Shown piece by piece: positions 1-64,000 of a stretch of DNA of 64,000 nucleotides (position 1 is the stretch's first letter; the number at the start of each line of letters is the position of its first letter). A program made the translations under genes and the position numbers. The stretch lies in contig CAJOEM010000010.1 in the NCBI GenBank assembly GCA_905233725.1, forward strand, positions 1 to 64,000. Reading direction: 5' to 3'. This DNA comes from an uncultured Synergistales bacterium. Its GTDB lineage: Bacteria > Synergistota > Synergistia > Synergistales > Aminobacteriaceae. The notes under the pieces were generated by a model. That model saw only the letters and a program-made list of their open reading frames with translations. It had not been told where the DNA came from and searched no databases.

Positions 1-1757
1 AATTCCAGTGCAACTTGGACAGCCGAACGAAATCATACTTGCCATACGGATTCGCTGACTTGCCGTATAATGCTTACTGCGGCTGGGACGGAAATCCAAT
101 GGGAACTGCAAGAGTTACGTTGGGTACTAAAGAATACGACATGAAATTTCAGACGAATTTGGATTCAACTGATGGCACTAAGTATATGTACGTCGAGATA
201 GCCCAAGGTGAGGAAGACACCGTCGGAATTTATTTTGATATGATTCAGGTCAACTCAAACGAGACGCCAAGACTTGCGCTGAATTTGTCAGAACAATCAC
301 GAAACGGAGGAGATCAGGCGATAACTGGTTACATCGTAAACAGCGGAGATAGAAAGGGGCAATTCTATGATTCACTTAATAACGGTGAAACCGGAACTCC
401 TGTTTTCACTTTCCCAGGAACGAATCCGGCAACTTATTTTACGGCTGAATATGACGATGATTCCGGCGAACTGAAAATCAGAGACTTGACTTTCTATGAC
501 GATAGTGGCGCAGAAATTACAGATGGCACTACAAGCGCAAACGTCACCGTGAATCCAGCACTCCTCACGTACAACATGAAAGATAACATGAACTACAGCT
601 CTTTCGTTCTCGAAGGGACTTACGACAATAACGGTACACCAACGAATGTGTCGTACAGAGTTATCGCGGAATTTGACGAGAGTGTTGTCTCAAGATCTGC
701 TCCGGCTTCAGATTTGGCGAGAACGTTAGCTCCTATCACGTTGTGGTACTACGATAATTCTGACACGGATCCTGATAACTGGACTATGCGCAAAATGGAA
801 GCGAACGTTTACTTTAACGCAGATGGAACTTTCCAGGCAGCAGACTGGCCCGTCGGTGCAACTTTCCCACCAGGATTTAACGAGAACAACTTCAGGCTAA
901 GTGCAGATGGCGAGACTTTGTCATTCGAGACTGCTCAAAATCTTGATAACCCCGGAGACGCTTGGAACACATTAGGCTCGATTTACCAGGGCGGCTATCA
1001 TTCGACAAAGACCACGATTTACGATTGCGATGGAAATACTCACACACTCGAAGTGAACTTCAAGAAAGTCACGGAAAATCGCTGGCGTTGGGAAGCATTC
1101 TTGCTCGACGACGACGGAACTACAAGCAATATTACCCCTACACCAAGCTCTGGTGAAATAGAATTTTGTGGTTGCGGTCCAGTCTGCAACGCTGTAACCG
1201 GAGATAGTTCCAACACACGACACGGAAATAACGATGATACAAACGCTGAAGTCGAAATCGAGATTCCGTTCAGTTTAGAGGGGCTTAAAAACAGCACGGT
1301 CAAATTGAATTTCGGCGGCGACGGCGATACGATGATGGGTGTAACGCAATTCGCCTCGGAAACAACAACCAAAGCAGTCTATCAGAACGGTTACGCGATG
1401 GGAGTTATGGAAAGTTATTCGATCGCTCAGGACGGAACTGTCACGGGCAGCTACTCGAACGGCAAAAATATTCCGATTTACAGAATAGCTCTGGCAACGT
1501 TTGCAAACGAACAGGGTCTCGAAAAAATCGGCAACACAATGTTCAGAGAAACGACTAACTCCGGTGTAGCAAATATCGATCCGGCTGAGTTAAACGGCAA
1601 AGGAACGATTATGGCGCAATATCTCGAAATGTCCAACGTAGATTTGACCGAGGAATTTACGCACTTGATCATCGCTCAGAGAGGCTTCCAGGCTAACACA
1701 CGTGTTATCACAACAAGCGACCAGATTCTCGAAGAAGTCGTGAACCTGAAACGTTAA
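1..1757 (+). CDS. flgE: Flagellar hook protein FlgE, 3' part (5' end outside window)
   Basis: Structural protein of the flagellar hook, exported through the flagellar type III apparatus and assembled outside the cell. The reading frame is open to the left edge of the window, so the N-terminus is missing. The TTG at position 15 is an ordinary Leu codon. The last 90 residues are diagnostic of the hook/rod family: a segment ending in NSGVANI, then a helical tail with QYLEMSNVDL, IIAQRGFQANTR and ITTSDQILEEVVNL. The middle part is long and variable, rich in Asp, Asn and Thr, as expected for surface-exposed hook domains. FlgE rather than FlgF or FlgG is inferred from the large size (over 580 residues present). 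It is followed after 16 bases by a small membrane protein gene. Confidence 0.9.
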   Translation, partial: FQCNLDSRTKSYLPYGFADLPYNAYCGWDGNPMGTARVTLGTKEYDMKFQTNLDSTDGTKYMYVEIAQGEEDTVGIYFDMIQVNSNETPRLALNLSEQSRNGGDQAITGYIVNSGDRKGQFYDSLNNGETGTPVFTFPGTNPATYFTAEYDDDSGELKIRDLTFYDDSGAEITDGTTSANVTVNPALLTYNMKDNMNYSSFVLEGTYDNNGTPTNVSYRVIAEFDESVVSRSAPASDLARTLAPITLWYYDNSDTDPDNWTMRKMEANVYFNADGTFQAADWPVGATFPPGFNENNFRLSADGETLSFETAQNLDNPGDAWNTLGSIYQGGYHSTKTTIYDCDGNTHTLEVNFKKVTENRWRWEAFLLDDDGTTSNITPTPSSGEIEFCGCGPVCNAVTGDSSNTRHGNNDDTNAEVEIEIPFSLEGLKNSTVKLNFGGDGDTMMGVTQFASETTTKAVYQNGYAMGVMESYSIAQDGTVTGSYSNGKNIPIYRIALATFANEQGLEKIGNTMFRETTNSGVANIDPAELNGKGTIMAQYLEMSNVDLTEEFTHLIIAQRGFQANTRVITTSDQILEEVVNLKR

Positions 1758-1773
1758 TAAATAATAATCTGAA

Positions 1774-2343
1774 GTGAACATGAATCACTCGAACATAAAT
1801 TTCCTGCTCGAATCTGACACACGAACACGCTCCAGAAATCACCGACGCATTCACAGGCGCAAACGCAACAGACGTCTCGCACTGGGATATTTGGGGATTT
1901 TTGTGTTAGTGTTGGCGATTCCGCTTTGGCTGCTTACAAGTTCTGATTCTCAGGCGAACGTTAATATTCCGGAGCTGGAACAGAATGCGCAATCAATGCG
2001 TGTCGAGTTTAACAGATTGCAAGACACTGACGAAAATTTGCAGGAACGCGAGAAAATTCTCAAGAACATAATCGCAAATTCACGCGGCACTGAAGAAGCT
2101 GAGTTAGCATACTGGGATTTGTCGGATTTGTATCTGGATTCGTATCAAGAACCCAAAACGGATTTGGCAATCGCAACTCTCGAAGAATTTCTCAAGAATT
2201 ATCCGGACTCGAATTGGACAACGCATTTCAAGTTAAAGCTTCTGGACTTGTACGGGAACGATAATCCCAAACGCGCAAGTCTCAAGAAACAACTCACGAA
2301 TGATAAATCGCTGCCAAGTTCGTTGCGTTCGTCGATAAATTAG
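1774..2343 (+). CDS. Single-span membrane protein with a TPR-like periplasmic domain, unknown function
   Basis: I do not recognise a named family. The 189-residue product has a very basic N-terminus (many Arg and His, residues 15-35), one hydrophobic segment at about 37-57, and a helical outer part. Around residues 105-150 this outer part resembles a tetratricopeptide pair (AYWDLSDLYLD, then TLEEFLKNYPDS), as in YfgM/Tol-Pal accessory proteins. GTG at 1774 is the first start, and ATG at 1780 is equally possible. It lies 16 bases after flgE and ends at a terminator, so it is probably the last gene of the flagellar transcript. A flagellar role is inferred only from position. Confidence 0.6.
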   Translation: MNMNHSNINFLLESDTRTRSRNHRRIHRRKRNRRLALGYLGIFVLVLAIPLWLLTSSDSQANVNIPELEQNAQSMRVEFNRLQDTDENLQEREKILKNIIANSRGTEEAELAYWDLSDLYLDSYQEPKTDLAIATLEEFLKNYPDSNWTTHFKLKLLDLYGNDNPKRASLKKQLTNDKSLPSSLRSSIN

Positions 2344-2344
2344 C

Positions 2345-2388
2345 AAAAAAATTTCCCCCGAGCCGTAAAAAGTTCAGGGGAATTTTTC
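2345..2388. terminator. Bidirectional intrinsic terminator
   Basis: An A-rich tract and CCCCC at 2346-2360 pair with GGGGAATTTTT near 2377-2387. The hairpin has A/T tails on both sides and lies between convergent genes ending at 2343 (plus) and 2398 (minus), so it can serve both. Confidence 0.75.
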
Positions 2389-2397
2389 ATGTGTAAA

Positions 2398-3894
2398 TCA
2401 AAATTCTGTTTTCTCTGGTTTGTTCTGCAAAATCGCGCTGCCGTTCTTCGCGAATCCGATGTTCATAACACAGATATACTTCTCGAAAAATTGCGCCAAC
2501 TCCTGTTCCGTCATTTTCAAGCCCAATCGAGCCAAAACACGATTCATAATCGTAAATATGTTCATCGTGCTCAAATAATTCTCTTCAATCTCGCTTATTA
2601 CGTCCTGCAAAACTGTCTCGGTCTTTAATTCAACGTTGCCGGACATGTAGAACTCGTCAATGTAAAAGAACGGGATCTCGTTATAATGCAATCGCTGATA
2701 GTACGCCTGGCTGCAATTATCGTACTCAAGCATCACAAGAAAATTTATCTCGGGCGTTAGTTCAACCAAGGGCCAGAAATCACAATCACTCGAGATTATT
2801 ATCGCCGAATCAATCGGTGTGCCGGATTCTTTCTGAGATTCAAGTTCCCTGTAGAATTTTATCGTCAATGCTACGTCAACTGCGGATTTTTCGTCTTTCA
2901 CGCGATCCGTCAGGTAATATTCCAGCGGCAAATTCTCGTTGCGTCGGAGTGCGTCCCATTGTGTCGAAGTGTGTTCATCGTCAACAAGCAGAATTTTGCA
3001 GATCTTATCCAGAACTCCACGTTGATTGAAATCTTTTAACAAGCCAATGACTTTGCATGGGTCAGCGTTCTCGCAATCAACGGCAATTATGATTCTCTTA
3101 CATGATTCGAAATACTTGTCCAAATCTTTGAGCGCAGAATCTCCGGCTTCGGTTACTTTGCTCATGTCATAGAATTTGTCACGGTTGCGTTCGTATAATA
3201 TCGGCAGAAATTTCGCATCGTCTCGCAGAATATTTCCGTCATCGTTTTCCGGAGCCCAGTTTATGTACGCCTGATACGGGAACAAATCACGGCATTCGTT
3301 GTATAATCTCGCAGCTTCCTTGTTGCCCTCGACGGTGTTGCCCTTCTGAATAAAGAACAAGTTGCGAATATAATTCCATTTTACCCAATCCGGAATGAAT
3401 TTCTGACAATTCGACACGTGTTGCAGCAAATATACATGAACATCGACGATATACGCGTCAAGTCTGCGATTCGGCTGCACAAAGTCAATGCCGTCCTGCT
3501 TGAGATTTCGTAAAGTTTCCTGAGGCACAAGATCCGGAATGCTGTCGAGGTTTTTCAGGTCTGAGTTCATCGAGTTGAATATCGCTTTGAAATTCCGCTG
3601 CAATCTCGTGCGCAAAAAACACAAGTTCCTGACGATTCGTGTGTCGCGATTATCGTTCATCTCTTCAAAAACGCTGCGGTAAAATTGCGGATTCATGTTC
3701 TCAGATTGTCCAAGACCGAAATATTTCTCGTCAATTCCGATTAAATACGCAACTCTCGAAACTATGTCTTTCTTAGCACGCTGCGAGTCCGGAAGCCTGC
3801 TCGAACTTGGCGGCAAATTCTCCGAGAAATTCTGCAACGACGCCATCTTATCATCACCTAATACGCTACCTAAACTGAAACTGAAATCACCCAA
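2398..3894 (-). CDS. NYN-domain (PIN-like) putative ribonuclease
   Basis: A 498-residue soluble protein. Residues about 265-415 look like an NYN domain, a PIN-fold metal-dependent ribonuclease: AVDCEN with Asp273 and Asn276, a middle KSAVDVAL with Asp340, and SSDCDFW with Asp370 and Asp372. These are the usual acidic residue positions of the fold. The first 250 residues are helical and unrecognised. The last 80 form a small helical region that resembles an OST-HTH or winged-helix adaptor in placement only. The TTG start at 3894 is preceded at good distance by AAGGAG (complement of 3904-3909). It stands alone on its strand. RNA cleavage is inferred from the motifs, and the target is unknown. 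Confidence 0.6.
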   Translation of the reverse strand: MGDFSFSLGSVLGDDKMASLQNFSENLPPSSSRLPDSQRAKKDIVSRVAYLIGIDEKYFGLGQSENMNPQFYRSVFEEMNDNRDTRIVRNLCFLRTRLQRNFKAIFNSMNSDLKNLDSIPDLVPQETLRNLKQDGIDFVQPNRRLDAYIVDVHVYLLQHVSNCQKFIPDWVKWNYIRNLFFIQKGNTVEGNKEAARLYNECRDLFPYQAYINWAPENDDGNILRDDAKFLPILYERNRDKFYDMSKVTEAGDSALKDLDKYFESCKRIIIAVDCENADPCKVIGLLKDFNQRGVLDKICKILLVDDEHTSTQWDALRRNENLPLEYYLTDRVKDEKSAVDVALTIKFYRELESQKESGTPIDSAIIISSDCDFWPLVELTPEINFLVMLEYDNCSQAYYQRLHYNEIPFFYIDEFYMSGNVELKTETVLQDVISEIEENYLSTMNIFTIMNRVLARLGLKMTEQELAQFFEKYICVMNIGFAKNGSAILQNKPEKTEF

Positions 3895-3977
3895 TTTAGC
3901 AAACTCTCCTTTTAAATTCGAATTTAATTATGCGAAAATGTTTTGTAAGTCATATTATTATCATTTTGCCACACGGA

Positions 3978-3990
3978 TATAATTTATAAT
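3978..3990 (+). promoter_or_regulatory. Candidate -10 elements upstream of the small membrane protein and nikR
   Basis: Two TATAAT hexamers lie at 3978-3983 and 3985-3990, about 45-55 bases before the TTG start at 4033. No good -35 hexamer sits at 17 bases, so this is a weak call. Confidence 0.35.
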
Positions 3991-4032
3991 ATTGTAAATT
4001 TATCTGAGAATTTGTTCAGGAGGAAAATTATT

Positions 4033-4392
4033 TTGCTGAGAAGAATTTTTAATCAAGTCATGGGTTGGCTGAATATGCTGCTGAAATTTGGCGGTTTCTC
4101 GAATATTGCGAAAACCTGGCGCGAATCTGATGCGAAAGACCGCGGAATTTTGCTGCTGGTTTTCTCACCGATGCTGCTGTGTTTAGCCGGGCTTGCTCTG
4201 AGTGTGATATATTTCGTGCTGTTTGTGCTGCCGATGTTCGTGTTCAGGATTGCGTCTTGCGGCATACTTGCGTCACTTGCAGGCTGGGGCGGACGACGTG
4301 CATTGAAATATTTCACCGGTCGAGAAATTTCCGAGGGTTCAGAAGACGTAATTGACGCGGAATTTTGGACGACAAATGCGGGTTCGAGATAA
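4033..4392 (+). CDS. Small two-span membrane protein, unknown function
   Basis: About 119 residues. The start is placed at TTG 4033 because AGGAGG at 4018-4023 lies 9 bases upstream. The earlier TTG at 4012 would put this ribosome binding site inside the gene. Two hydrophobic segments (LLLVFSPMLLCLAGLALSVI and YFVLFVLPMFVFRIASCGIL) run into each other around residues 43-85, followed by a short polar tail with several acidic residues. No family is recognised. It ends 6 bases before nikR, so the two are probably cotranscribed. Nothing in the sequence links it to nickel directly. Confidence 0.55.
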   Translation: MLRRIFNQVMGWLNMLLKFGGFSNIAKTWRESDAKDRGILLLVFSPMLLCLAGLALSVIYFVLFVLPMFVFRIASCGILASLAGWGGRRALKYFTGREISEGSEDVIDAEFWTTNAGSR

Positions 4393-4398
4393 ATCATC

Positions 4399-4830
4399 AT
4401 GCGCGAGAAAAAATTTGCCAGGGACAAGCTGATAAGATTCAGCATAACTGTCCCGGAAAGTCTGCTGAACGAATTTGAAAGCTCAGCTCAGACCTCAGGA
4501 AAATCAGCCAATCGTTCAGAACGAATCCGTGAATTAATGCGCAAGAATGTTGTCTCAGAACGCTGGCGTGGCGGCAATAACATGCTCTTCGCAACGGTTA
4601 CGATCGTGTACGATCACCATTTGCCCGAACTTGTGCGGAATTTGACGGCTGTACAACACGATCACGGGAACTTGATAATCTGCTCAACACACGTTCACAT
4701 TAATCACACGACGTGTCTGGAATGCGTGATCACAAAAGGCAACGCTCGCAAACTGGAGGCATTCATAAACGATTTGGAAAGCATCAAAGGTATCAAGTCC
4801 GTAAATATTTCTTCAGCGTCGGAATTGTAA
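4399..4830 (+). CDS. nikR: Nickel-responsive regulator NikR
   Basis: Ribbon-helix-helix repressor that senses Ni(II). Residues 12-50 form the DNA-binding ribbon-helix-helix (RFSITVPESLLNEF, then NRSERIRELM). Residues 62-140 are the ACT-like tetramerisation and metal domain. The four expected nickel ligands are all present with the spacing of E. coli NikR: His87 in QHDH, His98 and His100 in THVH, and Cys106 in HTTCLE. At 143 residues it is slightly longer than the usual 130-140. No nickel transporter or urease gene lies in this window, so its targets are elsewhere, possibly including hydrogenase genes. No strong ribosome binding site is visible before ATG 4399. Confidence 0.92.
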   Translation: MREKKFARDKLIRFSITVPESLLNEFESSAQTSGKSANRSERIRELMRKNVVSERWRGGNNMLFATVTIVYDHHLPELVRNLTAVQHDHGNLIICSTHVHINHTTCLECVITKGNARKLEAFINDLESIKGIKSVNISSASEL

Positions 4831-4894
4831 GCTCAGGAACGTCCGTTTGTGCTAAAATTAGCGTATATTAATAAGGAGAAAATTTTGCACATTT

Positions 4895-7450
4895 ATGGAC
4901 GACAAAGAACTTAACGAGAATCAACAGCAGGAACTTCCAGATGTAAACGGGAGAGTTCTTACGTTACCATTAGTAAACGAGATCAAGACCAGCTATCTGA
5001 ATTATGCGATGAGCGTTATCGTTGGACGTGCGCTGCCGGATGTTCGTGACGGATTGAAGCCCGTTCAAAGACGCGTTTTGTTCGCAATGTCGGAACTCGG
5101 CATCAGACATAATTCTGCGTACAAGAAATCTGCGCGTATCGTCGGCGAAACAATGGGTAAATATCACCCGCACGGAGACTCTGCAATTTACGAGACGATG
5201 GCAAGGCTTGCTCAGGATTGGACGTTGCGCTACAAACTCGTCGATGGCCAGGGAAATTTCGGCTCGATTGACGGCGACAAACCTGCGGCAATGCGTTACA
5301 CCGAAGCCAGGCTCAGTTGGCTCGGAGAATTGATGCTGGCGAATCTTGACGAGAATACAGTTGATTGGGCAGCGAATTTCGACGAATCACTCAAAGAACC
5401 AGTCTCGTTACCATCGATTTTCCCGAATTTGCTCGTGAATGGCAGTACGGGAATCGCTGTCGGAATGGCTACGAATATTCCACCGCACAATTTGCGCGAA
5501 GTTGTTGACGTTCTGTGCTGGCTGATTGAGAATGAACTCGAACCCGAAGACGCTGAATTGCGTGACATAATGCAGTACTTGCCCGGACCAGACTTCCCAA
5601 CAGGCGGTGAAATTCTGGGCAGCTCCGGAATCCTCGAAGCATACACAACCGGTCGCGGAAGAATTATAGTTCGCGGAAAAATGCACGTCGAAGAGAACAA
5701 ACGCGGCAGATCAAGCGTAATCATAACAGAAATTCCATACAACGTGAACAAGACGCTATTAATCGAAAACATGGTCTCTGCTGCTCAGGAAAAGCAAATC
5801 GAGGGCATCTCAGACATTCGCGATGAATCAGACCGTGACGGAATGCGAATCGTTGTCGAAATCAATCGTGACGCAGACCCGGATTTGATCATGCGCCAAT
5901 TATACAAGCACACTCAGCTGCAAACTACATTCGGCGTGATTAATCTAGCGTTGGTGAATCAGAAGCCCGAAATTCTCTCGATTAAGCAAATGCTGGCATC
6001 ATTCCTGAATTACCGGCGCGAAGTTGTCCGACGCAGAACTCAGTACAGACTTGCTCAGGCTCAGGCACGCGAACATGTCGTAGCTGGATTGTTGAAGGCT
6101 CTTGCCAATGTCGAGAACGTGATAAAAATTATACGCTCAGCTGATAACGCGAACACTGCCCGTGAAAATCTGCAGCAAGAACTCGCTTTCTCAGAAGCTC
6201 AGGCAAATGCGATTCTCGATATGCGCCTGCAAAGATTAACCGGTCTCGAACGCGGCAAACTCGAAGATGAAAAAGCAAAATTATTATCCGAGATTGCGCA
6301 CTTGAAACAGATTCTGGATAATCACAAGATGCTCGACGGCGTGATCCGTGACGAGTTGCGCGAACTTGGCAATAGATTCGGCGATGACAGGCGCACGTCA
6401 ATAATCGAAGACTACGCAGAAATTGCTGACGAAGAGCTAATCCCGAAATCTGAAATTGTGATCACGCTTTCCAAAGACGGCTTCATCAAGCGCAAAGACC
6501 TGAACGAGTACAAGTTACAGGCTCGCGGCGGAAAAGGCAAACGTGGCGCGAATATTCATGAGGACGACAGCATAGCTTCAGTTTGTGTTGCGAACACTCA
6601 TCGAGACGTTTATTTTTTCACGAACAAAGGGCGCGTTATGTCCGTCAGAGGCTACTCGATTCCAGAGACGAAATCTGGCAAAGGCAAGCAGGCTTCAAGA
6701 GTTATCCCGTTGGACGCAGAATCTCAAGAAAGAATCGTAGCGATTGCAAGCGACGCATCTGAGAATTATTACAATTTCGCATTTTTCATAACGGTCAATG
6801 GAATTGCGAAACGCGCTAAACTCGAAGAACTCAAGAACTCGAATCGCCCGAAACGAATCATAACTCTTGACGAAGGCGACGAAATTGCACGAGTGTTATT
6901 AACGACTGGTGAGAATGACTTGATGCTGGTCAGTGCGCAAGGTCAGGCTCTGAGAGTATCTGAGCAGGAATTTCGCCCAATGTCGCGGACGGCTCGGGGA
7001 ATCCGTGCGATGAGACTTGATGACGGCGACAAGCTAATCAGCTGTGACTTAGTAGACGATAATCGCAGCATGTTAGTTCTGAGTGAATTTGGCATCGGTA
7101 AGCGTGTGAGTTTCAGTGCGTTCACGCCACATCACAGAGCAACCGGCGGAATGCGAATCATGTTATTGACCGAGAAGACCGGCAGATTAATTGCGTCGTA
7201 CTCAGTCAGTGACTCGGACGAATTGATCTCGATAACTTCGAGAGGCAGAATGATTCGAATTGCTATAAAACAAATCTCGCTTTTCGGGCGCAGTGCTGTT
7301 GGCAATCATATCGTGCGCCTTAACGAGGGTGACACAGTTGCGGATTGCAGCATTGTTAAGATCGACGAGGCTGACGTGGACGATAATCCAGAACTCGAAC
7401 AGGAAAGTTTGACGGGGAATTTGCCATTTGAATCAGAATTTGACGTGTAG
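4895..7450 (+). CDS. gyrA: DNA gyrase subunit A
   Basis: Breakage-reunion subunit of the type II topoisomerase that introduces negative supercoils. 851 residues, normal length. The catalytic Tyr is Tyr135 in [10 protein letters not shown]. The quinolone region reads [10 protein letters not shown], with Ser96 and Glu100 at the places of E. coli Ser83 and Asp87, the unmutated pattern of many bacteria. The C-terminal pinwheel domain carries a GyrA-box variant, QARGGKG, near residue 545, which marks gyrase rather than topoisomerase IV. The tail is acidic. The AAGGAG-like site at 4873-4878 is 16 bases from ATG 4895, longer than usual. gyrB is not adjacent. Confidence 0.97.
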
Positions 7451-7465
7451 ATAATGTAGGTAATC

Positions 7466-8083
7466 ATGAGAATTGCGAAAGACGGAATTGGTAATATAGC
7501 GTTTTTGTTGTTAGTTGGGATTGCGTTTGCGTTCGTGAACGTGATTCCGGCGTTGATAATTTTCGCGTTGGCTGCACTTGTGATATGGTTTTTCCGAGAT
7601 CCGGACAGAACCGCGAATTATCAGGACGGGGAATTTTACTCGCCAGCTGATGGCAAGATCGTCGAAATCTCAGAAGCTAATCACGAATTTACGGGTGAAT
7701 GCGTGAAAATCGGCATATTCATGAACATATTCAGCGTGCATGTGAATCGTGCGCCGTGTTCCGGAGAAGTTGCGTATCTCGAGTACGTTCCCGGGAAAAA
7801 ATTGGCGGCATTTGCTCCGAAAGCTTCGGAAATCAACGAGCGAAATATTCTGGGATTTGCCGGTAAATCAGGGCGTGTGTTGGTCGTGCAGATTGCGGGA
7901 TTGGTTGCGCGCAGGATCGTTTGTCGTGTGAGGCGTGGCGATAATTTGCGTGTTGGCGAGAGATTCGGCATGATAAAGTTGGGTTCAAGACTTGACGTAT
8001 ACTTGCCGAGGGATACAATTTTGAAAGTAAAGATCGGCGAGAAAGTTTTCGCTGGAAAAACATGTTTAGGAGTGAGAAATTAG
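7466..8083 (+). CDS. psd: Phosphatidylserine decarboxylase proenzyme
   Basis: Converts phosphatidylserine to phosphatidylethanolamine at the inner membrane. At 205 residues it belongs to the short decarboxylase type. A hydrophobic N-terminus (residues 10-42) is followed by SPADGKIV, FMNIFSVHVNRAP, and the self-cleavage site KLGS at residues 171-174, where Gly173-Ser174 is cut to form the pyruvoyl group. It lies 15 bases after gyrA. Its stop codon overlaps the start of pssA, which makes its substrate, so the two steps are translationally coupled. Confidence 0.93.
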   Translation: MRIAKDGIGNIAFLLLVGIAFAFVNVIPALIIFALAALVIWFFRDPDRTANYQDGEFYSPADGKIVEISEANHEFTGECVKIGIFMNIFSVHVNRAPCSGEVAYLEYVPGKKLAAFAPKASEINERNILGFAGKSGRVLVVQIAGLVARRIVCRVRRGDNLRVGERFGMIKLGSRLDVYLPRDTILKVKIGEKVFAGKTCLGVRN

Positions 8084-8835
8084 TGAGTTTTTTGAAGCGC
8101 AGGAAGAAACGCAGACCGCTGGAATTTCGACAGATTGCGCCTAATATGGTGACGAGTGGGAATTTGCTTTGCGGATTGTTCTCGATTATGCTGGTTATGA
8201 ACGGAAGATTTTTGCCGGCAGCTTGGCTGATATTTTTCGCTGTGATTTTCGACGGTTTTGATGGGAAAGTTGCGCGAATGTTGGGTGGCGGTTCGCAGTT
8301 TGGGCTGGAATTTGACAGCCTGGCAGATCTCGTGAGTTTCGGAGTTGCGCCTGCGATGCTGTTATATCAATCGTCGCTGAGAGATTTGCAATTACTCGGA
8401 GCAGTTGTGTCGTGTTTTTTCGCACTGAGTGTTGCGTTGAGACTTGCGAGATTTAACGTTGTGCATGTGCCGGGACCGTTTCAGGGATTGCCGTGCCCAG
8501 CCGGAGGATTGTTCGTAGCGTCGTTCGTGATTGCCGGATTGGTCGCGAAGATTCCGAGTTTGGCGATCGCGCTGATATTATTCGTTACAGGCTTGTTAAT
8601 GGTCTCGAGCATTCCGTACGCGAATTTGAAAAAGTTGACAAAGAAGAGTGCAAACAAAACCAGATGCGGAATTTTGTTCACGTTCCTGGCATTGTCGTTC
8701 GTGTTGTTGAGGCGTTCAGCACCGTTGTTTCTGTTCTCGCTGTATATAATCAGTGGGCTTATTCGCTTTGATTGGGGAACTTGGCTGTTATTACCTGAAG
8801 CACGCGAAGAATCTTTTTCACACAACAAGAGCTGA
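8083..8835 (+). CDS. pssA: CDP-diacylglycerol--serine O-phosphatidyltransferase
   Basis: Makes phosphatidylserine from CDP-diacylglycerol and serine in the membrane. The CDP-alcohol phosphotransferase signature is complete: DGFDGKVAR, then GLEFDSLAD, near residues 58-85, providing the conserved Asp residues. Several hydrophobic segments follow. I choose GTG 8083 as the start because AGGAGTGAG at 8068-8076 sits just upstream and the G of the psd TAG stop is shared with the GTG. ATG 8062 is possible but would place that site inside the gene. The N-terminus is strongly basic (KRRKKRR). Confidence 0.92.
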   Translation: MSFLKRRKKRRPLEFRQIAPNMVTSGNLLCGLFSIMLVMNGRFLPAAWLIFFAVIFDGFDGKVARMLGGGSQFGLEFDSLADLVSFGVAPAMLLYQSSLRDLQLLGAVVSCFFALSVALRLARFNVVHVPGPFQGLPCPAGGLFVASFVIAGLVAKIPSLAIALILFVTGLLMVSSIPYANLKKLTKKSANKTRCGILFTFLALSFVLLRRSAPLFLFSLYIISGLIRFDWGTWLLLPEAREESFSHNKS

Positions 8836-8855
8836 TCTGATCCCGGATATTGCGC

Positions 8856-9269
8856 ATGAAAAATATTTATACGTTTCCTGCTATTTTCGATTATGCCGAT
8901 GATGGAGTTTCGATCTTTTTCCCGGATTTCCCGGGTTGTTTCTAATGTGCAGATGACTCGGACGAAGCTGTTTTCATGGCGACAGACGCGCTAAGTATGA
9001 GAATTTTCGCTCGGGAACGTGAGCATAAGCCGATCCCCAAGCCATCAGATCCGCTAGTCGTGAAGAAAACACTTGATGAAAATCAGATCGTCACATTGAT
9101 TCGCGTAAATCTTGGCTCGTGGCATCAGAAAAGCAAAAGCAAGCGTTATCACCAAGAGTTTGCGCATCCGGTTAAGAAAGGCACGATAACTGTTCCGCTT
9201 GATCGAGAATCGTTGACAGCGAAAATTTCAGCCGCAATTTTTGAGAAAGCCGGAATAAAACCAGAGTAA
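8856..9269 (+). pseudogene. HicB-like antitoxin remnant with in-frame stop, fused to a HicA-like end
   Basis: From ATG 8856 the frame reads as the N-terminal half of a HicB antitoxin: MKNIYTFPAIFDYADDG, then FPDFPGCF. It meets TAA at 8943-8945 and continues without frameshift through CADDSDEAVFMATDAL and EHKPIPKPSDP, the typical HicB helix and linker. The stop therefore replaces one sense codon in an otherwise intact domain. The last 40 residues (YHQEF-HPVKKGTITVP, ending EKAGIKPE) look like the C-terminal strand and helix of a HicA toxin, so a hicB-hicA pair seems to have collapsed into one frame. Translation could restart at ATG 8976, but no ribosome binding site is visible there. It lies 20 bases after pssA. 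The HicA part is a judgement from pattern only. Confidence 0.65.
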
Positions 9270-9313
9270 AAAATTTCCCCCTGAGTGAGAGATCGCCCGG
9301 GGGGATTTTGATT
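9270..9313. terminator. Intrinsic terminator between the HicB remnant and glgB
   Basis: AAATTTCCCCC near 9271-9281 can pair with GGGGGGATTTT near 9300-9310, with an A tract before and a T-rich run after. It separates convergent genes and probably serves both. Confidence 0.7.
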
Positions 9314-9324
9314 CTTAGTCGTGA

Positions 9325-11259
9325 TTAATCGCGCTTCTCGTGTTCGAATTTGAAGTGAAACGCTACCATTGCTAACGGTGGAAGTGTGAGTATTAACGAG
9401 TATGGCTGGTTATGGCACTCGACTAATTCAGCTTCCATGCCGCCCGCATTGCCGACACCGCTGCCACCGTAAACAGTCGCGTCACTGTTGAGAATTTCCT
9501 TCCAGAAGCCAAGCCTCGGAACTCCGACACGATAGCCCATTCTCGGAACTGGCGTGAAATTCGCCGCACAGAGAATATACTCGTCATCGCTCACGCCCTT
9601 ACGCAGCCAGACAAGAACGCTCTGGTGCCAATCTGAGCAATCGATCCATTTGAAGCCGTCCGGTGAGAAATCAAGCTCATGTAACGGTGCGTATTGCGTC
9701 AATGCGTGATTCAAATCGCGAACCCAGTTCTGAATGCCGACAAATTCCGGTTTGTTCAGCAACTGCCATTCGAGCGCGCTGTCATGATTCCATTCGAGAC
9801 CCTGAGCAAATTCGCCGCCCATGAATAATAATTTCTTACCCGGGTGACACCACATGTAGCCGTAAAGCAATCTCAAATTCGCGCGTTTCTGCCACCAGTC
9901 GCCGGACATTTTGTTAATCAGCGAGCCTTTCCCGTGAACGACTTCATCGTGTGACAGAGGCAACATGAAATTCTCGCTGAATGCGTACCAGATGCTGAAC
10001 GTTAATTGATTCTGATGCCATGACCTGTAAATCGGCTCTAAGCTCATGTAATCCAGCGTGTCGTGCATCCAGCCCATGTTCCATTTCATGCCGAAACCCA
10101 GACCGCCCAGGAATACCGGACGTGTGACCATTGGCCAGTCGGTGCTTTCTTCTGCGATTGTCTGTATTGTCTTGAAGCGCCCGAATAATTCGCTGTTCAT
10201 GTCGCGCAATAACGAGATCGCCTCAAGATTTTCACGGCCACCGTAAATATTCGGAACCCATTCGCCGGATTTTCGCGAGTAATCAAGATACAGCATCGAA
10301 GCAACTGCATCAATTCTCAAGCCGTCCGCGTGATAGACATCGATCCAGAACGCCGCACTCGAAATCAAATAGCTGCGAACTTCATTACGGCCGTAATTGA
10401 AAATATAGCTGCCCCAGTCCGGGTGATAGCCTTTGCGTGGGTCTTCGTGTTCGTAGAGTGCTGTGCCATCATAGCGCGCAAGTCCGAAATCGTCCGTCGG
10501 GAAATGGCTCGGGACAAAATCCAGAATTACAGCGATGCCTTTCTTGTGCAGGCTGTCGATCAGGTACATGAGATCTTCAGGCGTTCCGTATCGGCAAGTC
10601 GGCGCGTAATATCCCAAAGTCTGGTAACCCCACGAGCCGTAGAACGGGTGTTCCATTATTGGCAGAAATTCCACGGCAGTGAAGCCCATGTCCTCGCAAT
10701 AATCCGGCAATTCTTCAGCGATTTCACGATACGAAAGCGATAAACCGTCGTTCCAGTGTCGCCGCCATGAGCCCAAATGCACTTCGTAAACGCTCATCGG
10801 TGCATTAAGAGACATTTTTTCGCCGCGATTCTTTAGCCATTCTTCATCGCCCCACTCGTATTCTGACCAGTGCGTGATTGACGATGTTCTCGGTGGTAAT
10901 TCAAACGCTCTCGAGAACGGATCCATTTTTTCTTTGTATTCGCCGTGACTGTTCTTGATGTGAAATTTGTACAACTCCCATTTTTGCAAGCCCGGCACGA
11001 ATCCTTCCCAAATTCCACTGCCGTCCCAACGTGCTGCTAACGGGTGAGAATCCGGATTCCAATCGTTGAAATTTCCGACAACACTCACGGATTGAGCGTT
11101 CGGTGCCCAAACTGAAAATGCAACGCCCTCAGTTCCGTCAGCGTCCGTGAATTTCTGCGCGCCCATCTTTTCGTAGAGATGATAATGCGTTCCCTGCTTG
11201 AACAGGAAAATATCGTAGTCCGTAATTGGTGATACTCCATGACGTATTGTTCCCGCCAT
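9325..11259 (-). CDS. glgB: 1,4-alpha-glucan branching enzyme
   Basis: GH13 enzyme that introduces alpha-1,6 branches into glycogen. 644 residues. An N-terminal CBM48-type beta domain (about 25-130, with GNFNDWN) precedes the catalytic barrel. Catalytic residues are visible: nucleophile Asp317 in DGLRIDAV, acid/base Glu370 in AEEST, and Asp438 in SHDEV. The preceding regions also fit (ILDFVPSHF near 245-253). The start follows AAGGGGG about 10 bases upstream. No other glycogen gene (glgA, glgC, glgP) is adjacent. It is divergent from the TPR gene, and both share an 86-base regulatory gap. Confidence 0.96.
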   Translation of the reverse strand: MAGTIRHGVSPITDYDIFLFKQGTHYHLYEKMGAQKFTDADGTEGVAFSVWAPNAQSVSVVGNFNDWNPDSHPLAARWDGSGIWEGFVPGLQKWELYKFHIKNSHGEYKEKMDPFSRAFELPPRTSSITHWSEYEWGDEEWLKNRGEKMSLNAPMSVYEVHLGSWRRHWNDGLSLSYREIAEELPDYCEDMGFTAVEFLPIMEHPFYGSWGYQTLGYYAPTCRYGTPEDLMYLIDSLHKKGIAVILDFVPSHFPTDDFGLARYDGTALYEHEDPRKGYHPDWGSYIFNYGRNEVRSYLISSAAFWIDVYHADGLRIDAVASMLYLDYSRKSGEWVPNIYGGRENLEAISLLRDMNSELFGRFKTIQTIAEESTDWPMVTRPVFLGGLGFGMKWNMGWMHDTLDYMSLEPIYRSWHQNQLTFSIWYAFSENFMLPLSHDEVVHGKGSLINKMSGDWWQKRANLRLLYGYMWCHPGKKLLFMGGEFAQGLEWNHDSALEWQLLNKPEFVGIQNWVRDLNHALTQYAPLHELDFSPDGFKWIDCSDWHQSVLVWLRKGVSDDEYILCAANFTPVPRMGYRVGVPRLGFWKEILNSDATVYGGSGVGNAGGMEAELVECHNQPYSLILTLPPLAMVAFHFKFEHEKRD

Positions 11260-11297
11260 TCTTAAATTGCCCCCTTTTGAAAATTCTAATTTGTCTT

Positions 11298-11303
11298 ATA
11301 ATA
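11298..11303 (+). promoter_or_regulatory. Candidate -10 element for the TPR-parA operon
   Basis: A perfect TATAAT at 11298-11303 lies in the very A/T-rich gap between divergent glgB and the TPR gene. TTGAAA at 11278-11283 is only 14 bases away, so the -35 is uncertain. Confidence 0.4.
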
Positions 11304-11345
11304 ATATATTATTGCAAAACTCAAAAGGAGGTTTTTAGTTATATT

Positions 11346-13232
11346 ATGAAAAAATTATTACACGCAAAATTTTCGAGAAAAAGATTCGTATTTATTTTCA
11401 CGCTTCTCGCATGTCTAATATTCGCCGCTAGTCCAGGAATTTTCGCCGCTGATGATGCCCCGAGAATTTCAATCGAGAACGAACCGCACATCGGTGAACA
11501 GGTGATTTTATCCGCACAGACTGCGAGAATGCCAAATAACGCCTCGCTTGGCTGGTCAGTTGCTCCTACAACGGGGAAAAATCCGGTGAGAATTTCTCTG
11601 CGTTCAGGTGGACGCGAATTTGCTTTCACACCGGTTGACACTGAGCCAATTAAAGTCAACGCTTATATCGAAGATTCAAACGGCAATATTATTTCGACAA
11701 GTGAGATTACAATCGTTCCAAAAGAATTTAACGTGAATATTTCGACCGTGATTGACAAGCCATTGACTCTCTGGGATTCTACAAAACGCGTGAATTACTC
11801 GTTAAGCCCGGATATTTTACTCGCAGATTCTCCGGTTAGAATCAAAGCTGAAATTACGCCGGACTTTCGCGGTGATCATTCGTTCCAATGGAATGCCGAC
11901 GCGTCAACTGCGATTATTAGCCCGGATAACGAGGGCATATTTATCAAGCGATCACAAATCGGTGATTCCGTAATTACAGTAACAGCTTTCAATTCAGCAG
12001 GAATCAAACTCGGCAGCGGAACTCGGATAATCAAGATCACTCTGCCGACATACGTTTACCAGAACTCGGCTAACGAACGCAACGCTTGGACAACATGGCA
12101 AAATGCTCAGGAACTCTGGGATTCGAAAAATTACGCCGAAGCAGTTCAAACAGCAACCAACGCTCTGAAACTTTCACCGAGAGACCCCGAAATTTCCAAC
12201 GGATTGAAAGTCATGACGGCTGATTTCGAGAGATTTAACCGTGCCAGCAAATTACGCGAAGAAGCAGCAGGTTTGATCTCGCAGCAGAAATTCGACGATG
12301 CTTTGCAAAGATTACGCTCAGCTCAGGTGATTTGGCCGCTTGATGACGGTGCAACTTCGATCCGAAATGCCGAACAGAACGCCGAGAAACAACGTCAGCT
12401 CATTCAGCAGGCTACTTGGCTCAAAGACACGGCTTCAGCTTATGATAACGAAAGATTATACGAAGACGCTCTGGATTATTACGCGAAAAGTCTGGAAATT
12501 TACAGGCTCGAAGGTGTCGCAGAAAGAATCGAAAGTATCAAGACTCGCCTTTCACGAATCGCAAGCGCCGACAGATACGCAGGTGAAGGGAATCGTCTCG
12601 AACGCGAGGGCAAATTACAGGAAGCCTTTAACATGTACAACGCCAGCGCACAGTTAAATTCCGACGCAGCATTGACGCAGCATATAAAAGAACTCGCCAG
12701 CATTGTACAGAGACGCGAACGTCAAGCCAAAACTCTTTTTAACGAGGCACGCCAACGTCAGAGCAAAAATCAGAATCAGGAAGCTTTGAAATTATATCGC
12801 GAGAGCTTGTTGCTCAGTCCCACTGATGACGCAGCTTCACGTGTTCGACAACTTGAACGCACAATCAGACTTCCTCAGGGAACAGTCTTGCGCACACCAG
12901 AAGATTTCGGAATCGGAACTAAAGCCGATGCTCTGAAATTTGTTCAGGAAGGCGACGAGTTATATAACCAGGGCAAACTCGAAGAAGCAGCAGCCAAGTA
13001 CAGAAGAGCGCAATCGATTTCATCAAGTCCTGAGATTCAATCATGGCTCGAACGCATCGAAGCAAATATCCGTGAAAGACGCTCAGTTCAAGCAGCAAAC
13101 GAGTTAATCACGCGAGCAAATCAGCTTTACAATCAGGGCAAGACAAAAGAAGCAATCGAGTTATATAAACAGAGCCTAACAACTCACGCTAATCCTCAAA
13201 TCGAGGCATTCTTAAAGAATCAGGGGAAATAA
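11346..13232 (+). CDS. Exported protein with Ig-like domains and TPR repeats
   Basis: 628 residues from ATG 11346, with AGGAGG at 11326-11331 upstream. An earlier in-frame start at 11226 would lie inside glgB and is rejected. Residues 1-35 are a clear signal peptide: basic start, hydrophobic core, cleavage near GIFA-AD. Residues about 38-235 are two beta-rich stretches resembling Ig-like or Big domains. From about 245 to the end the protein is helical, with at least five tetratricopeptide units (NYAEAVQTATNALKLSP, KTKEAIELYKQSL and similar). It probably acts outside the inner membrane as a binding scaffold. parA follows after 4 bases, so they form one operon. The partner is unknown. Confidence 0.7.
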   Translation: MKKLLHAKFSRKRFVFIFTLLACLIFAASPGIFAADDAPRISIENEPHIGEQVILSAQTARMPNNASLGWSVAPTTGKNPVRISLRSGGREFAFTPVDTEPIKVNAYIEDSNGNIISTSEITIVPKEFNVNISTVIDKPLTLWDSTKRVNYSLSPDILLADSPVRIKAEITPDFRGDHSFQWNADASTAIISPDNEGIFIKRSQIGDSVITVTAFNSAGIKLGSGTRIIKITLPTYVYQNSANERNAWTTWQNAQELWDSKNYAEAVQTATNALKLSPRDPEISNGLKVMTADFERFNRASKLREEAAGLISQQKFDDALQRLRSAQVIWPLDDGATSIRNAEQNAEKQRQLIQQATWLKDTASAYDNERLYEDALDYYAKSLEIYRLEGVAERIESIKTRLSRIASADRYAGEGNRLEREGKLQEAFNMYNASAQLNSDAALTQHIKELASIVQRRERQAKTLFNEARQRQSKNQNQEALKLYRESLLLSPTDDAASRVRQLERTIRLPQGTVLRTPEDFGIGTKADALKFVQEGDELYNQGKLEEAAAKYRRAQSISSSPEIQSWLERIEANIRERRSVQAANELITRANQLYNQGKTKEAIELYKQSLTTHANPQIEAFLKNQGK

Positions 13233-13236
13233 TATT

Positions 13237-14016
13237 TTGATTACGATAGCTTTTTGCAATTTAAAGGGCGGAGTCGGAAAGACCACAGCTTGCCAGAATA
13301 TCGCCGTTGCACTGAGATCTCTTGGGAAAAAAGTCGCGGTCGTTGACATGGATCCGCAGAGCAATTTGAGCGCGTCATTTGGTCTGACGTTATCAGCAGT
13401 TGAGCCGCAAGTTTTTGATATATTATCCGGAAATTCAACCTGGGACGACGTGAAAGTAACTCGCGAGGGAATTGATATTATTCCAAGTTCGCTGAATTTG
13501 ATCCTGGTCGAGCTGAATCCAGAAGATCCTGTCTCGAAAGACAATATTCTCAAGAACGTAATATCTTCACTTGACCAGAGCAAATACGATTTCGTGCTGG
13601 TAGATTGTCCGCCGCAGTTGAGCGTATTCACACGCAACGCACTCGCCGCTTGTGAGCACTTGATCGTTCCAATGGATGCTGGATTCTTTAGCTTGATGGG
13701 GCTGAAATTGCTTAACGAAGCATTACCGGTATTTCACGACAGATTGAATATCGACATAAATTTGCTCGGGATATTATTCACGAATTTTGAGCAGAGAATT
13801 TTCATGTACAGAGAAGTTCGCAGTGAAGTCAAGAATTTCTTCGGCAACAAGTTATTCGACAATTTCATTCGCAAAAACGTAGCTCTTGTTGAGGCATCCA
13901 GCTTGGGAAAATCGATTTTCACTTACGCCCCGAAATCCAACGGCGCAGAAGATTACGTGAGAGTTGCCAACGAATTACTCGAGAAACTTGAAGGCGGTGA
14001 ACGTCATGCCAATTAA
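13237..14016 (+). CDS. ParA/Soj-family ATPase
   Basis: Walker-type ATPase of the ParA family that positions DNA or large complexes along the nucleoid. 259 residues. The deviant Walker A is KGGVGKTT (residues 10-17), Walker A' is DMDPQSN (about 38-44), and Walker B is VLVDCPP (about 120-126). The TTG start at 13237 is supported by AGGGGA about 10 bases upstream. No parB gene and no recognisable parS site accompanies it. The next gene overlaps its end by 11 bases and encodes an acidic low-complexity protein, and the gene before it encodes an exported TPR protein. It may therefore be an orphan positioning ATPase rather than the chromosomal Soj. The family call is firm, but the cargo is unknown. 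Confidence 0.88.
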   Translation: MITIAFCNLKGGVGKTTACQNIAVALRSLGKKVAVVDMDPQSNLSASFGLTLSAVEPQVFDILSGNSTWDDVKVTREGIDIIPSSLNLILVELNPEDPVSKDNILKNVISSLDQSKYDFVLVDCPPQLSVFTRNALAACEHLIVPMDAGFFSLMGLKLLNEALPVFHDRLNIDINLLGILFTNFEQRIFMYREVRSEVKNFFGNKLFDNFIRKNVALVEASSLGKSIFTYAPKSNGAEDYVRVANELLEKLEGGERHAN

Positions 14017-15388
14017 AGACAGACCGTCATTGCGCGGTTATTTGTCAACGGGAATTGTGAAAACTGAGGGACAAGTTCAGGAGCAAGAGCGCGTTCAGGA
14101 ACTTGATCGATCCTACGAGCGTAACAGGAAAATTTCCCTGCAAAAACCTGAGCCAAAACCTGAGCCTGAAATCGTCGAGCAAATCGAAAAAATCGAGCAG
14201 CCTGTCGAGGAAGTCGTAAAAATCGAACCAGTCAAAGAACCCGAGGAAATTCTCGAACAAGCCGCACCTGTCGAAGTTGATGTCGAGGAAGTTGCAGTTC
14301 TCGCAGAAGCCGAAGCCGTCGAAGAAGAAATTGTCGATGAACTTGAAGAACCTGAAGAAGCCGACGAGCACGATGAAGTTGCAGAAGAAATTGTGGAAGA
14401 AGCTGCAGATGAAGTCGCCGAAGAACTGAATGAGCCAGAGGAAAAAGTTTTCACGTCGATAACGCCGGAGGAGCCAGAGCCTGCATCGTTTCAAGAACCA
14501 GATGAAATTTTCGTGCCAGAACCAGAGCAAGAGCAGGAAATTGATGTCCCGATTGAAATGTCAGATGCTGATGAATTTGAAACACAGCCTGCTGACGAAA
14601 CTTCTGAGGTTGAGACGACTATTGAGCCTTTTGATGTCGTTGAATTGACGCTCGATGATTCTGACGTAGAAACTGAGCGTGATCTTGACGGACTTGATGA
14701 TGAGCTGTTGGACGAAGAGCCAGAGCAAGAACCCGTAACTGAGATTACTGAGATTGAAGAAGCCGAAGAATCTGAAGAAGCTGAAGAATCTTTCACGGAA
14801 GAACCTGAACCCGAACCCAAGACCGAAATTGCAATCGAAACTGAGACTGAACTCGAACCCGAGACCGAAGTCGCAATCGAAGCTAAACCCGAATCCGAAC
14901 CAGAAGCAGAATCTGAAGCTGAAGAACTCGACGACACTTGGGAAGAATCGGAATCAGAAGCAGACTCCGACCCCGAACCCGCTGACGATTGGCAAGAACC
15001 AGAACCAGAACCCGAACCGGAAGTAAAACCAGAACCAGAACCAGCTCCAACAAATTCAAAACCAGACGATGATTCAAAACCGGATTTCGAACCAACTGGC
15101 GATCCACGAGAAGATCTGATTCAGGAAATTCTGCACTCGTTGTCAGAAGGTGCGCGTAGTGCTTGGGACACGATTTTGCGCGATACGCCGGAGATAACAA
15201 AGAAAACATTTGATATCGATGCGATAATTTCTGATTTTAATAGCTCAGATTCGGACATTGACTCTTTCCTGACGCTGCGAAGGAAATTTGATAATCCGCA
15301 ACCAGTGTTTACAATCCAGGATTTGGACAAGGAATTGTATTGCGTGTTGAAACTCAGCAGCAACAATTCAGTCACGTTTTATGCGTAA
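14006..15388 (+). CDS. Highly acidic Glu/Pro-rich low-complexity protein, ParA partner candidate
   Basis: About 460 residues from ATG 14006. This start overlaps the parA stop by 11 bases, with GGCGGTGA just upstream. A short ordinary N-terminus (MPIKDRPSLRGYLSTGIVKT, residues 1-20) is followed by about 350 residues dominated by Glu, Pro, Val, Ala and Asp with many PEPE and EPEPEPE runs. A normal-looking C-terminal segment of about 90 residues follows (from DPREDLIQEILHSL, then FDIDAIISDF, to VTFYA). No signal peptide or membrane span is seen. The long middle is surely disordered. Overlap with parA suggests the products work together, as disordered adaptors do for other ParA-type ATPases. That is inference. 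Confidence 0.6.
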   Translation: MPIKDRPSLRGYLSTGIVKTEGQVQEQERVQELDRSYERNRKISLQKPEPKPEPEIVEQIEKIEQPVEEVVKIEPVKEPEEILEQAAPVEVDVEEVAVLAEAEAVEEEIVDELEEPEEADEHDEVAEEIVEEAADEVAEELNEPEEKVFTSITPEEPEPASFQEPDEIFVPEPEQEQEIDVPIEMSDADEFETQPADETSEVETTIEPFDVVELTLDDSDVETERDLDGLDDELLDEEPEQEPVTEITEIEEAEESEEAEESFTEEPEPEPKTEIAIETETELEPETEVAIEAKPESEPEAESEAEELDDTWEESESEADSDPEPADDWQEPEPEPEPEVKPEPEPAPTNSKPDDDSKPDFEPTGDPREDLIQEILHSLSEGARSAWDTILRDTPEITKKTFDIDAIISDFNSSDSDIDSFLTLRRKFDNPQPVFTIQDLDKELYCVLKLSSNNSVTFYA

Positions 15389-15430
15389 AAAAACTCCCCT
15401 AAGATGAGAAATTCTTGGGGGATATTTTAT
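15388..15430 (+). terminator. Intrinsic terminator after the ParA operon
   Basis: ACTCCCCTAAGA near 15392-15404 pairs with TCTTGGGGGAT at 15413-15423, followed by a T-rich run. The next gene starts only 9 bases later. Confidence 0.75.
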
Positions 15431-15438
15431 ATTATTTC

Positions 15439-16701
15439 ATGACAAGTTACGATTTACTGTATAAAAAAGATTTCTACGGGAACGCACTTTTCCACAAACA
15501 TTTCACAGACAGAAAGCTATCATTCAGAGTTTTCGAGAACGCTGTGATTTTGCCGATTAACGAACTCAACACGATTTGCGCATTCGACGAGAACGGCAAT
15601 TATATTCAGGATTCATCGCCCGAACCAGGTGCAGAATCTATCGCGAAAGATTTGTTCGCAAATTCTGAGATTGCAAATTCGGATTCGAGTGCTGTCTTTC
15701 TTGGAAGATTTATTGACGTGTGGGGACATTTCATAACGAATGTTCTGTCGCGAATCTGGTTTCTGAAATCCGAAGATTATAACCCGGGATTTTTCGGCGC
15801 ATATTGCGGATTTAATCCAAAGCAGAATCACAAGCGATTCCTGGAAATTCTGGGCATAGATTGCGAAAAGATTCTCGATATTTCACGCCCAACGCGCTTC
15901 AGAAAAATTATAGTTCCGGACGAGTGTTTCATCACAGAATACGACGATTGCTGCGAGGGTAATTTGAAATTCATGTTCACGCAGGAATACCGTAACTTGA
16001 TAGATTGTGTCAGGGATTACGCGAACGCTCACAAAACTCAGCTCAGCAATCACAAGTTCTACATGTCATATTCGCATTACAAATCCGGGAAATCTGTCGG
16101 TGAAAATCACATCGAGAAATTTCTGCGCAGACACGCTTACGAGATAATTTTTCCTGAGAAATTGACGCTTGATGAGCAGTTAAACGTTCTGGCGAATTGC
16201 ACGGATTTTGCCTCGACGATTGGCTCTTGTTCGCACAACATGCTGTTCCTGAACGATGGCGCAAATGTTCTGTTAATTCCGCGGGCGAATTATCTTACAC
16301 CATACCAGTTATTAATCGATCAGGTTCATGATTTAAGCGTGAATTACGTTGACTCTACGTTCTCGATTTTGGCGGCGAGTTGGAATCCCGGCGAAGGACC
16401 GTTCCTGTATTATGTGAGCGAGAATTTGCGGAAATTTTTCGGAGATGCTTCGTGTGAATCCGCAATAAATTTGCGCGATTACAGGAAATACATGAATTAC
16501 GCGATGGGAATGAATTTCGGCAGGCGTTTTGGCTTTAATTCCGGCGGCGGAAATCCGGACACACATGATTATTACTCGGGAAGAATTGCGTCGTATTATT
16601 ACGGCGAGCTGTTGAAATCCGGTTTGCCAATTTTCCGAAGAGTTTCGAATTTTGCGCGTGAAATCGTCAGGAAATATTTCATGCGATATGTTGCTAAGTG
16701 A
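15439..16701 (+). CDS. Glycosyltransferase family 61 (DUF563)-like protein
   Basis: 420 residues from ATG 15439. The pattern of a GT61/capsular polysaccharide protein is visible: GRFIDVWGHFITNVLSRIW near residue 90 (the GHF...L..W motif), a segment with SYSHYKSGKSVGE, then HAYEIIFPEKLTLDEQL, and IGSCSHNMLFL, which takes the place of the family's usual GAxxxNxxF motif. It probably transfers a sugar in surface polysaccharide synthesis, but no other polysaccharide gene is nearby. It follows a terminator by 9 bases without its own clear promoter or ribosome binding site. It meets truA head-on with only 4 bases between stops. Confidence 0.6.
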   Translation: MTSYDLLYKKDFYGNALFHKHFTDRKLSFRVFENAVILPINELNTICAFDENGNYIQDSSPEPGAESIAKDLFANSEIANSDSSAVFLGRFIDVWGHFITNVLSRIWFLKSEDYNPGFFGAYCGFNPKQNHKRFLEILGIDCEKILDISRPTRFRKIIVPDECFITEYDDCCEGNLKFMFTQEYRNLIDCVRDYANAHKTQLSNHKFYMSYSHYKSGKSVGENHIEKFLRRHAYEIIFPEKLTLDEQLNVLANCTDFASTIGSCSHNMLFLNDGANVLLIPRANYLTPYQLLIDQVHDLSVNYVDSTFSILAASWNPGEGPFLYYVSENLRKFFGDASCESAINLRDYRKYMNYAMGMNFGRRFGFNSGGGNPDTHDYYSGRIASYYYGELLKSGLPIFRRVSNFAREIVRKYFMRYVAK

Positions 16702-16705
16702 TGCG

Positions 16706-17482
16706 TTAAGTGATTTGCGTGAAGAATTTCTCGTCGTAATCCGCTCCCCAAAAGCACAAGCCAGATGCCGGAGCTGTCATTGCGGATTCAGAGCGGGATT
16801 TTCCGGTGAGTAAATTTTCCAGCCATTCGAGATTTTTCTTGCCAGTTGCGACTGCGTTGATATTGCCGACGATTATGCGTATCATGTTTGTCATGAAAGA
16901 TTGCGCTTTCACGCTGAGAATTATGATTTTGCCGTTACATATTCGCCGGAGTTTTGCGCGCTGAATTGTTCGGACTGAATCTTCGGGGCATTCCTCGGTT
17001 TTGCAAAACGCCCTGAAATCGTGTTTACCTTCGATTAATTTGCAGGCTTGTTTTGCGAGAGAAATATCCCATTTGTGATCACTTGAGCATTTTCGCCACC
17101 AGACAATATCGCTCAGAAATGGCGGACAGGAAATCCCTTCGTAAATAAAATATTTGTATTCACGAAGTTTTGCGCTGTATCTTGCGTTGAAATTTTCGCT
17201 CACACGTGAGACTTTCATGATTCGAATATCAAGCGGCAAATGAAAATTCAGAGCGAGTAATAATTTCTCGGGCTGCCATTCGCGTGATATGTCAAACGAC
17301 GCAACCTGTGCGAGAGCGTTCACTCCACGATCAGTCCTGCCTGCGCCGATTACACGGATATTTTCGCGAGATATTTTGAATAATGCGGCTTCGATTTCGG
17401 CTTGAATATTCTTCGCGTCGGGTTGAAGCTGCCAGCCGGAGTAATTTTTGCCCAGATATGATATATAAATTGCGTATTTCAT
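16706..17482 (-). CDS. truA: tRNA pseudouridine synthase A
   Basis: Isomerises uridines 38-40 in the anticodon stem of many tRNAs. 258 residues, normal length. The catalytic Asp51 lies in GAGRTDRGVNALAQ. The usual residue after the Asp is Ala, and here it is Arg. N-terminal YLGKNYSGWQLQP and the later FMTNMIRIIVGNI segment are typical of the family. It overlaps the end of ecfT by 4 bases and closes the long ribosomal/ECF block, as in many Firmicutes. There rplM-rpsI usually follow, but here a convergent glycosyltransferase gene does. Confidence 0.94.
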   Translation of the reverse strand: MKYAIYISYLGKNYSGWQLQPDAKNIQAEIEAALFKISRENIRVIGAGRTDRGVNALAQVASFDISREWQPEKLLLALNFHLPLDIRIMKVSRVSENFNARYSAKLREYKYFIYEGISCPPFLSDIVWWRKCSSDHKWDISLAKQACKLIEGKHDFRAFCKTEECPEDSVRTIQRAKLRRICNGKIIILSVKAQSFMTNMIRIIVGNINAVATGKKNLEWLENLLTGKSRSESAMTAPASGLCFWGADYDEKFFTQIT

Positions 17483-18243
17483 GCGAGTGTGAAAATTCCT
17501 GCCAAAATTGCGCAGATTATTATTGCGAACGTGTCTTGAAATTTCCAGATTAGCGGCTTGCGTCTGGTTCGGATTTTAGCGTTTCCGTAGCCTCGGACTT
17601 CCATTGCGATTGCGACTTCATCGGCGCGTCTGAAAATTATCACGAACAGCGGAATCAACACCGGAAAAAATGCACGCACGCGTTGGAAAATATTTCCCTG
17701 ATCGAGTTTTGCTCCACGGGAAATTTGCGATTTCATGATTTTGTCGGCTTCCTGCATTAACAACGGGATAAATCTCAGAGCAATTCCAAGCATCATTGAT
17801 ATATCATTCACCGGCAGAAATTTTCTAAACGGTTGCATTAGCGCGCAAATTCCATCGGCTAATTCGAGTGGCGTAGTCGTTAGTGGCAAAAGCAGCGCGT
17901 AAATCATGAGTACCAGCAGCCTCGACGACGTGAAAATTGCTTGTAAAAATGCGGAGCGAAAATCATAGCGGAATATTAATGCGATCATGTTGAATGCGAA
18001 CGTGAATACGATCAGGAACAGAAGCGGTCTTGATGACTTGACGATGCTTTTTGCCGGGATTTTCGATGCGCGTATCACGCATAATAACGCCAATACGGAT
18101 AATGCAAATGCGCAGAAATTCTTGATTGTGAACACTGCACTCACCAGGATTAATAATCCCAGCAATTTTGCTCTCGGATCGAGCTTGTGAATTATCGAGT
18201 TTCTTGGGATATATTGTCCGAAAGTTATGTTTGAGAAATTCAT
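17479..18243 (-). CDS. ecfT: Energy-coupling factor transporter transmembrane protein EcfT
   Basis: Membrane scaffold of a group II ECF vitamin/micronutrient transporter. 254 residues with about five to six hydrophobic helices. The cytoplasmic coupling region carries the two Ala-Arg-Gly-type motifs that dock the ATPases: SRG (MKSQISRGAKL) and VRG (MEVRGYGN). It overlaps ecfA by 4 bases and truA by 4 bases, so the three are tightly coupled. No substrate-binding EcfS gene is in this window, which fits the shared-module type where EcfS genes are scattered. Confidence 0.93.
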   Translation of the reverse strand: MNFSNITFGQYIPRNSIIHKLDPRAKLLGLLILVSAVFTIKNFCAFALSVLALLCVIRASKIPAKSIVKSSRPLLFLIVFTFAFNMIALIFRYDFRSAFLQAIFTSSRLLVLMIYALLLPLTTTPLELADGICALMQPFRKFLPVNDISMMLGIALRFIPLLMQEADKIMKSQISRGAKLDQGNIFQRVRAFFPVLIPLFVIIFRRADEVAIAMEVRGYGNAKIRTRRKPLIWKFQDTFAIIICAILAGIFTLA

Positions 18244-19682
18244 GATTTGACTCGCGAATTAATATCAAATATTTCGTCGCTGTATTTTGCAGCCATTCTG
18301 AGATCGTGAGTTACGGTTATGATCGTGTGTCCGGCTGTGCGCAAATTTGACAGCAAATTCAGGATTCGTTTTTGATATACACTGTCCAAACCTGCCAACG
18401 GTTCGTCAAGAATCAGGCACTCTGGTTCAACGCTCAGAATTGACGCAATCGCTACGAGACGTTTCTCGCCGCCGGAGAGCATAATCGGGTTTCGTTCGAG
18501 AAATTCGTCAGGTAATCCAACGGCCCTCAGAGCGTGAATAATTTTCTGTTCGAGTTCTTGAGAATCATAGCCGGCATTCATCGGAGCAAAAGCTATTTCG
18601 TCATGAACTGTCTGTGCGAAAATCTGGGATTCCGGATTCTGGAACACAAGTCCGACATTCTGGCGCAATTTTTGCAATTCGGAGCCTTTGACTGGCAAAT
18701 TTTTCCCGTTATGAATTATCTCGCCGGATTGAATTTTATATAAACCGTTCAAGTGTTGAATCAGCGTAGATTTTCCCGAGCCGGTTTTGCCGATTATCGA
18801 CAGCCAAAGACCAGATTTGATATCAAGATTTACATTTTCCAGCGCGAAGACATTTTCGTTCTCAAATTTGAAGCTGAGATTCTTGATTGCGAAAAAATTC
18901 TTGTTGCTGGTTTTGCGATTTGTGTTAAATTCGGGTTTATCGCTTGGAATTTCGAAGCCAAGATTTGCAGCGTTCGTGAAAAAATCCTGAGTTGAGCTTT
19001 CCCAGATGATTTCGCCGTTTGACAGGATTATCACACGGTCTATGTCGCTGAAATTTTCCGGTTCGATTTGATGCGTAACTTGGATTATGCTTGTTCCGGA
19101 TTTGTGCAGGTCACGCAGAATTTTCTCGATTTCACGCCTGCCGTCCGGATCGATCATTGCTGTAGCCTCGTCTAGAATCAAAATTTTCACTTTCGCAGCC
19201 AATGCCCCAGCGATTGCGACACGTTGTTTTTCGCCGCCGGATAGAGCAGAAACTGGAGACGCGCGTTTGTGAGACATTGCGACCTGTTCGAGAGCCATAT
19301 CCACGCGTTCCTGAATTTCACGAGAGTCCAGCCCTTGATTTTCTGGTGAGAACGCCACATCATCTTCGACCAAAGCCGCGATTAATTGACTCTCAGGGTC
19401 TTGAAAAACCACTCCGACAGTTTTGCGAAATTCCTGCAAATCCCAGTCGAGAATATTTTTCCCGTCAATGATATATTCGCCCTCTGCCGCATCAATCAAT
19501 GCCCCGAGAATTTTCACGAGCGTAGACTTTCCTGAGCCGTTATGACCCAGAATTGCCAGACGCTCACCTTCACACAAAGAAAACGAGACGCGGTTCAACG
19601 CACGCCTCGCAAACTTTTCGTTCTTGTACTTGTAATCATACGAAAACGAGACATTTCTCGCTTCCAGAATTATTTTTTTCAC
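18240..19682 (-). CDS. ecfA: Fused energy-coupling factor ATPases EcfA1-EcfA2
   Basis: Two ABC ATPases in one 480-residue chain that power the ECF transporter. First half: Walker A GHNGSGKST (Lys52), signature LSGGEK at 147-152, Walker B LILDE with Glu172. Second half: Walker A GKTGSGKST (Lys304), signature LSGGEK at 402-407, Walker B LILDE with Glu427. The first half resembles EcfA1. The second, with GKTGSGKSTLIQHLNGL, resembles EcfA2. A linker of about 20 residues lies near 245-262. In most bacteria these are two genes. The frame is continuous, so this is a true fusion. It lies 9 bases after rplQ. Confidence 0.94.
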   Translation of the reverse strand: MKKIILEARNVSFSYDYKYKNEKFARRALNRVSFSLCEGERLAILGHNGSGKSTLVKILGALIDAAEGEYIIDGKNILDWDLQEFRKTVGVVFQDPESQLIAALVEDDVAFSPENQGLDSREIQERVDMALEQVAMSHKRASPVSALSGGEKQRVAIAGALAAKVKILILDEATAMIDPDGRREIEKILRDLHKSGTSIIQVTHQIEPENFSDIDRVIILSNGEIIWESSTQDFFTNAANLGFEIPSDKPEFNTNRKTSNKNFFAIKNLSFKFENENVFALENVNLDIKSGLWLSIIGKTGSGKSTLIQHLNGLYKIQSGEIIHNGKNLPVKGSELQKLRQNVGLVFQNPESQIFAQTVHDEIAFAPMNAGYDSQELEQKIIHALRAVGLPDEFLERNPIMLSGGEKRLVAIASILSVEPECLILDEPLAGLDSVYQKRILNLLSNLRTAGHTIITVTHDLRMAAKYSDEIFDINSRVKS

Positions 19683-19691
19683 GATTAAATA

Positions 19692-20063
19692 TTACTTGCT
19701 ATCTTCCTTGCTGACCAACTCGATGACAGCCATTTCTGAGCCGTCGCCTTTTCTTGCGCCCAACTTCACGATTCGAGTATAACCGCCCTTGTCGAAACTT
19801 GCATATTTCGGAGCGATTTCCTGGAACAATTTCGTAGCGGCAGCTTTGTGCGGCATTTTCGCGAATACGAGCCTGATGTTTTGCACGCTGGAATTTCTCG
19901 CTTTCGTGATCAATTTTTCGGCAACGCGTCGTAATTCTTTTGCTCTTGTGACAGTCGTAGTGATGCTGCCATTCAGGAACAAACTCGCAGCCATGTTTGC
20001 AAGCATCATTTTTCTGTGGCTGCCGTAGCGTCCCAGGGTTCTATGATCCATTCGATGTCTCAT
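19692..20063 (-). CDS. rplQ: 50S ribosomal protein L17
   Basis: Large-subunit protein near the exit tunnel. 123 residues, full family length. It begins MRHRMDHRTLGRYGSHRK, continues with TTTVTRAKELRRVAEKLI, and ends in the GYTRIVKLGARKGDGSEMAVIEL segment, all typical. AAGGTGAG precedes the ATG. It follows rpoA after 43 bases, the usual order in the alpha operon, and is followed by the ECF genes. Confidence 0.98.
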   Translation of the reverse strand: MRHRMDHRTLGRYGSHRKMMLANMAASLFLNGSITTTVTRAKELRRVAEKLITKARNSSVQNIRLVFAKMPHKAAATKLFQEIAPKYASFDKGGYTRIVKLGARKGDGSEMAVIELVSKEDSK

Positions 20064-20106
20064 TTATAATCTCACCTTCTTTTCTGGTTTAGTCTGTTTT
20101 AGAATA

Positions 20107-22011
20107 TTACTCTTGATTTTTCTTTGGACGACCCCGTCGTTTAGGAGCGGCTTCGGATTCTGGCTCTGATTCTGGTTCCGGATTTGGCTCTGGATTTGCA
20201 GACTCAGGCTCAGGTTCGTCGGCATCAGATTTTTTCGGACGACCGCGTTTTGATTTCTTGGCTGTCGGCTCATCGACGAGAGGTTCTTGCTCGGGAATTT
20301 CCGCCATCGGCTGAGCTTCTGGGATTTCCTGAGGCTTGTAATCGTCCATATGCGGTAATTCTTCTGCGGATTTTGCTTCAGTTCCGGATTCAGATTCTGT
20401 CGTTTGCTCGGGAGCTTTCGATTTCGAAGTTCGCTTTGATTTCGATTTCGATTTTGCTTTTAGTTCGGGCGCAGATTCAGATTCCGGCTCAGAATCCGTT
20501 TTAGCAGCTTTCGATTTTGAAGTACGTTTCGATTTCGGTTTGGCTTCGGCTTCAGGTTCAGGTTTTGATTCTGGTTCAGATTCTGCAGCTTTCGATTTTG
20601 AATTTGAAGCACGTTTCGATTTCGATTTTGCTTTCGATTCTGATTCAGGCTCTGCTTCGGCTTCAGATTCTGGTTTTGATTCTGGTCCAGATTCTGCAGC
20701 TTTCGATTTTGAATTTGAAGCACGTTTCGATTTCGGTTTTGCTTTCGATTCTGGCTCAGGCTCAGGCTCTGGCTCTGTTATTTCGACAGGCTCCTGTTCT
20801 TGAGGCTGATCCTGCGTCTGAGAGTCGGGAGCGTCGTCTCCTGATGATTCTGGCTCAAGACCCGAGTCAGGAAACGATTCGAGTTCTGATTCAGATTCGT
20901 CCGCATCGAGTGTTTCGTCAATCCCAGATTCTTCCAGCTCATCGTCATCAAGAGCGGAACTTGTGGATTTCTTACCCTCAGGTAATTTGTAACCCAGATT
21001 TTCGATTTTTGCGACGATTTCATCAAGAGATTTTTTGCCCAAATTCCGAATTTTTAACAGGTCCTCGCGGCTGAACGAGAGCAATTCTCTGACAGTTTTC
21101 ACGCCACCGCGCATCAGGCAATTTTCGCTCCTGATTGAAAGTTCGAGATCATGAATCGGTCTGTTTAGCAACGCTGTCGGGTCTGAATCGTTCTTAGATT
21201 TACTGTCTCCGGATTTGCCTTCAGGCGAAGTTTTCTCTGCAGTTTCGATATTATCTGCGATGTGAGAGAAACATTTCGCGGCAATTTCCGAGGCTTCTTT
21301 CACTGCTGCGTAGGGTTCGACTGCTCCGTTAGTCCAGACTTCGAGAACGAGTCTTTCATAATCCAGACTTTGCCCGACACGAGCTGGAGCTGTTCTGTAA
21401 TTTACCCTGCGAACCGGTGAAAATATCGCGTCCGTCAAAATTGCTTCGACTGGCAGAGAAGAATTTCGTTCACGCTCAGAAGGCAGATAAGCCGCGCCCT
21501 GTTCGACGTAAATGTCCATCGTGAAATGCGCGCTCTCTTCAAGCGTACACAAAACTCCGTTGCCAGTGAATTCAAAATCAGCGTCCTTTGGCATATCGGC
21601 AGCCGTGATAACTCCGGGATTGACATCTCTGGTGAAAAAGTCCTTGGGTAATTTGTCCGTATCGAGCGTTACGATCTTGAATTTTGACTTCGGCGGAAAT
21701 TCGTTTATGACTTTGACCGGAATATGCTTAAGATTTATTAATATCTCGATCACGTCCTCGCGAACTCCTGGTATAGTCGTAAATTCGTGAAGTATGCCGT
21801 CGATTTTCACAGCCGTGACAGCCGCGCCCCTGATTGACGAGAGCAGCAGTCGTCTCAGAGCGTTTCCAATCGTGTCAGCATAGCCGCGACTCAATGGCTC
21901 AAAGACAAATCTGCCGAACGTCTCTGCGGAATTTTCCAGATCAATTTCACCGTTGAAATCTACTGAAGTCTCCTCGGTTTCCTTGAAAACTCTAAAGCTG
22001 GTATTATCCAA
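20107..22011 (-). CDS. rpoA: RNA polymerase alpha subunit with a long Lys/Ser-repeat, AT-hook tail
   Basis: Alpha subunit of RNA polymerase. It nucleates core assembly (N-terminal domain) and touches promoter UP elements and activators (C-terminal domain). Residues 1-250 are a normal alpha-NTD (FEPLSRGYADTIGNALRRLLLSS). Residues 280-345 are a normal alpha-CTD (LSIRSENCL...LGKKSLDEI). Usual proteins stop soon after; this one continues for about 290 residues. Residues 350-425 are acidic. At 425-535 there are four basic KSKR-A/T-S-type repeats separated by Glu/Pro/Ser stretches. Residues 540-582 are an acidic linker, then two AT-hook cores RGRP at 589-592 and 626-629, each flanked by Lys or Arg. 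The frame is continuous with no stop, and rplQ follows 43 bases later. Confidence 0.96.
   Translation of the reverse strand: MDNTSFRVFKETEETSVDFNGEIDLENSAETFGRFVFEPLSRGYADTIGNALRRLLLSSIRGAAVTAVKIDGILHEFTTIPGVREDVIEILINLKHIPVKVINEFPPKSKFKIVTLDTDKLPKDFFTRDVNPGVITAADMPKDADFEFTGNGVLCTLEESAHFTMDIYVEQGAAYLPSERERNSSLPVEAILTDAIFSPVRRVNYRTAPARVGQSLDYERLVLEVWTNGAVEPYAAVKEASEIAAKCFSHIADNIETAEKTSPEGKSGDSKSKNDSDPTALLNRPIHDLELSIRSENCLMRGGVKTVRELLSFSREDLLKIRNLGKKSLDEIVAKIENLGYKLPEGKKSTSSALDDDELEESGIDETLDADESESELESFPDSGLEPESSGDDAPDSQTQDQPQEQEPVEITEPEPEPEPESKAKPKSKRASNSKSKAAESGPESKPESEAEAEPESESKAKSKSKRASNSKSKAAESEPESKPEPEAEAKPKSKRTSKSKAAKTDSEPESESAPELKAKSKSKSKRTSKSKAPEQTTESESGTEAKSAEELPHMDDYKPQEIPEAQPMAEIPEQEPLVDEPTAKKSKRGRPKKSDADEPEPESANPEPNPEPESEPESEAAPKRRGRPKKNQE
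20398..20733 (-). repeat. Imperfect repeats coding KSKR[A/T]S(NSK)SKA in the rpoA tail
   Basis: Four copies of a basic unit (near residues 427, 464, 492 and 524) alternate with Glu/Pro/Ser spacers. The first two units share a nearly identical stretch of about 45 bases, which suggests recent duplication by slippage or recombination. Confidence 0.8.
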
Positions 22012-22034
22012 ATAGATTCCCCCAGTCTTAATAT

Positions 22035-22433
22035 TTACACTCTTCTGCGCTTTGGTGGACGACAGCCGTTGTGCGGGATCGGTGTTGCGTCCTTAATCAA
22101 ATTTATCTGCAAGCCAGCCGCCTGCAAAGATCTAATTGCACTTTCACGTCCTGGTCCCGGACCTTTTACGATAACGTCGATTTCTTTAACGCCCTGATCA
22201 GCTGCACCTTTTGCGACTTGTTGAGCTGCTATTTGTGCTGCGAACGGTGTTGATTTACGCGTGCCTTTGAAGCCGACATTGCCGCCGCTTGCCCAGGTCA
22301 GGATATTTCCAGCCTTGTCCGAAATGCACATGATCGTGTTATTAAAAGTCGAGTAAATATGCGCGACTCCGTAGTTAATATTTTTCTTTTCACGACGTTT
22401 TGTGCGACGCTGCTGAGTAGTTCTCTTAGCCAT
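22035..22433 (-). CDS. rpsK: 30S ribosomal protein S11
   Basis: Platform protein of the small subunit, close to the Shine-Dalgarno helix. 132 residues. Family landmarks: [44 protein letters not shown], and the end [14 protein letters not shown]. It sits between rpsM and rpoA. The gap to rpoA is only 23 bases, so rpsD, which lies here in many bacteria, is absent from this position. Confidence 0.98.
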
Positions 22434-22463
22434 GCTTTTTCACCCCTTTACTTCGCGTCATTC

Positions 22464-22841
22464 TTACTTGGTCGCAACTTTCTTGTTAGCGATCGTCTTA
22501 CGAGGCCCTTTACGAGTTCTCGCGTTAGTTTTCGTGCGCTGACCTCTGACGGGAAGTCCGAGCCTGTGTCTGAGTCCACGATAGCAGCCGATGTCGATTA
22601 AGCGTTTAATATTCATGGAAATCTCACGTCTTAAATCGCCCTCGACTTTGTAATTATCCTCGATTTCACGGCGCAATTTCTGAGCGTCTGATTCTTCGAG
22701 ATCTTTCACGCGAACATCTGGATTGACTCCGGTTTTCGCCAAAATATTCTGGCTGGTCTTCAAGCCGATGCCGAAAATATACGTCAACGCGATCTCAATG
22801 CGCTTCTCACGGGGCAAATCTACTCCTGCGATTCTTGCCAT
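22464..22841 (-). CDS. rpsM: 30S ribosomal protein S13
   Basis: Head protein of the small subunit that contacts P-site tRNA and L5. 125 residues. It begins [21 protein letters not shown], with the GIG motif region [13 protein letters not shown], then [31 protein letters not shown] split over its end, all standard. It follows rpmJ after 10 bases and is followed by rpsK, the alpha operon order. Confidence 0.98.
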
Positions 22842-22851
22842 TTTTTACAAA

Positions 22852-22977
22852 CTACCTCCTGACACCCTGTCTTTGTTTATGTCTTGGATTACGAGAGCAG
22901 ATTATGTGTACGACACCGTGTCGCCTGACAACTCTGCAAAACTCACAAATCGGTTTAACCGACGGTCTTACTTTCAT
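22852..22977 (-). CDS. rpmJ: 50S ribosomal protein L36 (zinc form)
   Basis: A 41-codon gene read from ATG 22977 to TAG at 22852. It starts [19 protein letters not shown] and ends HKQRQGVRR, slightly longer than the common 37-38 residues. The zinc ligands Cys11, Cys14, Cys27 and His33 are present, so this is the zinc-binding C+ type. It lies between infA and rpsM as in most bacteria. Confidence 0.96.
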
Positions 22978-23018
22978 GATTTGTATCACTCCTAATTAAT
23001 AATGCGATTACTTATAAA

Positions 23019-23264
23019 TTACTTGTAACGGTAAATTATCCTGCCTCTTGTTAGATCATACGGAGAAATCTCGACCAGAACTTTGTCGCCGGGAAGAATC
23101 CTGATGAAGTGCATTCGCATTTTGCCGCTGACGTGTGCCAGGATTCTATGGCCGTTCTCGAGATCGACCCGGAACATAGCGTTTGGCAACGGTTCAGCAA
23201 TAACGCCTTTTGCTTCGATTACGTCTTCTTTGCCGGTTTTGCCTGAGTTATTATTTACTGCCAT
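23019..23264 (-). CDS. infA: Translation initiation factor IF-1
   Basis: S1-fold factor that binds the ribosomal A site during initiation. 81 residues. The core [28 protein letters not shown] and the end [15 protein letters not shown] are typical. About ten extra residues ([10 protein letters not shown]) precede the usual start. The ATG overlaps the last codons of map by 10 bases, which favours it and suggests translational coupling. rpmJ follows after 41 bases. Confidence 0.96.
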
Positions 23265-24025
23265 GGTGTCAAAACCTCCGCGTGATCTTCGTAAATTGCG
23301 ACAGTTCTCTCGAAGTGCGCTGCGTCAGAGCCATCTTTCGTCAAGACCGTCCAGCCGTTTGGTGCGACTTTCACGTCATATTTTCCCGACGTAATCATCG
23401 GTTCGATTGCGATTGTCATACCTGCTCTCAGCGTCATGCCGGAATGAGCTGCACCGAAATTCGGAACTTGTGGCGACTCGTGCATTTTCTTGCCGATTCC
23501 ATGACCGGTGTAATCGCGAACAACTCCGCAATGATTTTTCTCGGCGTAATTCTGAACAGCAAAGCCAATATCACCAAGCGTATTTTTCGCAACAGCCGCG
23601 TTAATAGCAAGTTCAAGTGATTTTTGCGTCACGTCCAGCAAATTTCTGCGCTCTTGATTTATTTCGCCAACCGGATACGTGCAAGCTGCATCACCGCAAT
23701 AGCCATTCAAGACAACGCCGACATCAATGCTAATAATATCGCCCTCTTGCAAAAAGCGATTCGAATCCGGGATTCCGTGAACTACCTCGTCATTAATCGA
23801 CGCACAAATCGACGCAGGAAACGGTGTCATTTCGCGACTTGGCCTGTAATTCTTGAATGCCGGGATCGCGTTATTCCTGCGAATGAAATCTTCGGCTATG
23901 ACATCAAGTTCGAGTGTCGAAATTCCCGGGCGAATTTTCTCGCGCATGAGATCAAGAACGTCCGCCGTCAATTTACCCGCAGCTCTCATCAAGTTCAGTT
24001 CGTTCTGAGTTTTAATTTTTATCAT
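23255..24025 (-). CDS. map: Methionine aminopeptidase, type I
   Basis: Removes the initiator Met from nascent proteins. 256 residues. The five metal ligands of the pita-bread fold are in place: Asp101 (SIDVGV), Asp112 (YCGDAA), His175 (TGHGIG), Glu208 (AIEP) and Glu239 (HFERT). His83 in VVHGIP is the substrate-binding His. No N-terminal zinc finger or extension is present, as expected for the bacterial short form. It lies between adk and infA in the spc operon arrangement. Confidence 0.97.
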
Positions 24026-24037
24026 GTTATTTTATTA

Positions 24038-24667
24038 CTAGCTCAAATGACTCAAATGAACCGAAACTCTCTCGAAAATTTCTTCCGGTGAACCAGAAGC
24101 AGCTATCTCGTGCAGGATATTTTTCCCGGCGTAATACTCAAGCAGCGACTTGTTATTCACGTGGAAAATCGCAAGACGATTCCTGATCGTATTCTCGTTG
24201 TCGTCATCGCGTTTATACATCTCGCCACCGCACGCCGGACATGAATCGAACTCCCCGTTGAAGATTTTTCCGCAAGATTTGCACGTCAAGCGCTTTGATA
24301 ATCTCGCAATAATTTCCTGATCCGGGACTGCGAAATAAAACACGGCACTCAACGGTCGAGAATTTTTGCTCAAGTACTCGTCAAGAAATTCCGCCTGTTC
24401 AAACGTTCTCGGGAATCCGTCCAACATGAAGCTTGCGTCGCCGATTTCATCAAGTTTGCCAGCCAGCATGTTATTAATCACTTCGTCCGGAACTAATTGC
24501 CCGGCATCCATGAATTTTTTCGCTTCAAGCCCGAGTTGTGTGTGATTTTTCACGTTCTCCCGCAAAATATCGCCCGTCGAAATGTGAACGACATTGTGCT
24601 TGCTCTTAATCAATCCGCCCTGTGTACCTTTGCCTGAACCCGGCGCACCTAATAATACAAGACGCAT
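24038..24667 (-). CDS. adk: Adenylate kinase, zinc-lid long form
   Basis: Interconverts AMP, ADP and ATP in the cytoplasm. 209 residues. P-loop GAPGSGKGT at residues 7-15, AMP-binding STGDILRE (30-37) and LDGFPRT (82-88). The lid has four Cys at 129, 132, 143 and 146 in CKSCG and CPACGG, the structural zinc site common in Gram-positive and thermophilic bacteria. It lies 4 bases after secY. Confidence 0.97.
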   Translation of the reverse strand: MRLVLLGAPGSGKGTQGGLIKSKHNVVHISTGDILRENVKNHTQLGLEAKKFMDAGQLVPDEVINNMLAGKLDEIGDASFMLDGFPRTFEQAEFLDEYLSKNSRPLSAVFYFAVPDQEIIARLSKRLTCKSCGKIFNGEFDSCPACGGEMYKRDDDNENTIRNRLAIFHVNNKSLLEYYAGKNILHEIAASGSPEEIFERVSVHLSHLS

Positions 24668-24671
24668 GTTC

Positions 24672-25970
24672 TTAACCTCTCAAGAGTCCGCGTGAATGAC
24701 CGGATTTCTTGAGTATCCCGTCATAATTTCGCATCAATAACTGCGCTTCGACCTGCTGCACCGTGTCCATTGCGACACCGACAACGATCAAAACCGCCGT
24801 GCCACCGAAATAGAACGAATTTACGCCCAAAACCGATGACATTACATTCGGGATCAACGCAACGATTGCCAGGAAAACGCCGCCAGCAAGTGTGATTCGC
24901 TCCATTACGCGTGTTATGTAATCCGAAGTTGGCTGCCCGGGTCTGATTCCCAGAATAAAGCCGCCGTATTTCTTCATGTTGTTCGCAATATCCGTCGGGT
25001 TAAACACAACTGCCGTGTAGAAATACGAGAAAAATATTATCAGCGCAACGTAACAAATCAAATAGAAAAAGCTATTCGGCGCGAAAATATCACGAACAAC
25101 TCTGGCGAACGCATTGTCAACGAAATAATTTGCGATCGTGTACGGGAAAATCAGCAGCGAACTCGCGAAGATAATCGGGATAACTCCGGACTGATTCACC
25201 TTCAACGGAATGAACGTGCTCTGACCGCCGTAGACTTTGTTCCCGACAACGCGCTTTGCGTACTGAACCGGTAATCTGCGCTGACCTTCCTGAAGCATAA
25301 TACAGCCCGCGACGACTACGACCATCAAGACAAGGCCGATTAACAACGCGATGAAATTCAACTGTCCGATGCTGACCATTGAGATCGTCTGAATAATTGC
25401 TTCAGGGATTCTCGCGACAATTCCTGCGAAGATCAAAAGCGAAATTCCGTTGCCGATTCCATGATCCGTCAATTCCTCGCCGAGCCACATAACTGCCATC
25501 GAACCAGCCACAAGCGTAATCACGACGAGCAGCCAGTTCAAGAAGCCGCCAAGCATAATCCCGTTGCTGCCGAGCCACGCCGTCATGCCTATAGATTGCA
25601 CAAGCGCGAAAATCACAGCACCGTAACGCGTCCACTGAACGATTTTTTTCTGACCATCGGTTGAATCCTTCTGCATTTTTTCCAGGAACGGAAAGATTAC
25701 GACCAAGAGCTGCATTACGATACTTGAGTTAATATACGGAGCAACTCCGAGAGAGAAAATTCCCAAGCGGCTTAACGCTCCACCCGAGAACACATTCAGG
25801 AAATCAAGAACTCCATTTGTCTCCTTGAAAATTCCAGCAAGTGCAGCACGGTCAATGCCCGGAGTCGGAATATACGCCCCGAGCCTGAATATGAACAAAA
25901 TCGCGATTGTGAAAAAAATTCTGCGCTTCAAGTCAGGAAGCCTGAAAATGTCTCCTAATGACCCGAACAC
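24672..25970 (-). CDS. secY: Protein translocase subunit SecY
   Basis: Central channel of the Sec translocon. 432 residues with ten predicted membrane helices. It begins MFGSLGDIFRLPDLKRRI and has GAYIPTPGIDRAAL. The periplasmic plug segment near NVFSGGALSRLGIFSLGVAPYI, the QEGQRRLPVQYA loop and the GIRPGQPTSDYI loop that meet the ribosome and SecA are clear. It lies 2 bases after rplO and just before adk. Confidence 0.98.
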   Translation of the reverse strand: MFGSLGDIFRLPDLKRRIFFTIAILFIFRLGAYIPTPGIDRAALAGIFKETNGVLDFLNVFSGGALSRLGIFSLGVAPYINSSIVMQLLVVIFPFLEKMQKDSTDGQKKIVQWTRYGAVIFALVQSIGMTAWLGSNGIMLGGFLNWLLVVITLVAGSMAVMWLGEELTDHGIGNGISLLIFAGIVARIPEAIIQTISMVSIGQLNFIALLIGLVLMVVVVAGCIMLQEGQRRLPVQYAKRVVGNKVYGGQSTFIPLKVNQSGVIPIIFASSLLIFPYTIANYFVDNAFARVVRDIFAPNSFFYLICYVALIIFFSYFYTAVVFNPTDIANNMKKYGGFILGIRPGQPTSDYITRVMERITLAGGVFLAIVALIPNVMSSVLGVNSFYFGGTAVLIVVGVAMDTVQQVEAQLLMRNYDGILKKSGHSRGLLRG

Positions 25971-25972
25971 TG

Positions 25973-26425
25973 TTAAGCCTCCGTATTCGCGCTGCCACCC
26001 GCAGCCTGAATCTTCGAGATTGCGCCCTTGCTGAACGCATTAGCAGTAATTTTAAAAGCCTTCGAAAGCTCGCCGTCGCCCAAAATTTTCACGGGTTTAT
26101 CAAGATCATGAATCAATCTTGCGTCGAATAATTCTTGAGCCTTGATTTCTGCACCGGACTCGAATTTTTTCTCAAGCATGTCGAGATTCACAATCTGGAA
26201 AACTTTTGCAAATCTTGCGTTATTAAAGCCACGTTTGGGAGTTCTGCGCGTCAACGGCATCTGACCGCCCTCAAATCCCGGACGAACGCCACCGCCTGCA
26301 CGCGCTTTGTCACCCTTGTGACCTTTTCCCGAAGTCTTGCCCTTACCTGAGCCGGGACCCTGACCCAGACGCTTTGATTTATGAGTCGAGCCTTCAGACG
26401 GGTGAAGATCGTGTAAATTTATCAT
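25973..26425 (-). CDS. rplO: 50S ribosomal protein L15
   Basis: Large-subunit assembly protein. 150 residues. MINLHDLHPSEGSTHKSKRLGQGPGSGKGKTSGKGHKG with its long basic glycine-rich extension at the start, then RRTPKRGFNN, and a globular C-terminus with VKILGDGELSKAF. The start lies directly after the rpmD stop codon, so the two are probably translated in a coupled way. Confidence 0.98.
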   Translation of the reverse strand: MINLHDLHPSEGSTHKSKRLGQGPGSGKGKTSGKGHKGDKARAGGGVRPGFEGGQMPLTRRTPKRGFNNARFAKVFQIVNLDMLEKKFESGAEIKAQELFDARLIHDLDKPVKILGDGELSKAFKITANAFSKGAISKIQAAGGSANTEA

Positions 26426-26608
26426 TTATTCGCTAACCTCCCACTTGACCAAATGTTTCACACTATTCAACATTCCCATGACTTGAGGTGTTGCTTCGTG
26501 TTCGACTTTGGAATTTAATTTCTTGAAGCCCAATGCTTTAATCGTGCGCTTTTGACGAAGCGGGAAGGCTATTGCGCTTTTAACCCACGTTGCTTTTACT
26601 TTAGGCAT
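26426..26608 (-). CDS. rpmD: 50S ribosomal protein L30
   Basis: Small bacterial-type L30. 60 residues: a starting beta strand [13 protein letters not shown], then KRTIKALGFKKLNSKV, and GMLNSVKHLVKWEV at the end. It overlaps the last 8 bases of rpsE and directly abuts rplO. The family is firm from sequence pattern and place between rpsE and rplO. Confidence 0.96.
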   Translation of the reverse strand: MPKVKATWVKSAIAFPLRQKRTIKALGFKKLNSKVEHEATPQVMGMLNSVKHLVKWEVSE

Positions 26609-27119
26609 TTGTACCAGCCTCCTGAGCTATGTGTTCATTTGCGAGACCTCTGAGCTTCATGATCTCGGATTTTGTGCGCGTCATTTTAATAGCCTCAAGT
26701 GTTGCATGAGCTACGTTAATTGCGTTCGACGTTCTGCCCGTGACTTTTGTGACGACGTCTTTGACACCGCCGAGTTCCATGATTGCGCGGACAACACCGC
26801 CAGCGATAACACCGGTTCCAGCGGGTGACGGCTTCAACAGAACTCTTGCAGCTCCGAACTCACCGACGACTGGGTGCGGGATCGTATCTCCGTCATGTTT
26901 GACCTGAATGAGATTCTTGCTTGCCTTGTCAATTCCCTTACGAACTGCCTCAGCAATTTCCTTCGCCTTGCCAATCGCGATCCCGACGCAATTCTGACCG
27001 TCACCAACAACGACCAGAACTGCGAACTTGAATCTTTTGCCGCCCTTGACGACTTTGGAAACACGATTTATAGCAACGACGCGCTCCTCGAATTTGACAT
27101 CTTGAACAGCTGCTACCAA
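26601..27119 (-). CDS. rpsE: 30S ribosomal protein S5
   Basis: Small-subunit protein at the decoding and mRNA-entry region. 172 residues. Landmarks: [36 protein letters not shown], then [15 protein letters not shown] with the conserved loop. The TTG start at 27119 lies right next to the rplR stop codon, so translation is likely coupled. It overlaps rpmD by 8 bases. Confidence 0.97.
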
Positions 27120-27491
27120 TTAGAACACCAACCCTTCTGAACGTGCAGCATCAGCTATAGCTTTGACTTTGCCGTGATAAGCATGTCCACCGCGATCGAA
27201 AACTACCGATGTGATTCCCTTTGATTTTGCGCGTTGAGCAGCCAGTTTGCCGATAATCTCTGCAGCTTTCATGTTGGAATTTGACGCTCCGGTGAACGTG
27301 TCCTTGAGCGATTTCTCAACCGTCGAAACTGAAGCCAGAGTTACGCCCTTCTCATCGTCGATTATTTGCACGTAGAGATTCTTCAAACTTCTGAAAACCG
27401 AGAATCTTGGTTTCTCAGCAGTTCCGTATAACGTTTTGCGCAGACGTTCGTGACGAATTTTGCGCGATGTATTACGAGATTTTTTATTCAT
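27120..27491 (-). CDS. rplR: 50S ribosomal protein L18
   Basis: 5S rRNA-binding protein of the central protuberance. 123 residues. Basic start NKKSRNTSRKIRHERLRKTL, then KPRFSVFRSLKNLYVQIIDD and the end VVFDRGGHAYHGKVKAIADAAR. It lies 2 bases after rplF and touches rpsE. Confidence 0.97.
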   Translation of the reverse strand: MNKKSRNTSRKIRHERLRKTLYGTAEKPRFSVFRSLKNLYVQIIDDEKGVTLASVSTVEKSLKDTFTGASNSNMKAAEIIGKLAAQRAKSKGITSVVFDRGGHAYHGKVKAIADAARSEGLVF

Positions 27492-27493
27492 GA

Positions 27494-28033
27494 TTATTTC
27501 GCTCCGGTCTTTCCTGCTTTTCTGGCGATGTACTCGTTCTCAAATCTTATGCCCTTTCCGTGATAAGGCTCTGGCGGTCTGAATTGCTTGATAATCGCAC
27601 AAGTTTGACCGACGAGTTCTTTATCGATTCCGGACACGTGAAACTTGATTGGATTTTCGACTTTGATCTCGATACCTTCCGGCGGATCAAATTCAATCGG
27701 GTGAGAATAGCCCAAGTTCAAGACTAATTTCTTGCCCTGAGCTGCTGCACGCCAACCTACGCCGACAATTTCCATCGTTTTCGTGAAGCCAGTCGTAACG
27801 CCCGTGAGCATGTTCGCGATTAACGCACGGGTCATGCCATGCCACGCTTTTTGCTGCTTTTCGTCAGATGCGCGCGAGACTTTTACGTGACCCTCAGAGA
27901 CATCGACTGTGATCCCCGGCATCAACGGAGTAGATAACTCGCCCTTTGTGCCTTTCACGAGAATTTTATCTCCCGAAATCGTAATCGACGCACCCTTTGG
28001 AATTTCGATTGCTTTGTTGCCAATTCTTGACAC
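27494..28033 (-). CDS. rplF: 50S ribosomal protein L6
   Basis: Large-subunit protein near the factor-binding site. 179 residues. It begins MSRIGNKAIEIPKGA. The two repeated RRM-like halves are evident, and the C-terminal motif PEPYHGKGIRFENEYIARKAGK is typical of the family. It follows rpsH after 19 bases, with AAAAGGAGG just before the start. Confidence 0.98.
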   Translation of the reverse strand: MSRIGNKAIEIPKGASITISGDKILVKGTKGELSTPLMPGITVDVSEGHVKVSRASDEKQQKAWHGMTRALIANMLTGVTTGFTKTMEIVGVGWRAAAQGKKLVLNLGYSHPIEFDPPEGIEIKVENPIKFHVSGIDKELVGQTCAIIKQFRPPEPYHGKGIRFENEYIARKAGKTGAK

Positions 28034-28052
28034 GAGAATGCCTCCTTTTCAA

Positions 28053-28475
28053 TTACCAGACGTAGCAGAGAACTTCGCCGCCAAGTCCGAGCTTGTGAGC
28101 ATCAGAGCTGGTTTTCAAGCCTTTTGACGTTGATAACACTGCGATTCCCAATCCGCCCATTACGACCGGGATTTTATCATGTCCGACGTAAATTCTGCGA
28201 CCTGGTTTGGAAATTCTGCGCAAACCCTGAATAACGCGCTTTCTGGACGAATCCGAGAAATCACTCGACGAGTAAGCCAGATAGATTCTAATATTATTAT
28301 ACGGCTTGTTCGGCTCAGAAATCATTCTGAAATTCTTGATATAGCCCTGTTCTTTCAGGATTCTGGCCAAAGCAAGCTTCATTTTGCTGGCAGGAATGTC
28401 AACGCTCTCCGAGAAAATCAGATTTGCGTTGCGAATGCGTGTCAACATATCCGACAACGGGTCATTAACGTACAT
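28053..28475 (-). CDS. rpsH: 30S ribosomal protein S8
   Basis: Small-subunit protein binding helix 21 of 16S rRNA; in E. coli it represses its own operon. 140 residues starting MYVNDPLSDMLTRIRNAN. I place the start at 28475 because GGGGAGG lies a few bases before it. A start 21 bases earlier would add MVGEVRN and contain that site. The end, STSKGLKTSSDAHKLGLGGEVLCYVW, is typical. Confidence 0.97.
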   Translation of the reverse strand: MYVNDPLSDMLTRIRNANLIFSESVDIPASKMKLALARILKEQGYIKNFRMISEPNKPYNNIRIYLAYSSSDFSDSSRKRVIQGLRRISKPGRRIYVGHDKIPVVMGGLGIAVLSTSKGLKTSSDAHKLGLGGEVLCYVW

Positions 28476-28489
28476 ATTTCTGACCTCCC

Positions 28490-28675
28490 CTACCAACTTG
28501 ACTTAACAACACCAGGGAACGTTCCTTCCGAGGCGAGTTTACGGAAACAGCATCTGCACATGTCGAACATTCTCATGTAGCCATGAATCCTGCCGCATAA
28601 CGGGCAACGATTATGCTGTCTTGTTGAGAATTTCGGAGGCAGAGTAGCTTTTATCTTAAGAGTTTTACGAGCCAA
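28490..28675 (-). CDS. rpsN: 30S ribosomal protein S14, zinc type
   Basis: Small-subunit head protein. At 61 residues it is the short zinc-binding type Z. Cys24 and Cys27 (CPLCG) and Cys40 and Cys43 (CRCC) provide the CxxC-x12-CxxC site. The end FPGVVKSSW is standard. An extra Cys42 sits inside the second pair, which is a little unusual. It lies between rplE and rpsH. Confidence 0.97.
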   Translation of the reverse strand: MARKTLKIKATLPPKFSTRQHNRCPLCGRIHGYMRMFDMCRCCFRKLASEGTFPGVVKSSW

Positions 28676-28694
28676 TTTAATAAATCCCCCTATA

Positions 28695-29249
28695 TTACGA
28701 CCTGAACGGCATTCCCAAATCTTTCAAGAGCGCGAACGCTTCTTCATCGGTCTTTGCAGTCGTCACGATTGAGATATTCATGCCTCTCGGGCGAATGACT
28801 TTATCATACGAAATCTCCGGGAAAATGAGCTGTTCACGAAGTCCCAAGTTATAATTTCCGCGACCATCGAAGCCCTTTTTCGAAATTCCCTGAAAATCTT
28901 TAATTCCGGGCAATGCGAGCGAGATTAGTCTGTCCAGAAATTCCCACATTTTAGCGCCTCTGAGCGTAACTGAGCAGGCGACGGGCATATTCTGACGGAC
29001 TTTGAATCCAGCGATTGATCTTTTCGCACGCTTTAATAACGGCTGCTGACCAGTGATTGCGCGTAATTCGGCGATTGCTGCGTCCATGAATTTAATATCC
29101 AGTTTAGCGTCACCGACACCGATATTTACGACAACTTTCTCGATTTTCGGCAGCTGCATTACGTTCTTGTAATTAAACTGCTGCAACAAGTTTTTCGACA
29201 CTTCGTCTTTGTATTTATCAAGTAATCTTGGCAAATCTGACACCCCCAT
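28695..29249 (-). CDS. rplE: 50S ribosomal protein L5
   Basis: Central protuberance protein binding 5S rRNA and P-site tRNA. 184 residues. [51 protein letters not shown], and the end [23 protein letters not shown] all match the family. It follows rplX by 3 bases and precedes rpsN by 19. Confidence 0.98.
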
Positions 29250-29252
29250 GAA

Positions 29253-29582
29253 CTAGTGCTGGTCAATTATCTCGCGGCACTTTTTGCAAACGCGGACTTT
29301 TTTGCCATTTTCCAAGAACGAAGAGCCAACACGCGTAGCTTTTCCGCACTGAGGACACACGAGCATGACTTTCGACGCATAAATCGGAGCCTCTTGCTTA
29401 ATAATTCCTGCCTGAGGATTCGTCTGTGAAGGTCTGACATGGCGTGACACGACATTTACGCCTTCGACTACGACTAAATCGCGATTCTTCGTCAAAACTC
29501 TGCGAATGATCTTGCCCTCTTTGCCCTTGTCTTTTCCCGACAGAACTTTCACGCGATCATTTTTCTTTAATCTTACTGACAT
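29253..29582 (-). CDS. rplX: 50S ribosomal protein L24, with zinc-ribbon tail
   Basis: Assembly initiator of the large subunit. 109 residues. The KOW motif at the start ([20 protein letters not shown]) is followed by [14 protein letters not shown]. The C-terminus has two CxxC pairs (VCPQCG and VCKKCR), a small zinc ribbon found in many but not all bacterial L24 proteins. It lies between rplN and rplE. Confidence 0.97.
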
Positions 29583-29603
29583 GATTAAAACTAACCTCCT
29601 GAA

Positions 29604-29972
29604 TTACACGACTTCCGGAGCGAGCGAGAGAATGCGCATGTATTTTTTAGCGCGCAGCTCACGTCCAACGGGACCAAATATACGTGTGCCTCTGGGTTCT
29701 CCGTTTGAGTCTATTAACACGGCGGCGTTGTCATCAAATCTCACGTACGAGCCATCACGACGGCGAACTTCTTTCTTCGTGCGCACGATCACGGCTTTCA
29801 CGACCGAGCCTTTAGCAATATTGCTGTTTGGTATAGCCTCACGCACTGACGCGACGATTACGTCACCAATCGTACCATATCGACGCTTCGAACCGCCCAT
29901 CACCTGAATGCAGAATAACTTTCTCGCACCTGAATTATCTGCTACGTTAAGAACCGAAGTCAACTGAATCAT
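29604..29972 (-). CDS. rplN: 50S ribosomal protein L14
   Basis: Large-subunit protein at the subunit interface. 122 residues. It begins [21 protein letters not shown] and ends [18 protein letters not shown], with the [17 protein letters not shown] middle, all typical. The ATG directly abuts the rpsQ stop codon and a good GGAGG lies inside the rpsQ end. Confidence 0.98.
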
Positions 29973-30284
29973 TTATATGGCCTCCTGTTCTGACGCGCTT
30001 GAATCTTCGGCTGAGCCGCCCAATATCGGGGCACGACGTGTGATTTCGAGCAATTCCCAACGCTTAGTCTTGCTTAACGGGCGAGTTTCACCGATGCGAA
30101 CTTCATCACCGATTCGGCACGTATTCTGTTCATCATGAACGTGATATTTCTTTGCACGTCTGACTCTCTTGCCGTAAAGTGCATGTTCTGCAAAGCGTTC
30201 AACTTTGACTGTGATAGTCTTGTCCATCTTGTCGGAAATCACGATGCCCGAACGAATTTTCCTGTGTACTGAATTAGTTGGCAT
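29973..30284 (-). CDS. rpsQ: 30S ribosomal protein S17
   Basis: Small-subunit body protein, an OB fold. 103 residues, longer than the common 80-90 because of a C-terminal tail ([20 protein letters not shown]). The core [20 protein letters not shown] and [18 protein letters not shown] is clear. The start overlaps the end of rpmC by 11 bases. Confidence 0.97.
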
Positions 30285-30510
30285 TGTTATTTTCTCCGTT
30301 AGTATTTGCTATTAAAGATTTCTCAGAAGCAATCGTCAAAATGCGCGCAATCGTCTTTCGCACTTCTTTGATTCTTGACGTGTTCTTCAAGTGTCCGACT
30401 GAGTTCTGAAATCTCAAGTTAAAAAGTTCTGATTTGAAATCGCTTAATTTCTGCGATAATTCCTGAGCCGAAAGCTCTCTCAATTTATTAGGAGTGTAAT
30501 TAGCGTCCAT
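30274..30510 (-). CDS. rpmC: 50S ribosomal protein L29
   Basis: Two-helix protein near the tunnel exit. 78 residues, with a polar Asn-rich tail ([11 protein letters not shown]) beyond the usual length of about 65. The core [20 protein letters not shown] and [19 protein letters not shown] is standard. It overlaps rpsQ by 11 bases and follows rplP by 2. Confidence 0.96.
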
Positions 30511-30512
30511 AA

Positions 30513-30926
30513 TTATTCTCCTCCTGATTTAACGAGTCTTACTTTGACGGGTAATTTGTGTGACGCGGTTCTGAAAGCTTCCTGAGCCAAATCATCAGTT
30601 ATGCCCGAGAACTCAAATAATACGCGACCACGTTTCACAGCGGCTACCCAAAATTCCGGCGCGCCCTTTCCTTTACCCATACGAGTTTCAAGCGGCTTTT
30701 TCGTGTAAGGTCTGTCCGGGAAAATGCGGATCCAGATTTTTCCGCCCTTTTTCATTTTTCGCGAGATAGCTACACGTGTTGCCTCGATTTGACGAGCTGT
30801 CAGCCAAACATTTTCGAGTGCCTGAATGCCCCATTGACCGAAATTCACACTTGTGCCGCCTTTGGAAATTCCTCTCAATGGCGAACGATGTGACTTGCGG
30901 AATTTTACGCGACTTGGCATTAACAT
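30513..30926 (-). CDS. rplP: 50S ribosomal protein L16
   Basis: Large-subunit protein near the A site. 137 residues. [38 protein letters not shown] and the [20 protein letters not shown] segment are typical. AGGGAGGGTG precedes the ATG at 30926. A second Met two codons later is the more usual family start. It lies 2 bases after rpsC. Confidence 0.98.
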
Positions 30927-30928
30927 GA

Positions 30929-31657
30929 TTATGCACCCTCCCTTGAAGCTGCTCTCTCGCTGCGATCATTGCGATCTGTTCGGTTTGACATTGGACGGCT
31001 TTTTGCCGGGCGTGCAGGAGCGACGGATTTCTCATTTTTGCGATCACGATAAATCCAGACTTTGCAGCCAATCACTCCGTAAATCGTCAGGGCTTTTGCG
31101 AATCCGTAATCAATATCGGCCTTAATCGTCGAAAGCGGCAAACGACCTTCGTTGTACCATTCAGTTCTAGCAATTTCCGCGCCACCTAAGCGACCTGCGA
31201 CTGAAGCTTTGATTCCCAGAACACCGGCTTTCGTTGCTCTGAAAATTGCTTGTTTCATTGCACGTCTGAACGACACACGTCTCTGTAATGACGACGCGAT
31301 TGATTGCGCGACCAAGATTGCTTCGACATCGGGATTCTTGATCTCATGAACCGAGACCATGACTTTTCCGCCACAAATTGCAGCGAGTTCGTCTTTTATA
31401 ACTGAGATTTCATTGCCGCCGCGACCAATTACGACACCGGGACGCGCTGTGAAAATCGTGAATCTCACAACGTGACCGACGCGCTCGATCTCGATTCTGG
31501 AAATTCCGGCACCTTCCCATTTCTTGAGAATGAACTCACGCAGCTTTATGTCTTCGTGTAATTTCTTAGCGTAATCTTTCTTGTTGGCGTACCATTTTGA
31601 CTGATGTTGCGTTGAAATGCCAAGACGGAAGCCGATTGGGTTTACTTTCTGTCCCAT
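30929..31657 (-). CDS. rpsC: 30S ribosomal protein S3
   Basis: Small-subunit head protein at the mRNA entry channel with a KH domain ([11 protein letters not shown]). 242 residues. It begins [15 protein letters not shown] and has [22 protein letters not shown]. The C-terminal tail after about residue 212 is basic and variable, with Arg and Asp repeats. It lies 16 bases after rplV. Confidence 0.98.
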
Positions 31658-31673
31658 TTGGAAAAATACTCCT

Positions 31674-32027
31674 TTAAGCCTCAGCTACTGAAATCGTAAT
31701 GTGCGAGCAGCGATGAACGTACGGGTGTGCGCGACCCATTGAGACAGGTCTGAAGCGCTTCATCATCGTGGCTTGATTAGCGAATGCAGAGGCGATAAAT
31801 AATTTATCAATGTCCATCGCGAAATTGTGTTCGGCATTAGCGATTGCGCTTTTCAGGACATTTGTAACGAATTTAGCAGCCCTTTTGTTCGAGAACTTCA
31901 GAATATTCAAAGCTTGAGCAGCATTTTTCCCGCGAATCAATTCGAGCAGCTGTCTGACTTTGAACGGCGAAATTCTCACATTTTTGCAATGGGCCGTTGC
32001 AGTTCTTGAAGGAACGTTCATGTTCAA
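31674..32027 (-). CDS. rplV: 50S ribosomal protein L22
   Basis: Large-subunit protein whose loop lines the exit tunnel. 117 residues. CKNVRISPFKVRQLLELIRGK, then VLKSAIANAEHNF, and MKRFRPVSMGRAHPYVHRCSHITI with the tunnel loop, all standard. It follows rpsS after 28 bases in the S10 order. Confidence 0.98.
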   Translation of the reverse strand: MNMNVPSRTATAHCKNVRISPFKVRQLLELIRGKNAAQALNILKFSNKRAAKFVTNVLKSAIANAEHNFAMDIDKLFIASAFANQATMMKRFRPVSMGRAHPYVHRCSHITISVAEA

Positions 32028-32055
32028 GATTCCTCTCTGTAATTCTGGTTAATAT

Positions 32056-32322
32056 TTATTTCTTGTCTTGACCGGCGTGATGACCGAATTTCCTCGTCGG
32101 GGCAAACTCGCCTAACTTGTGACCGATCATGTTCTCGCTTATATAAACCGACAAGTGCATTCTGCCGTTATGAACAGCGATTGTGTGACCAATCATCTGA
32201 GGAACGATTGTCGAACGACGCGACCAAGTCTTGATAATTTTCTTAGCACCGGATTCGTTCATCGTCTCGATTTTATCAAGCAAAGACTGATCAACGAACG
32301 GGCCTTTCTTAGTTGAACGCAT
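32056..32322 (-). CDS. rpsS: 30S ribosomal protein S19
   Basis: Small-subunit head protein. 88 residues. [43 protein letters not shown] and [16 protein letters not shown] are the family landmarks. It lies between rplB and rplV with short gaps. Confidence 0.98.
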
Positions 32323-32342
32323 GATCTGAAAAACTCCTTTTA

Positions 32343-33170
32343 CTATTTATCATAACGTCTGCGAACGATTAACTTGTCCGACGGCTTGCGTTTGCGTGTA
32401 CGATAGCCCTTCGCAGGAGTACCCCACGGTGACACCGGGTGTTTGTTGGACTTGGATTTTCCTTCGCCACCGCCCATCGGGTGATCGACTGGGTTCATGA
32501 CCATACCACGAACGACTGGACGACGACCCATGTGACGGGTTTTTCCGGCTTTTCCGAGTGAAATATTCTCGTAATCTTCGTTGCCAACCTGACCGATTAC
32601 GGCTGAACACTCAAGCAAAATCAATCGCAATTCACTGCTTGGCATTCGAATATACGCGTACTTGCCTTCTTTTGCCATTAACTGCGCGGAAGTTCCGGCA
32701 GCACGCACTAATTTCGCACCGCAACCCGGCTGCATCTCGATATTATGAATGACCGTACCAACCGGAATATCTTTGAGCTTCAGGGAATTTCCCGGAGTAA
32801 TATCGCTCTCAGGACCAGCGATTACAGTATCACCAACGTTTAAGCCTTTGGGCAGGATTATATAACGTTTCTCGCCATCTGCATAGACTAACAGAGCGAT
32901 TCTTGCGTTTCTGTTTGGATCGTATTCAATCGTAGAAACTTTCGCCGGAATATTTAATTTATCACGCTTGAAATCTATAATGCGATAAAATCTGCGTGAC
33001 CCACCGCCGATGTGTCTTGACGTAACGCGTCCTGTGTTATTGCGACCGCCGTGTTTTTTCAGAGCAACGACGAGTGATTTCTCGGGCTTCTGTGCCGTAA
33101 TATCCTCGCGCGACTGAATCGTCATGTGCCGTCTTGAATGAGTGTAGGGCTTGAATTGTTTAATTGGCAT
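32343..33170 (-). CDS. rplB: 50S ribosomal protein L2
   Basis: Large-subunit protein needed for subunit association and peptidyl transfer. 275 residues. It begins [34 protein letters not shown], then [20 protein letters not shown] and [20 protein letters not shown] with the conserved His are all present. It is 6 bases after rplW. Confidence 0.98.
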
Positions 33171-33176
33171 CTGTGT

Positions 33177-33485
33177 TTAGCCTCCTATTGACGCACCCTC
33201 AAAGAACTCAATTCTCTGATCTGGCTTCAGTTGAACGATAGCTTTTTTCCACGAACGAGTGTAGCCCTTAGCCATGCCACGACGACGCATCTTGCCTTTC
33301 ACGTTGAGCGTATTCACTGATTGAACCTGAACGTTAAAGACTGCTTCAACAGCTTTGCGAATCTGGATCTTGTTGGCTGACTTGTGAACTTCAAAGGTGT
33401 ATTTATTAAGTTCCATTAGAGAGCTGGATTTTTCTGTTATGACCGGACGAATAATAATGTCATGATTAGAAAGATTTAAGCTCAT
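33177..33485 (-). CDS. rplW: 50S ribosomal protein L23
   Basis: Tunnel-exit protein that docks trigger factor and SRP. 102 residues. IIRPVITEKSSSLMELNKYTF, then NVQVQSVNTLNVKGKMRRRG, typical of the bacterial form. The start overlaps the rplD stop by 4 bases (ATGA type), so it is translated in a coupled way. Confidence 0.98.
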   Translation of the reverse strand: MSLNLSNHDIIIRPVITEKSSSLMELNKYTFEVHKSANKIQIRKAVEAVFNVQVQSVNTLNVKGKMRRRGMAKGYTRSWKKAIVQLKPDQRIEFFEGASIGG

Positions 33486-34114
33486 TTCGAATATACCTCC
33501 TCGATTTTTGAAATAGCTTGCGGAGAAACGAGAAGATTATTTGCGTTTAATATATCATACACGTTAATGCTGTGTACGTTTATGCACTTAGACCCGTTAA
33601 TATTGCGCACGGATTTCACGAGATTTACGCCGTTCGGATTCGTGTGATAAATCACGAGCGTTTTCTTCGTGTTGAACGTGTCCAGCAACGGCTTCACGGA
33701 TTTAGTCGAGGGCTTCTGGAGCGTGTCGAGTCCATTCACGATTGCAAGCATGTTTTCGCGAACTTTGTCTGACAAAACGCTTCTGAGTGCAAGCTGACGG
33801 ACTTTCTTGTTCACCTTCTGATGATAATCTCTTGGGTGCGGACCATGAGCAACTCCGCCGTGAATCCAGATTGGCGAACGTGTTGAACCCTGACGAGCGC
33901 GACCGGTGTGTTTCTGTCTCCAGGGCTTCTTTCCACCACCGGAAACATCGCCGCGAGTTTTAGTGCTTGCAGTTCCCTGACGACAATTTGCAAGATGTGC
34001 GACAACTACGCGATGAATTGCAGTCATGTGAACGGGCGCATTAAATACGAACTCGCTCAACTCCTGCTCAGCGACTTTGTTGCCGTCAAAATCGTAGACA
34101 TTTACAACAGGCAT
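33482..34114 (-). CDS. rplD: 50S ribosomal protein L4
   Basis: Large-subunit protein with a loop in the exit tunnel; in E. coli it represses the S10 operon. 210 residues. The tunnel loop GGGKKPWRQKHTGRARQGSTRSP is standard, as is WIHGGVAHGPHPRDYHQKVNKK. It lies 15 bases after rplC and overlaps rplW by 4. Confidence 0.98.
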   Translation of the reverse strand: MPVVNVYDFDGNKVAEQELSEFVFNAPVHMTAIHRVVVAHLANCRQGTASTKTRGDVSGGGKKPWRQKHTGRARQGSTRSPIWIHGGVAHGPHPRDYHQKVNKKVRQLALRSVLSDKVRENMLAIVNGLDTLQKPSTKSVKPLLDTFNTKKTLVIYHTNPNGVNLVKSVRNINGSKCINVHSINVYDILNANNLLVSPQAISKIEEVYSK

Positions 34115-34129
34115 GTTATTCCCTCCTGA

Positions 34130-34756
34130 TTAAGCATTCTTATAGAGGGCAACGAGGCTGTTTTTCGAGCCAGGTAACGCGCCTTTTATAAGCAATAAAT
34201 TATTTTCGGGATCAACGCCGATAACCGTGAGATTTTTAACCGTGACATTATCGTCGCCCATGTGTCCAGGCATTCTCTTACCCGGGAAAACTCGTCCGGG
34301 ATACGAAATTGCACCGCTTGAGCCTCCGTGACGGTGTTCGACTGACGTACCGTGTGAAAACTGCTGACCGCCGAAATGGTGACGCTTCATAACGCCTGCG
34401 AATCCTTTACCTTTGGAGACGCCCTTGACGTTAATCTTTTCGCCCTGCGTGAACAAATCAACGTTAATAACCTGACCGACTGAATATTCGTCCGGATTAT
34501 CAACGCGAAATTCCCTTAAAAATTTCATTGGTTCAAGATTCAATTTCTCGAACATGACTTTCAAAGGATTGGACAGCTTGTGAGGTTTTACGTGAACAAA
34601 GCCGAGAAGAACAGCCGAATAACTGTTCTTAGATGGGGTACGGACAGCGACAACAGTACACGGCCCAGCGGCAACAACAGTGACTGGCACCGCGTTGCCC
34701 TCTGAGTCGAATACCTGCGTCATGCCGATTTTCTTCCCCAAAATTCCAATAGACAT
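34130..34756 (-). CDS. rplC: 50S ribosomal protein L3
   Basis: Large-subunit protein whose loop reaches the peptidyl transferase centre. 208 residues. [21 protein letters not shown], then [17 protein letters not shown] and [15 protein letters not shown] are diagnostic. It follows rpsJ after 33 bases with a GGAG near the start. Confidence 0.98.
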
Positions 34757-34789
34757 GAGAAATTTCTCCTACTTTAACAAATCTAGAAT

Positions 34790-35095
34790 TTAAAATTTAA
34801 TCTGAATATCGACACCCGATGACAGATTAAGCTGCATCAATGCGTCCATAGTCTTCTGGGTTGGATCGACTATATCAATCAAACGCTTGTGAGTGCGCAT
34901 TTCGAATTGCTCTCGTGCGTCCTTGTCTTTATGCGGTGATTTCAGAATCGTGAATCGCTTGATCTCCGTTGGCAGTGGAATTGGCCCGGAAACGCGGGCA
35001 CCGGTTGTCTGAGCTGTCGAGGCGATTTGCGACGCTGAAGCATCCAGCACCCGGTGATCAAATGATTTTAGCCTGATACGAATTTTTCTTGCCAT
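34790..35095 (-). CDS. rpsJ: 30S ribosomal protein S10
   Basis: Small-subunit head protein, also the NusE partner of NusB in antitermination. 101 residues. [19 protein letters not shown], then [21 protein letters not shown] and [12 protein letters not shown] are standard. The gap from tuf is only 22 bases, so the str and S10 operons run on as one transcription unit here. Confidence 0.98.
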
Positions 35096-35117
35096 AGTAT
35101 TTTATTTAGCTCGATAA

Positions 35118-36320
35118 TTACTCGATGATCTTCGTGACAACGCCTGCGCCGACTGTGTGACCGCCTTCACGGACTGCGAAACGTAATCCTTCTTCCATTG
35201 CGATGGGAACGATCAACTCGACTTCAAACGTTGCGTTATCGCCGGGCATTACCATTTCGACACCCTCAGGAAGCTTGATATTTCCGGTAACGTCCGTAGT
35301 TCTGAAATAGAACTGAGGCTTGTAACCTGCAAAGAACGGTGTATGTCTGCCGCCTTCTTCTTTCTTTAAGACGTAAACTTCGCCTTTGAACTTCGTGTGA
35401 GGAGTAACAGTGCCGGGTTTTGCGAGAACCTGTCCGCGCTGAACTTCGTCTTTATCAATGCCTCTGAGCAATACGCCAACGTTGTCTCCAGCCTGAGCGT
35501 CATCAAGAATCTTTCTGAACATTTCGAGTGACGTTGCAACTGTTTTACGCGTGTCTCTGGTCATTCCGACGATTTCGACTTCTTCGCCAGCCTTGATAAT
35601 TCCGCGCTCAACACGTCCGGTAACGACTGTGCCGCGTCCGGTGATCGTGAATACGTCTTCGATCGGCATCAGGAACGGCTTATCAACTTCACGAACTGGA
35701 TCAGGAATGTACTCGTCGCAAGCATCCATCAAATCCCAAATGCACTTGCAAATCGGATCGTCTTTCTTGCCTGTGCCCTTCTCAAGAACTTCAAGAGCTG
35801 AGCCGCGAATAATCGGAATGTCATCGCCGGGGAACTCGTACTTGTTCAAAAGCTCACGAACTTCCATTTCGACCAAATCAAGCAATTCAGGATCGTCAAC
35901 CTGGTCAGTCTTGTTCATGAAAACGACCAATGCAGGAACGTTGACCTGACGCGCTAACAACACGTGCTCACGAGTCTGAGGCATAGGACCATCAGCAGCG
36001 CTCACGACCAAAATCGCTCCGTCCATCTGAGCAGCGCCGGTGATCATGTTCTTGATATAGTCGGCGTGGCCCGGGCAGTCGATATGCGCGTAGTGTCTCT
36101 TGTCCGTCTGATACTCAACGTGGGCAATATTAATCGTAATTCCGCGTTCACGCTCTTCGGGGGCTTTGTCGATCATGTCATACGCAGTGTATTCCGCGTA
36201 GGAATTCGTGGCGAGACATTTCGTGATTGCTGCGGTGAGCGTTGTCTTGCCGTGGTCAATGTGACCGATCGTTCCGATATTTAAGTGGGGCTTATTACGA
36301 TCAAATTTCTCTTTTGCCAT
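35118..36320 (-). CDS. tuf: Elongation factor Tu
   Basis: GTPase that delivers aminoacyl-tRNA to the ribosome. 400 residues. G1 [10 protein letters not shown] (18-27), G2 with [12 protein letters not shown]3 DCPGHADY, G4 NKTD and G5 near GSAL. C-terminal domains carry the TGRVERG and YFRTTDVTG motifs. It follows fusA by 52 bases and precedes rpsJ by 22. Confidence 0.98.
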
Positions 36321-36372
36321 AGTGATTAAAATCTCCTTTATGATTTATGATTTGTGATTTATAAATTATTAT

Positions 36373-38412
36373 TTACTTGCTAACTTGTGATGTCTGCTCA
36401 TAATGGTCAAACATCATAGAGTATGTTGCGCGTCCTGAAGTCTTGCTGCGTAAATCAGTGGCGTAACCAAACATACTTGCCAACGGAACGAACGCCTTGA
36501 TAATTCTTGCGCCCGCTCTCATATCCATGCTGTCTATTTTACCACGTCTTGCGCTCAAATCGCCAATAACATCACCGACATATTCCTCAGGTGTCACGAC
36601 TTCGACTGCCATAAGCGGCTCCATCAGAACTGGTGACGCGAGTTTCATAGCTTCTTTGAATCCGAGCGACGCTGCAACTTTGAACGCCATTTCCGAGCTA
36701 TCGACATCATGATACGAACCGTCAACTAATGCAACTTTCAATCCAATGACCGGGAAGCCTTCCAAAACTCCGGACTGAATTGCTTCTTCGAGTCCTTTCT
36801 CGACAGCTGCGATATATTCTTTCGGAATTACGCCGCCAACGATCTTGTCCTCAAATTCAAAGCCGTTGCCCTCAATCGGTTCGATCTCAAACACGACGTG
36901 ACCGTACTGACCACGACCGCCAGATTGACGAATATATTTACCCTCAGCTCTCGCAGGTTTACGAATAGCCTCACGATATGCAACTTGCGGCTTGCCGACT
37001 TTTACATCAACGCCAAATTCACGCTTTAGTCTGTCAACGATTATTTCCAGATGCAATTCGCCCATTCCAGAAATTACTGTTTGACCGCTCTCTTCGTCAT
37101 TGTGAACTTTGAATGTCGGGTCTTCATCCGAAAGTGCGTTCAAGCCCTTCGCTAACTTGACTTTGTCCTGCTGAGTTGCTGGTTCGACCGCCAGAGAAAT
37201 TACCGGTTCAGGAAATTCCAGATTCTCAAGAACGATCTTGTGATTCTCGTCACAAAGCGTGTCTCCGGTTTTCGTATTCTTCAGACTTGGGACTGCAACG
37301 ATCATTCCGGCTTCCATTGAGTCAATATCTTCGCGTTTGTTCGAGTGCATTCGCATGATTCTGCCGATTCGTTCGCGTTGACCTGATGTTGCGTTAAACA
37401 GCGCAGAACCTTTCTCCAATTTGCCCGAATAAACTCTCAGGAAAAACAATTTTCCAAGATACGGATCGACTGCGACTTTGAAAGCTAATGCTGCAAACGG
37501 CTCTTTATCCGAGCTGTGGCGTTCGAGAATTTCGTCAGGATTTTCAGGCGAGATTCCCTTAATAGGCGGCAAATCCGTCGGGCATGGCAAGTATTCAACA
37601 ACTGCATCAAGTAAAGGCTCGACGCATTTATTCTTGAACGCTGAACCGCACAGAACCGGAACTGCTTTCAACTTGATCGTAGCTTCACGTAGCGCTTTCC
37701 TGATCAACTGCGAGCTGATTTCTTTGCCTTCGAGATACAGCGTCATAACATCGTCGTCAAACTCTGCAATATTTTCGAGAATCGCGTCACGGGCGTTTTT
37801 CGCAGGAACTGCTAACTCTGCCGGAATTGGCTTCTCAACAGGTGACTGTCCCAAAACTCCCGAGAAATAATAAGCTTTCTGTTCGATTAAGTCAACGATT
37901 CCGGAAAAATCATCTTCCGCACCGATTGGCATTTGCAACGGTATAGCGTTTGCGTGTAATTTCTCGTGCATTGCCTGAACGACTGCGTTGAAATCCGCGC
38001 CGATCCGATCCATTTTGTTCACGAATGCGATTCTCGGAACGTGATATTTATCGGCCTGTCTCCAAACCGTCTCAGATTGCGGCTCAACTCCGCCAACTGC
38101 GCAGAAAACCGCAACAGCTCCGTCAAGTACGCGCATCGATCTTTCGACCTCAACAGTGAAGTCCACGTGACCGGGCGTATCAATCAAGTTAATCGTAAAA
38201 CCCTTCCATGAACAAGTCGTAGCAGCAGACGTAATCGTAATGCCGCGTTCTCGTTCCTGTTCCATCCAGTCCATCGTTGCAGTGCCTTCATGAACTTCAC
38301 CGACTTTGTAATTGCTGCCGGTGTAGTACAGGATGCGTTCACTCGTCGTAGTTTTTCCTGCGTCGATATGAGCTGCGATGCCAATATTTCGTAATTTAAC
38401 TATGTCTAACAA
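36373..38412 (-). CDS. fusA: Elongation factor G
   Basis: GTPase that moves tRNA and mRNA through the ribosome after peptide transfer. 679 residues. G1 AHIDAGKTT (near 14-22), G3 DTPGHVDF, G4 NKMD; domain IV contains [12 protein letters not shown]. It is slightly short for the family (about 690-700). It is followed by tuf in the str order rpsL-rpsG-fusA-tuf. Confidence 0.98.
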
Positions 38413-38439
38413 AAATAGAACCCTTCCAAAAATTCAAGA

Positions 38440-38910
38440 TTACCAGCGATAATGTGCAAACGCTCTGTTAGCTTCAGCCATTCTGTGAGTGTCTTCACGT
38501 CGCTTGATCGAAGCACCCTCGTTTTTGTACGCATCCATGAGTTCGCGCATGAGTCTTTCGGACATGGGCATTCCCTTTTTCGCTCTGGCATACATGACGA
38601 TCCAGCGAATTGAGAGCTGAACACCGCGTTCGGGCGTGACTTCAACCGGAACTTGATACGTAGCGCCACCGACACGTCTTGGTCTGACTTCGATCTGAGG
38701 CGAAACGTTTGACATGGCTTTTTCGAAAACTTCAGCAGGTTCAACGCCTAATTTTTCAGCGGCTGCGTCCAATGCTCCGTAGAAAATTTTCTCAGCGAGA
38801 CTGCGTTTGCCACCCTTCATGAGTGAAGAAATAAATCGCGATGCTGCGGGCGAATTAAATCTTATATCAGGCACTGGCGGACGTTTTTTAATATGACCTT
38901 TTCTGGGCAT
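38440..38910 (-). CDS. rpsG: 30S ribosomal protein S7
   Basis: Primary binder of the 16S 3' domain; regulator of the str operon in E. coli. 156 residues. PRKGHIKKRPPVPDIRFNSP, then LMKGGKRSLAEKIFYGAL and GGATYQVPVEVTPER, ending with the long helix MAEANRAFAHYRW. It lies 22 bases after rpsL and 27 before fusA. Confidence 0.98.
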   Translation of the reverse strand: MPRKGHIKKRPPVPDIRFNSPAASRFISSLMKGGKRSLAEKIFYGALDAAAEKLGVEPAEVFEKAMSNVSPQIEVRPRRVGGATYQVPVEVTPERGVQLSIRWIVMYARAKKGMPMSERLMRELMDAYKNEGASIKRREDTHRMAEANRAFAHYRW

Positions 38911-38932
38911 GATATTTCCTCCGAATTAATTA

Positions 38933-39307
38933 CTAAGCTTTGGGTCTTCTCGCGCCGTACTTGGAACGTGAACGTTTACGATTTTCGACGCCGCCACAGT
39001 CGAGAGTTCCTCTGATAATGTGATAACGAACGCCGGGTAAATCTTTGACACGACCGCCCCTGACTAACACGACCGAGTGTTCCTGCAAATTATGCCCAAT
39101 TCCAGGAATGTAAGACGTAACTTCGATTCCGTTGGTCAATCTTACACGAGCTACTTTTCTAAGAGCTGAGTTCGGCTTCTTGGGTGTAATCGTGTACACA
39201 CGCGTACAAACTCCACGACGTGCAGGATTCCCCTGTAATGCCGGAGAATTGCTCTTAGTTTTCTTTTCTTTGCGTCCCAAACGGACTAATTGATTAATTG
39301 TTGGCAC
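38933..39307 (-). CDS. rpsL: 30S ribosomal protein S12
   Basis: Decoding-centre protein. 124 residues. The decoding loops [11 protein letters not shown] (Lys43, Lys44) and [13 protein letters not shown] carry the residues found in streptomycin-sensitive strains. The GTG start at 39307 follows AACAGGAG by 5 bases. This ribosome binding site can pair with an upstream segment. It is the first gene of the long minus-strand block. Confidence 0.98.
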
Positions 39308-39312
39308 AAAGT

Positions 39313-39356
39313 CTCCTGTTCTGAAATTGCCCGCAAAATCACGAGCGCAACAGGAG
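39313..39356 (-). promoter_or_regulatory. rpsL leader hairpin that can mask the ribosome binding site
   Basis: In the mRNA, CUCCUGUU (complement of 39349-39356) is perfectly complementary to AACAGGAG (complement of 39313-39320), which contains the Shine-Dalgarno of rpsL. The 8-bp stem has a loop of 28 bases. It could control initiation of the whole block. Confidence 0.5.
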
Positions 39357-39394
39357 TACGCCCCCTTTCGCTAAAAATTTCTGACTTAAAAAAT

Positions 39395-39425
39395 TTGAAA
39401 AAATCATTGTTGTGGTATTATATCA
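39395..39425. promoter_or_regulatory. Overlapping divergent promoters of rpsL and the sodium:solute symporter gene
   Basis: On the plus strand TTGAAA (39395-39400) and, 15 bases on, an extended -10 TGG-TATTAT (39413-39421). On the minus strand an extended -10 TGA-TATAAT (39425 down to 39417). The two -10 boxes share five bases. Both are about 30-110 bases from their gene starts. Confidence 0.55.
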
Positions 39426-39456
39426 TATCAATTTTAGTTTTAGGAAGTGTTTTTAC

Positions 39457-41022
39457 ATGTTAATCAAAATTTTCTTGTTATTATTATTCTTCGGAGTAAT
39501 GATCGGCATTGGACTTTATTGCAGGCGCATGTCCTCGGACGTTAGCGGCTTCGTGTTGGGAGGCAGAAATGTCGGACCGTGGCTGAGTGCTTTTGCTTTC
39601 GGAACGAGTTATTTCTCAGCAGTCGTCTTCGTTGGATACGCTGGACAATTCGGCTGGCGTTACGGAATTGCGGCGACTTGGGCAGGTTTGGGAAATGCGT
39701 TCATCGGCTCGTTGTTAGCCTGGGGGATTCTCGGGCGAAGAACGCGAATCATGACACAATATTTATCCAGCGCAACTATGCCGGAATTTTTCGGAAAGCG
39801 ATTCAGCAGCACGAAACTCAAGATTGCAGCGTCGGCGATTTGCTTTATATTCCTGATCCCATACACTGCGAGTTTATATAACGGACTAAGCCGCTTATTC
39901 GGAATGGCGTTTGATATTGACTATTCGATTTGCGTGATTGCTATGGCGGTATTAACCGGAATTTACGTTATCACTGGCGGATACATGGCAACGGCAATTA
40001 ACGATTTCATTCAGGGAATTATCATGCTTGCGGGAATTTGTGCTGTTGTGTTCGCTGTTCTCGAAAGTAAGGGCGGATTCTTAAGCGCATTATCTGGACT
40101 TGCAAAAATCTCTGACCCGTTAGCAAAATCTGAACTCGCAAAATCTCCGGGAATTTTCGCGTCATTCTTCGGACCTGATCCGGTAAATTTACTCGGCGTT
40201 GTAATTCTCACGAGCTTGGGAACCTGGGGATTGCCTCAAATGGTTCAGAAATTCTACGCAATCAAAAACGAGAGCGACATCAAGAAAGGCACAGTTATCT
40301 CGACATTATTCGCAATTATCGTGTCTGGAGGCTGCTATTTTCTTGGAGGCTTCGGCAGATTATTCACCGAACAATTAGACCCGAGTGGCTTGGGATTTCC
40401 TGCTGAAGGTTACGACTCAGTTATCCCGACGATGCTTTCGAATTTGAGCGAAGGATTAATCGCCTTAGTTGTAATTCTGGTTTTGTCAGCTTCTATGAGC
40501 ACACTTTCATCACTTGTGTTAGCTTCGAGTTCGACATTAACGCTCGATTGCCTGAAAGATCACGTGATAAAAAACATGGACGAGAAAAAACAGGTTTTCG
40601 TAATGCGAATCTTAATCGTAATATTTATTTTAATTTCCGTTGTATTAGCCCTGATCCAGTACAAATCCAACGTGACTTTCATTGCGCAGTTGATGGGCGT
40701 TTCGTGGGGAGCATTAGCCGGAGCATTTTTAGCACCGTTCCTGTACGGATTATATTGGAAAGGTGTCAGCAGTTTTTCATGCTGGGTGTGCTTTATATTT
40801 TCAAGTTTCGTTATGATCGCGAATATATTTTTCCGAGCGGAATTTCCCGAACTTTTGCAGTCGCCGATTAATGCCGGAGCGTTTTGCATGTTGGCGGGAC
40901 TTGTAATCGTTCCGGTTTTGAGCGTAATAACTCCGAAACCTGACAAATCTATGGTTGATGCGGCGTTCTCATGCTACGATGTGAAAGTCAATATTAAACA
41001 ATCAAAGGCTCTCGCTGACTAG
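39457..41022 (+). CDS. Sodium:solute symporter (SSS) family protein
   Basis: Inner-membrane carrier that couples uptake of a small solute to sodium entry. 521 residues with about 13 hydrophobic helices. GRNVGPWLSAFAFGTSYFSA near residue 33 and the SASMSTLSSLVLASSSTLT helix near 350 resemble the sodium-binding helices of PutP-type carriers. I use ATG 39457 with AGGAAG 9 bases upstream. A GTG at 39412 lies inside the promoter and is rejected. The substrate cannot be named: proline, pantothenate or another organic acid are options. It stands alone and ends at a terminator. Confidence 0.85.
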   Translation: MLIKIFLLLLFFGVMIGIGLYCRRMSSDVSGFVLGGRNVGPWLSAFAFGTSYFSAVVFVGYAGQFGWRYGIAATWAGLGNAFIGSLLAWGILGRRTRIMTQYLSSATMPEFFGKRFSSTKLKIAASAICFIFLIPYTASLYNGLSRLFGMAFDIDYSICVIAMAVLTGIYVITGGYMATAINDFIQGIIMLAGICAVVFAVLESKGGFLSALSGLAKISDPLAKSELAKSPGIFASFFGPDPVNLLGVVILTSLGTWGLPQMVQKFYAIKNESDIKKGTVISTLFAIIVSGGCYFLGGFGRLFTEQLDPSGLGFPAEGYDSVIPTMLSNLSEGLIALVVILVLSASMSTLSSLVLASSSTLTLDCLKDHVIKNMDEKKQVFVMRILIVIFILISVVLALIQYKSNVTFIAQLMGVSWGALAGAFLAPFLYGLYWKGVSSFSCWVCFIFSSFVMIANIFFRAEFPELLQSPINAGAFCMLAGLVIVPVLSVITPKPDKSMVDAAFSCYDVKVNIKQSKALAD

Positions 41023-41043
41023 AAAAATTTTTCCGAGAATCAC

Positions 41044-41095
41044 AAAAGCTCCCTTCTCAATCAGAAATTTAATCTTGATCAAGAGGGGAGCTTTT
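41044..41095. terminator. Bidirectional intrinsic terminator
   Basis: AAAAGCTCCCTTCT (41044-41057) pairs with AGAGGGGAGCTTTT (41082-41095) with one imperfect pair. It lies between the convergent symporter and lysC genes. Confidence 0.8.
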
Positions 41096-41108
41096 ATAAT
41101 GCAGAAAA

Positions 41109-42428
41109 CTAGAATATCGCTTCGTACAAAAATTTCACGGCTTTCTCGTAATCTGCTTCGTCAACTCCGATTATAATATTCAACTCGTTCGAACTCTGGT
41201 CAATCATGCGAATGTTAATATCACTGTTCGCTAACGACGCAAAAATTTTCGCAGCAATTCCCTTCGAGCGAATCATTCCTTCACCGACAACTGCGATCAA
41301 CGCCAAATGATCCTCGATAATTACCGAATCCGGAACGAGCGTTTTGTTAATATCAAAAATTACGCCCTGATGTTCTGGATCAAATAAATCTGACGCAACG
41401 ATTACAGAAATCGAATCGATGCCAGTCGGGCAATGTTCGAACGGGATATTATGATCCGCAAATATCGTCAACAATTTCGCGCCAAATCCGGTCTGATTAT
41501 TCATCAAAGCTTTCTCAACGCGAATACACGTGAAGCCTTTTTTGCCGGCAATGCCTGTTACGGGTGAGTGCTTGAGTCGTTCTAAACGCAAATTCGGAGG
41601 TAATGACGCTGAAATTTTCGTGCCGGGGTCTTCAGGGCTGTTCGTGTTCTTGATATTAATCGGAATGCGCGCCTTCCTGACCGGAAAAACTGCGTCCTCA
41701 TGCAAAACTGACGCGCCCATGTAACTCAACTCTCGCAATTCTGTGTACGTAATATTCTGAATCACTTCGGGATTATTAACGATTCGCGGATCTGCTGACA
41801 ACATTCCAGAAACGTCCGTCCAATTCTCGTACATAATCGCGCCAACTCCACGCGCAATGATCGAGCCTGTAACGTCCGAACCTCCGCGCGAAAAAGTTTT
41901 TATCTCGCCATTTGGAAGCGAGCCGTAAAATCCGGGAATCACAGCTTTGTCGAGTTTGCCAAGTCTCGCAGCAATCGCCCCGTAAGTCTTCTCCTCGTCA
42001 ACAAGTCCATCATCAGAGAAAAATATCAGCTCAGCAGCGTCAACAAATTCACGCTTCAAAAATGCAGCGATAATCTTCGAGTTAATATATTCTCCGCGAC
42101 TTGCAGCGTAATCGGGCTTCGTGAAAATCCGCAGATTTTTATCTAACGTGTCAATCTCAGACTGCAAATCGAAATCCTTCACGCCAAGACCGTCGATAAT
42201 ATCCTGAAATCTCGCCTGAATGTCACGCAAAGTCCCAGAAAAATCCTCGCCATCTCGCGCCGCGTTATAGCATTTATAAAGCAAATCCGTTATCTTAATA
42301 TCACTGGCAAATCTTTTCCCGGGTGCAGACGCAACTGTGAATCTGCGATTGGGATCAGCCTCGATGATTGCCGCAACTTTCTTGATCTGCTCAGCTGTAG
42401 CCAGTGACGTTCCGCCAAATTTTGTCAC
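41109..42428 (-). CDS. lysC: Aspartate kinase
   Basis: First step of the aspartate pathway: phosphorylates L-aspartate. About 439 residues. Kinase domain to about 290: TKFGGTSLA, TFSRGGSDVTGS, then SADPRIV. Two ACT-type regulatory domains fill the C-terminus (GVIFDINKTL, LALIAVVGEGM), which fits feedback control by lysine or threonine. It is last in the dapA-dapB-dapH-deacetylase-lysC operon, so lysine/DAP supply is its likely main role. With GTG 42428 the first beta strand is clipped. Homology seems to run upstream to an ATA codon at 42440 (IN-IVV before TKFGG). Confidence 0.94.
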   Translation of the reverse strand: MTKFGGTSLATAEQIKKVAAIIEADPNRRFTVASAPGKRFASDIKITDLLYKCYNAARDGEDFSGTLRDIQARFQDIIDGLGVKDFDLQSEIDTLDKNLRIFTKPDYAASRGEYINSKIIAAFLKREFVDAAELIFFSDDGLVDEEKTYGAIAARLGKLDKAVIPGFYGSLPNGEIKTFSRGGSDVTGSIIARGVGAIMYENWTDVSGMLSADPRIVNNPEVIQNITYTELRELSYMGASVLHEDAVFPVRKARIPINIKNTNSPEDPGTKISASLPPNLRLERLKHSPVTGIAGKKGFTCIRVEKALMNNQTGFGAKLLTIFADHNIPFEHCPTGIDSISVIVASDLFDPEHQGVIFDINKTLVPDSVIIEDHLALIAVVGEGMIRSKGIAAKIFASLANSDINIRMIDQSSNELNIIIGVDEADYEKAVKFLYEAIF

Positions 42429-42436
42429 AACGATAT

Positions 42437-43591
42437 TTATGCTCTCAAAAATTCCGCAGCAATTCCAGCGTGTAATGCAGCTCCGGTTAGAACAGCTTCG
42501 TCCGTCGGCAAAAACGAGTTACTATGCAACGGAAATTCACAGCCAGCTCCGATGTGATAAAAGCTTCCCGGTCGTTCAAGCAGGAAATATCCGAAATCCT
42601 CCGTTATGTATTCGTGCTTGTGCAAAACGTGAACGTTATCAGCTCCGAAAATTTTCTCAGCAGTGTTTCTCACAAAATCCGTCATCGCGTTATCATTCAC
42701 TACGCCAACGTAACCGTGAGACAAATTCGCGTCAAACTTGGTGCCGAACTTTTTGCAAATCGCTTCGCATTTTCTAACGATCTCCTGGCGCAAAAACTCG
42801 CGATTCTCTATGCCGAACGTGCGAATCATTCCTGAGATTTTCGCGCTGTCTGCGATTATATTTCTGACAGTTCCGGCGTGAAATGCTCCGACAGTAATCA
42901 CAGCGTTCGAAGCATTCATCGACAAAATATCCGTCACCAATTCCGAAGTTGCCTGAATTGCGTCAATGCCCTTTTCACGTTCAGCTCCGTGAGAAGATTT
43001 TCCCAGAATTTCCACGTCGAATAATTCTGCTGCTGCGTAGAACTCATCGTATTTAACTGCAACATGTCCGGCTGGAATTTCCGGCGAAACGTGCGCGCCG
43101 AAAACTGCGTCTACACCGTCCAGACAACCAGCTTCAATCATGCGTTCTGCACCACCTGTGACCTCCTCGTTGGGCTGGAACAAAAATCTCAGCGTGCCAC
43201 CCAAGCCAGAATCATTCACGTGCTTTTTCAAAATTAACGCCGCTCCCAACAACGCGCTCATGTGAACATCGTGTCCGCAAGCGTGCATTACTCCGGGATT
43301 CCTCGAAGCAAATTCAACGCCGGTTTTCTCATCAATCGGCAACGCGTCAATATCAGCTCTGAACGCGACACATTTTCCCGGATTAGAAAATTTCAGATCA
43401 GCAATCACAGCCGTGTCCAAAATTCTGCGGGATTCGATTCCCAGTTCGCCCAAAAATTTCTGGATCTTGTCAGCCGTGCGAAATTCCTGATTGCCCAGTT
43501 CCGGATCAGCGTGCAAAATCCGGCGCAATTCGAGAATTTTACCCTCAAAAAATTTAGCTTCAGATTTAGCTTCGTTCACAAAGTCGATCAT
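42437..43591 (-). CDS. M20-family amidohydrolase, probable N-acetyldiaminopimelate deacetylase
   Basis: Metallo-aminohydrolase of 384 residues. [16 protein letters not shown] gives metal ligands Cys105 and His107, and QPNEE (139-143) gives the catalytic Glu pair, with [10 protein letters not shown] before. The family also holds hippurate and IAA-amino-acid hydrolases, so the name rests on context. Its start overlaps the dapH stop by 4 bases, and dapH makes the N-acetyl intermediate that such an enzyme would deacetylate to LL-diaminopimelate. The acetyl-pathway aminotransferase is not in the window. Confidence 0.85.
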
Positions 43592-44286
43592 AATTTTCGC
43601 AGCGACTCCTGCAACGCCGTCTTGAGATTCGTGCGCTCGTCCTTGTCTTTGATAATTCGCGCTGGACAGCCTGCAACGACTTTGTTATCCGGAACGTCAT
43701 CAATCACGACAGCTCCGGCAGCAATAACAGAATTTTTCCCAACGTGTACGCCTTCGATTACGACAGCATTTGCTCCGATTAGAACATTATCTTCAACTAT
43801 CACTGGCTTGGCTGAAGCTGGTTCGATTACACCTGCAAGAACTGCGCCTGCTCCGACGTGGCAATTTTTCCCGACAGTTGCGCGTCCTCCCAAAACTGCG
43901 CCCATATCAATCATCGTTCCCGCACCGATAACAGCTCCGATATTTATCACAGCTCCCATCATGATCACCGCATTATCGCCGATTGAGACGTTTTCTCGGA
44001 TTATTGCGCCGGGTTCGATTCGGGCGTTGATATTCTTGAGATCAAGCATCGGAATGGCGGAATTTCTCGCGGAATTTTCTATCACGATCTCAGAAATTTT
44101 TTCGCGATTCGATTCGAGAATTGGCTTTAACTCGTTCCAGTCACCGAATATTATTTTGTCGCCAACTCCGAAGACTTTCGCATTCTCGCCAAAATCTATT
44201 TCTGCATTCGTGCGCAAAAATATTTTCACGGGCGTTTGCTTTTTCGATTCAGAAATATACTTAATAATTTCCTGAGCGTCCATCAT
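43588..44286 (-). CDS. dapH: Tetrahydrodipicolinate N-acetyltransferase
   Basis: Acetylates tetrahydrodipicolinate in the acetylase branch of DAP/lysine synthesis. 232 residues. An N-terminal alpha/beta part (about 1-85) is followed by a left-handed beta-helix of hexapeptide repeats ([20 protein letters not shown] and onward) and the end [12 protein letters not shown]. This size and the [13 protein letters not shown] run fit DapH rather than succinyl-type DapD. It is 21 bases from dapB and overlaps the deacetylase gene by 4. Confidence 0.94.
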
Positions 44287-44307
44287 TTCTCAATCCTCAA
44301 TTTATTC

Positions 44308-45024
44308 TCAATTTCCGATTAAATCCTTCATGTTATATAACCCGGGTTTCTGAGCAATCAACCATTCAGCAGCTTTGATAGCACCTTTTGCGAATAACGC
44401 GCGATCTTTTGCGTCATGTCTCAGGCTTATCGTCTCAAGTCCGTTCGAGAAAATTATCTCGTGAGTGCCGACTTCTGAGCCGTATCTGAGTGAGTGAATG
44501 CCGAGCTCGTTGGATTTGCGTTTGGCGTTTTCGTGCCTGCCTATGTTAAATTCGAGTTCGGGTTTCGCGTTCTTAATCGCATTTGCAAGAGCCAGAGCTG
44601 TGCCGCTGGGAACGTCCAGTTTCTGATTATGATGAGCTTCGATTATCTCAATATCACAATCTCCGAACAAATTCGCAACACGTGCAGCCAAGTCCGACAA
44701 AATCGCTACACCCAGTGACATATTCGGCGAGAAAAATATCGGGATATTTCGTGAAGACTCGTGAATCAAATTTCGCTCGGAATCATCGTGTCCGGTTGAC
44801 GCTATCAAGACCGGAATATTTCGTGACGTGCAGAATTTCAGAATTTCGCCAACAGCTTTGTGATTCGAGAAATCTATCACGCAATCAGCTTCACCGTGAA
44901 AATCATCGAGTTTGCGCAGGAAATCTCCAGTTACGTCTACACCGGCAGCAATATTCTCAGAACCGAGCATTTCCGCAACGATCCGTCCCATACGACCGTT
45001 TGCACCGTTAATAATAGCTTTCAT
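44308..45024 (-). CDS. dapB: 4-hydroxy-tetrahydrodipicolinate reductase
   Basis: NAD(P)H-dependent reductase of the DAP pathway. 238 residues starting MKAIINGANGRMGR at 45024, with the dinucleotide-binding GANGRMGR. A longer frame to 45138 would run into dapA and is rejected. The catalytic region EAHHNQKLDVPSGTALA carries the conserved His pair, Lys and substrate-binding PSGTA. It follows dapA by 17 bases. Confidence 0.95.
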   Translation of the reverse strand: MKAIINGANGRMGRIVAEMLGSENIAAGVDVTGDFLRKLDDFHGEADCVIDFSNHKAVGEILKFCTSRNIPVLIASTGHDDSERNLIHESSRNIPIFFSPNMSLGVAILSDLAARVANLFGDCDIEIIEAHHNQKLDVPSGTALALANAIKNAKPELEFNIGRHENAKRKSNELGIHSLRYGSEVGTHEIIFSNGLETISLRHDAKDRALFAKGAIKAAEWLIAQKPGLYNMKDLIGN

Positions 45025-45041
45025 GATTCGAAATCCTGAGC

Positions 45042-45929
45042 CTAAAGCAAGTTCTGTTCTTTCATTAGAGCTTCGAGTTTGAGCCAGTGAGATTCTTCCA
45101 TCGGTGTCAGAGGCAGGCGCACGTAATTTTCGCACCAACCCATGGCAGCCATCGCAGCTTTAACCGGAATCGGATTCACTTCGCTGAATAACGCGTTGAT
45201 TAACGGCAGATAATCGAGTTGCAACTTCGCAGCTCCAGCCAAGTCTCCCGCGAAAAATTTGTCGCACATCTCTACAGTTTGTTTGGGCATGATATTCGAC
45301 AGGACTGAGATTACACCGATGCCGCCGAGAGACATAATCGGAATCACCTGGTCATCGTTGCCGGAATAAATATCGAGTTTATCGCCGACTAAATGCGCTG
45401 TTTTTGCGATTTTGGAAATATCCGAATTAGCTTCTTTGATGCCGCGAATCATTGGGTGTTCTGCTAATTTCGCGTAAGTTTCGGGTTCAATGCCGATGCC
45501 GGTTCTTGATGGCACGTTGTAGAGAATTAACGGGATGCCAGAAGCGTCTGCGATTGTCGTGTACATTTTGACGAGACCGTTCTGAGTTGCTTTATTATAA
45601 TACGGCGTGACTGTCAAAGCTGCGTCTGCTCCGATTTCGGTTGCGAATTTTGTGAGTGAGATTGCGTAACTCGTATCATTTGAACCGGTTGCAGCAATCA
45701 TTGGAACACGTTTTGCGATGCGATTCACTGCAAATTCGAGAGCTTGCCTGTGTTCGCTATCTGGAAGAGTTGCGCCCTCGCCAGTTGTGCCGACGATTAC
45801 AAGAGCGTTAATGCCCTGTTCGATCTGCCAGTCAATCACGCGCCCGAAAGCGTCGTAATCAATGCCGTTCGAGTTCATCGGGGTAATCAGTGCCGTAGCT
45901 ACTCCCCTAAAAACTGGATTGCTTGTCAT
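45042..45929 (-). CDS. dapA: 4-hydroxy-tetrahydrodipicolinate synthase
   Basis: Condenses pyruvate with aspartate semialdehyde, the entry to DAP and lysine. 295 residues. GTTGEGATL (47-55) binds pyruvate, Tyr137 in LYNVPSRTG is the catalytic Tyr, and Lys165 in GIKEANSD forms the Schiff base. AGGAGG lies just before ATG 45929. It is the first gene of the operon. The 94-base gap to typA holds no recognisable lysine riboswitch, which would need more room. Confidence 0.97.
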   Translation of the reverse strand: MTSNPVFRGVATALITPMNSNGIDYDAFGRVIDWQIEQGINALVIVGTTGEGATLPDSEHRQALEFAVNRIAKRVPMIAATGSNDTSYAISLTKFATEIGADAALTVTPYYNKATQNGLVKMYTTIADASGIPLILYNVPSRTGIGIEPETYAKLAEHPMIRGIKEANSDISKIAKTAHLVGDKLDIYSGNDDQVIPIMSLGGIGVISVLSNIMPKQTVEMCDKFFAGDLAGAAKLQLDYLPLINALFSEVNPIPVKAAMAAMGWCENYVRLPLTPMEESHWLKLEALMKEQNLL

Positions 45930-46023
45930 AAAAATACCTCCTGAAAAATTTATTTATTATCTTGCTTACACGTAACATAAACCGAGATTTGCTGGTACGC
46001 GACTGAGTTTTATTTAATCTTAT

Positions 46024-47928
46024 TTAATCTTTCTGTTCTTGTGGCTGAATTCTGCGTTGTTTTCTGCGTTCGAGTTCGTCAAGAATCGTTTTGCGTAGTC
46101 TGATCGATTGCGGCGTGACTTCGACTAATTCGTCCGTCTCGATCCATTCCATAGCTTTTTCGAGTGACATGCGCCTGGGAACGTCCAATTTTGTCGTGAG
46201 TTCTTTCGTTGCTGAGCGGTGATTTGTCTGCTGTTTTTTCTTCGTAGGATTGCATGGCATGTCGCCGGGTCTGGAATTTTCGCCGATGATCATGCCGTTA
46301 TAAACTGGTTCTAACGGTGAGATAAATAACGTTCCGCGTTCCTGTAAATTTTCGAGTTGATACGCAGTTGCCTCGCCGGTGTCAAGACTTACGAGTGAGC
46401 CGCGATTTCGCGTGATTAATTCGCCTGCCCAGGGTGCGTAGCCGTTAAAGCAGCTCGACATTATGCCAAGTCCGCGCGTGTCCGTCAGAAATTCGCCTCT
46501 GTAGCCAATCAAGCCTCGTGTAGGAATCTCGATTTCGATTCGCAAAAGTCCTCGGTCAGGATTGTCGATATTCTTGACTTTGCCTTTTCTACGCGACATT
46601 TTCTCGAAAACTATGCCTTGATATTCTTCGGGTACGTCAATCGTAACAAGCTCGTATGGTTCGAGTTTCACGCCGTCTTTGTAATTTACGATTACTTCGG
46701 GTTTTGAAATGCAAAATTCCATGCCTTCACGACGCATTTCCTCGATTAAAATACCAAGCTGCAATTCTCCGCGCCCGGAAACTTTCACGCCGTCTGGTCT
46801 GCCTAAATCTTCCATTCGGAGCGAAACATTCACGTGCATTTCACGCTGCAATCTTGCCTTGAGCTGTCGCAACGTAGCCGCTTGTCCCTCACGTCCTGCA
46901 AACGGTCCGGAATTTACAAGAAAGAACATTGAGACAGTCGGTTCCTCGATTGATAATGGCTTCAGCGGTTTGTCAGCGATTGATTCGTTCGCGAATGTGT
47001 CGCCGATGTCGATTTCGTTCGATCCGGTCAACCAGACTATGTCGCCAGCGTGTACTTCATCAACTTCGACGCGCTCAAGCCCGCGAGTTACCCATAATTG
47101 CGCAACACGTGCGTTCTCAGTGCCGGTGATTTGCCAATCGTCGCCAGAATGATCCGTTGAATTCCATTTCGTCGAGACTCGCACAAATGATTCGCCTTTC
47201 TTAATCGAACCCTGAAGAATTTTTCCGCAGCCGATTCTGCCGACGTATTCGTTCCAAGCGAGTGTGCTGACCTGCATGAGGAACGGCAAATCCGGATTCA
47301 CATCTGGTGCTGGAACATGATCGATTATAGCCTGAAATAAATCGTCCATGTTATCGCGTTTTGGATTATTCAGGTCTTTCACAGCCCAGCCATTCAAGCC
47401 CGAACCGTACAAAACTGGAAAATCCGCCTGCTCATCAGTTGCGCCGAGTTCGAAAAACAAATCAAACGTTTGATTCAACGCACGATCCGGATCAGCTCCT
47501 TCACGATCGACTTTGTTTATGAATACTAACGGACGCATGCCAATCGAGAGCGCGTGTTGCAGAACGTAACGAGTCTGCGGCATTGGACCTTCGTTAGCGT
47601 CAACGATCAGGATTACTGAGTCAACGGTCGATAATATTCGCTCAACTTCCCCGGAAAAATCCGCGTGTCCGGGCGTGTCGATAATATTTATCAAGTAACC
47701 CTGCCACTCAACCGTGCAAGGCTTCGAACGAATCGTAATTCCTCGTTCGCGTTCGAGTGCGCCGGAGTCCATTACTCGTTCGGCAACCTGAACATGTGAG
47801 CTGAAAGTTTGTGCGGCTCTGAATATCGAGTCGATTAGCGTGGTCTTACCGTGATCAATATGCGCTACGATTGCAAGATTGCGAATCTTAGTCTGATCGT
47901 GATTCTGGTGATTTTGTTGAACACTCAT
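46024..47928 (-). CDS. typA: GTP-binding protein TypA/BipA
   Basis: Ribosome-associated translational GTPase linked to stress and cold growth and to large-subunit assembly. 634 residues. G1 [10 protein letters not shown] (near 22-31), G2 [10 protein letters not shown]3 DTPGHADF, G4 NKVD. The later [18 protein letters not shown] and the basic end region with [11 protein letters not shown], which mark BipA against EF-G, are present. The C-terminus is rich in Arg and Gln. It has its own promoter region of 84 bases toward the next gene upstream. Confidence 0.97.
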
Positions 47929-48012
47929 AAAAATAAAATCTCATTCCCTGTTAATACGTAATTATTTTTTCAGGAGCATTTTAGCATAATTAGATATTAA
48001 CAGAGAATTTTT

Positions 48013-48885
48013 TTACGCGTAATTTCCGACGACTTTGTTTTTACCGCTGCGTTTTGCCTGATACATTCGTTCGTCCGCAATCGCAAATAATTCCCGCAAA
48101 GCCTTGTCGCGATTTTCATTCTCATTTTTGTGAACGTAGCCAATCGAGTAACTTGTCTCGACAAATTTGCCGTTGACTTTGTGTTTGGGTCTTACTTTCA
48201 GGAAATTATTCACGCGCCCGAGAAATTCCTGCTCTGAAATTTTCGGTATAACCACAAGAAATTCATCGCCGCCATAACGATACGAATTTTCCACACCGAA
48301 ATTTTCGCGCAAAAGCCGCCCCGTCTCGCTGATGATTCTGTCGCCGTCACCATGACCTGAATAGTCGTTTATGAGCTTGAAATTGTCCAGGTCAAGCATC
48401 ATTACCGTAATGTCCGAATCTGCATTGTCATAATCCGGGTAATCATTACGCAGCGCAAAACGATTCTTGATCCCGGTCAATGAATCAATCGTGGAAATTT
48501 CCTGTAGCTTCTTGTTCTCTTCCTGCAATTTTTCTGTCAGGTTCTGAATTTCTTTGAATGCTACGATCTCTGTCTCCTTGAGTTTGCTCACGAGAAGCAC
48601 ATCAGCCGTAACGCCGATTAACGTTACGATAACTTTTTGCAGATTTTCGCCCGTGAAGGTTATGAAATTATGCCCGGTCGAGAAAAAATACAGCGTATAA
48701 AACAACATTGCCAGCCCGGAAATAATTCCGCCGACATAGCCGAACAACGCCGAACACAGAATCACACCCGTAACGAGAATCATATTCGGATTGGGAACTT
48801 TGCCCTGAAAAACTAACAGGATCAACATTGACATCACAAAGATTGACGTAATGATTTTTAGATTCGTATTTGCGCGTATTTGCAT
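48013..48885 (-). CDS. Membrane diguanylate cyclase (GGDEF)
   Basis: Probably makes cyclic di-GMP. 290 residues from ATG 48885, where AGAGG (complement of 48895-48899) sits 9 bases upstream. Earlier in-frame starts reach over a TATAAT promoter box near 48950 and are rejected. About four hydrophobic helices (residues 10-105) precede a coiled coil (EIQNLTEKLQEENKKLQE) and the GGDEF domain with GGDEF at 205-209 and DSLTGIKNR. No RxxD product-inhibition site precedes the GGDEF. It lies near a second, larger GGDEF gene. Confidence 0.88.
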   Translation of the reverse strand: MQIRANTNLKIITSIFVMSMLILLVFQGKVPNPNMILVTGVILCSALFGYVGGIISGLAMLFYTLYFFSTGHNFITFTGENLQKVIVTLIGVTADVLLVSKLKETEIVAFKEIQNLTEKLQEENKKLQEISTIDSLTGIKNRFALRNDYPDYDNADSDITVMMLDLDNFKLINDYSGHGDGDRIISETGRLLRENFGVENSYRYGGDEFLVVIPKISEQEFLGRVNNFLKVRPKHKVNGKFVETSYSIGYVHKNENENRDKALRELFAIADERMYQAKRSGKNKVVGNYA

Positions 48886-48949
48886 AATTGCAAGCCTCTT
48901 CAAATGTAAGTGTAAGTTGTTTTCGTAGGTATTGGTCATGATATAGTGA

Positions 48950-48958
48950 TTATAGTAC
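48950..48958 (-). promoter_or_regulatory. Candidate -10 element of the diguanylate cyclase gene
   Basis: TATAAT reads on the minus strand within the tract near 48950-48956 (plus strand ATTATA). It lies about 65 bases before the chosen start and argues against the longer starts. No good -35 is seen. Confidence 0.4.
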
Positions 48959-49087
48959 AAGTTCAGCGTAATCTTTAGTTTTTGCCGAAAAATTTTCAAA
49001 ACAAAAGTCAACACAAAAATAAACGTGAGAGCAAAAGAATAAAGAGTAAAATTCTCACGCTGAGCGTAAATTTTAGCAAGATATTTA

Positions 49088-49423
49088 TTACAATCCGGTT
49101 TTTAAGAGCGGGATCGCATTTATTACGGGTTCTTCGTAAGGGTGAAAATCTTTTATCGCGCGCAGTATTTCGTCAAGATTCGAAACTTTGCACGTGACTT
49201 CAACTTTGATTTCAAGCTCCTGAGAAATTTCGCGTAACTTACCTTTGAACGGCTTCGTGTCTTCCAACGGCCGCCAGGTTCCTGTGACTTCGTGATAAGC
49301 AACGCAGGAATCATATTTGCCTATATGCCCGGCATCGAGTTCACGCAGCAAATCCTGAAGCCCACGCAAATACTCAGGCGGGATAAATATTTCCAGCTTG
49401 CAAAATTCGAATTCAAAGCTCAA
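49088..49423 (-). CDS. Stand-alone PII-like YqfO/NIF3-insert domain protein
   Basis: 111 residues. The pattern is that of the extra domain of NIF3/YqfO proteins, found alone in some bacteria: LEIFIPPEYLRGL, then DAGHIGKYDSCVAYHEVTGTWRP, a VEVTCKVSNLDEILRAIKDFHPYEEP segment and the end strand. The TTG start at 49423 overlaps the thpR stop (TTGA) and has GGAG 8 bases before. A longer frame to 49498 lies inside thpR. Function is unknown; metal or nucleotide binding is a family guess. Coupling to thpR hints at an RNA or cofactor role. Confidence 0.7.
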   Translation of the reverse strand: MSFEFEFCKLEIFIPPEYLRGLQDLLRELDAGHIGKYDSCVAYHEVTGTWRPLEDTKPFKGKLREISQELEIKVEVTCKVSNLDEILRAIKDFHPYEEPVINAIPLLKTGL

Positions 49424-49980
49424 TAGCGTATCTCCGTGTAAATCGCTTTCTCGCGTGTCAGAACACTGCGCATAAAACTCACACGCGAACATCTCCAAGT
49501 CAAGCCGAGTTTCGAAACTTCAGCTAATCGCGCAAAGACTCGTTCATTCCAAAGTTCCGGATACGGTATTCTTGCGAGCGTCAAATGTGCCTTGAATCTC
49601 CTGTCATCTTTTGGGATCGCCGCAATTTGTGAAAATTTCTCGTTCATGATTCGCGACAGATTCGTCAACTCGCTGACTCCGCGTTCACCAGCCAGCCACA
49701 AAACTTTCGGGTTGCGAAAATTCGGGAAAACTCCTGCGTGCGTCAGGTCAATCTCAAACGGATCGAATTTCATCTCACTCAGGGATTTTCTCACGAGCAC
49801 AACTTGTTCAAGCGAAATCTCACCCAGGAATTTCAGCGTAATATGAAACTGATCGCGTGTGACAAGTCGCATCTCAGAAAGGGGCTTCACTCTCGACGAT
49901 AGAAACCCCTCTAATCTATCCGCAATCTCATCAGGAAGATTCACGGAAACAAACGCACGGATCCTGATCAAGCCTGGCAT
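49420..49980 (-). CDS. thpR: RNA 2',3'-cyclic phosphodiesterase (2H family)
   Basis: 2H phosphoesterase, once called 2'-5' RNA ligase. 186 residues. The two catalytic HxTx motifs are visible: FHITLKFLGE with His46 and Thr48, and AHLTLARIP in the second half. The start IRAFVSVNLPDEI is typical of the family. It sits 3 bases after the nitroreductase gene and overlaps the PII-like gene, so the three are likely one transcript. Confidence 0.9.
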   Translation of the reverse strand: MPGLIRIRAFVSVNLPDEIADRLEGFLSSRVKPLSEMRLVTRDQFHITLKFLGEISLEQVVLVRKSLSEMKFDPFEIDLTHAGVFPNFRNPKVLWLAGERGVSELTNLSRIMNEKFSQIAAIPKDDRRFKAHLTLARIPYPELWNERVFARLAEVSKLGLTWRCSRVSFMRSVLTREKAIYTEIRY

Positions 49981-49983
49981 AAA

Positions 49984-50499
49984 TTACAGACGCTGCACGA
50001 GTTCAGATTCTGGCTTTCGGACTGTGTGACGTTCTGACGGTTTCGCATCTTCAGCAGGATAGCCAATCGGGAAAACAGCTACAATTTCGTAAGCCTGCAT
50101 CTGGGGGAATAAACTCTTCAGCTTAGGCTCGTCTAGAAATCCTACCCAAGTTGAAGCGAGTCCCAAATCGTGAATCTCAAGCATGATATGTGTGGCAACG
50201 ATTGACGCGTCGATTTCGCAAAAGTTCTTGCCGTCTGAAGGTCTGACAAACGGGTTTGCTTTGGGATCTGCGCCGACAACGATAATATTTTTGCAATCAA
50301 AGTGAAATTTCACAGCTTCACGTAATTTCTCAAGAGCTGCGTCAGTCTGAATGAGCCAGATTTTCACGGGTTGAGCGTTCTTGGCTGTCGGTGCGAGAAT
50401 AGCGGCTTGCAGAATCTTTTCCAATTTCTCAGCTTCGACGGGCTTATCTGAAAATTTACGGCACGAATAACGTTCGCGTGCTAAATCAAGAAATGACAT
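49984..50499 (-). CDS. Nitroreductase-family FMN protein
   Basis: Probable FMN-dependent oxidoreductase. 171 residues from ATG 50499, with AGAGAGG about 11 bases before. A frame starting at 50538 is less likely. FLDLARERYSCRKFSDKPV at the start and AAILAPTAKNAQPVKIWL are the FMN-binding signatures, and the Gly-rich end region GLASTWVGF is usual. The substrate is unknown: flavin, quinone or nitro compounds are possible. Confidence 0.88.
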   Translation of the reverse strand: MSFLDLARERYSCRKFSDKPVEAEKLEKILQAAILAPTAKNAQPVKIWLIQTDAALEKLREAVKFHFDCKNIIVVGADPKANPFVRPSDGKNFCEIDASIVATHIMLEIHDLGLASTWVGFLDEPKLKSLFPQMQAYEIVAVFPIGYPAEDAKPSERHTVRKPESELVQRL

Positions 50500-50547
50500 T
50501 CTCAAAAACCTCTCTTTACATTCAAAAATTACCAGCAAATTATAGCA

Positions 50548-52716
50548 TCATAGCGTAGAACTTCTGGCGAGATTCTTGCCCTTCAGGAAATATTTGCGCT
50601 CGTACATTGCGTCATCTGCCCGCTGAAAAACCGAAGTACAGGATTTGTCAATATTGCAATCAAAATCAGCCAATCCAGCAGAGACTACGACTTCGTGATT
50701 ATGTACGTGCTCGTCTATTATTTTATTAAACGCAGCCATCAGTAACGCACGATTCGCAAAGTCTTTCTTTTCGAGAATTGCCGCAAACTCATCGCCGCCG
50801 ATTCTGAATACCGGACTGTGCTTGAAAATTTCGCATATAATCTCACACGCAGCGATTATATGACGGTCTCCAGCCTCGTGTCCATAAGCATCATTCACGC
50901 GCTTCAGGTCATTCACGTCGAAGATCACGATTGCAAATTCGCATTCACGCCCGGAAAGAATCCTCGCATTAAACGCCGCTATATATTCAAGATATGCGTG
51001 CCTGCTTCTCAAGCCGGTCAACGGATCAGTATATGCTTTGTGTCTGGTCATGTTCAATTCACGCCGCTGGATTTTTTCACGCTCCAAAGATTCCTGCAAA
51101 GCACGCAACGCTCCGGTAGCTTTTCTCTCAGACCTAATGCTGCGTAACAAGAGAAGCACAATCACGAATATTATCGTCAAAAGAGTTATAAGCACCGGGA
51201 TAAAATTAATGCGCAAAAATTCCCTGAACGTAAATTCCGGCTCAATGTAGGCGTATTCAGCCAAAGCAGCGTCAATCATCGAATCTTTGACAAAATGCGT
51301 AACTTTATTCAGAACCGAATACAGATTTATGTCATATTTTCTCGTCGCGAAGGAAAAATCTGCGGCTTTACCCGTTGCTACAGATTTCAGGTTATACTTT
51401 TCTAACAAAGCTGCGTGCAAATTCAGGCGATAATTGCTCGTCAAAACACAATCAGCTTTTCCATTTGCAACAGCTTTACAGCAAGCTTCCCTGTCATCAA
51501 AATATGCGTATCTCCAGTTCGGGAAGTAGTCCATCAAGAACGTCGTGTAATTCACATTGTTTCTGACAACAGCTACGGTAAGATTATCTTTGAGTGAGAA
51601 CTTGTTTGGTTCAGCGGCTCTGAGCGAAACGTACATTTCAGTTTGCATTTGATGATTCGTAACCAGAGCGCCATTTTCTTCTGCGTCGTAAGTCGTCATG
51701 TCAACTGGGAATACGCAATCTATTTCAGCGTTTTTCATAGCTGTGAGTGCGTCCGTAATTGAATCAAAAGCCACTGGTTCGAAATTTATCTCAGAATCGT
51801 GAATTGCGTGTGAAGCCAAGTTCAGGAATACGTTCAAAGCTCCGGTTAAATTTCCGGATTTGTCACAGCCACAGAACGGCAGAAAATCTTTCTCATAACC
51901 AACGCGGATCGGTGACGCAATGCGCTTCAATTCCTCCTGAGTGAAATACAGGCTAGCGACTTGTATATTCAGATATTTCTCCTGCAAACGCTGATTGTAA
52001 TATCTATCTTCGTTTTGAATGCGATTCATTGCGAAATTCAGTTCACGCAGAAGATCGTGTCGAGACTTATTCAGGACAAAAAAGTAATCCGACGAACCAA
52101 GAGCGAAAATCGGGATCATATTCTGCACAGTTCCGTAAACGTCAAGACCAACATAAGCGTCAATCACGCCGTCATTCAGCATTTTAATCGTATCGGATTC
52201 TTCGCAGCTGAGCCTGACAATTTCGAGCTTAATATCATTTTCGTGCGCCCAATTTTCGAGCAGTTTTTCCTGAAAACTTCCCTTGTTGACACCGACTGTT
52301 TTGCCATCGAGCGACGAGTAATTTTCGCTAGTGATTCCGCTTTTGCTGTTTCCAGATATGCAAAGATAATAACTTTCCGCACCCATCGGCAAGTTTGAGA
52401 ATAGCATTTTGTCAGCTCTGTCGTCTGAGAATGAAACGTCTGACATGAGATCTAATTTACCATCGAGCAACATTTGATACAAATCTGCCCAACTGCCCCT
52501 GACATATTCGTAGCTCCAATTCGCGTACGCAGCGATTTTTTGCTGATATTCGTACGCATAGCCCGAACGCCTGCCGAATCGATCCGTCTGATTGAACGGA
52601 GTTTCGTACCAACCCACACGAACGATTTTCCGCTCTTCAGAATTTGCGACACACTCACAAAGAAATGCAATCAGAAACACAATCACAACGACTACAAAAC
52701 AAAATATCTTCCTCAA
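50548..52716 (-). CDS. Two-sensor (SBP3-SBP3) diguanylate cyclase
   Basis: About 722 residues from TTG 52716. Residues 1-27 are a signal peptide (FCFVVVVIVFLIAFLCECVA). Then come two periplasmic binding-protein-like domains of the amino-acid type (about 28-260 and 262-480), one membrane helix (505-525), a short coiled linker, and a GGDEF domain with the intact GGDEF at 640-644 (FRIGGDEFAAIL). It probably senses a small ligand outside and makes cyclic di-GMP inside. No RxxD site precedes the GGDEF. ATG 52743 cannot be the start because the -10 box covers it. Confidence 0.87.
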   Translation of the reverse strand: MRKIFCFVVVVIVFLIAFLCECVANSEERKIVRVGWYETPFNQTDRFGRRSGYAYEYQQKIAAYANWSYEYVRGSWADLYQMLLDGKLDLMSDVSFSDDRADKMLFSNLPMGAESYYLCISGNSKSGITSENYSSLDGKTVGVNKGSFQEKLLENWAHENDIKLEIVRLSCEESDTIKMLNDGVIDAYVGLDVYGTVQNMIPIFALGSSDYFFVLNKSRHDLLRELNFAMNRIQNEDRYYNQRLQEKYLNIQVASLYFTQEELKRIASPIRVGYEKDFLPFCGCDKSGNLTGALNVFLNLASHAIHDSEINFEPVAFDSITDALTAMKNAEIDCVFPVDMTTYDAEENGALVTNHQMQTEMYVSLRAAEPNKFSLKDNLTVAVVRNNVNYTTFLMDYFPNWRYAYFDDREACCKAVANGKADCVLTSNYRLNLHAALLEKYNLKSVATGKAADFSFATRKYDINLYSVLNKVTHFVKDSMIDAALAEYAYIEPEFTFREFLRINFIPVLITLLTIIFVIVLLLLRSIRSERKATGALRALQESLEREKIQRRELNMTRHKAYTDPLTGLRSRHAYLEYIAAFNARILSGRECEFAIVIFDVNDLKRVNDAYGHEAGDRHIIAACEIICEIFKHSPVFRIGGDEFAAILEKKDFANRALLMAAFNKIIDEHVHNHEVVVSAGLADFDCNIDKSCTSVFQRADDAMYERKYFLKGKNLARSSTL

Positions 52717-52741
52717 GTTCTCACCCACTTTCCGCAACGGC

Positions 52742-52769
52742 ATTATATCGCAAAATAATTTTCTTGCAA
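52742..52769 (-). promoter_or_regulatory. Promoter of the two-sensor diguanylate cyclase gene
   Basis: On the minus strand TTGCAA (52769-52764), a 16-base spacer, and TATAAT (52747-52742). The -10 box includes the ATG of the longest frame, so transcription starts after it and the true start is later, at TTG 52716. Confidence 0.65.
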
Positions 52770-52819
52770 AAACGTGTTATACTCATGAAAAATATTACTA
52801 GACAGGAGCTGAAATTCAC

Positions 52820-53266
52820 ATGACGCCGCTATACGAGATTGGGTACAAAATTGGACAGTTCGAGAATTTGCTGCAAGTATTCGCTGACAGAGTTATCGTT
52901 AGAAAGAACAAGATTAATTCGCGAGCTTATGCCAGTTTAGGAGGAAGTTTGTTCCAGCTTTTCAAATTGATTTTCCAGATGTCCGCGAAAAAATCCGACA
53001 ACAAATTAATCGGCAAACTCAACGCTGAATACATAGGAATTGACGCGACGTTCGACCAAATCGACGAAGTTTATTTCAAGCCGGCAGCGAACAATTTTAT
53101 ATACACAGGAATGCTGGTTTTCTATCTCAAGGGCAGACCACACAAGAAAGTCACGCACCTCAATTACAAGGACGCTGACAACGCAATATTTTTCAAAGCC
53201 AGGGACAACAACACCGCACAAATGATCAAGTTATACATCGACAATATGATCGCGAAAAACTCTTGA
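52820..53266 (+). CDS. Small soluble protein, PH-like fold possible, unknown function
   Basis: 148 residues. AGGAG at 52804-52808 is about 11 bases before ATG 52820. No family is recognised. The pattern of alternating strands and a final helix (NTAQMIKLYIDNMIAKN), with FADRVIVRKNKINSRAY and GIDATFDQIDEVYF, resembles bacterial PH-like domain proteins, but this is only an impression. It is basic, with no membrane span. It is divergent from the diguanylate cyclase gene and shares a 100-base gap with it. Confidence 0.45.
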   Translation: MTPLYEIGYKIGQFENLLQVFADRVIVRKNKINSRAYASLGGSLFQLFKLIFQMSAKKSDNKLIGKLNAEYIGIDATFDQIDEVYFKPAANNFIYTGMLVFYLKGRPHKKVTHLNYKDADNAIFFKARDNNTAQMIKLYIDNMIAKNS

Positions 53267-53406
53267 CAGAATTTTCACCCGAACAAATTTTCCGCGCAAA
53301 TTTCCGTGAATTTTCGTGATTTTGGCGAGTTGCAAATTTTGTGAAAAACGTGCAATTTTTTCGTGGCATAATCTCATGCGTCAGAATGTTTTTGGTGGGC
53401 AAATTT

Positions 53407-53430
53407 TGTAGCTGTAAATGTAGCTGTAAA
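53407..53430. repeat. Tandem 12-base duplication
   Basis: TGTAGCTGTAAA occurs twice in a row at 53407-53418 and 53419-53430, in the 234-base gap between the PH-like gene and the next minus-strand gene. No coding pattern covers it. Confidence 0.8.
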
Positions 53431-53436
53431 AATCAA

Positions 53437-53472
53437 AATCTCCCTTGCAATTTCTAAATCACAAGAGAGATT
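53437..53472 (-). terminator. Intrinsic terminator for the minus-strand membrane gene pair
   Basis: AATCTCCCTTG (53437-53447) pairs with CAAGAGAGATT (53462-53472) with one mismatch. On the minus strand it is followed by a T-rich run. Confidence 0.65.
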
Positions 53473-53500
53473 CTCAACCAGAAATTATTCTATCACGAAT

Positions 53501-54001
53501 CTAATTCACGAACAAGTGCGCACGCTTGTTGTAATATACTTTGTTGCAGAAGAACATTATCACGCTCGGAACTATATCACGCAGAATTTGCCAGGAAAAT
53601 TCCCTGAGAATCGCGCTAAGTGGAACATTTGTGTTAATCATGATAATCGCAATCGTCAGAACTATATCAATCACGCTTACTGCAATTCCCACTTTGTATA
53701 ACGTGAACAATTTTTCCGGAGCGCCAATCCTGAATCCTGCGAGCTGAAATCTCACATAAATCTGACACGCAGCAAGAGCAATTATGCAGACAGCCAACGC
53801 GATATTCAAGTATCTCAACGCAGGAAACGCAATATAAAGCGGATTGTAATACCAATTCAACAGCGCATCATTTAACAGTAAAAATCCCACGACAAATCCC
53901 ATCACAGCTCCAAACCACAACGCAAAATAAATCATGAACTTGTGCCACTTCATCGGCAAATTTTGCGCTTCAAAACTCTGATTCATTCTCATTTCTTCCA
54001 T
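53501..54001 (-). CDS. Four-span membrane protein, unknown function
   Basis: 166 residues with about four hydrophobic helices (near 20-43, 55-80, 100-122 and 140-158). No family is recognised. AGAGGTG precedes ATG 54001, and the gene begins 2 bases after the next one upstream, so the two are a pair. Low-complexity membrane composition gives no functional hint. Confidence 0.55.
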   Translation of the reverse strand: MEEMRMNQSFEAQNLPMKWHKFMIYFALWFGAVMGFVVGFLLLNDALLNWYYNPLYIAFPALRYLNIALAVCIIALAACQIYVRFQLAGFRIGAPEKLFTLYKVGIAVSVIDIVLTIAIIMINTNVPLSAILREFSWQILRDIVPSVIMFFCNKVYYNKRAHLFVN

Positions 54002-54003
54002 GA

Positions 54004-54408
54004 TTAAGCACCTCTCAAAGTTTGAAATTTCTCCTCAAGTTTAGCGTTATTTTCCTCGACAATTTCCGTTATGAGGCGTTTGACATCTTCGAGCGTAAAT
54101 GACGAATCGCGAGCCTGGGATTTTTTCTCTTCACGTCTATCGCGCCAGGTTACAAAAATCGGAATAACAAACGACATCCCTAAAATCACAAAGAACGCAA
54201 AGAAAACATTATCACGAAAAGTACTGTCGCTAACTCTTACAACTTGTCTGGATAACGAGTCGATACGTTCAGCCACAGCTCTCACATCAACACGAAGTCC
54301 CACAATCTCCCCGTGTAATTTGCTGTACTGCGCGTCCTCACCCGCTGCAAAAACTCCAGAACTCGACATAATAATTACGACAAATATTGCTGCAAAAAAT
54401 CTCCGCAT
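54004..54408 (-). CDS. Exported or anchored coiled-coil protein, unknown function
   Basis: 134 residues. A signal peptide (MRRFFAAIFVVIIMSSSGVFAAG) is followed by a short coiled region, a membrane helix near residues 69-86, then a charged cytoplasmic tail with DRREEKK and a C-terminal coiled stretch. AAGGAGG lies upstream of ATG 54408. It is cotranscribed with the four-span protein. No family is recognised. Confidence 0.55.
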   Translation of the reverse strand: MRRFFAAIFVVIIMSSSGVFAAGEDAQYSKLHGEIVGLRVDVRAVAERIDSLSRQVVRVSDSTFRDNVFFAFFVILGMSFVIPIFVTWRDRREEKKSQARDSSFTLEDVKRLITEIVEENNAKLEEKFQTLRGA

Positions 54409-54503
54409 GTTGATCAGCCTCCTTAAAAGTATTATATAATATTCCGCGAGAGAAATTCCGATTTGAGATTTAGATTTTGAGATTTAGAGAGGTGATTTAA
54501 TTC

Positions 54504-54905
54504 ATGTTCAACGATTACACTTGGGACGTTGTTGAGAAAGAGTCCGAGTGTTTGGCTCAGAGATTTCAGGCAGTCAGTCGCAACATAGCAAACGCAAATA
54601 CTCCGGGTTACGCCAGGCATAACGTCTCGTTCGAAGATCAGTTGCGCGAAGTCATGGAGAGTGACAAGAAATTACACATGACCGTAACTGACGCTGCACA
54701 CATTCCGTCACACCCGCTGCGAATCCGCGATGTTGAAGCTGCTGATACGCGAATCGTTGATGAACGCTACAGACTTGATCAGAACAACGTAGATCCTGAA
54801 CGCGAAATGGCTGCACTCGCCGAAACACGCATGATGTACTCGTCATTCATGAGAATCGCAACAAGCAAATATTCAATGCTGAAATCTGTTATAGCAGGTC
54901 GATAA
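54504..54905 (+). CDS. flgB: Flagellar basal body rod protein FlgB
   Basis: Proximal rod protein of the flagellar basal body, exported by the flagellar type III system. 133 residues. The N-terminal rod motif QAVSRNIANANTPGYARHNVSFEDQL is diagnostic. GAGAGGTGAT precedes ATG 54504. It is followed by flgC after 39 bases. A TTTGAGATTTAGA sequence repeats twice in the leader (about 54462-54487). Confidence 0.95.
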   Translation: MFNDYTWDVVEKESECLAQRFQAVSRNIANANTPGYARHNVSFEDQLREVMESDKKLHMTVTDAAHIPSHPLRIRDVEAADTRIVDERYRLDQNNVDPEREMAALAETRMMYSSFMRIATSKYSMLKSVIAGR

Positions 54906-54944
54906 ATTTTCAGGAATTCAATCAGAAAGTGAGGTGCATTTAAC

Positions 54945-55364
54945 ATGAAAATTTTTGACAGCATGGAAATCGCAGGAAGTTCACTCACAGCTCACAGGCT
55001 TTGGATGGACACGATCTCGTCAAACTTGGCGAATATCAACACAACTCGTACTCTCAACGGAGGTCCTTACAAGCGCAGAGTTCCGGTATTCTCTGAGATG
55101 CTCGACAAGACAATCGGCGGCTATCGTGACATCGGCGGAGTGCGCGTGACAGCAATTTCCGAGGACAACGCTGCCCCAAGAATGACTTATCAACCCGATC
55201 ACCCTGACGCAAATGAGGACGGTTATGTTGCGTATCCAAACGTTAATCTCGTTCGTGAAATGACAGATATGTTAGTTGCAAGTCGTGCTTACGAAGCGAA
55301 TCTCTCAGTCGTTACGACAGGTCGCGACATGTGGAACAACGCTCTCGAAGTTATGCGCGGATAA
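54945..55364 (+). CDS. flgC: Flagellar basal body rod protein FlgC
   Basis: Second proximal rod protein. 139 residues. It begins with the rod segment LWMDTISSNLANINTTRTLNGGPYKR and ends NVNLVREMTDMLVASRAYEANLSVV, both family-diagnostic. In most flagellated bacteria fliE and the export genes follow. Here the TM1266-type gene follows after 41 bases. Confidence 0.95.
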   Translation: MKIFDSMEIAGSSLTAHRLWMDTISSNLANINTTRTLNGGPYKRRVPVFSEMLDKTIGGYRDIGGVRVTAISEDNAAPRMTYQPDHPDANEDGYVAYPNVNLVREMTDMLVASRAYEANLSVVTTGRDMWNNALEVMRG

Positions 55365-55405
55365 TTTTGATTTGATTTTTTGATTTGAACGGAGGTTCTT
55401 TAGAT

Positions 55406-55666
55406 ATGGAAAATAATAATAATTCCGACACAAGAGTTGCAGTGATGAGCATCATAGTCGAAAATCTTGACTCAATCGAAACTCTAAACGCAACGCTGCA
55501 CCAGTATCGCAGATTCATAATTGGTCGCATGGGTCTGCCGTATCACCAAAAGAATATTAATATCATAAGCATAGCTCTCGACGCACCACAGGACGAAATC
55601 TCAGCTTTATCCGGACAAATCGGAAATCTTGACGGCGTGAGTGTGAAGACTGCTTTCTCGAAATGA
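55406..55666 (+). CDS. TM1266-type iron-only hydrogenase system regulator
   Basis: 86 residues from ATG 55406, with GGAGG 10 bases upstream. The small ACT-like ferredoxin-fold protein has RVAVMSIIVENLDSIETLNATL and GRMGLPYHQKNINIISIALDA, as in TM1266 proteins that accompany [FeFe]-hydrogenase genes. The role is presumed regulatory. Its stop overlaps the hydE start by 4 bases (ATGA), so they are coupled. Confidence 0.85.
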   Translation: MENNNNSDTRVAVMSIIVENLDSIETLNATLHQYRRFIIGRMGLPYHQKNINIISIALDAPQDEISALSGQIGNLDGVSVKTAFSK

Positions 55667-56739
55667 AGCCGCAAATCGAAGCAAGAATCGAAGCTCTGAT
55701 CGGGAAACTCTGCGCGAATCATTCACTCGAACTCGACGAATACGAATGCCTCCTTGAGAATTACAGCGAGGGGGCTTTTCGTTTGCTTAAGAAACACGCT
55801 CAGAAATTGCGCCACGAGATTTACGCTCATGAAATTTTCGTGCGGGGATTAATCGAGATCTCGAACATATGCAAGAATAATTGCTACTATTGCGGAATAC
55901 GCCGTGATAATTCAAATTGCGAACGCTACAGGCTGACTCCCGAACAGATTCTCGAATGCTCAGACGAAGGCTACGATTTAGGCTTCAGAACTTTCGTGCT
56001 GCAGGGCGGTGAGGACAGTTATTTCACGGATGCGATTTTGGGTGGAATTATACGCGAGATCAAGTCACGCCATCCAGATTGCGCGATTACACTTTCACTC
56101 GGTGAACGCAGCTTTGAGAGCTACAGATTTTTGCGCGAGTCCGGAGCAGATAGATACCTGTTGCGACACGAGACCGCTGACGAAGAGCACTATAACAAAT
56201 TGCACCCGTCAGAAATGTCATTCACGAATCGAATGCAGTGCTTGAGAAATTTGCGCGAACTTGGCTATTACGTTGGCTGCGGCTTCATGGTTGGCTCACC
56301 GTTTCAAACGAACAAGACTCTCGCGAAGGATCTCAAATTCATCGAGCAATTCAAGCCCGAAATGTGCGGCATTGGACCATTCATTCCACACAAAGACACG
56401 CAATTTCGAGACTACAAAGCCGGAACTCTTGAACTGACTTGCTATTTGCTCTCGATAATACGCATAATTCACCCGCCGATTTTACTGCCAGCTACGACAG
56501 CTCTCGGCACGATTGACAAACTTGGGCGCGAATTAGGAATCTTAGCCGGAGCGAATGTTGTGATGCCGAATCTTTCACCAGTGAATGTGCGGAAAAAATA
56601 CGAATTATACGACAACAAAATCTGCACCGGTGAAGAGTCAGCTCAGTGCAGATCGTGTCTCAATAATCGAATGCTCTCGATAGGCTACGAGATCGTCACA
56701 AGTCGCGGAGATCTCAGAAATACAGAACGTCGCGTATAA
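55663..56739 (+). CDS. hydE: [FeFe]-hydrogenase maturation radical SAM enzyme HydE
   Basis: Radical SAM enzyme that helps build the organic azadithiolate part of the hydrogenase H-cluster. 358 residues. The SAM cluster motif CKNNCYYC gives Cys70, Cys74 and Cys77. The second cluster motif of classical HydE is also present: Cys321, Cys329 and Cys332 with CX7CX2C spacing. hydF and hydG are not in the window. The 3' end overlaps ispE on the other strand by 26 bases. Confidence 0.94.
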   Translation: MKPQIEARIEALIGKLCANHSLELDEYECLLENYSEGAFRLLKKHAQKLRHEIYAHEIFVRGLIEISNICKNNCYYCGIRRDNSNCERYRLTPEQILECSDEGYDLGFRTFVLQGGEDSYFTDAILGGIIREIKSRHPDCAITLSLGERSFESYRFLRESGADRYLLRHETADEEHYNKLHPSEMSFTNRMQCLRNLRELGYYVGCGFMVGSPFQTNKTLAKDLKFIEQFKPEMCGIGPFIPHKDTQFRDYKAGTLELTCYLLSIIRIIHPPILLPATTALGTIDKLGRELGILAGANVVMPNLSPVNVRKKYELYDNKICTGEESAQCRSCLNNRMLSIGYEIVTSRGDLRNTERRV

Positions 56740-57538
56740 AATCCGGGAACTTGAACGAAAAGCCTTTGTGAACGTTCGGGATCTTTGCGTTTTGCCCGAT
56801 TGCGAATGCCGCGCTGCCACTGCCAGTTATTCCCCAAGCCGAAAAGCCTGACTCAGCGAAGAACTTGAACAGCTCGTTGTATCTCGAATTTTGCGTGGTC
56901 AACATTCCTGCGAAATCGTTCGGTAAAAGTCCGAAATATCCCTTTTGATTCATGTGTGCGGAAATTGCCTGTAATTCTCGGCGTGCCTGAAAATTATCGA
57001 AGCCGTGTCTGTAATTTTTTGAGAAATCGTCAAGGCGTGCGTAAGCGTTGCCCGTCTCGGACTTCCATTCCGGGAAAACTACAATTCCGTGAGTTTCAGG
57101 AATTTCTAAAGCATCGACACGATCGCCGATCCCCGAAACTATGCCGGCGCGAAATCCTGAGCAAAAAAACGAAACATCAGCTCCGACTTTTGCCGCGACT
57201 TTTTCAGCACCGAGCCACTGCAGAACAGCTCCAGCATTTCCACTGCCAGCGCCTAAGCCGGAACCGAACGCAATGCTTTTGTGAACGTGAATTTTCAGCG
57301 GAGGAATCTTGTAGCCGGATTCTCTGGCAATTCGTAGCGCTTTCGAGATAATATTTTCGCCGGGAATATTTATATTTGACGTTACGGAATCAGTTCGTGC
57401 ATTTGTTTCGATGCAAATTGATTCGCCCGACGGGATTCTGAGAAATAACGAAACTATGTCATGAAAGCCATCGGAGCGTTTATTTACGATTCTGAGTGTG
57501 AGATTGATTTTTGCAAACGAAGGCAAAATTACACGCAT
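56714..57538 (-). CDS. ispE: 4-diphosphocytidyl-2-C-methyl-D-erythritol kinase
   Basis: GHMP kinase of the MEP isoprenoid pathway. 274 residues. FAKINLTLRI with Lys10, then SGLGAGSGNAG (93-103) as the ATP loop, and Asp121 in VGADVSFF as the catalytic Asp. The loop is a slight variant of the usual GLGGGSSDAA. It ends inside the opposite-strand hydE gene. Confidence 0.92.
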   Translation of the reverse strand: MRVILPSFAKINLTLRIVNKRSDGFHDIVSLFLRIPSGESICIETNARTDSVTSNINIPGENIISKALRIARESGYKIPPLKIHVHKSIAFGSGLGAGSGNAGAVLQWLGAEKVAAKVGADVSFFCSGFRAGIVSGIGDRVDALEIPETHGIVVFPEWKSETGNAYARLDDFSKNYRHGFDNFQARRELQAISAHMNQKGYFGLLPNDFAGMLTTQNSRYNELFKFFAESGFSAWGITGSGSAAFAIGQNAKIPNVHKGFSFKFPDFIRDVLYF

Positions 57539-57543
57539 GTCAA

Positions 57544-58605
57544 TTAAATATTTTCCGTCCAGCCATAATTATCCGGTTTTTTGCCCCATTGAATGCCCGT
57601 TAATTCGTCATATAATTTCTGCGCGAGCGGACCGATCTTGAAATCGTTTATCATGTACTCGCGATCTTTGTACGACAGCGCGCCAACCGGAGCAATTACC
57701 GCAGCAGTTCCTATGCCGAAAGCTTCTTCGAGTTTGCCGTTCTGAGCAGCGCCGATTAATTCGTCAACGCTGAGCAATCTTTCTTCGACAGGGAAATTCC
57801 AGCTCTTTAATAACTCAACGCAGGATTTTCGCGTAATGCCGCCAAGAATCGATCCGTTCAAAGCCGGAGTAACAGCAACGCCGTCAATCTTGAACATGAT
57901 ATTCATTGCGCCGACTTCTTCGATATATTTTCGCTCAACACCATCGAGCCAGAGAACTTGTGAATAGCCTTTTTCCATTGCTTTATCGCCAGCACGATTT
58001 GACGCAGCATAATTTCCGCCGCATTTCGTGTAGCCTGTGCCGCCTCTGACAGCTCTGACATCTTCAGTTTCAAGCATAATTTTCACGGGCTTGAGACCTT
58101 CTGCAAAATAACTCGCGCTCGGTGAAAGAATTATAACGAATTGCGCCTGATGAATGCCGTGCAGCGCAAGTTCCGGATCAGTCGAGAACAAGAACGGGCG
58201 AATATACAGCGACGTTCCCTCAGAATGTGGCACCCAAGACTCGTCAACTTTTACGACAGCTTTCACTGCCTCGACGAACATGTCAACAGGAATTTGCGGC
58301 AAACCGATTCGTTCTGCTGAGATATTAATTCGATTCGCGTTCTCGTACGGTCTGAACAGGTGAATGCTGCCATCTGCCCAACGATAAGCCTTCATGCCTT
58401 CAAAAACTTCGTTCGCATAATGCAAAACACTCGCAGCAGGGTTCAACGAGATATTTCCATACGGGATTATTCGTGCGTTGTGCCAATTTTTCTCGTCTGT
58501 GTAATCCATGACGAACATGTGATCGCTGAAAATCGATCCGAAACCTAATTTATTTTCCGGTGGCATTTTCCCGGGATTTGTGTTTTTCGTGAATGATATT
58601 TGCAT
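57544..58605 (-). CDS. ilvE: Branched-chain amino acid aminotransferase, class II type
   Basis: PLP enzyme that transaminates leucine, isoleucine and valine with 2-oxoglutarate. 353 residues, the longer eukaryote-like class. The PLP lysine is Lys194 in GGTGYTKCGGNYAAS. ASVLHYANEVFEGMKAY near 60 and LWLDGVERKYIEEVGAMN are typical. GGAGGGG precedes the ATG. It lies 5 bases before ispE and divergent to rsfS. Confidence 0.95.
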   Translation of the reverse strand: MQISFTKNTNPGKMPPENKLGFGSIFSDHMFVMDYTDEKNWHNARIIPYGNISLNPAASVLHYANEVFEGMKAYRWADGSIHLFRPYENANRINISAERIGLPQIPVDMFVEAVKAVVKVDESWVPHSEGTSLYIRPFLFSTDPELALHGIHQAQFVIILSPSASYFAEGLKPVKIMLETEDVRAVRGGTGYTKCGGNYAASNRAGDKAMEKGYSQVLWLDGVERKYIEEVGAMNIMFKIDGVAVTPALNGSILGGITRKSCVELLKSWNFPVEERLLSVDELIGAAQNGKLEEAFGIGTAAVIAPVGALSYKDREYMINDFKIGPLAQKLYDELTGIQWGKKPDNYGWTENI

Positions 58606-58701
58606 AAAAAATTCCCCTCCAGTAATAATATTATATAATAATATTTTCGTGAGTTATTCACAAGTTTTTAGCATTAATTCAGGAAGGGGCGTTTAAAAAA
58701 A

Positions 58702-59019
58702 TTGGATTTGCAGAATTTGCAGAAAATCTTAGTCGAGACACTTGAGGCGAAAAGCGGTGAGAATATCGTCACACTCGATCTAAAAAATCGCGGTGGCTTG
58801 GCTGACATGTTCGTGCTTGTAACCGGAAATTCCGAGACACACATGAAAACTTTGACCGAAGCTGCTCAGGAAGCAATCGAGAAATCCGGATTAACTTGCA
58901 GACTCGAAGGTGCTCAGAGCGTGAACTGGCGATTAATTGACGCTGGCGATCTTGTTGTACATGTTTTCAGTCACAAGGGTCGGGATTTTTACAGGCTCGA
59001 ACGACTTTGGGAAGAATAA
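58702..59019 (+). CDS. rsfS: Ribosomal silencing factor RsfS
   Basis: Binds L14 and blocks subunit joining during starvation. 105 residues. LKNRGGLADMFVLVTGNSETHMK and GDLVVHVFSHKGRDFYRLERLW are standard. The TTG start at 58702 follows AGGAAGGGG at 58681-58689. The usual partners (nadD, obg) are not adjacent. It ends at a terminator. Confidence 0.92.
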   Translation: MDLQNLQKILVETLEAKSGENIVTLDLKNRGGLADMFVLVTGNSETHMKTLTEAAQEAIEKSGLTCRLEGAQSVNWRLIDAGDLVVHVFSHKGRDFYRLERLWEE

Positions 59020-59028
59020 TTTTCGCGC

Positions 59029-59077
59029 AAAAAAATTCCCCGAGAGCAAATGTTCAGATTCACTCTTGGGGAGTTTT
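59029..59077. terminator. Bidirectional intrinsic terminator
   Basis: AAATTCCCCGAGAG (about 59033-59046) pairs with CTCTTGGGGAGTTTT (59063-59077). It lies between convergent rsfS and icd. Confidence 0.75.
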
Positions 59078-59099
59078 CGTATTTAGCGCAAATTTTTGA

Positions 59100-60299
59100 T
59101 TATAACTTCGCAGCTATTGCTTTGATAAATTCCTTCGTGTCAACAACCTGAGGCACAACACCCTCGCAAAGTGTCGTCAAGTCTTTCGTCATAACGCCGC
59201 CTTCGATCGTGTCAATCGTAGCTTTCTCAAGTTTGTTCGCAAATGCCACGAGATCCTGATTGCCATCAAGTTCGCCACGTTTTCTCAAAGCACCGCTCCA
59301 TGCGAAAATCGTTGCGACCGGGTTCGTTGAGGTCATTTTGCCTGTGTCGCGATAACGATAGAAATGTTTCGTGACTGTTCCGTGAGCAGCTTCGTACTCG
59401 AAATTGCCGTCCGGTGAAACAAGAACACTCGTCATCATTGCCAAGCTTCCGAAAGCCGTCGAGACCATATCGCTCATGACATCGCCGTCGTAATTCTTGC
59501 ACGCCCAGATGAATCCGCCTTCTGAACGCATGACACGCGCAACTGCATCATCGATCAGCGTGTAGAAATAAATTATTCCAGCTTCTTTGAATTTAGCAGC
59601 GTATTCTTTCTCGAATATATCCTGGAATATTAACTTGAACGTCTGGTCATACTGTTTTGAAATCGTGTCTTTTGACGAGAACCAAATGTCCTGTTTCGTT
59701 GACAGCGCGTACTCAAAGCAGCTGCGGGCGAATGAACTGATTGACGTGTCCTTGTTGTACATAGCCTGAAGAACGCCCGGGCACTCGTAATCGTAAACGG
59801 TCTCACGGAAACTTGCGCCATTCTTGCCTGTGAAGACTAACTCCGCTTTGCCGGGTTCTGGGACGCGGTATTCAGTTCCACGATAGACATCGCCGTATGC
59901 GTGACGAGCGATTGTGATCGGCTTCTTCCAGTTTTTGACGACGGGCTTGATGCATGTTGTCAAAATCGGTGCTCTGAAAACTGTTCCGTCAAGAACTGCA
60001 CGAATTGTTCCATTGGGGCTTTTCCACATTTCGTGAAGATTATATTCTTCCACGCGCTGTTTGTTCGGTGTAATTGTTGCGCACTTTACGCCAACGCGAT
60101 ATTTTTTTATAGCCTCTGCAGCTTCCCAGGTAATTTTATCGCGGGTTTCGTCGCGTTTCGGAAGTCCGAGATCGTAATACTCGGTGTTAAGTTCGACGAA
60201 CGGTGACAACAAATCCTCTTTGATCATCGTCCAGATAACTCTGGTCATTTCATCGCCGTCCATCTCAACGATGGGAGTTGCCATTTTAATTTTGCTCAA
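59100..60299 (-). CDS. icd: NADP-dependent isocitrate dehydrogenase, dimeric type II
   Basis: Oxidises isocitrate to 2-oxoglutarate and CO2. 399 residues, the type shared with eukaryotes. SPNGTIRAVLDGTVFRAPI binds isocitrate, YTLIDDAVARVMRSEGG and KNYDGDVMSD give metal ligands, and AAHGTVTKHFYRY binds NADP. The TTG start at 60299 follows AAAGGAG by 9 bases. It is preceded by the aconitase-family gene. Confidence 0.96.
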   Translation of the reverse strand: MSKIKMATPIVEMDGDEMTRVIWTMIKEDLLSPFVELNTEYYDLGLPKRDETRDKITWEAAEAIKKYRVGVKCATITPNKQRVEEYNLHEMWKSPNGTIRAVLDGTVFRAPILTTCIKPVVKNWKKPITIARHAYGDVYRGTEYRVPEPGKAELVFTGKNGASFRETVYDYECPGVLQAMYNKDTSISSFARSCFEYALSTKQDIWFSSKDTISKQYDQTFKLIFQDIFEKEYAAKFKEAGIIYFYTLIDDAVARVMRSEGGFIWACKNYDGDVMSDMVSTAFGSLAMMTSVLVSPDGNFEYEAAHGTVTKHFYRYRDTGKMTSTNPVATIFAWSGALRKRGELDGNQDLVAFANKLEKATIDTIEGGVMTKDLTTLCEGVVPQVVDTKEFIKAIAAKL

Positions 60300-60350
60300 A
60301 ACAAAAAGCTCCTTTCATTAACAATTTACGCTTAATATATTAAAACAGAT

Positions 60351-60388
60351 TTGCGAATTATGCCCCCCTAAAATCACGCAATTCGCAA
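60351..60388. promoter_or_regulatory. Inverted repeat between the aconitase-family gene and icd
   Basis: TTGCGAATT (60351-60359) and AATTCGCAA (60380-60388) form a perfect 9-base inverted repeat around a C-rich loop in a 115-base gap. It may be an operator or an RNA hairpin. Confidence 0.45.
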
Positions 60389-60414
60389 TTTCAGAGAGGC
60401 GTAATTTTCACACG

Positions 60415-62706
60415 TTACTTTTTTTTGTCCCTGTTAAAGTTGATCAAGCAGCCAGCTTTGACTATATCGCGCTCGTTGCCGGTCATGTCCTGAATGTAAA
60501 GATTGATCTGTGTAGCCTTGCCGTCCTTTATGACGTAGGCTTTAATATCCTTGAGTTCGTTAGCGTCGAGATTGCCTTTGATTCCCGGGACGTAAATATA
60601 ATCGCCGATCTCGAAATTAGGCTCGCCCTTCAAATGGAACGGAATCATGCCCCAGTTCATGCAGTTCGAACGATAGCGCTTAGTTGCGTATTCCTGAGTG
60701 ATATTCGCGAGTGCGCCCAGAACTCTCTGACATGATGCAGCCTGTTCACGTGCTGAACCGTCGCCGGGTTTGTTAGCGTAAATCGTTGAGCCTATTTCGA
60801 TCTCTTCGGGTTTAACGCCTTCCTGACCCGGGATTGTCTTGATTGTTGCGTAGATTTCTGCCAATTCGCCGACTTTTTCACCAGCCTGACGCGCCTTCTC
60901 GAGTTTCTGAACTTCCTTGGCACGACCGACGTATTCAGGATCGCGTCTTGAGAGCGTGAACTCAGCAAGTCCCAGAGGATTCGAACGATATGACGATGTT
61001 TCGCCGGACGGGATCAATTCGTCAGTAGTCGTAACCTCGTCGAGAATCTTTGACACAACGCGCAAGAGAATATTATCAGCGAGAGCAATCTGTTCGGGCC
61101 AGTCTTTGATATTCGGACCAAAGCGAATCGGCTCGTCAAGGTCAGCTTTGTTATAGCCCCAGTAAACTCTTGACTTGTAAGCTTTGTCATCGTAATTATA
61201 CGCAGGAACGTTGCCCCAGCAATCCATGTCTTCAGCACTGGTTAATTTTCCGCCATTTGCTGCCGTTGCTGCGATTGATCTTGCGTCCATGAGTGCGACC
61301 GCTGACATCTGACCATTGCCCGGTTTTGATCCTTCTCTGTTCGGGAAGTTTCGCGTTGTGTGTCGGATTGAGAGCGCGTTGTTTGCAGGAGTATCGCCAG
61401 CTCCGAAGCACGGTCCGCAGAATGCAGTTCTGATAATTGCGCCCGCGTCCATCAAGTCAGCCAGGAAGCCTTTGCGATCCAAGTCAACGAATACTGGCTG
61501 TGATGACGGGTAAACGCTCAGATAGAACTCACCGTAGCCGCAGGTTTTGCCCTTCAACGCGTGTGCAGCCTCGACAACGTTCGTGTAATTTCCGCCCGCA
61601 CAGCCGCCGATTACGCCCTGTTGTACCATTAATTTGCCATCGGACGTAACTTTGTCAAGCAGCGTAAATTCCGCACGACCACCAGCAACTTTCGCAGCAG
61701 CTTTCTCAGTCTCAGCGAGAATGTCTTTCAAATTCGCGTAAAGTTCAGAGATTTCGTAGCCGTTTGACGGGTGGAATGGCAACGCGATCATCGGCTTAAT
61801 CTTCGACAGGTCAATATAAACACAGCCGTCATAATACGCAACGTCAGCAGGATTCAGTTCTTTGTAATCTTCAGCGCGTCCGTGTTCAGCCAGGAATGCT
61901 CTCGTGTCAGCGTCAGTTCTCCACACTGATGATAAGCACGTCGTCTCAGTCGTCATAACATCAACGCCGTTTCTGTAATCAGTCGTCATTGAAGCAACGC
62001 CCGGTCCGACAAATTCCATGACTTTGTTTTTCACATAGCCGCTCTTGAACACAGCCTTAACGATTGCGAGTGCGACATCATGAGGTCCAACGTACGGAGC
62101 AGGTTTGCCGGTCAGATAAATCGCGACAACTCCGGGATATGCGACATCGTAAGTATCTTCGAGAAGCTGCTTGACCAATTCGCCGCCGCCTTCACCGATA
62201 GCCATTGTTCCGAGTGCGCCGTAACGTGTGTGAGAGTCTGAGCCGAGAATCATTTTTCCGCAGCCAGCGAACATCTCGCGCATAAACTGGTGAATTACTG
62301 CGATGTGTGGGGGAACGTAAATTCCGCCGTATTTTTTCGCCGAGCTTAATCCGAAATAGTGATCGTCATCGTTTATAGTTCCGCCAACAGCACATAACGA
62401 ATTATGACAGTTAGTCAAAACGTACGGTAACGGGAATTTTTTCATGCCCGAAGCTCTAGCCGTCTGAATAATTCCAACGAACGTAATATCATGCGATGCC
62501 ATGGAATCGAACTTGATTCTCAGGTGATCCATGTTATCCGCCTTGTTGTGTGACTTCAGAATGTTGTAAGCAATCGTGCCTTTCTTGGCTTCTGCTTTGT
62601 CAGCGTCTTTGCCGGTTAATTGCTTTACTTTTGCTGCTTCACTTTCCGGGACCAGCTCAGTGCCATTTACGAGATAAACTCCGCCTTCGTAACACTTAAT
62701 ACTCAA
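60415..62706 (-). CDS. Aconitase-family hydratase (YbhJ-like), probable aconitate hydratase
   Basis: 763 residues. The iron-sulfur ligands are Cys369 (GGCAGGN) and Cys430 and Cys433 (CGPC), with GSDSHT at 155-160 as in all aconitases. The overall pattern fits the YbhJ-like hydratase branch better than AcnA or AcnB, and that branch is little studied. Position directly upstream of icd supports aconitase activity (citrate to isocitrate). The TTG start at 62706 follows AAGAGGGGG. Confidence 0.85.
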
Positions 62707-62775
62707 ATCAAAAACCCCCTCTTGATAATATGAATAATATGTAAGATTTATAATATAACACTTGCTTCACATTCT

Positions 62776-64000
62776 TCACCATGCTGCAACACTTCCATCA
62801 GCTCTAGGTTCAGTAGCTCCCGCAATCGAGTTATATTCAGTTTTGATGATAATTTGTCCGCGCCCGAAATCCAACGACGAATCTTCACGCGTAATCTCAT
62901 GACCTGCTCGCGATAATTTTTCAGCTTGTGATTCAGGGAAATTCGGCTCAAGCGAAACTTGCAGATTATTATTCCATTTCCAACGTGTCGAATCAAGTGC
63001 TTCTTGAGGATTCATTCCAAAGTCCAGCAAATTCGTCAAGACTTGAACGTGTCCTTGAGGCTGCATAAATCCTCCCATTACTCCGAGTGCTGCTAATGAT
63101 TTATTATCTTTCGTGACAAATGCAGGAATAATTGTGTTATACGGGCGTTTGCGTGCGTCGATATAATTCGGGCTTTCAGGATCCCGCGAGAAACACGCAC
63201 CCCTGTTATTCAGGGAAATTCCAGTCTCAGGAATTACGATCCCAGAGCCGAAGCCCATAAAATTACTCTGGATATACGACACCATTGAGCCGCCGCTGTC
63301 AGCCGTCACAAGATACACAGTTCCGCCTCCGAATTTTTCACGCGCGTCGTCGAAATTCTGAGCATGTTCGGGATCAATTTTCGCAGCCAGTTCACGCGCA
63401 TAATCCTCGCTTAACAAGTCATCAATCGGAATATCCGCAAATTTCGGATCAGCAACGTATCTCTTCGCAACTGAGAACGCAATTTTTACGGCTTCAATCT
63501 GTTTATGCAAACTCGAAAACTCATCACGAGAATCGCTCTCAAACTCGAAATTACGCAAAATATTCAGAGCAATCAGCACGCAAATTCCCTGACCATTCGG
63601 CGGCATCTCCCAAATATCATAGCCGCGATAATTCGTGCTAATCGGCGACACCCATTCAGGCTTGAAACTCGCAAAATCTTCGGCTGTGAAATATCCGTTA
63701 GTCTTGTTCGAGAACGTTATGATCTTCTCAGCTAAATCGCCCTTGTAAAAATCTTCGCCACCAGCTTCGGCAATTCGTCGCAAAGTTCGTGCCAATGCCT
63801 GTGAGCGGAAAATTTCGCCAGCTTTGGGAGCACGCCCGCTCGGACAAAATGTTCTCAACCAATGCGAAAATTCCGGTGACTTGAAATTCTTGAACTCGTC
63901 GAAAGCCTTTTGCCATAATTCAGCGATTACAGGTGTTACGGCAAATCCACGTGACGCAAGATCTATCGCTGGTGCAAGCGTGTCCGAAAAATGCAAACGT
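62776..64000 (-). CDS. Gamma-glutamyltransferase-family hydrolase, C-terminal part (cut by window edge)
   Basis: Ntn-hydrolase that transfers or hydrolyses gamma-glutamyl groups, usually exported. At least 408 residues are present; the N-terminus lies beyond the window because the frame is open to position 64000 and the TTG at 63996 is internal (RLHFSDTLAPAIDLAS). GGGTVYLVTADSGGSMVSY starts at the catalytic Thr of the small subunit, followed by SNFMGFGSG and IPAFV. The Thr motif here is GGT rather than the common TT, as in the YwrD-like branch. Confidence 0.88.
   Translation of the reverse strand, partial: RLHFSDTLAPAIDLASRGFAVTPVIAELWQKAFDEFKNFKSPEFSHWLRTFCPSGRAPKAGEIFRSQALARTLRRIAEAGGEDFYKGDLAEKIITFSNKTNGYFTAEDFASFKPEWVSPISTNYRGYDIWEMPPNGQGICVLIALNILRNFEFESDSRDEFSSLHKQIEAVKIAFSVAKRYVADPKFADIPIDDLLSEDYARELAAKIDPEHAQNFDDAREKFGGGTVYLVTADSGGSMVSYIQSNFMGFGSGIVIPETGISLNNRGACFSRDPESPNYIDARKRPYNTIIPAFVTKDNKSLAALGVMGGFMQPQGHVQVLTNLLDFGMNPQEALDSTRWKWNNNLQVSLEPNFPESQAEKLSRAGHEITREDSSLDFGRGQIIIKTEYNSIAGATEPRADGSVAAW

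Follow-up and report, generated by a model that had tools for sequence, protein, structure and literature searches.

The window analysed here, the first 64,000 nucleotides of contig CAJOEM010000010.1 of an uncultured Synergistales bacterium, holds on its minus strand the end of a ribosomal-protein operon with the alpha-operon gene order rpsM–rpsK–rpoA–rplQ. The rpoA gene, which encodes the alpha subunit of RNA polymerase, has the Shine–Dalgarno-like sequence GGGGGA upstream of its start codon (Table 1). Its product matches the NCBIfam equivalog TIGR02027/NF003519 (318.3 bits against a cut-off of 277), as well as the Pfam families RNA_pol_L/RNA_pol_A_bac (residues 38–245) and RNA_pol_A_CTD (residues 275–337), the latter with a score of 78.9 against a cut-off of 23.8. 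The motifs R-S-E-N-C-L and N-L-G-K-K-S, which we take to be DNA-contact motifs from the residue roles in E. coli, are retained in the alpha-CTD. With both domains conserved and these motifs kept, the protein resembles ordinary bacterial RpoA, which, however, ends within about 10–30 residues of the CTD; here the frame runs on unbroken past a normal CTD, as the original prediction stated, to give one open frame with a long C-terminal tail. Directly preceding rpoA is rpsK, and rpsD was not detected between these two genes here (window 22011-22433), elsewhere in the genus or in another genome of the same family (G098); some other families (G031, G033 and G038) do show a simple S4 motif at that point.

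Table 1. Positions of rpoA, its parts and neighbour in the window, and of the extended sigma and beta genes elsewhere in the genome (G000)
Feature	Position	Strand	Basis or remark
rpoA, RNA polymerase alpha subunit, 634 aa	20107..22011	minus	single open frame, TTG start
Alpha N-terminal domain, RNA_pol_L and insert domain, residues 38-245	21277..21900	minus	Pfam; AlphaFold2 pLDDT mostly 70-92
Alpha C-terminal domain, residues 275-337	21001..21189	minus	Pfam, AlphaFold2
RpoA C-terminal tail, residues 344-634, 291 aa	20110..20982	minus	predicted disordered, charge-segregated
Proximal acidic segment of tail, approximate limits	20752..20982	minus	sequence, charge analysis
Four basic KSKR[AT]S...KSKA modules, acidic spacers between	20410..20768	minus	sequence
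DNA-level tandem array under KSKR modules, 111-base unit	20509-20768	minus	
Acidic/neutral linker of tail, approximate limits	20260..20410	minus	sequence
RGRP core of AT-hook 1, residues 589-592, within KKSKRGRPKKSD	20236..20247	minus	
RGRP core of AT-hook 2, residues 626-629, within PKRRGRPKKNQE	20125..20136	minus	
rplQ (L17), intact	19692..20063	minus	starts 43 bases downstream of rpoA
SigA, housekeeping sigma factor	G000:C9:54482-55945		TTG start preceded by AAGGAGGAGG, strong SD
RpoB, with C-terminal tail	G000:C4 (L252:6379-10560)	minus	read in this genome

Layout of the tail and its AT-hooks

The tail is ordered as first described, from an acidic segment through four KSKR modules and an acidic linker to two RGRP hooks, which sit at the residue numbers first given. 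Glu (20%), Ser (16%), Lys (13%) and Pro (13%) are prominent in its composition, and the net charge of the whole is −28, so that the label of a 'basic tail' is incomplete. No Pfam or NCBIfam family covers any part of residues 344–634, and a search with the tail against its own genome returned the tail itself as the sole match. The tail is predicted to be intrinsically disordered, with AlphaFold2 giving residues 348–634 a pLDDT of about 40–50 and no secondary structure (a prediction only). Such predicted disorder with an adjoining acidic segment is an HMGA-like trait, and the four KSKR modules provide the lysine repeats typical of histone H1-like sequences, which is a likeness of composition and not homology. 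Open frames on the opposite strand overlap this part of rpoA and are taken as by-products of the repeat.

More than one RGRP core with Lys/Arg flanks is found in the tail, within KKSKRGRPKKSD and PKRRGRPKKNQE, and the pair is not expected by chance; when the tail residues were shuffled 200,000 times, two cores were never obtained and one core appeared 208 times (0.1%). A degenerate pattern for flanked RGRP has five sites in the 1.87-Mb genome, two of which are the tail hooks, while the other three do not encode an RGRP with Lys/Arg flanks. The synonymous codons differ between hook 1 and hook 2. The AT_hook profile gave no Pfam row for RpoA at E-values up to 1, but this model is very short and the HMMER filters drop weak matches, so the miss lowers only the claim to profile-based membership. 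Among the sampled RpoA sequences of the genus AT-hooks occur in this species only, and RGRP flanked by Lys/Arg is also present in a few unrelated proteins from other genomes of the genus. One congener with a short RpoA tail (G095) encodes an unrelated protein (C1:742250) which ends in the AT-hook-like SKRGRPKNNPKQAAEKKPETS and has an N-terminal hydrophobic segment and a coiled-coil-like body.

Distribution and evolution of the tail

Genomes of the phylum were searched in sets of 41 and then 188, with RpoA found in nearly all, and the window's own genus comprises 43 genomes. Within this genus an RpoA tail is present in every member with a readable gene end, ranging 15-fold in length from 21 to 324 aa, and wherever readable it sits between the CTD and rplQ. 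Relatives with an identical alpha-CTD but no tail, together with a truncated product in proteomics, had been put forward as a ground for rejecting the original prediction; the congeners do have tails, at the corresponding position. In the sister genus g24 the tails are shorter and likewise acidic-then-basic, and long tails are absent from the rest of the phylum; outside the genus the RpoA frame normally stops 10–30 residues past the CTD, and none of 80 RpoA loci, 78 of them from other phyla, has a tail of such length.

The sequences of these tails are variable, but their charge follows a pattern. Of the 21 tails of at least 60 aa, 17 exceed 99% of their own shuffles in charge segregation, and 19 have a C-terminal half that is more positive than the N-terminal half (sign test, p = 0.0002). 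Tails shorter than 56 aa, which many congeners have, are purely acidic in nearly all cases, and the acidic segment is the sole part common to nearly all members of the genus. In the relatives, H1-like Lys/Ala/Pro/Ser blocks such as KPKKSSSKAKAKAEAPKAEE are seen instead of AT-hooks. The feature shared by the genus is a variable, acidic-then-basic tail, of which the charge layout is conserved and the sequence is not.

Comparison of close pairs gave dN/dS values of 0.16–0.57 in the tail versus 0.08–0.19 in the RpoA core, and the tail indels between such pairs keep the frame; purifying selection acts on the tail, which changes more quickly than the core. A tree of the RpoA core requires at least 7 gains or losses of the basic state. 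Species with longer tails tend to have a faster-evolving core, as measured by branch lengths summed by hand from this tree (rho = 0.44, p = 0.009, uncorrected for relatedness), and tail length is unrelated to genome size (p = 0.24). The basic blocks show only a trend towards better conservation than the spacers, which is not significant (p = 0.12). In one congener (G017) the assembly contains two strain variants of the tail (C331 and C248), which differ by in-frame indels, none of them within a basic block.

The frame does encode the arm described on alpha, and the observation can be widened, as this genome has comparable basic extensions on sigma and beta. The housekeeping sigma factor SigA has an N-terminal extension of ~145 residues, in which KIPKKRGRKPGKSIKKK and KVKKKPGRKKKKAD come before an acidic part, and the AT-hook-like cores KKRGRKPGK and KKKPGRKKKK lie within it (PKKRGRKPGKSIKKK...KKKPGRKKKK). 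RpoB runs ~190 residues past Rpb2 domain 7 (Rpb2_7), with three basic blocks, RGRTKRKRLPRHK, SKSQSKPKPKQKRPFVKK and KTKRAAKKTKSS, and an acidic end. In this genome RpoC has no basic low-complexity tail, and TopA ends in zinc-finger-type repeats with no basic tail. HU is present as a single, tailless copy, and the idea that the RpoA tail compensates for a missing HU was rejected on that basis; HU was not detected in the 83%-complete genome G020.

SigA extensions are found in other members of the genus as well. The species with the longest RpoA tail (G009) has an N-terminal SigA extension of ~318 residues (C72), which is Lys/Thr/Glu-rich and contains 100 Lys/Arg, the extension in G020 carries VKVKKKRGRKKKN, and SigA is also extended in G096 and G007. 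An extension of at least 80 aa is present in 5/12 species with an RpoA tail of at least 110 aa versus 0/24 others (Fisher p = 0.002, with cut-offs set once the data had been seen, and with independent pairs too few for tree correction). By rank correlation across 36 species, G009 included, SigA extension and RpoA tail length are not significantly associated (rho = 0.27, p = 0.11; before the addition of G009, rho = 0.21, p = 0.23).

Candidate roles of the tail

CarD, a myxobacterial RNA-polymerase-binding factor, has a similar layout, with a disordered acidic segment followed by RGRP AT-hooks and joined to a component of the transcription apparatus. The HMGA-like domain of CarD consists of an acidic segment and four RGRP hooks, is disordered and binds the A/T-rich minor groove; histone H1, or the disordered tail of H1, can take its place (PMC4374960, PMC8156234). 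This exchangeability fits, by analogy, the situation in the genus studied here, where hooks occur in one species and the RpoA tails of its relatives are H1-like. The two systems differ in that CarD is a separate factor, which binds beta through its CarD_CdnL domain, whereas here the arm belongs to RpoA. The CarD_CdnL_TRCF domain (PF02559) is absent from RpoA, and the lone CarD_TRCF match in this genome is a 1036-aa open frame, read as Mfd/TRCF.

Lysine-repeat, H1-like extensions are known from Streptomyces TopA, HrdB, HupS/HupB and Ku (PMC7398561) and from Pseudomonas AlgP/PhaF (PMC9239181). Like the RpoA tails they are terminal, disordered and variable in length, with repeats rich in Lys/Ala/Pro/Ser, and HrdB is itself a sigma factor; unlike them, TopA and HU are unextended here, and acidic blocks alternate with the basic ones. 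AT-hooks, H1-like tails, acidic disordered tails and lysine repeats on the sigma factor HrdB and on TopA are therefore already known parts. What appears new, judged from sequence, is a putatively DNA-binding and predicted-disordered tail on a core polymerase subunit, along with sigma and beta extensions in the same genome; in the literature searched, which consisted of open-licence papers, no RpoA or RpoB with such extensions or AT-hooks was found.

Considering these observations together, the reading that we favour, at a probability of roughly 0.5, is that the tail is a lineage-specific disordered arm of RpoA that would add non-sequence-specific, A/T-preferring DNA contacts beside the alpha-CTD. 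That the tail is encoded in frame, constrained and acidic-then-basic across the genus is observed; from this and the analogies above we infer DNA binding, a preference for A/T and an effect on transcription, and the arm probably serves to contact DNA. Binding, whether around promoters or across the nucleoid as a whole, would fall to the basic blocks and hooks; the acidic segment nearest the CTD may hold these basic parts off the enzyme and prevent overly tight binding. Such arms could raise the local DNA affinity of the polymerase, moderated by the acidic parts, with the outcome that the enzyme is kept near A/T-rich DNA and rebinds faster or attains higher promoter occupancy. As the alpha-CTD retains R-S-E-N-C and G-K-K-S, the arm would supplement UP-element binding and not replace it. 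If the arms do bind DNA, alpha would have two ways to read A/T-rich minor grooves, and the genus, with its range of tail lengths and its different tail types, would lend itself to studying the influence of AT-hooks and tail charge on polymerase affinity, search and nucleoid association.

The open frame, the occurrence of tails throughout the genus, the selection on the tail, its charge layout and predicted disorder, the hook pair, the SigA and RpoB extensions, the tailless state of HU, TopA and RpoC, the cut-off form of the SigA–RpoA association and the CarD precedent all support a DNA-binding arm. It is weakened by the net charge of −28, by the restriction of hooks to one species, by the short acidic tails of many congeners and by basic blocks that are not significantly better conserved than spacers, as well as by the non-significant SigA–RpoA rank correlation, the post hoc cut-offs and an RpoB sequence read from a single genome. 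Of the original prediction of an extra A/T-tract and H1-like binding arm, the in-frame, predicted-disordered tail with hook- and H1-like composition has survived, while the AT-hooks proved particular to this species. A bolder proposal, which we offer tentatively and which is rather less probable than DNA contacts by the RpoA arm, is that the holoenzyme itself does the work of a nucleoid-binding protein. Disordered arms, both acidic and basic and bearing H1-like or AT-hook motifs, would have been added to each of alpha, sigma-A and beta, the two motif forms being interchangeable and arising repeatedly within one genus, and together the arms would keep the polymerase bound to A/T-rich DNA or gathered in clusters at the nucleoid.

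A serious rival, if on balance an unlikely one, is that replication slippage has expanded a low-complexity tail, soluble and harmless enough to be under weak constraint, with little or no specific function and with hooks that are incidental to a Lys/Arg/Pro/Gly repeat. The DNA-level tandem repeats, the 15-fold variation in length, the pace of tail evolution relative to the core, the correlation of tail length with core evolution and the repeated gain or loss of the basic state are all in keeping with slippage, but it does not readily account for a tail dN/dS well under 1, a regular and segregated acidic-to-basic order, a hook pair in excess of shuffle expectation, or basic extensions that are present on sigma and beta and missing from HU, TopA and RpoC.

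Somewhat less probable again is a role centred on the acidic part, which would compete with nucleic acid on the polymerase and so promote recycling, or would form a sticky polyampholyte that clusters polymerase, with the basic blocks tuning it by binding the acidic part. The near-universal acidic segment favours such a role, and there is a precedent in the delta subunit of Bacillus, where a folded domain is joined to an acidic disordered region of charge −47 by which nucleic acids are displaced (PMC7749165). A delta-like role would be possible for the RpoA tail, as the search of this genome gave no delta-type HARE-HTH protein; in both cases a polymerase subunit has a long, strongly charged tail that is disordered, here by prediction. 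Delta is, however, a separate subunit with a HARE-HTH domain, and its tail is essentially acidic and has no AT-hooks. An acidic function would leave unexplained the AT-hooks and H1-like blocks of long tails and the basic extensions on sigma and beta, and the tail is attached to the mobile CTD, away from the main channel.

It is very improbable that the tail is an artefact of misassembly or of a frameshift joining rpoA to another gene, or that the protein never carries it. Although the assembly is fragmented (57 contigs), independent genomes of the genus have the tail at the same site before rplQ with different DNA and the frame kept, the genome holds no second copy of it, and frameshift or fusion to a separate downstream gene was rejected on the frame-keeping indels and the intact rplQ.

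Elsewhere in the window, a further protein with acidic low-complexity sequence is encoded on the plus strand (13964-15388), directly after the gene for a ParA-type ATPase (13237-14016). It is 474 aa long, consists mostly of Glu/Pro acidic repeats and has no Pfam match, and it is a possible partner of the ParA protein.
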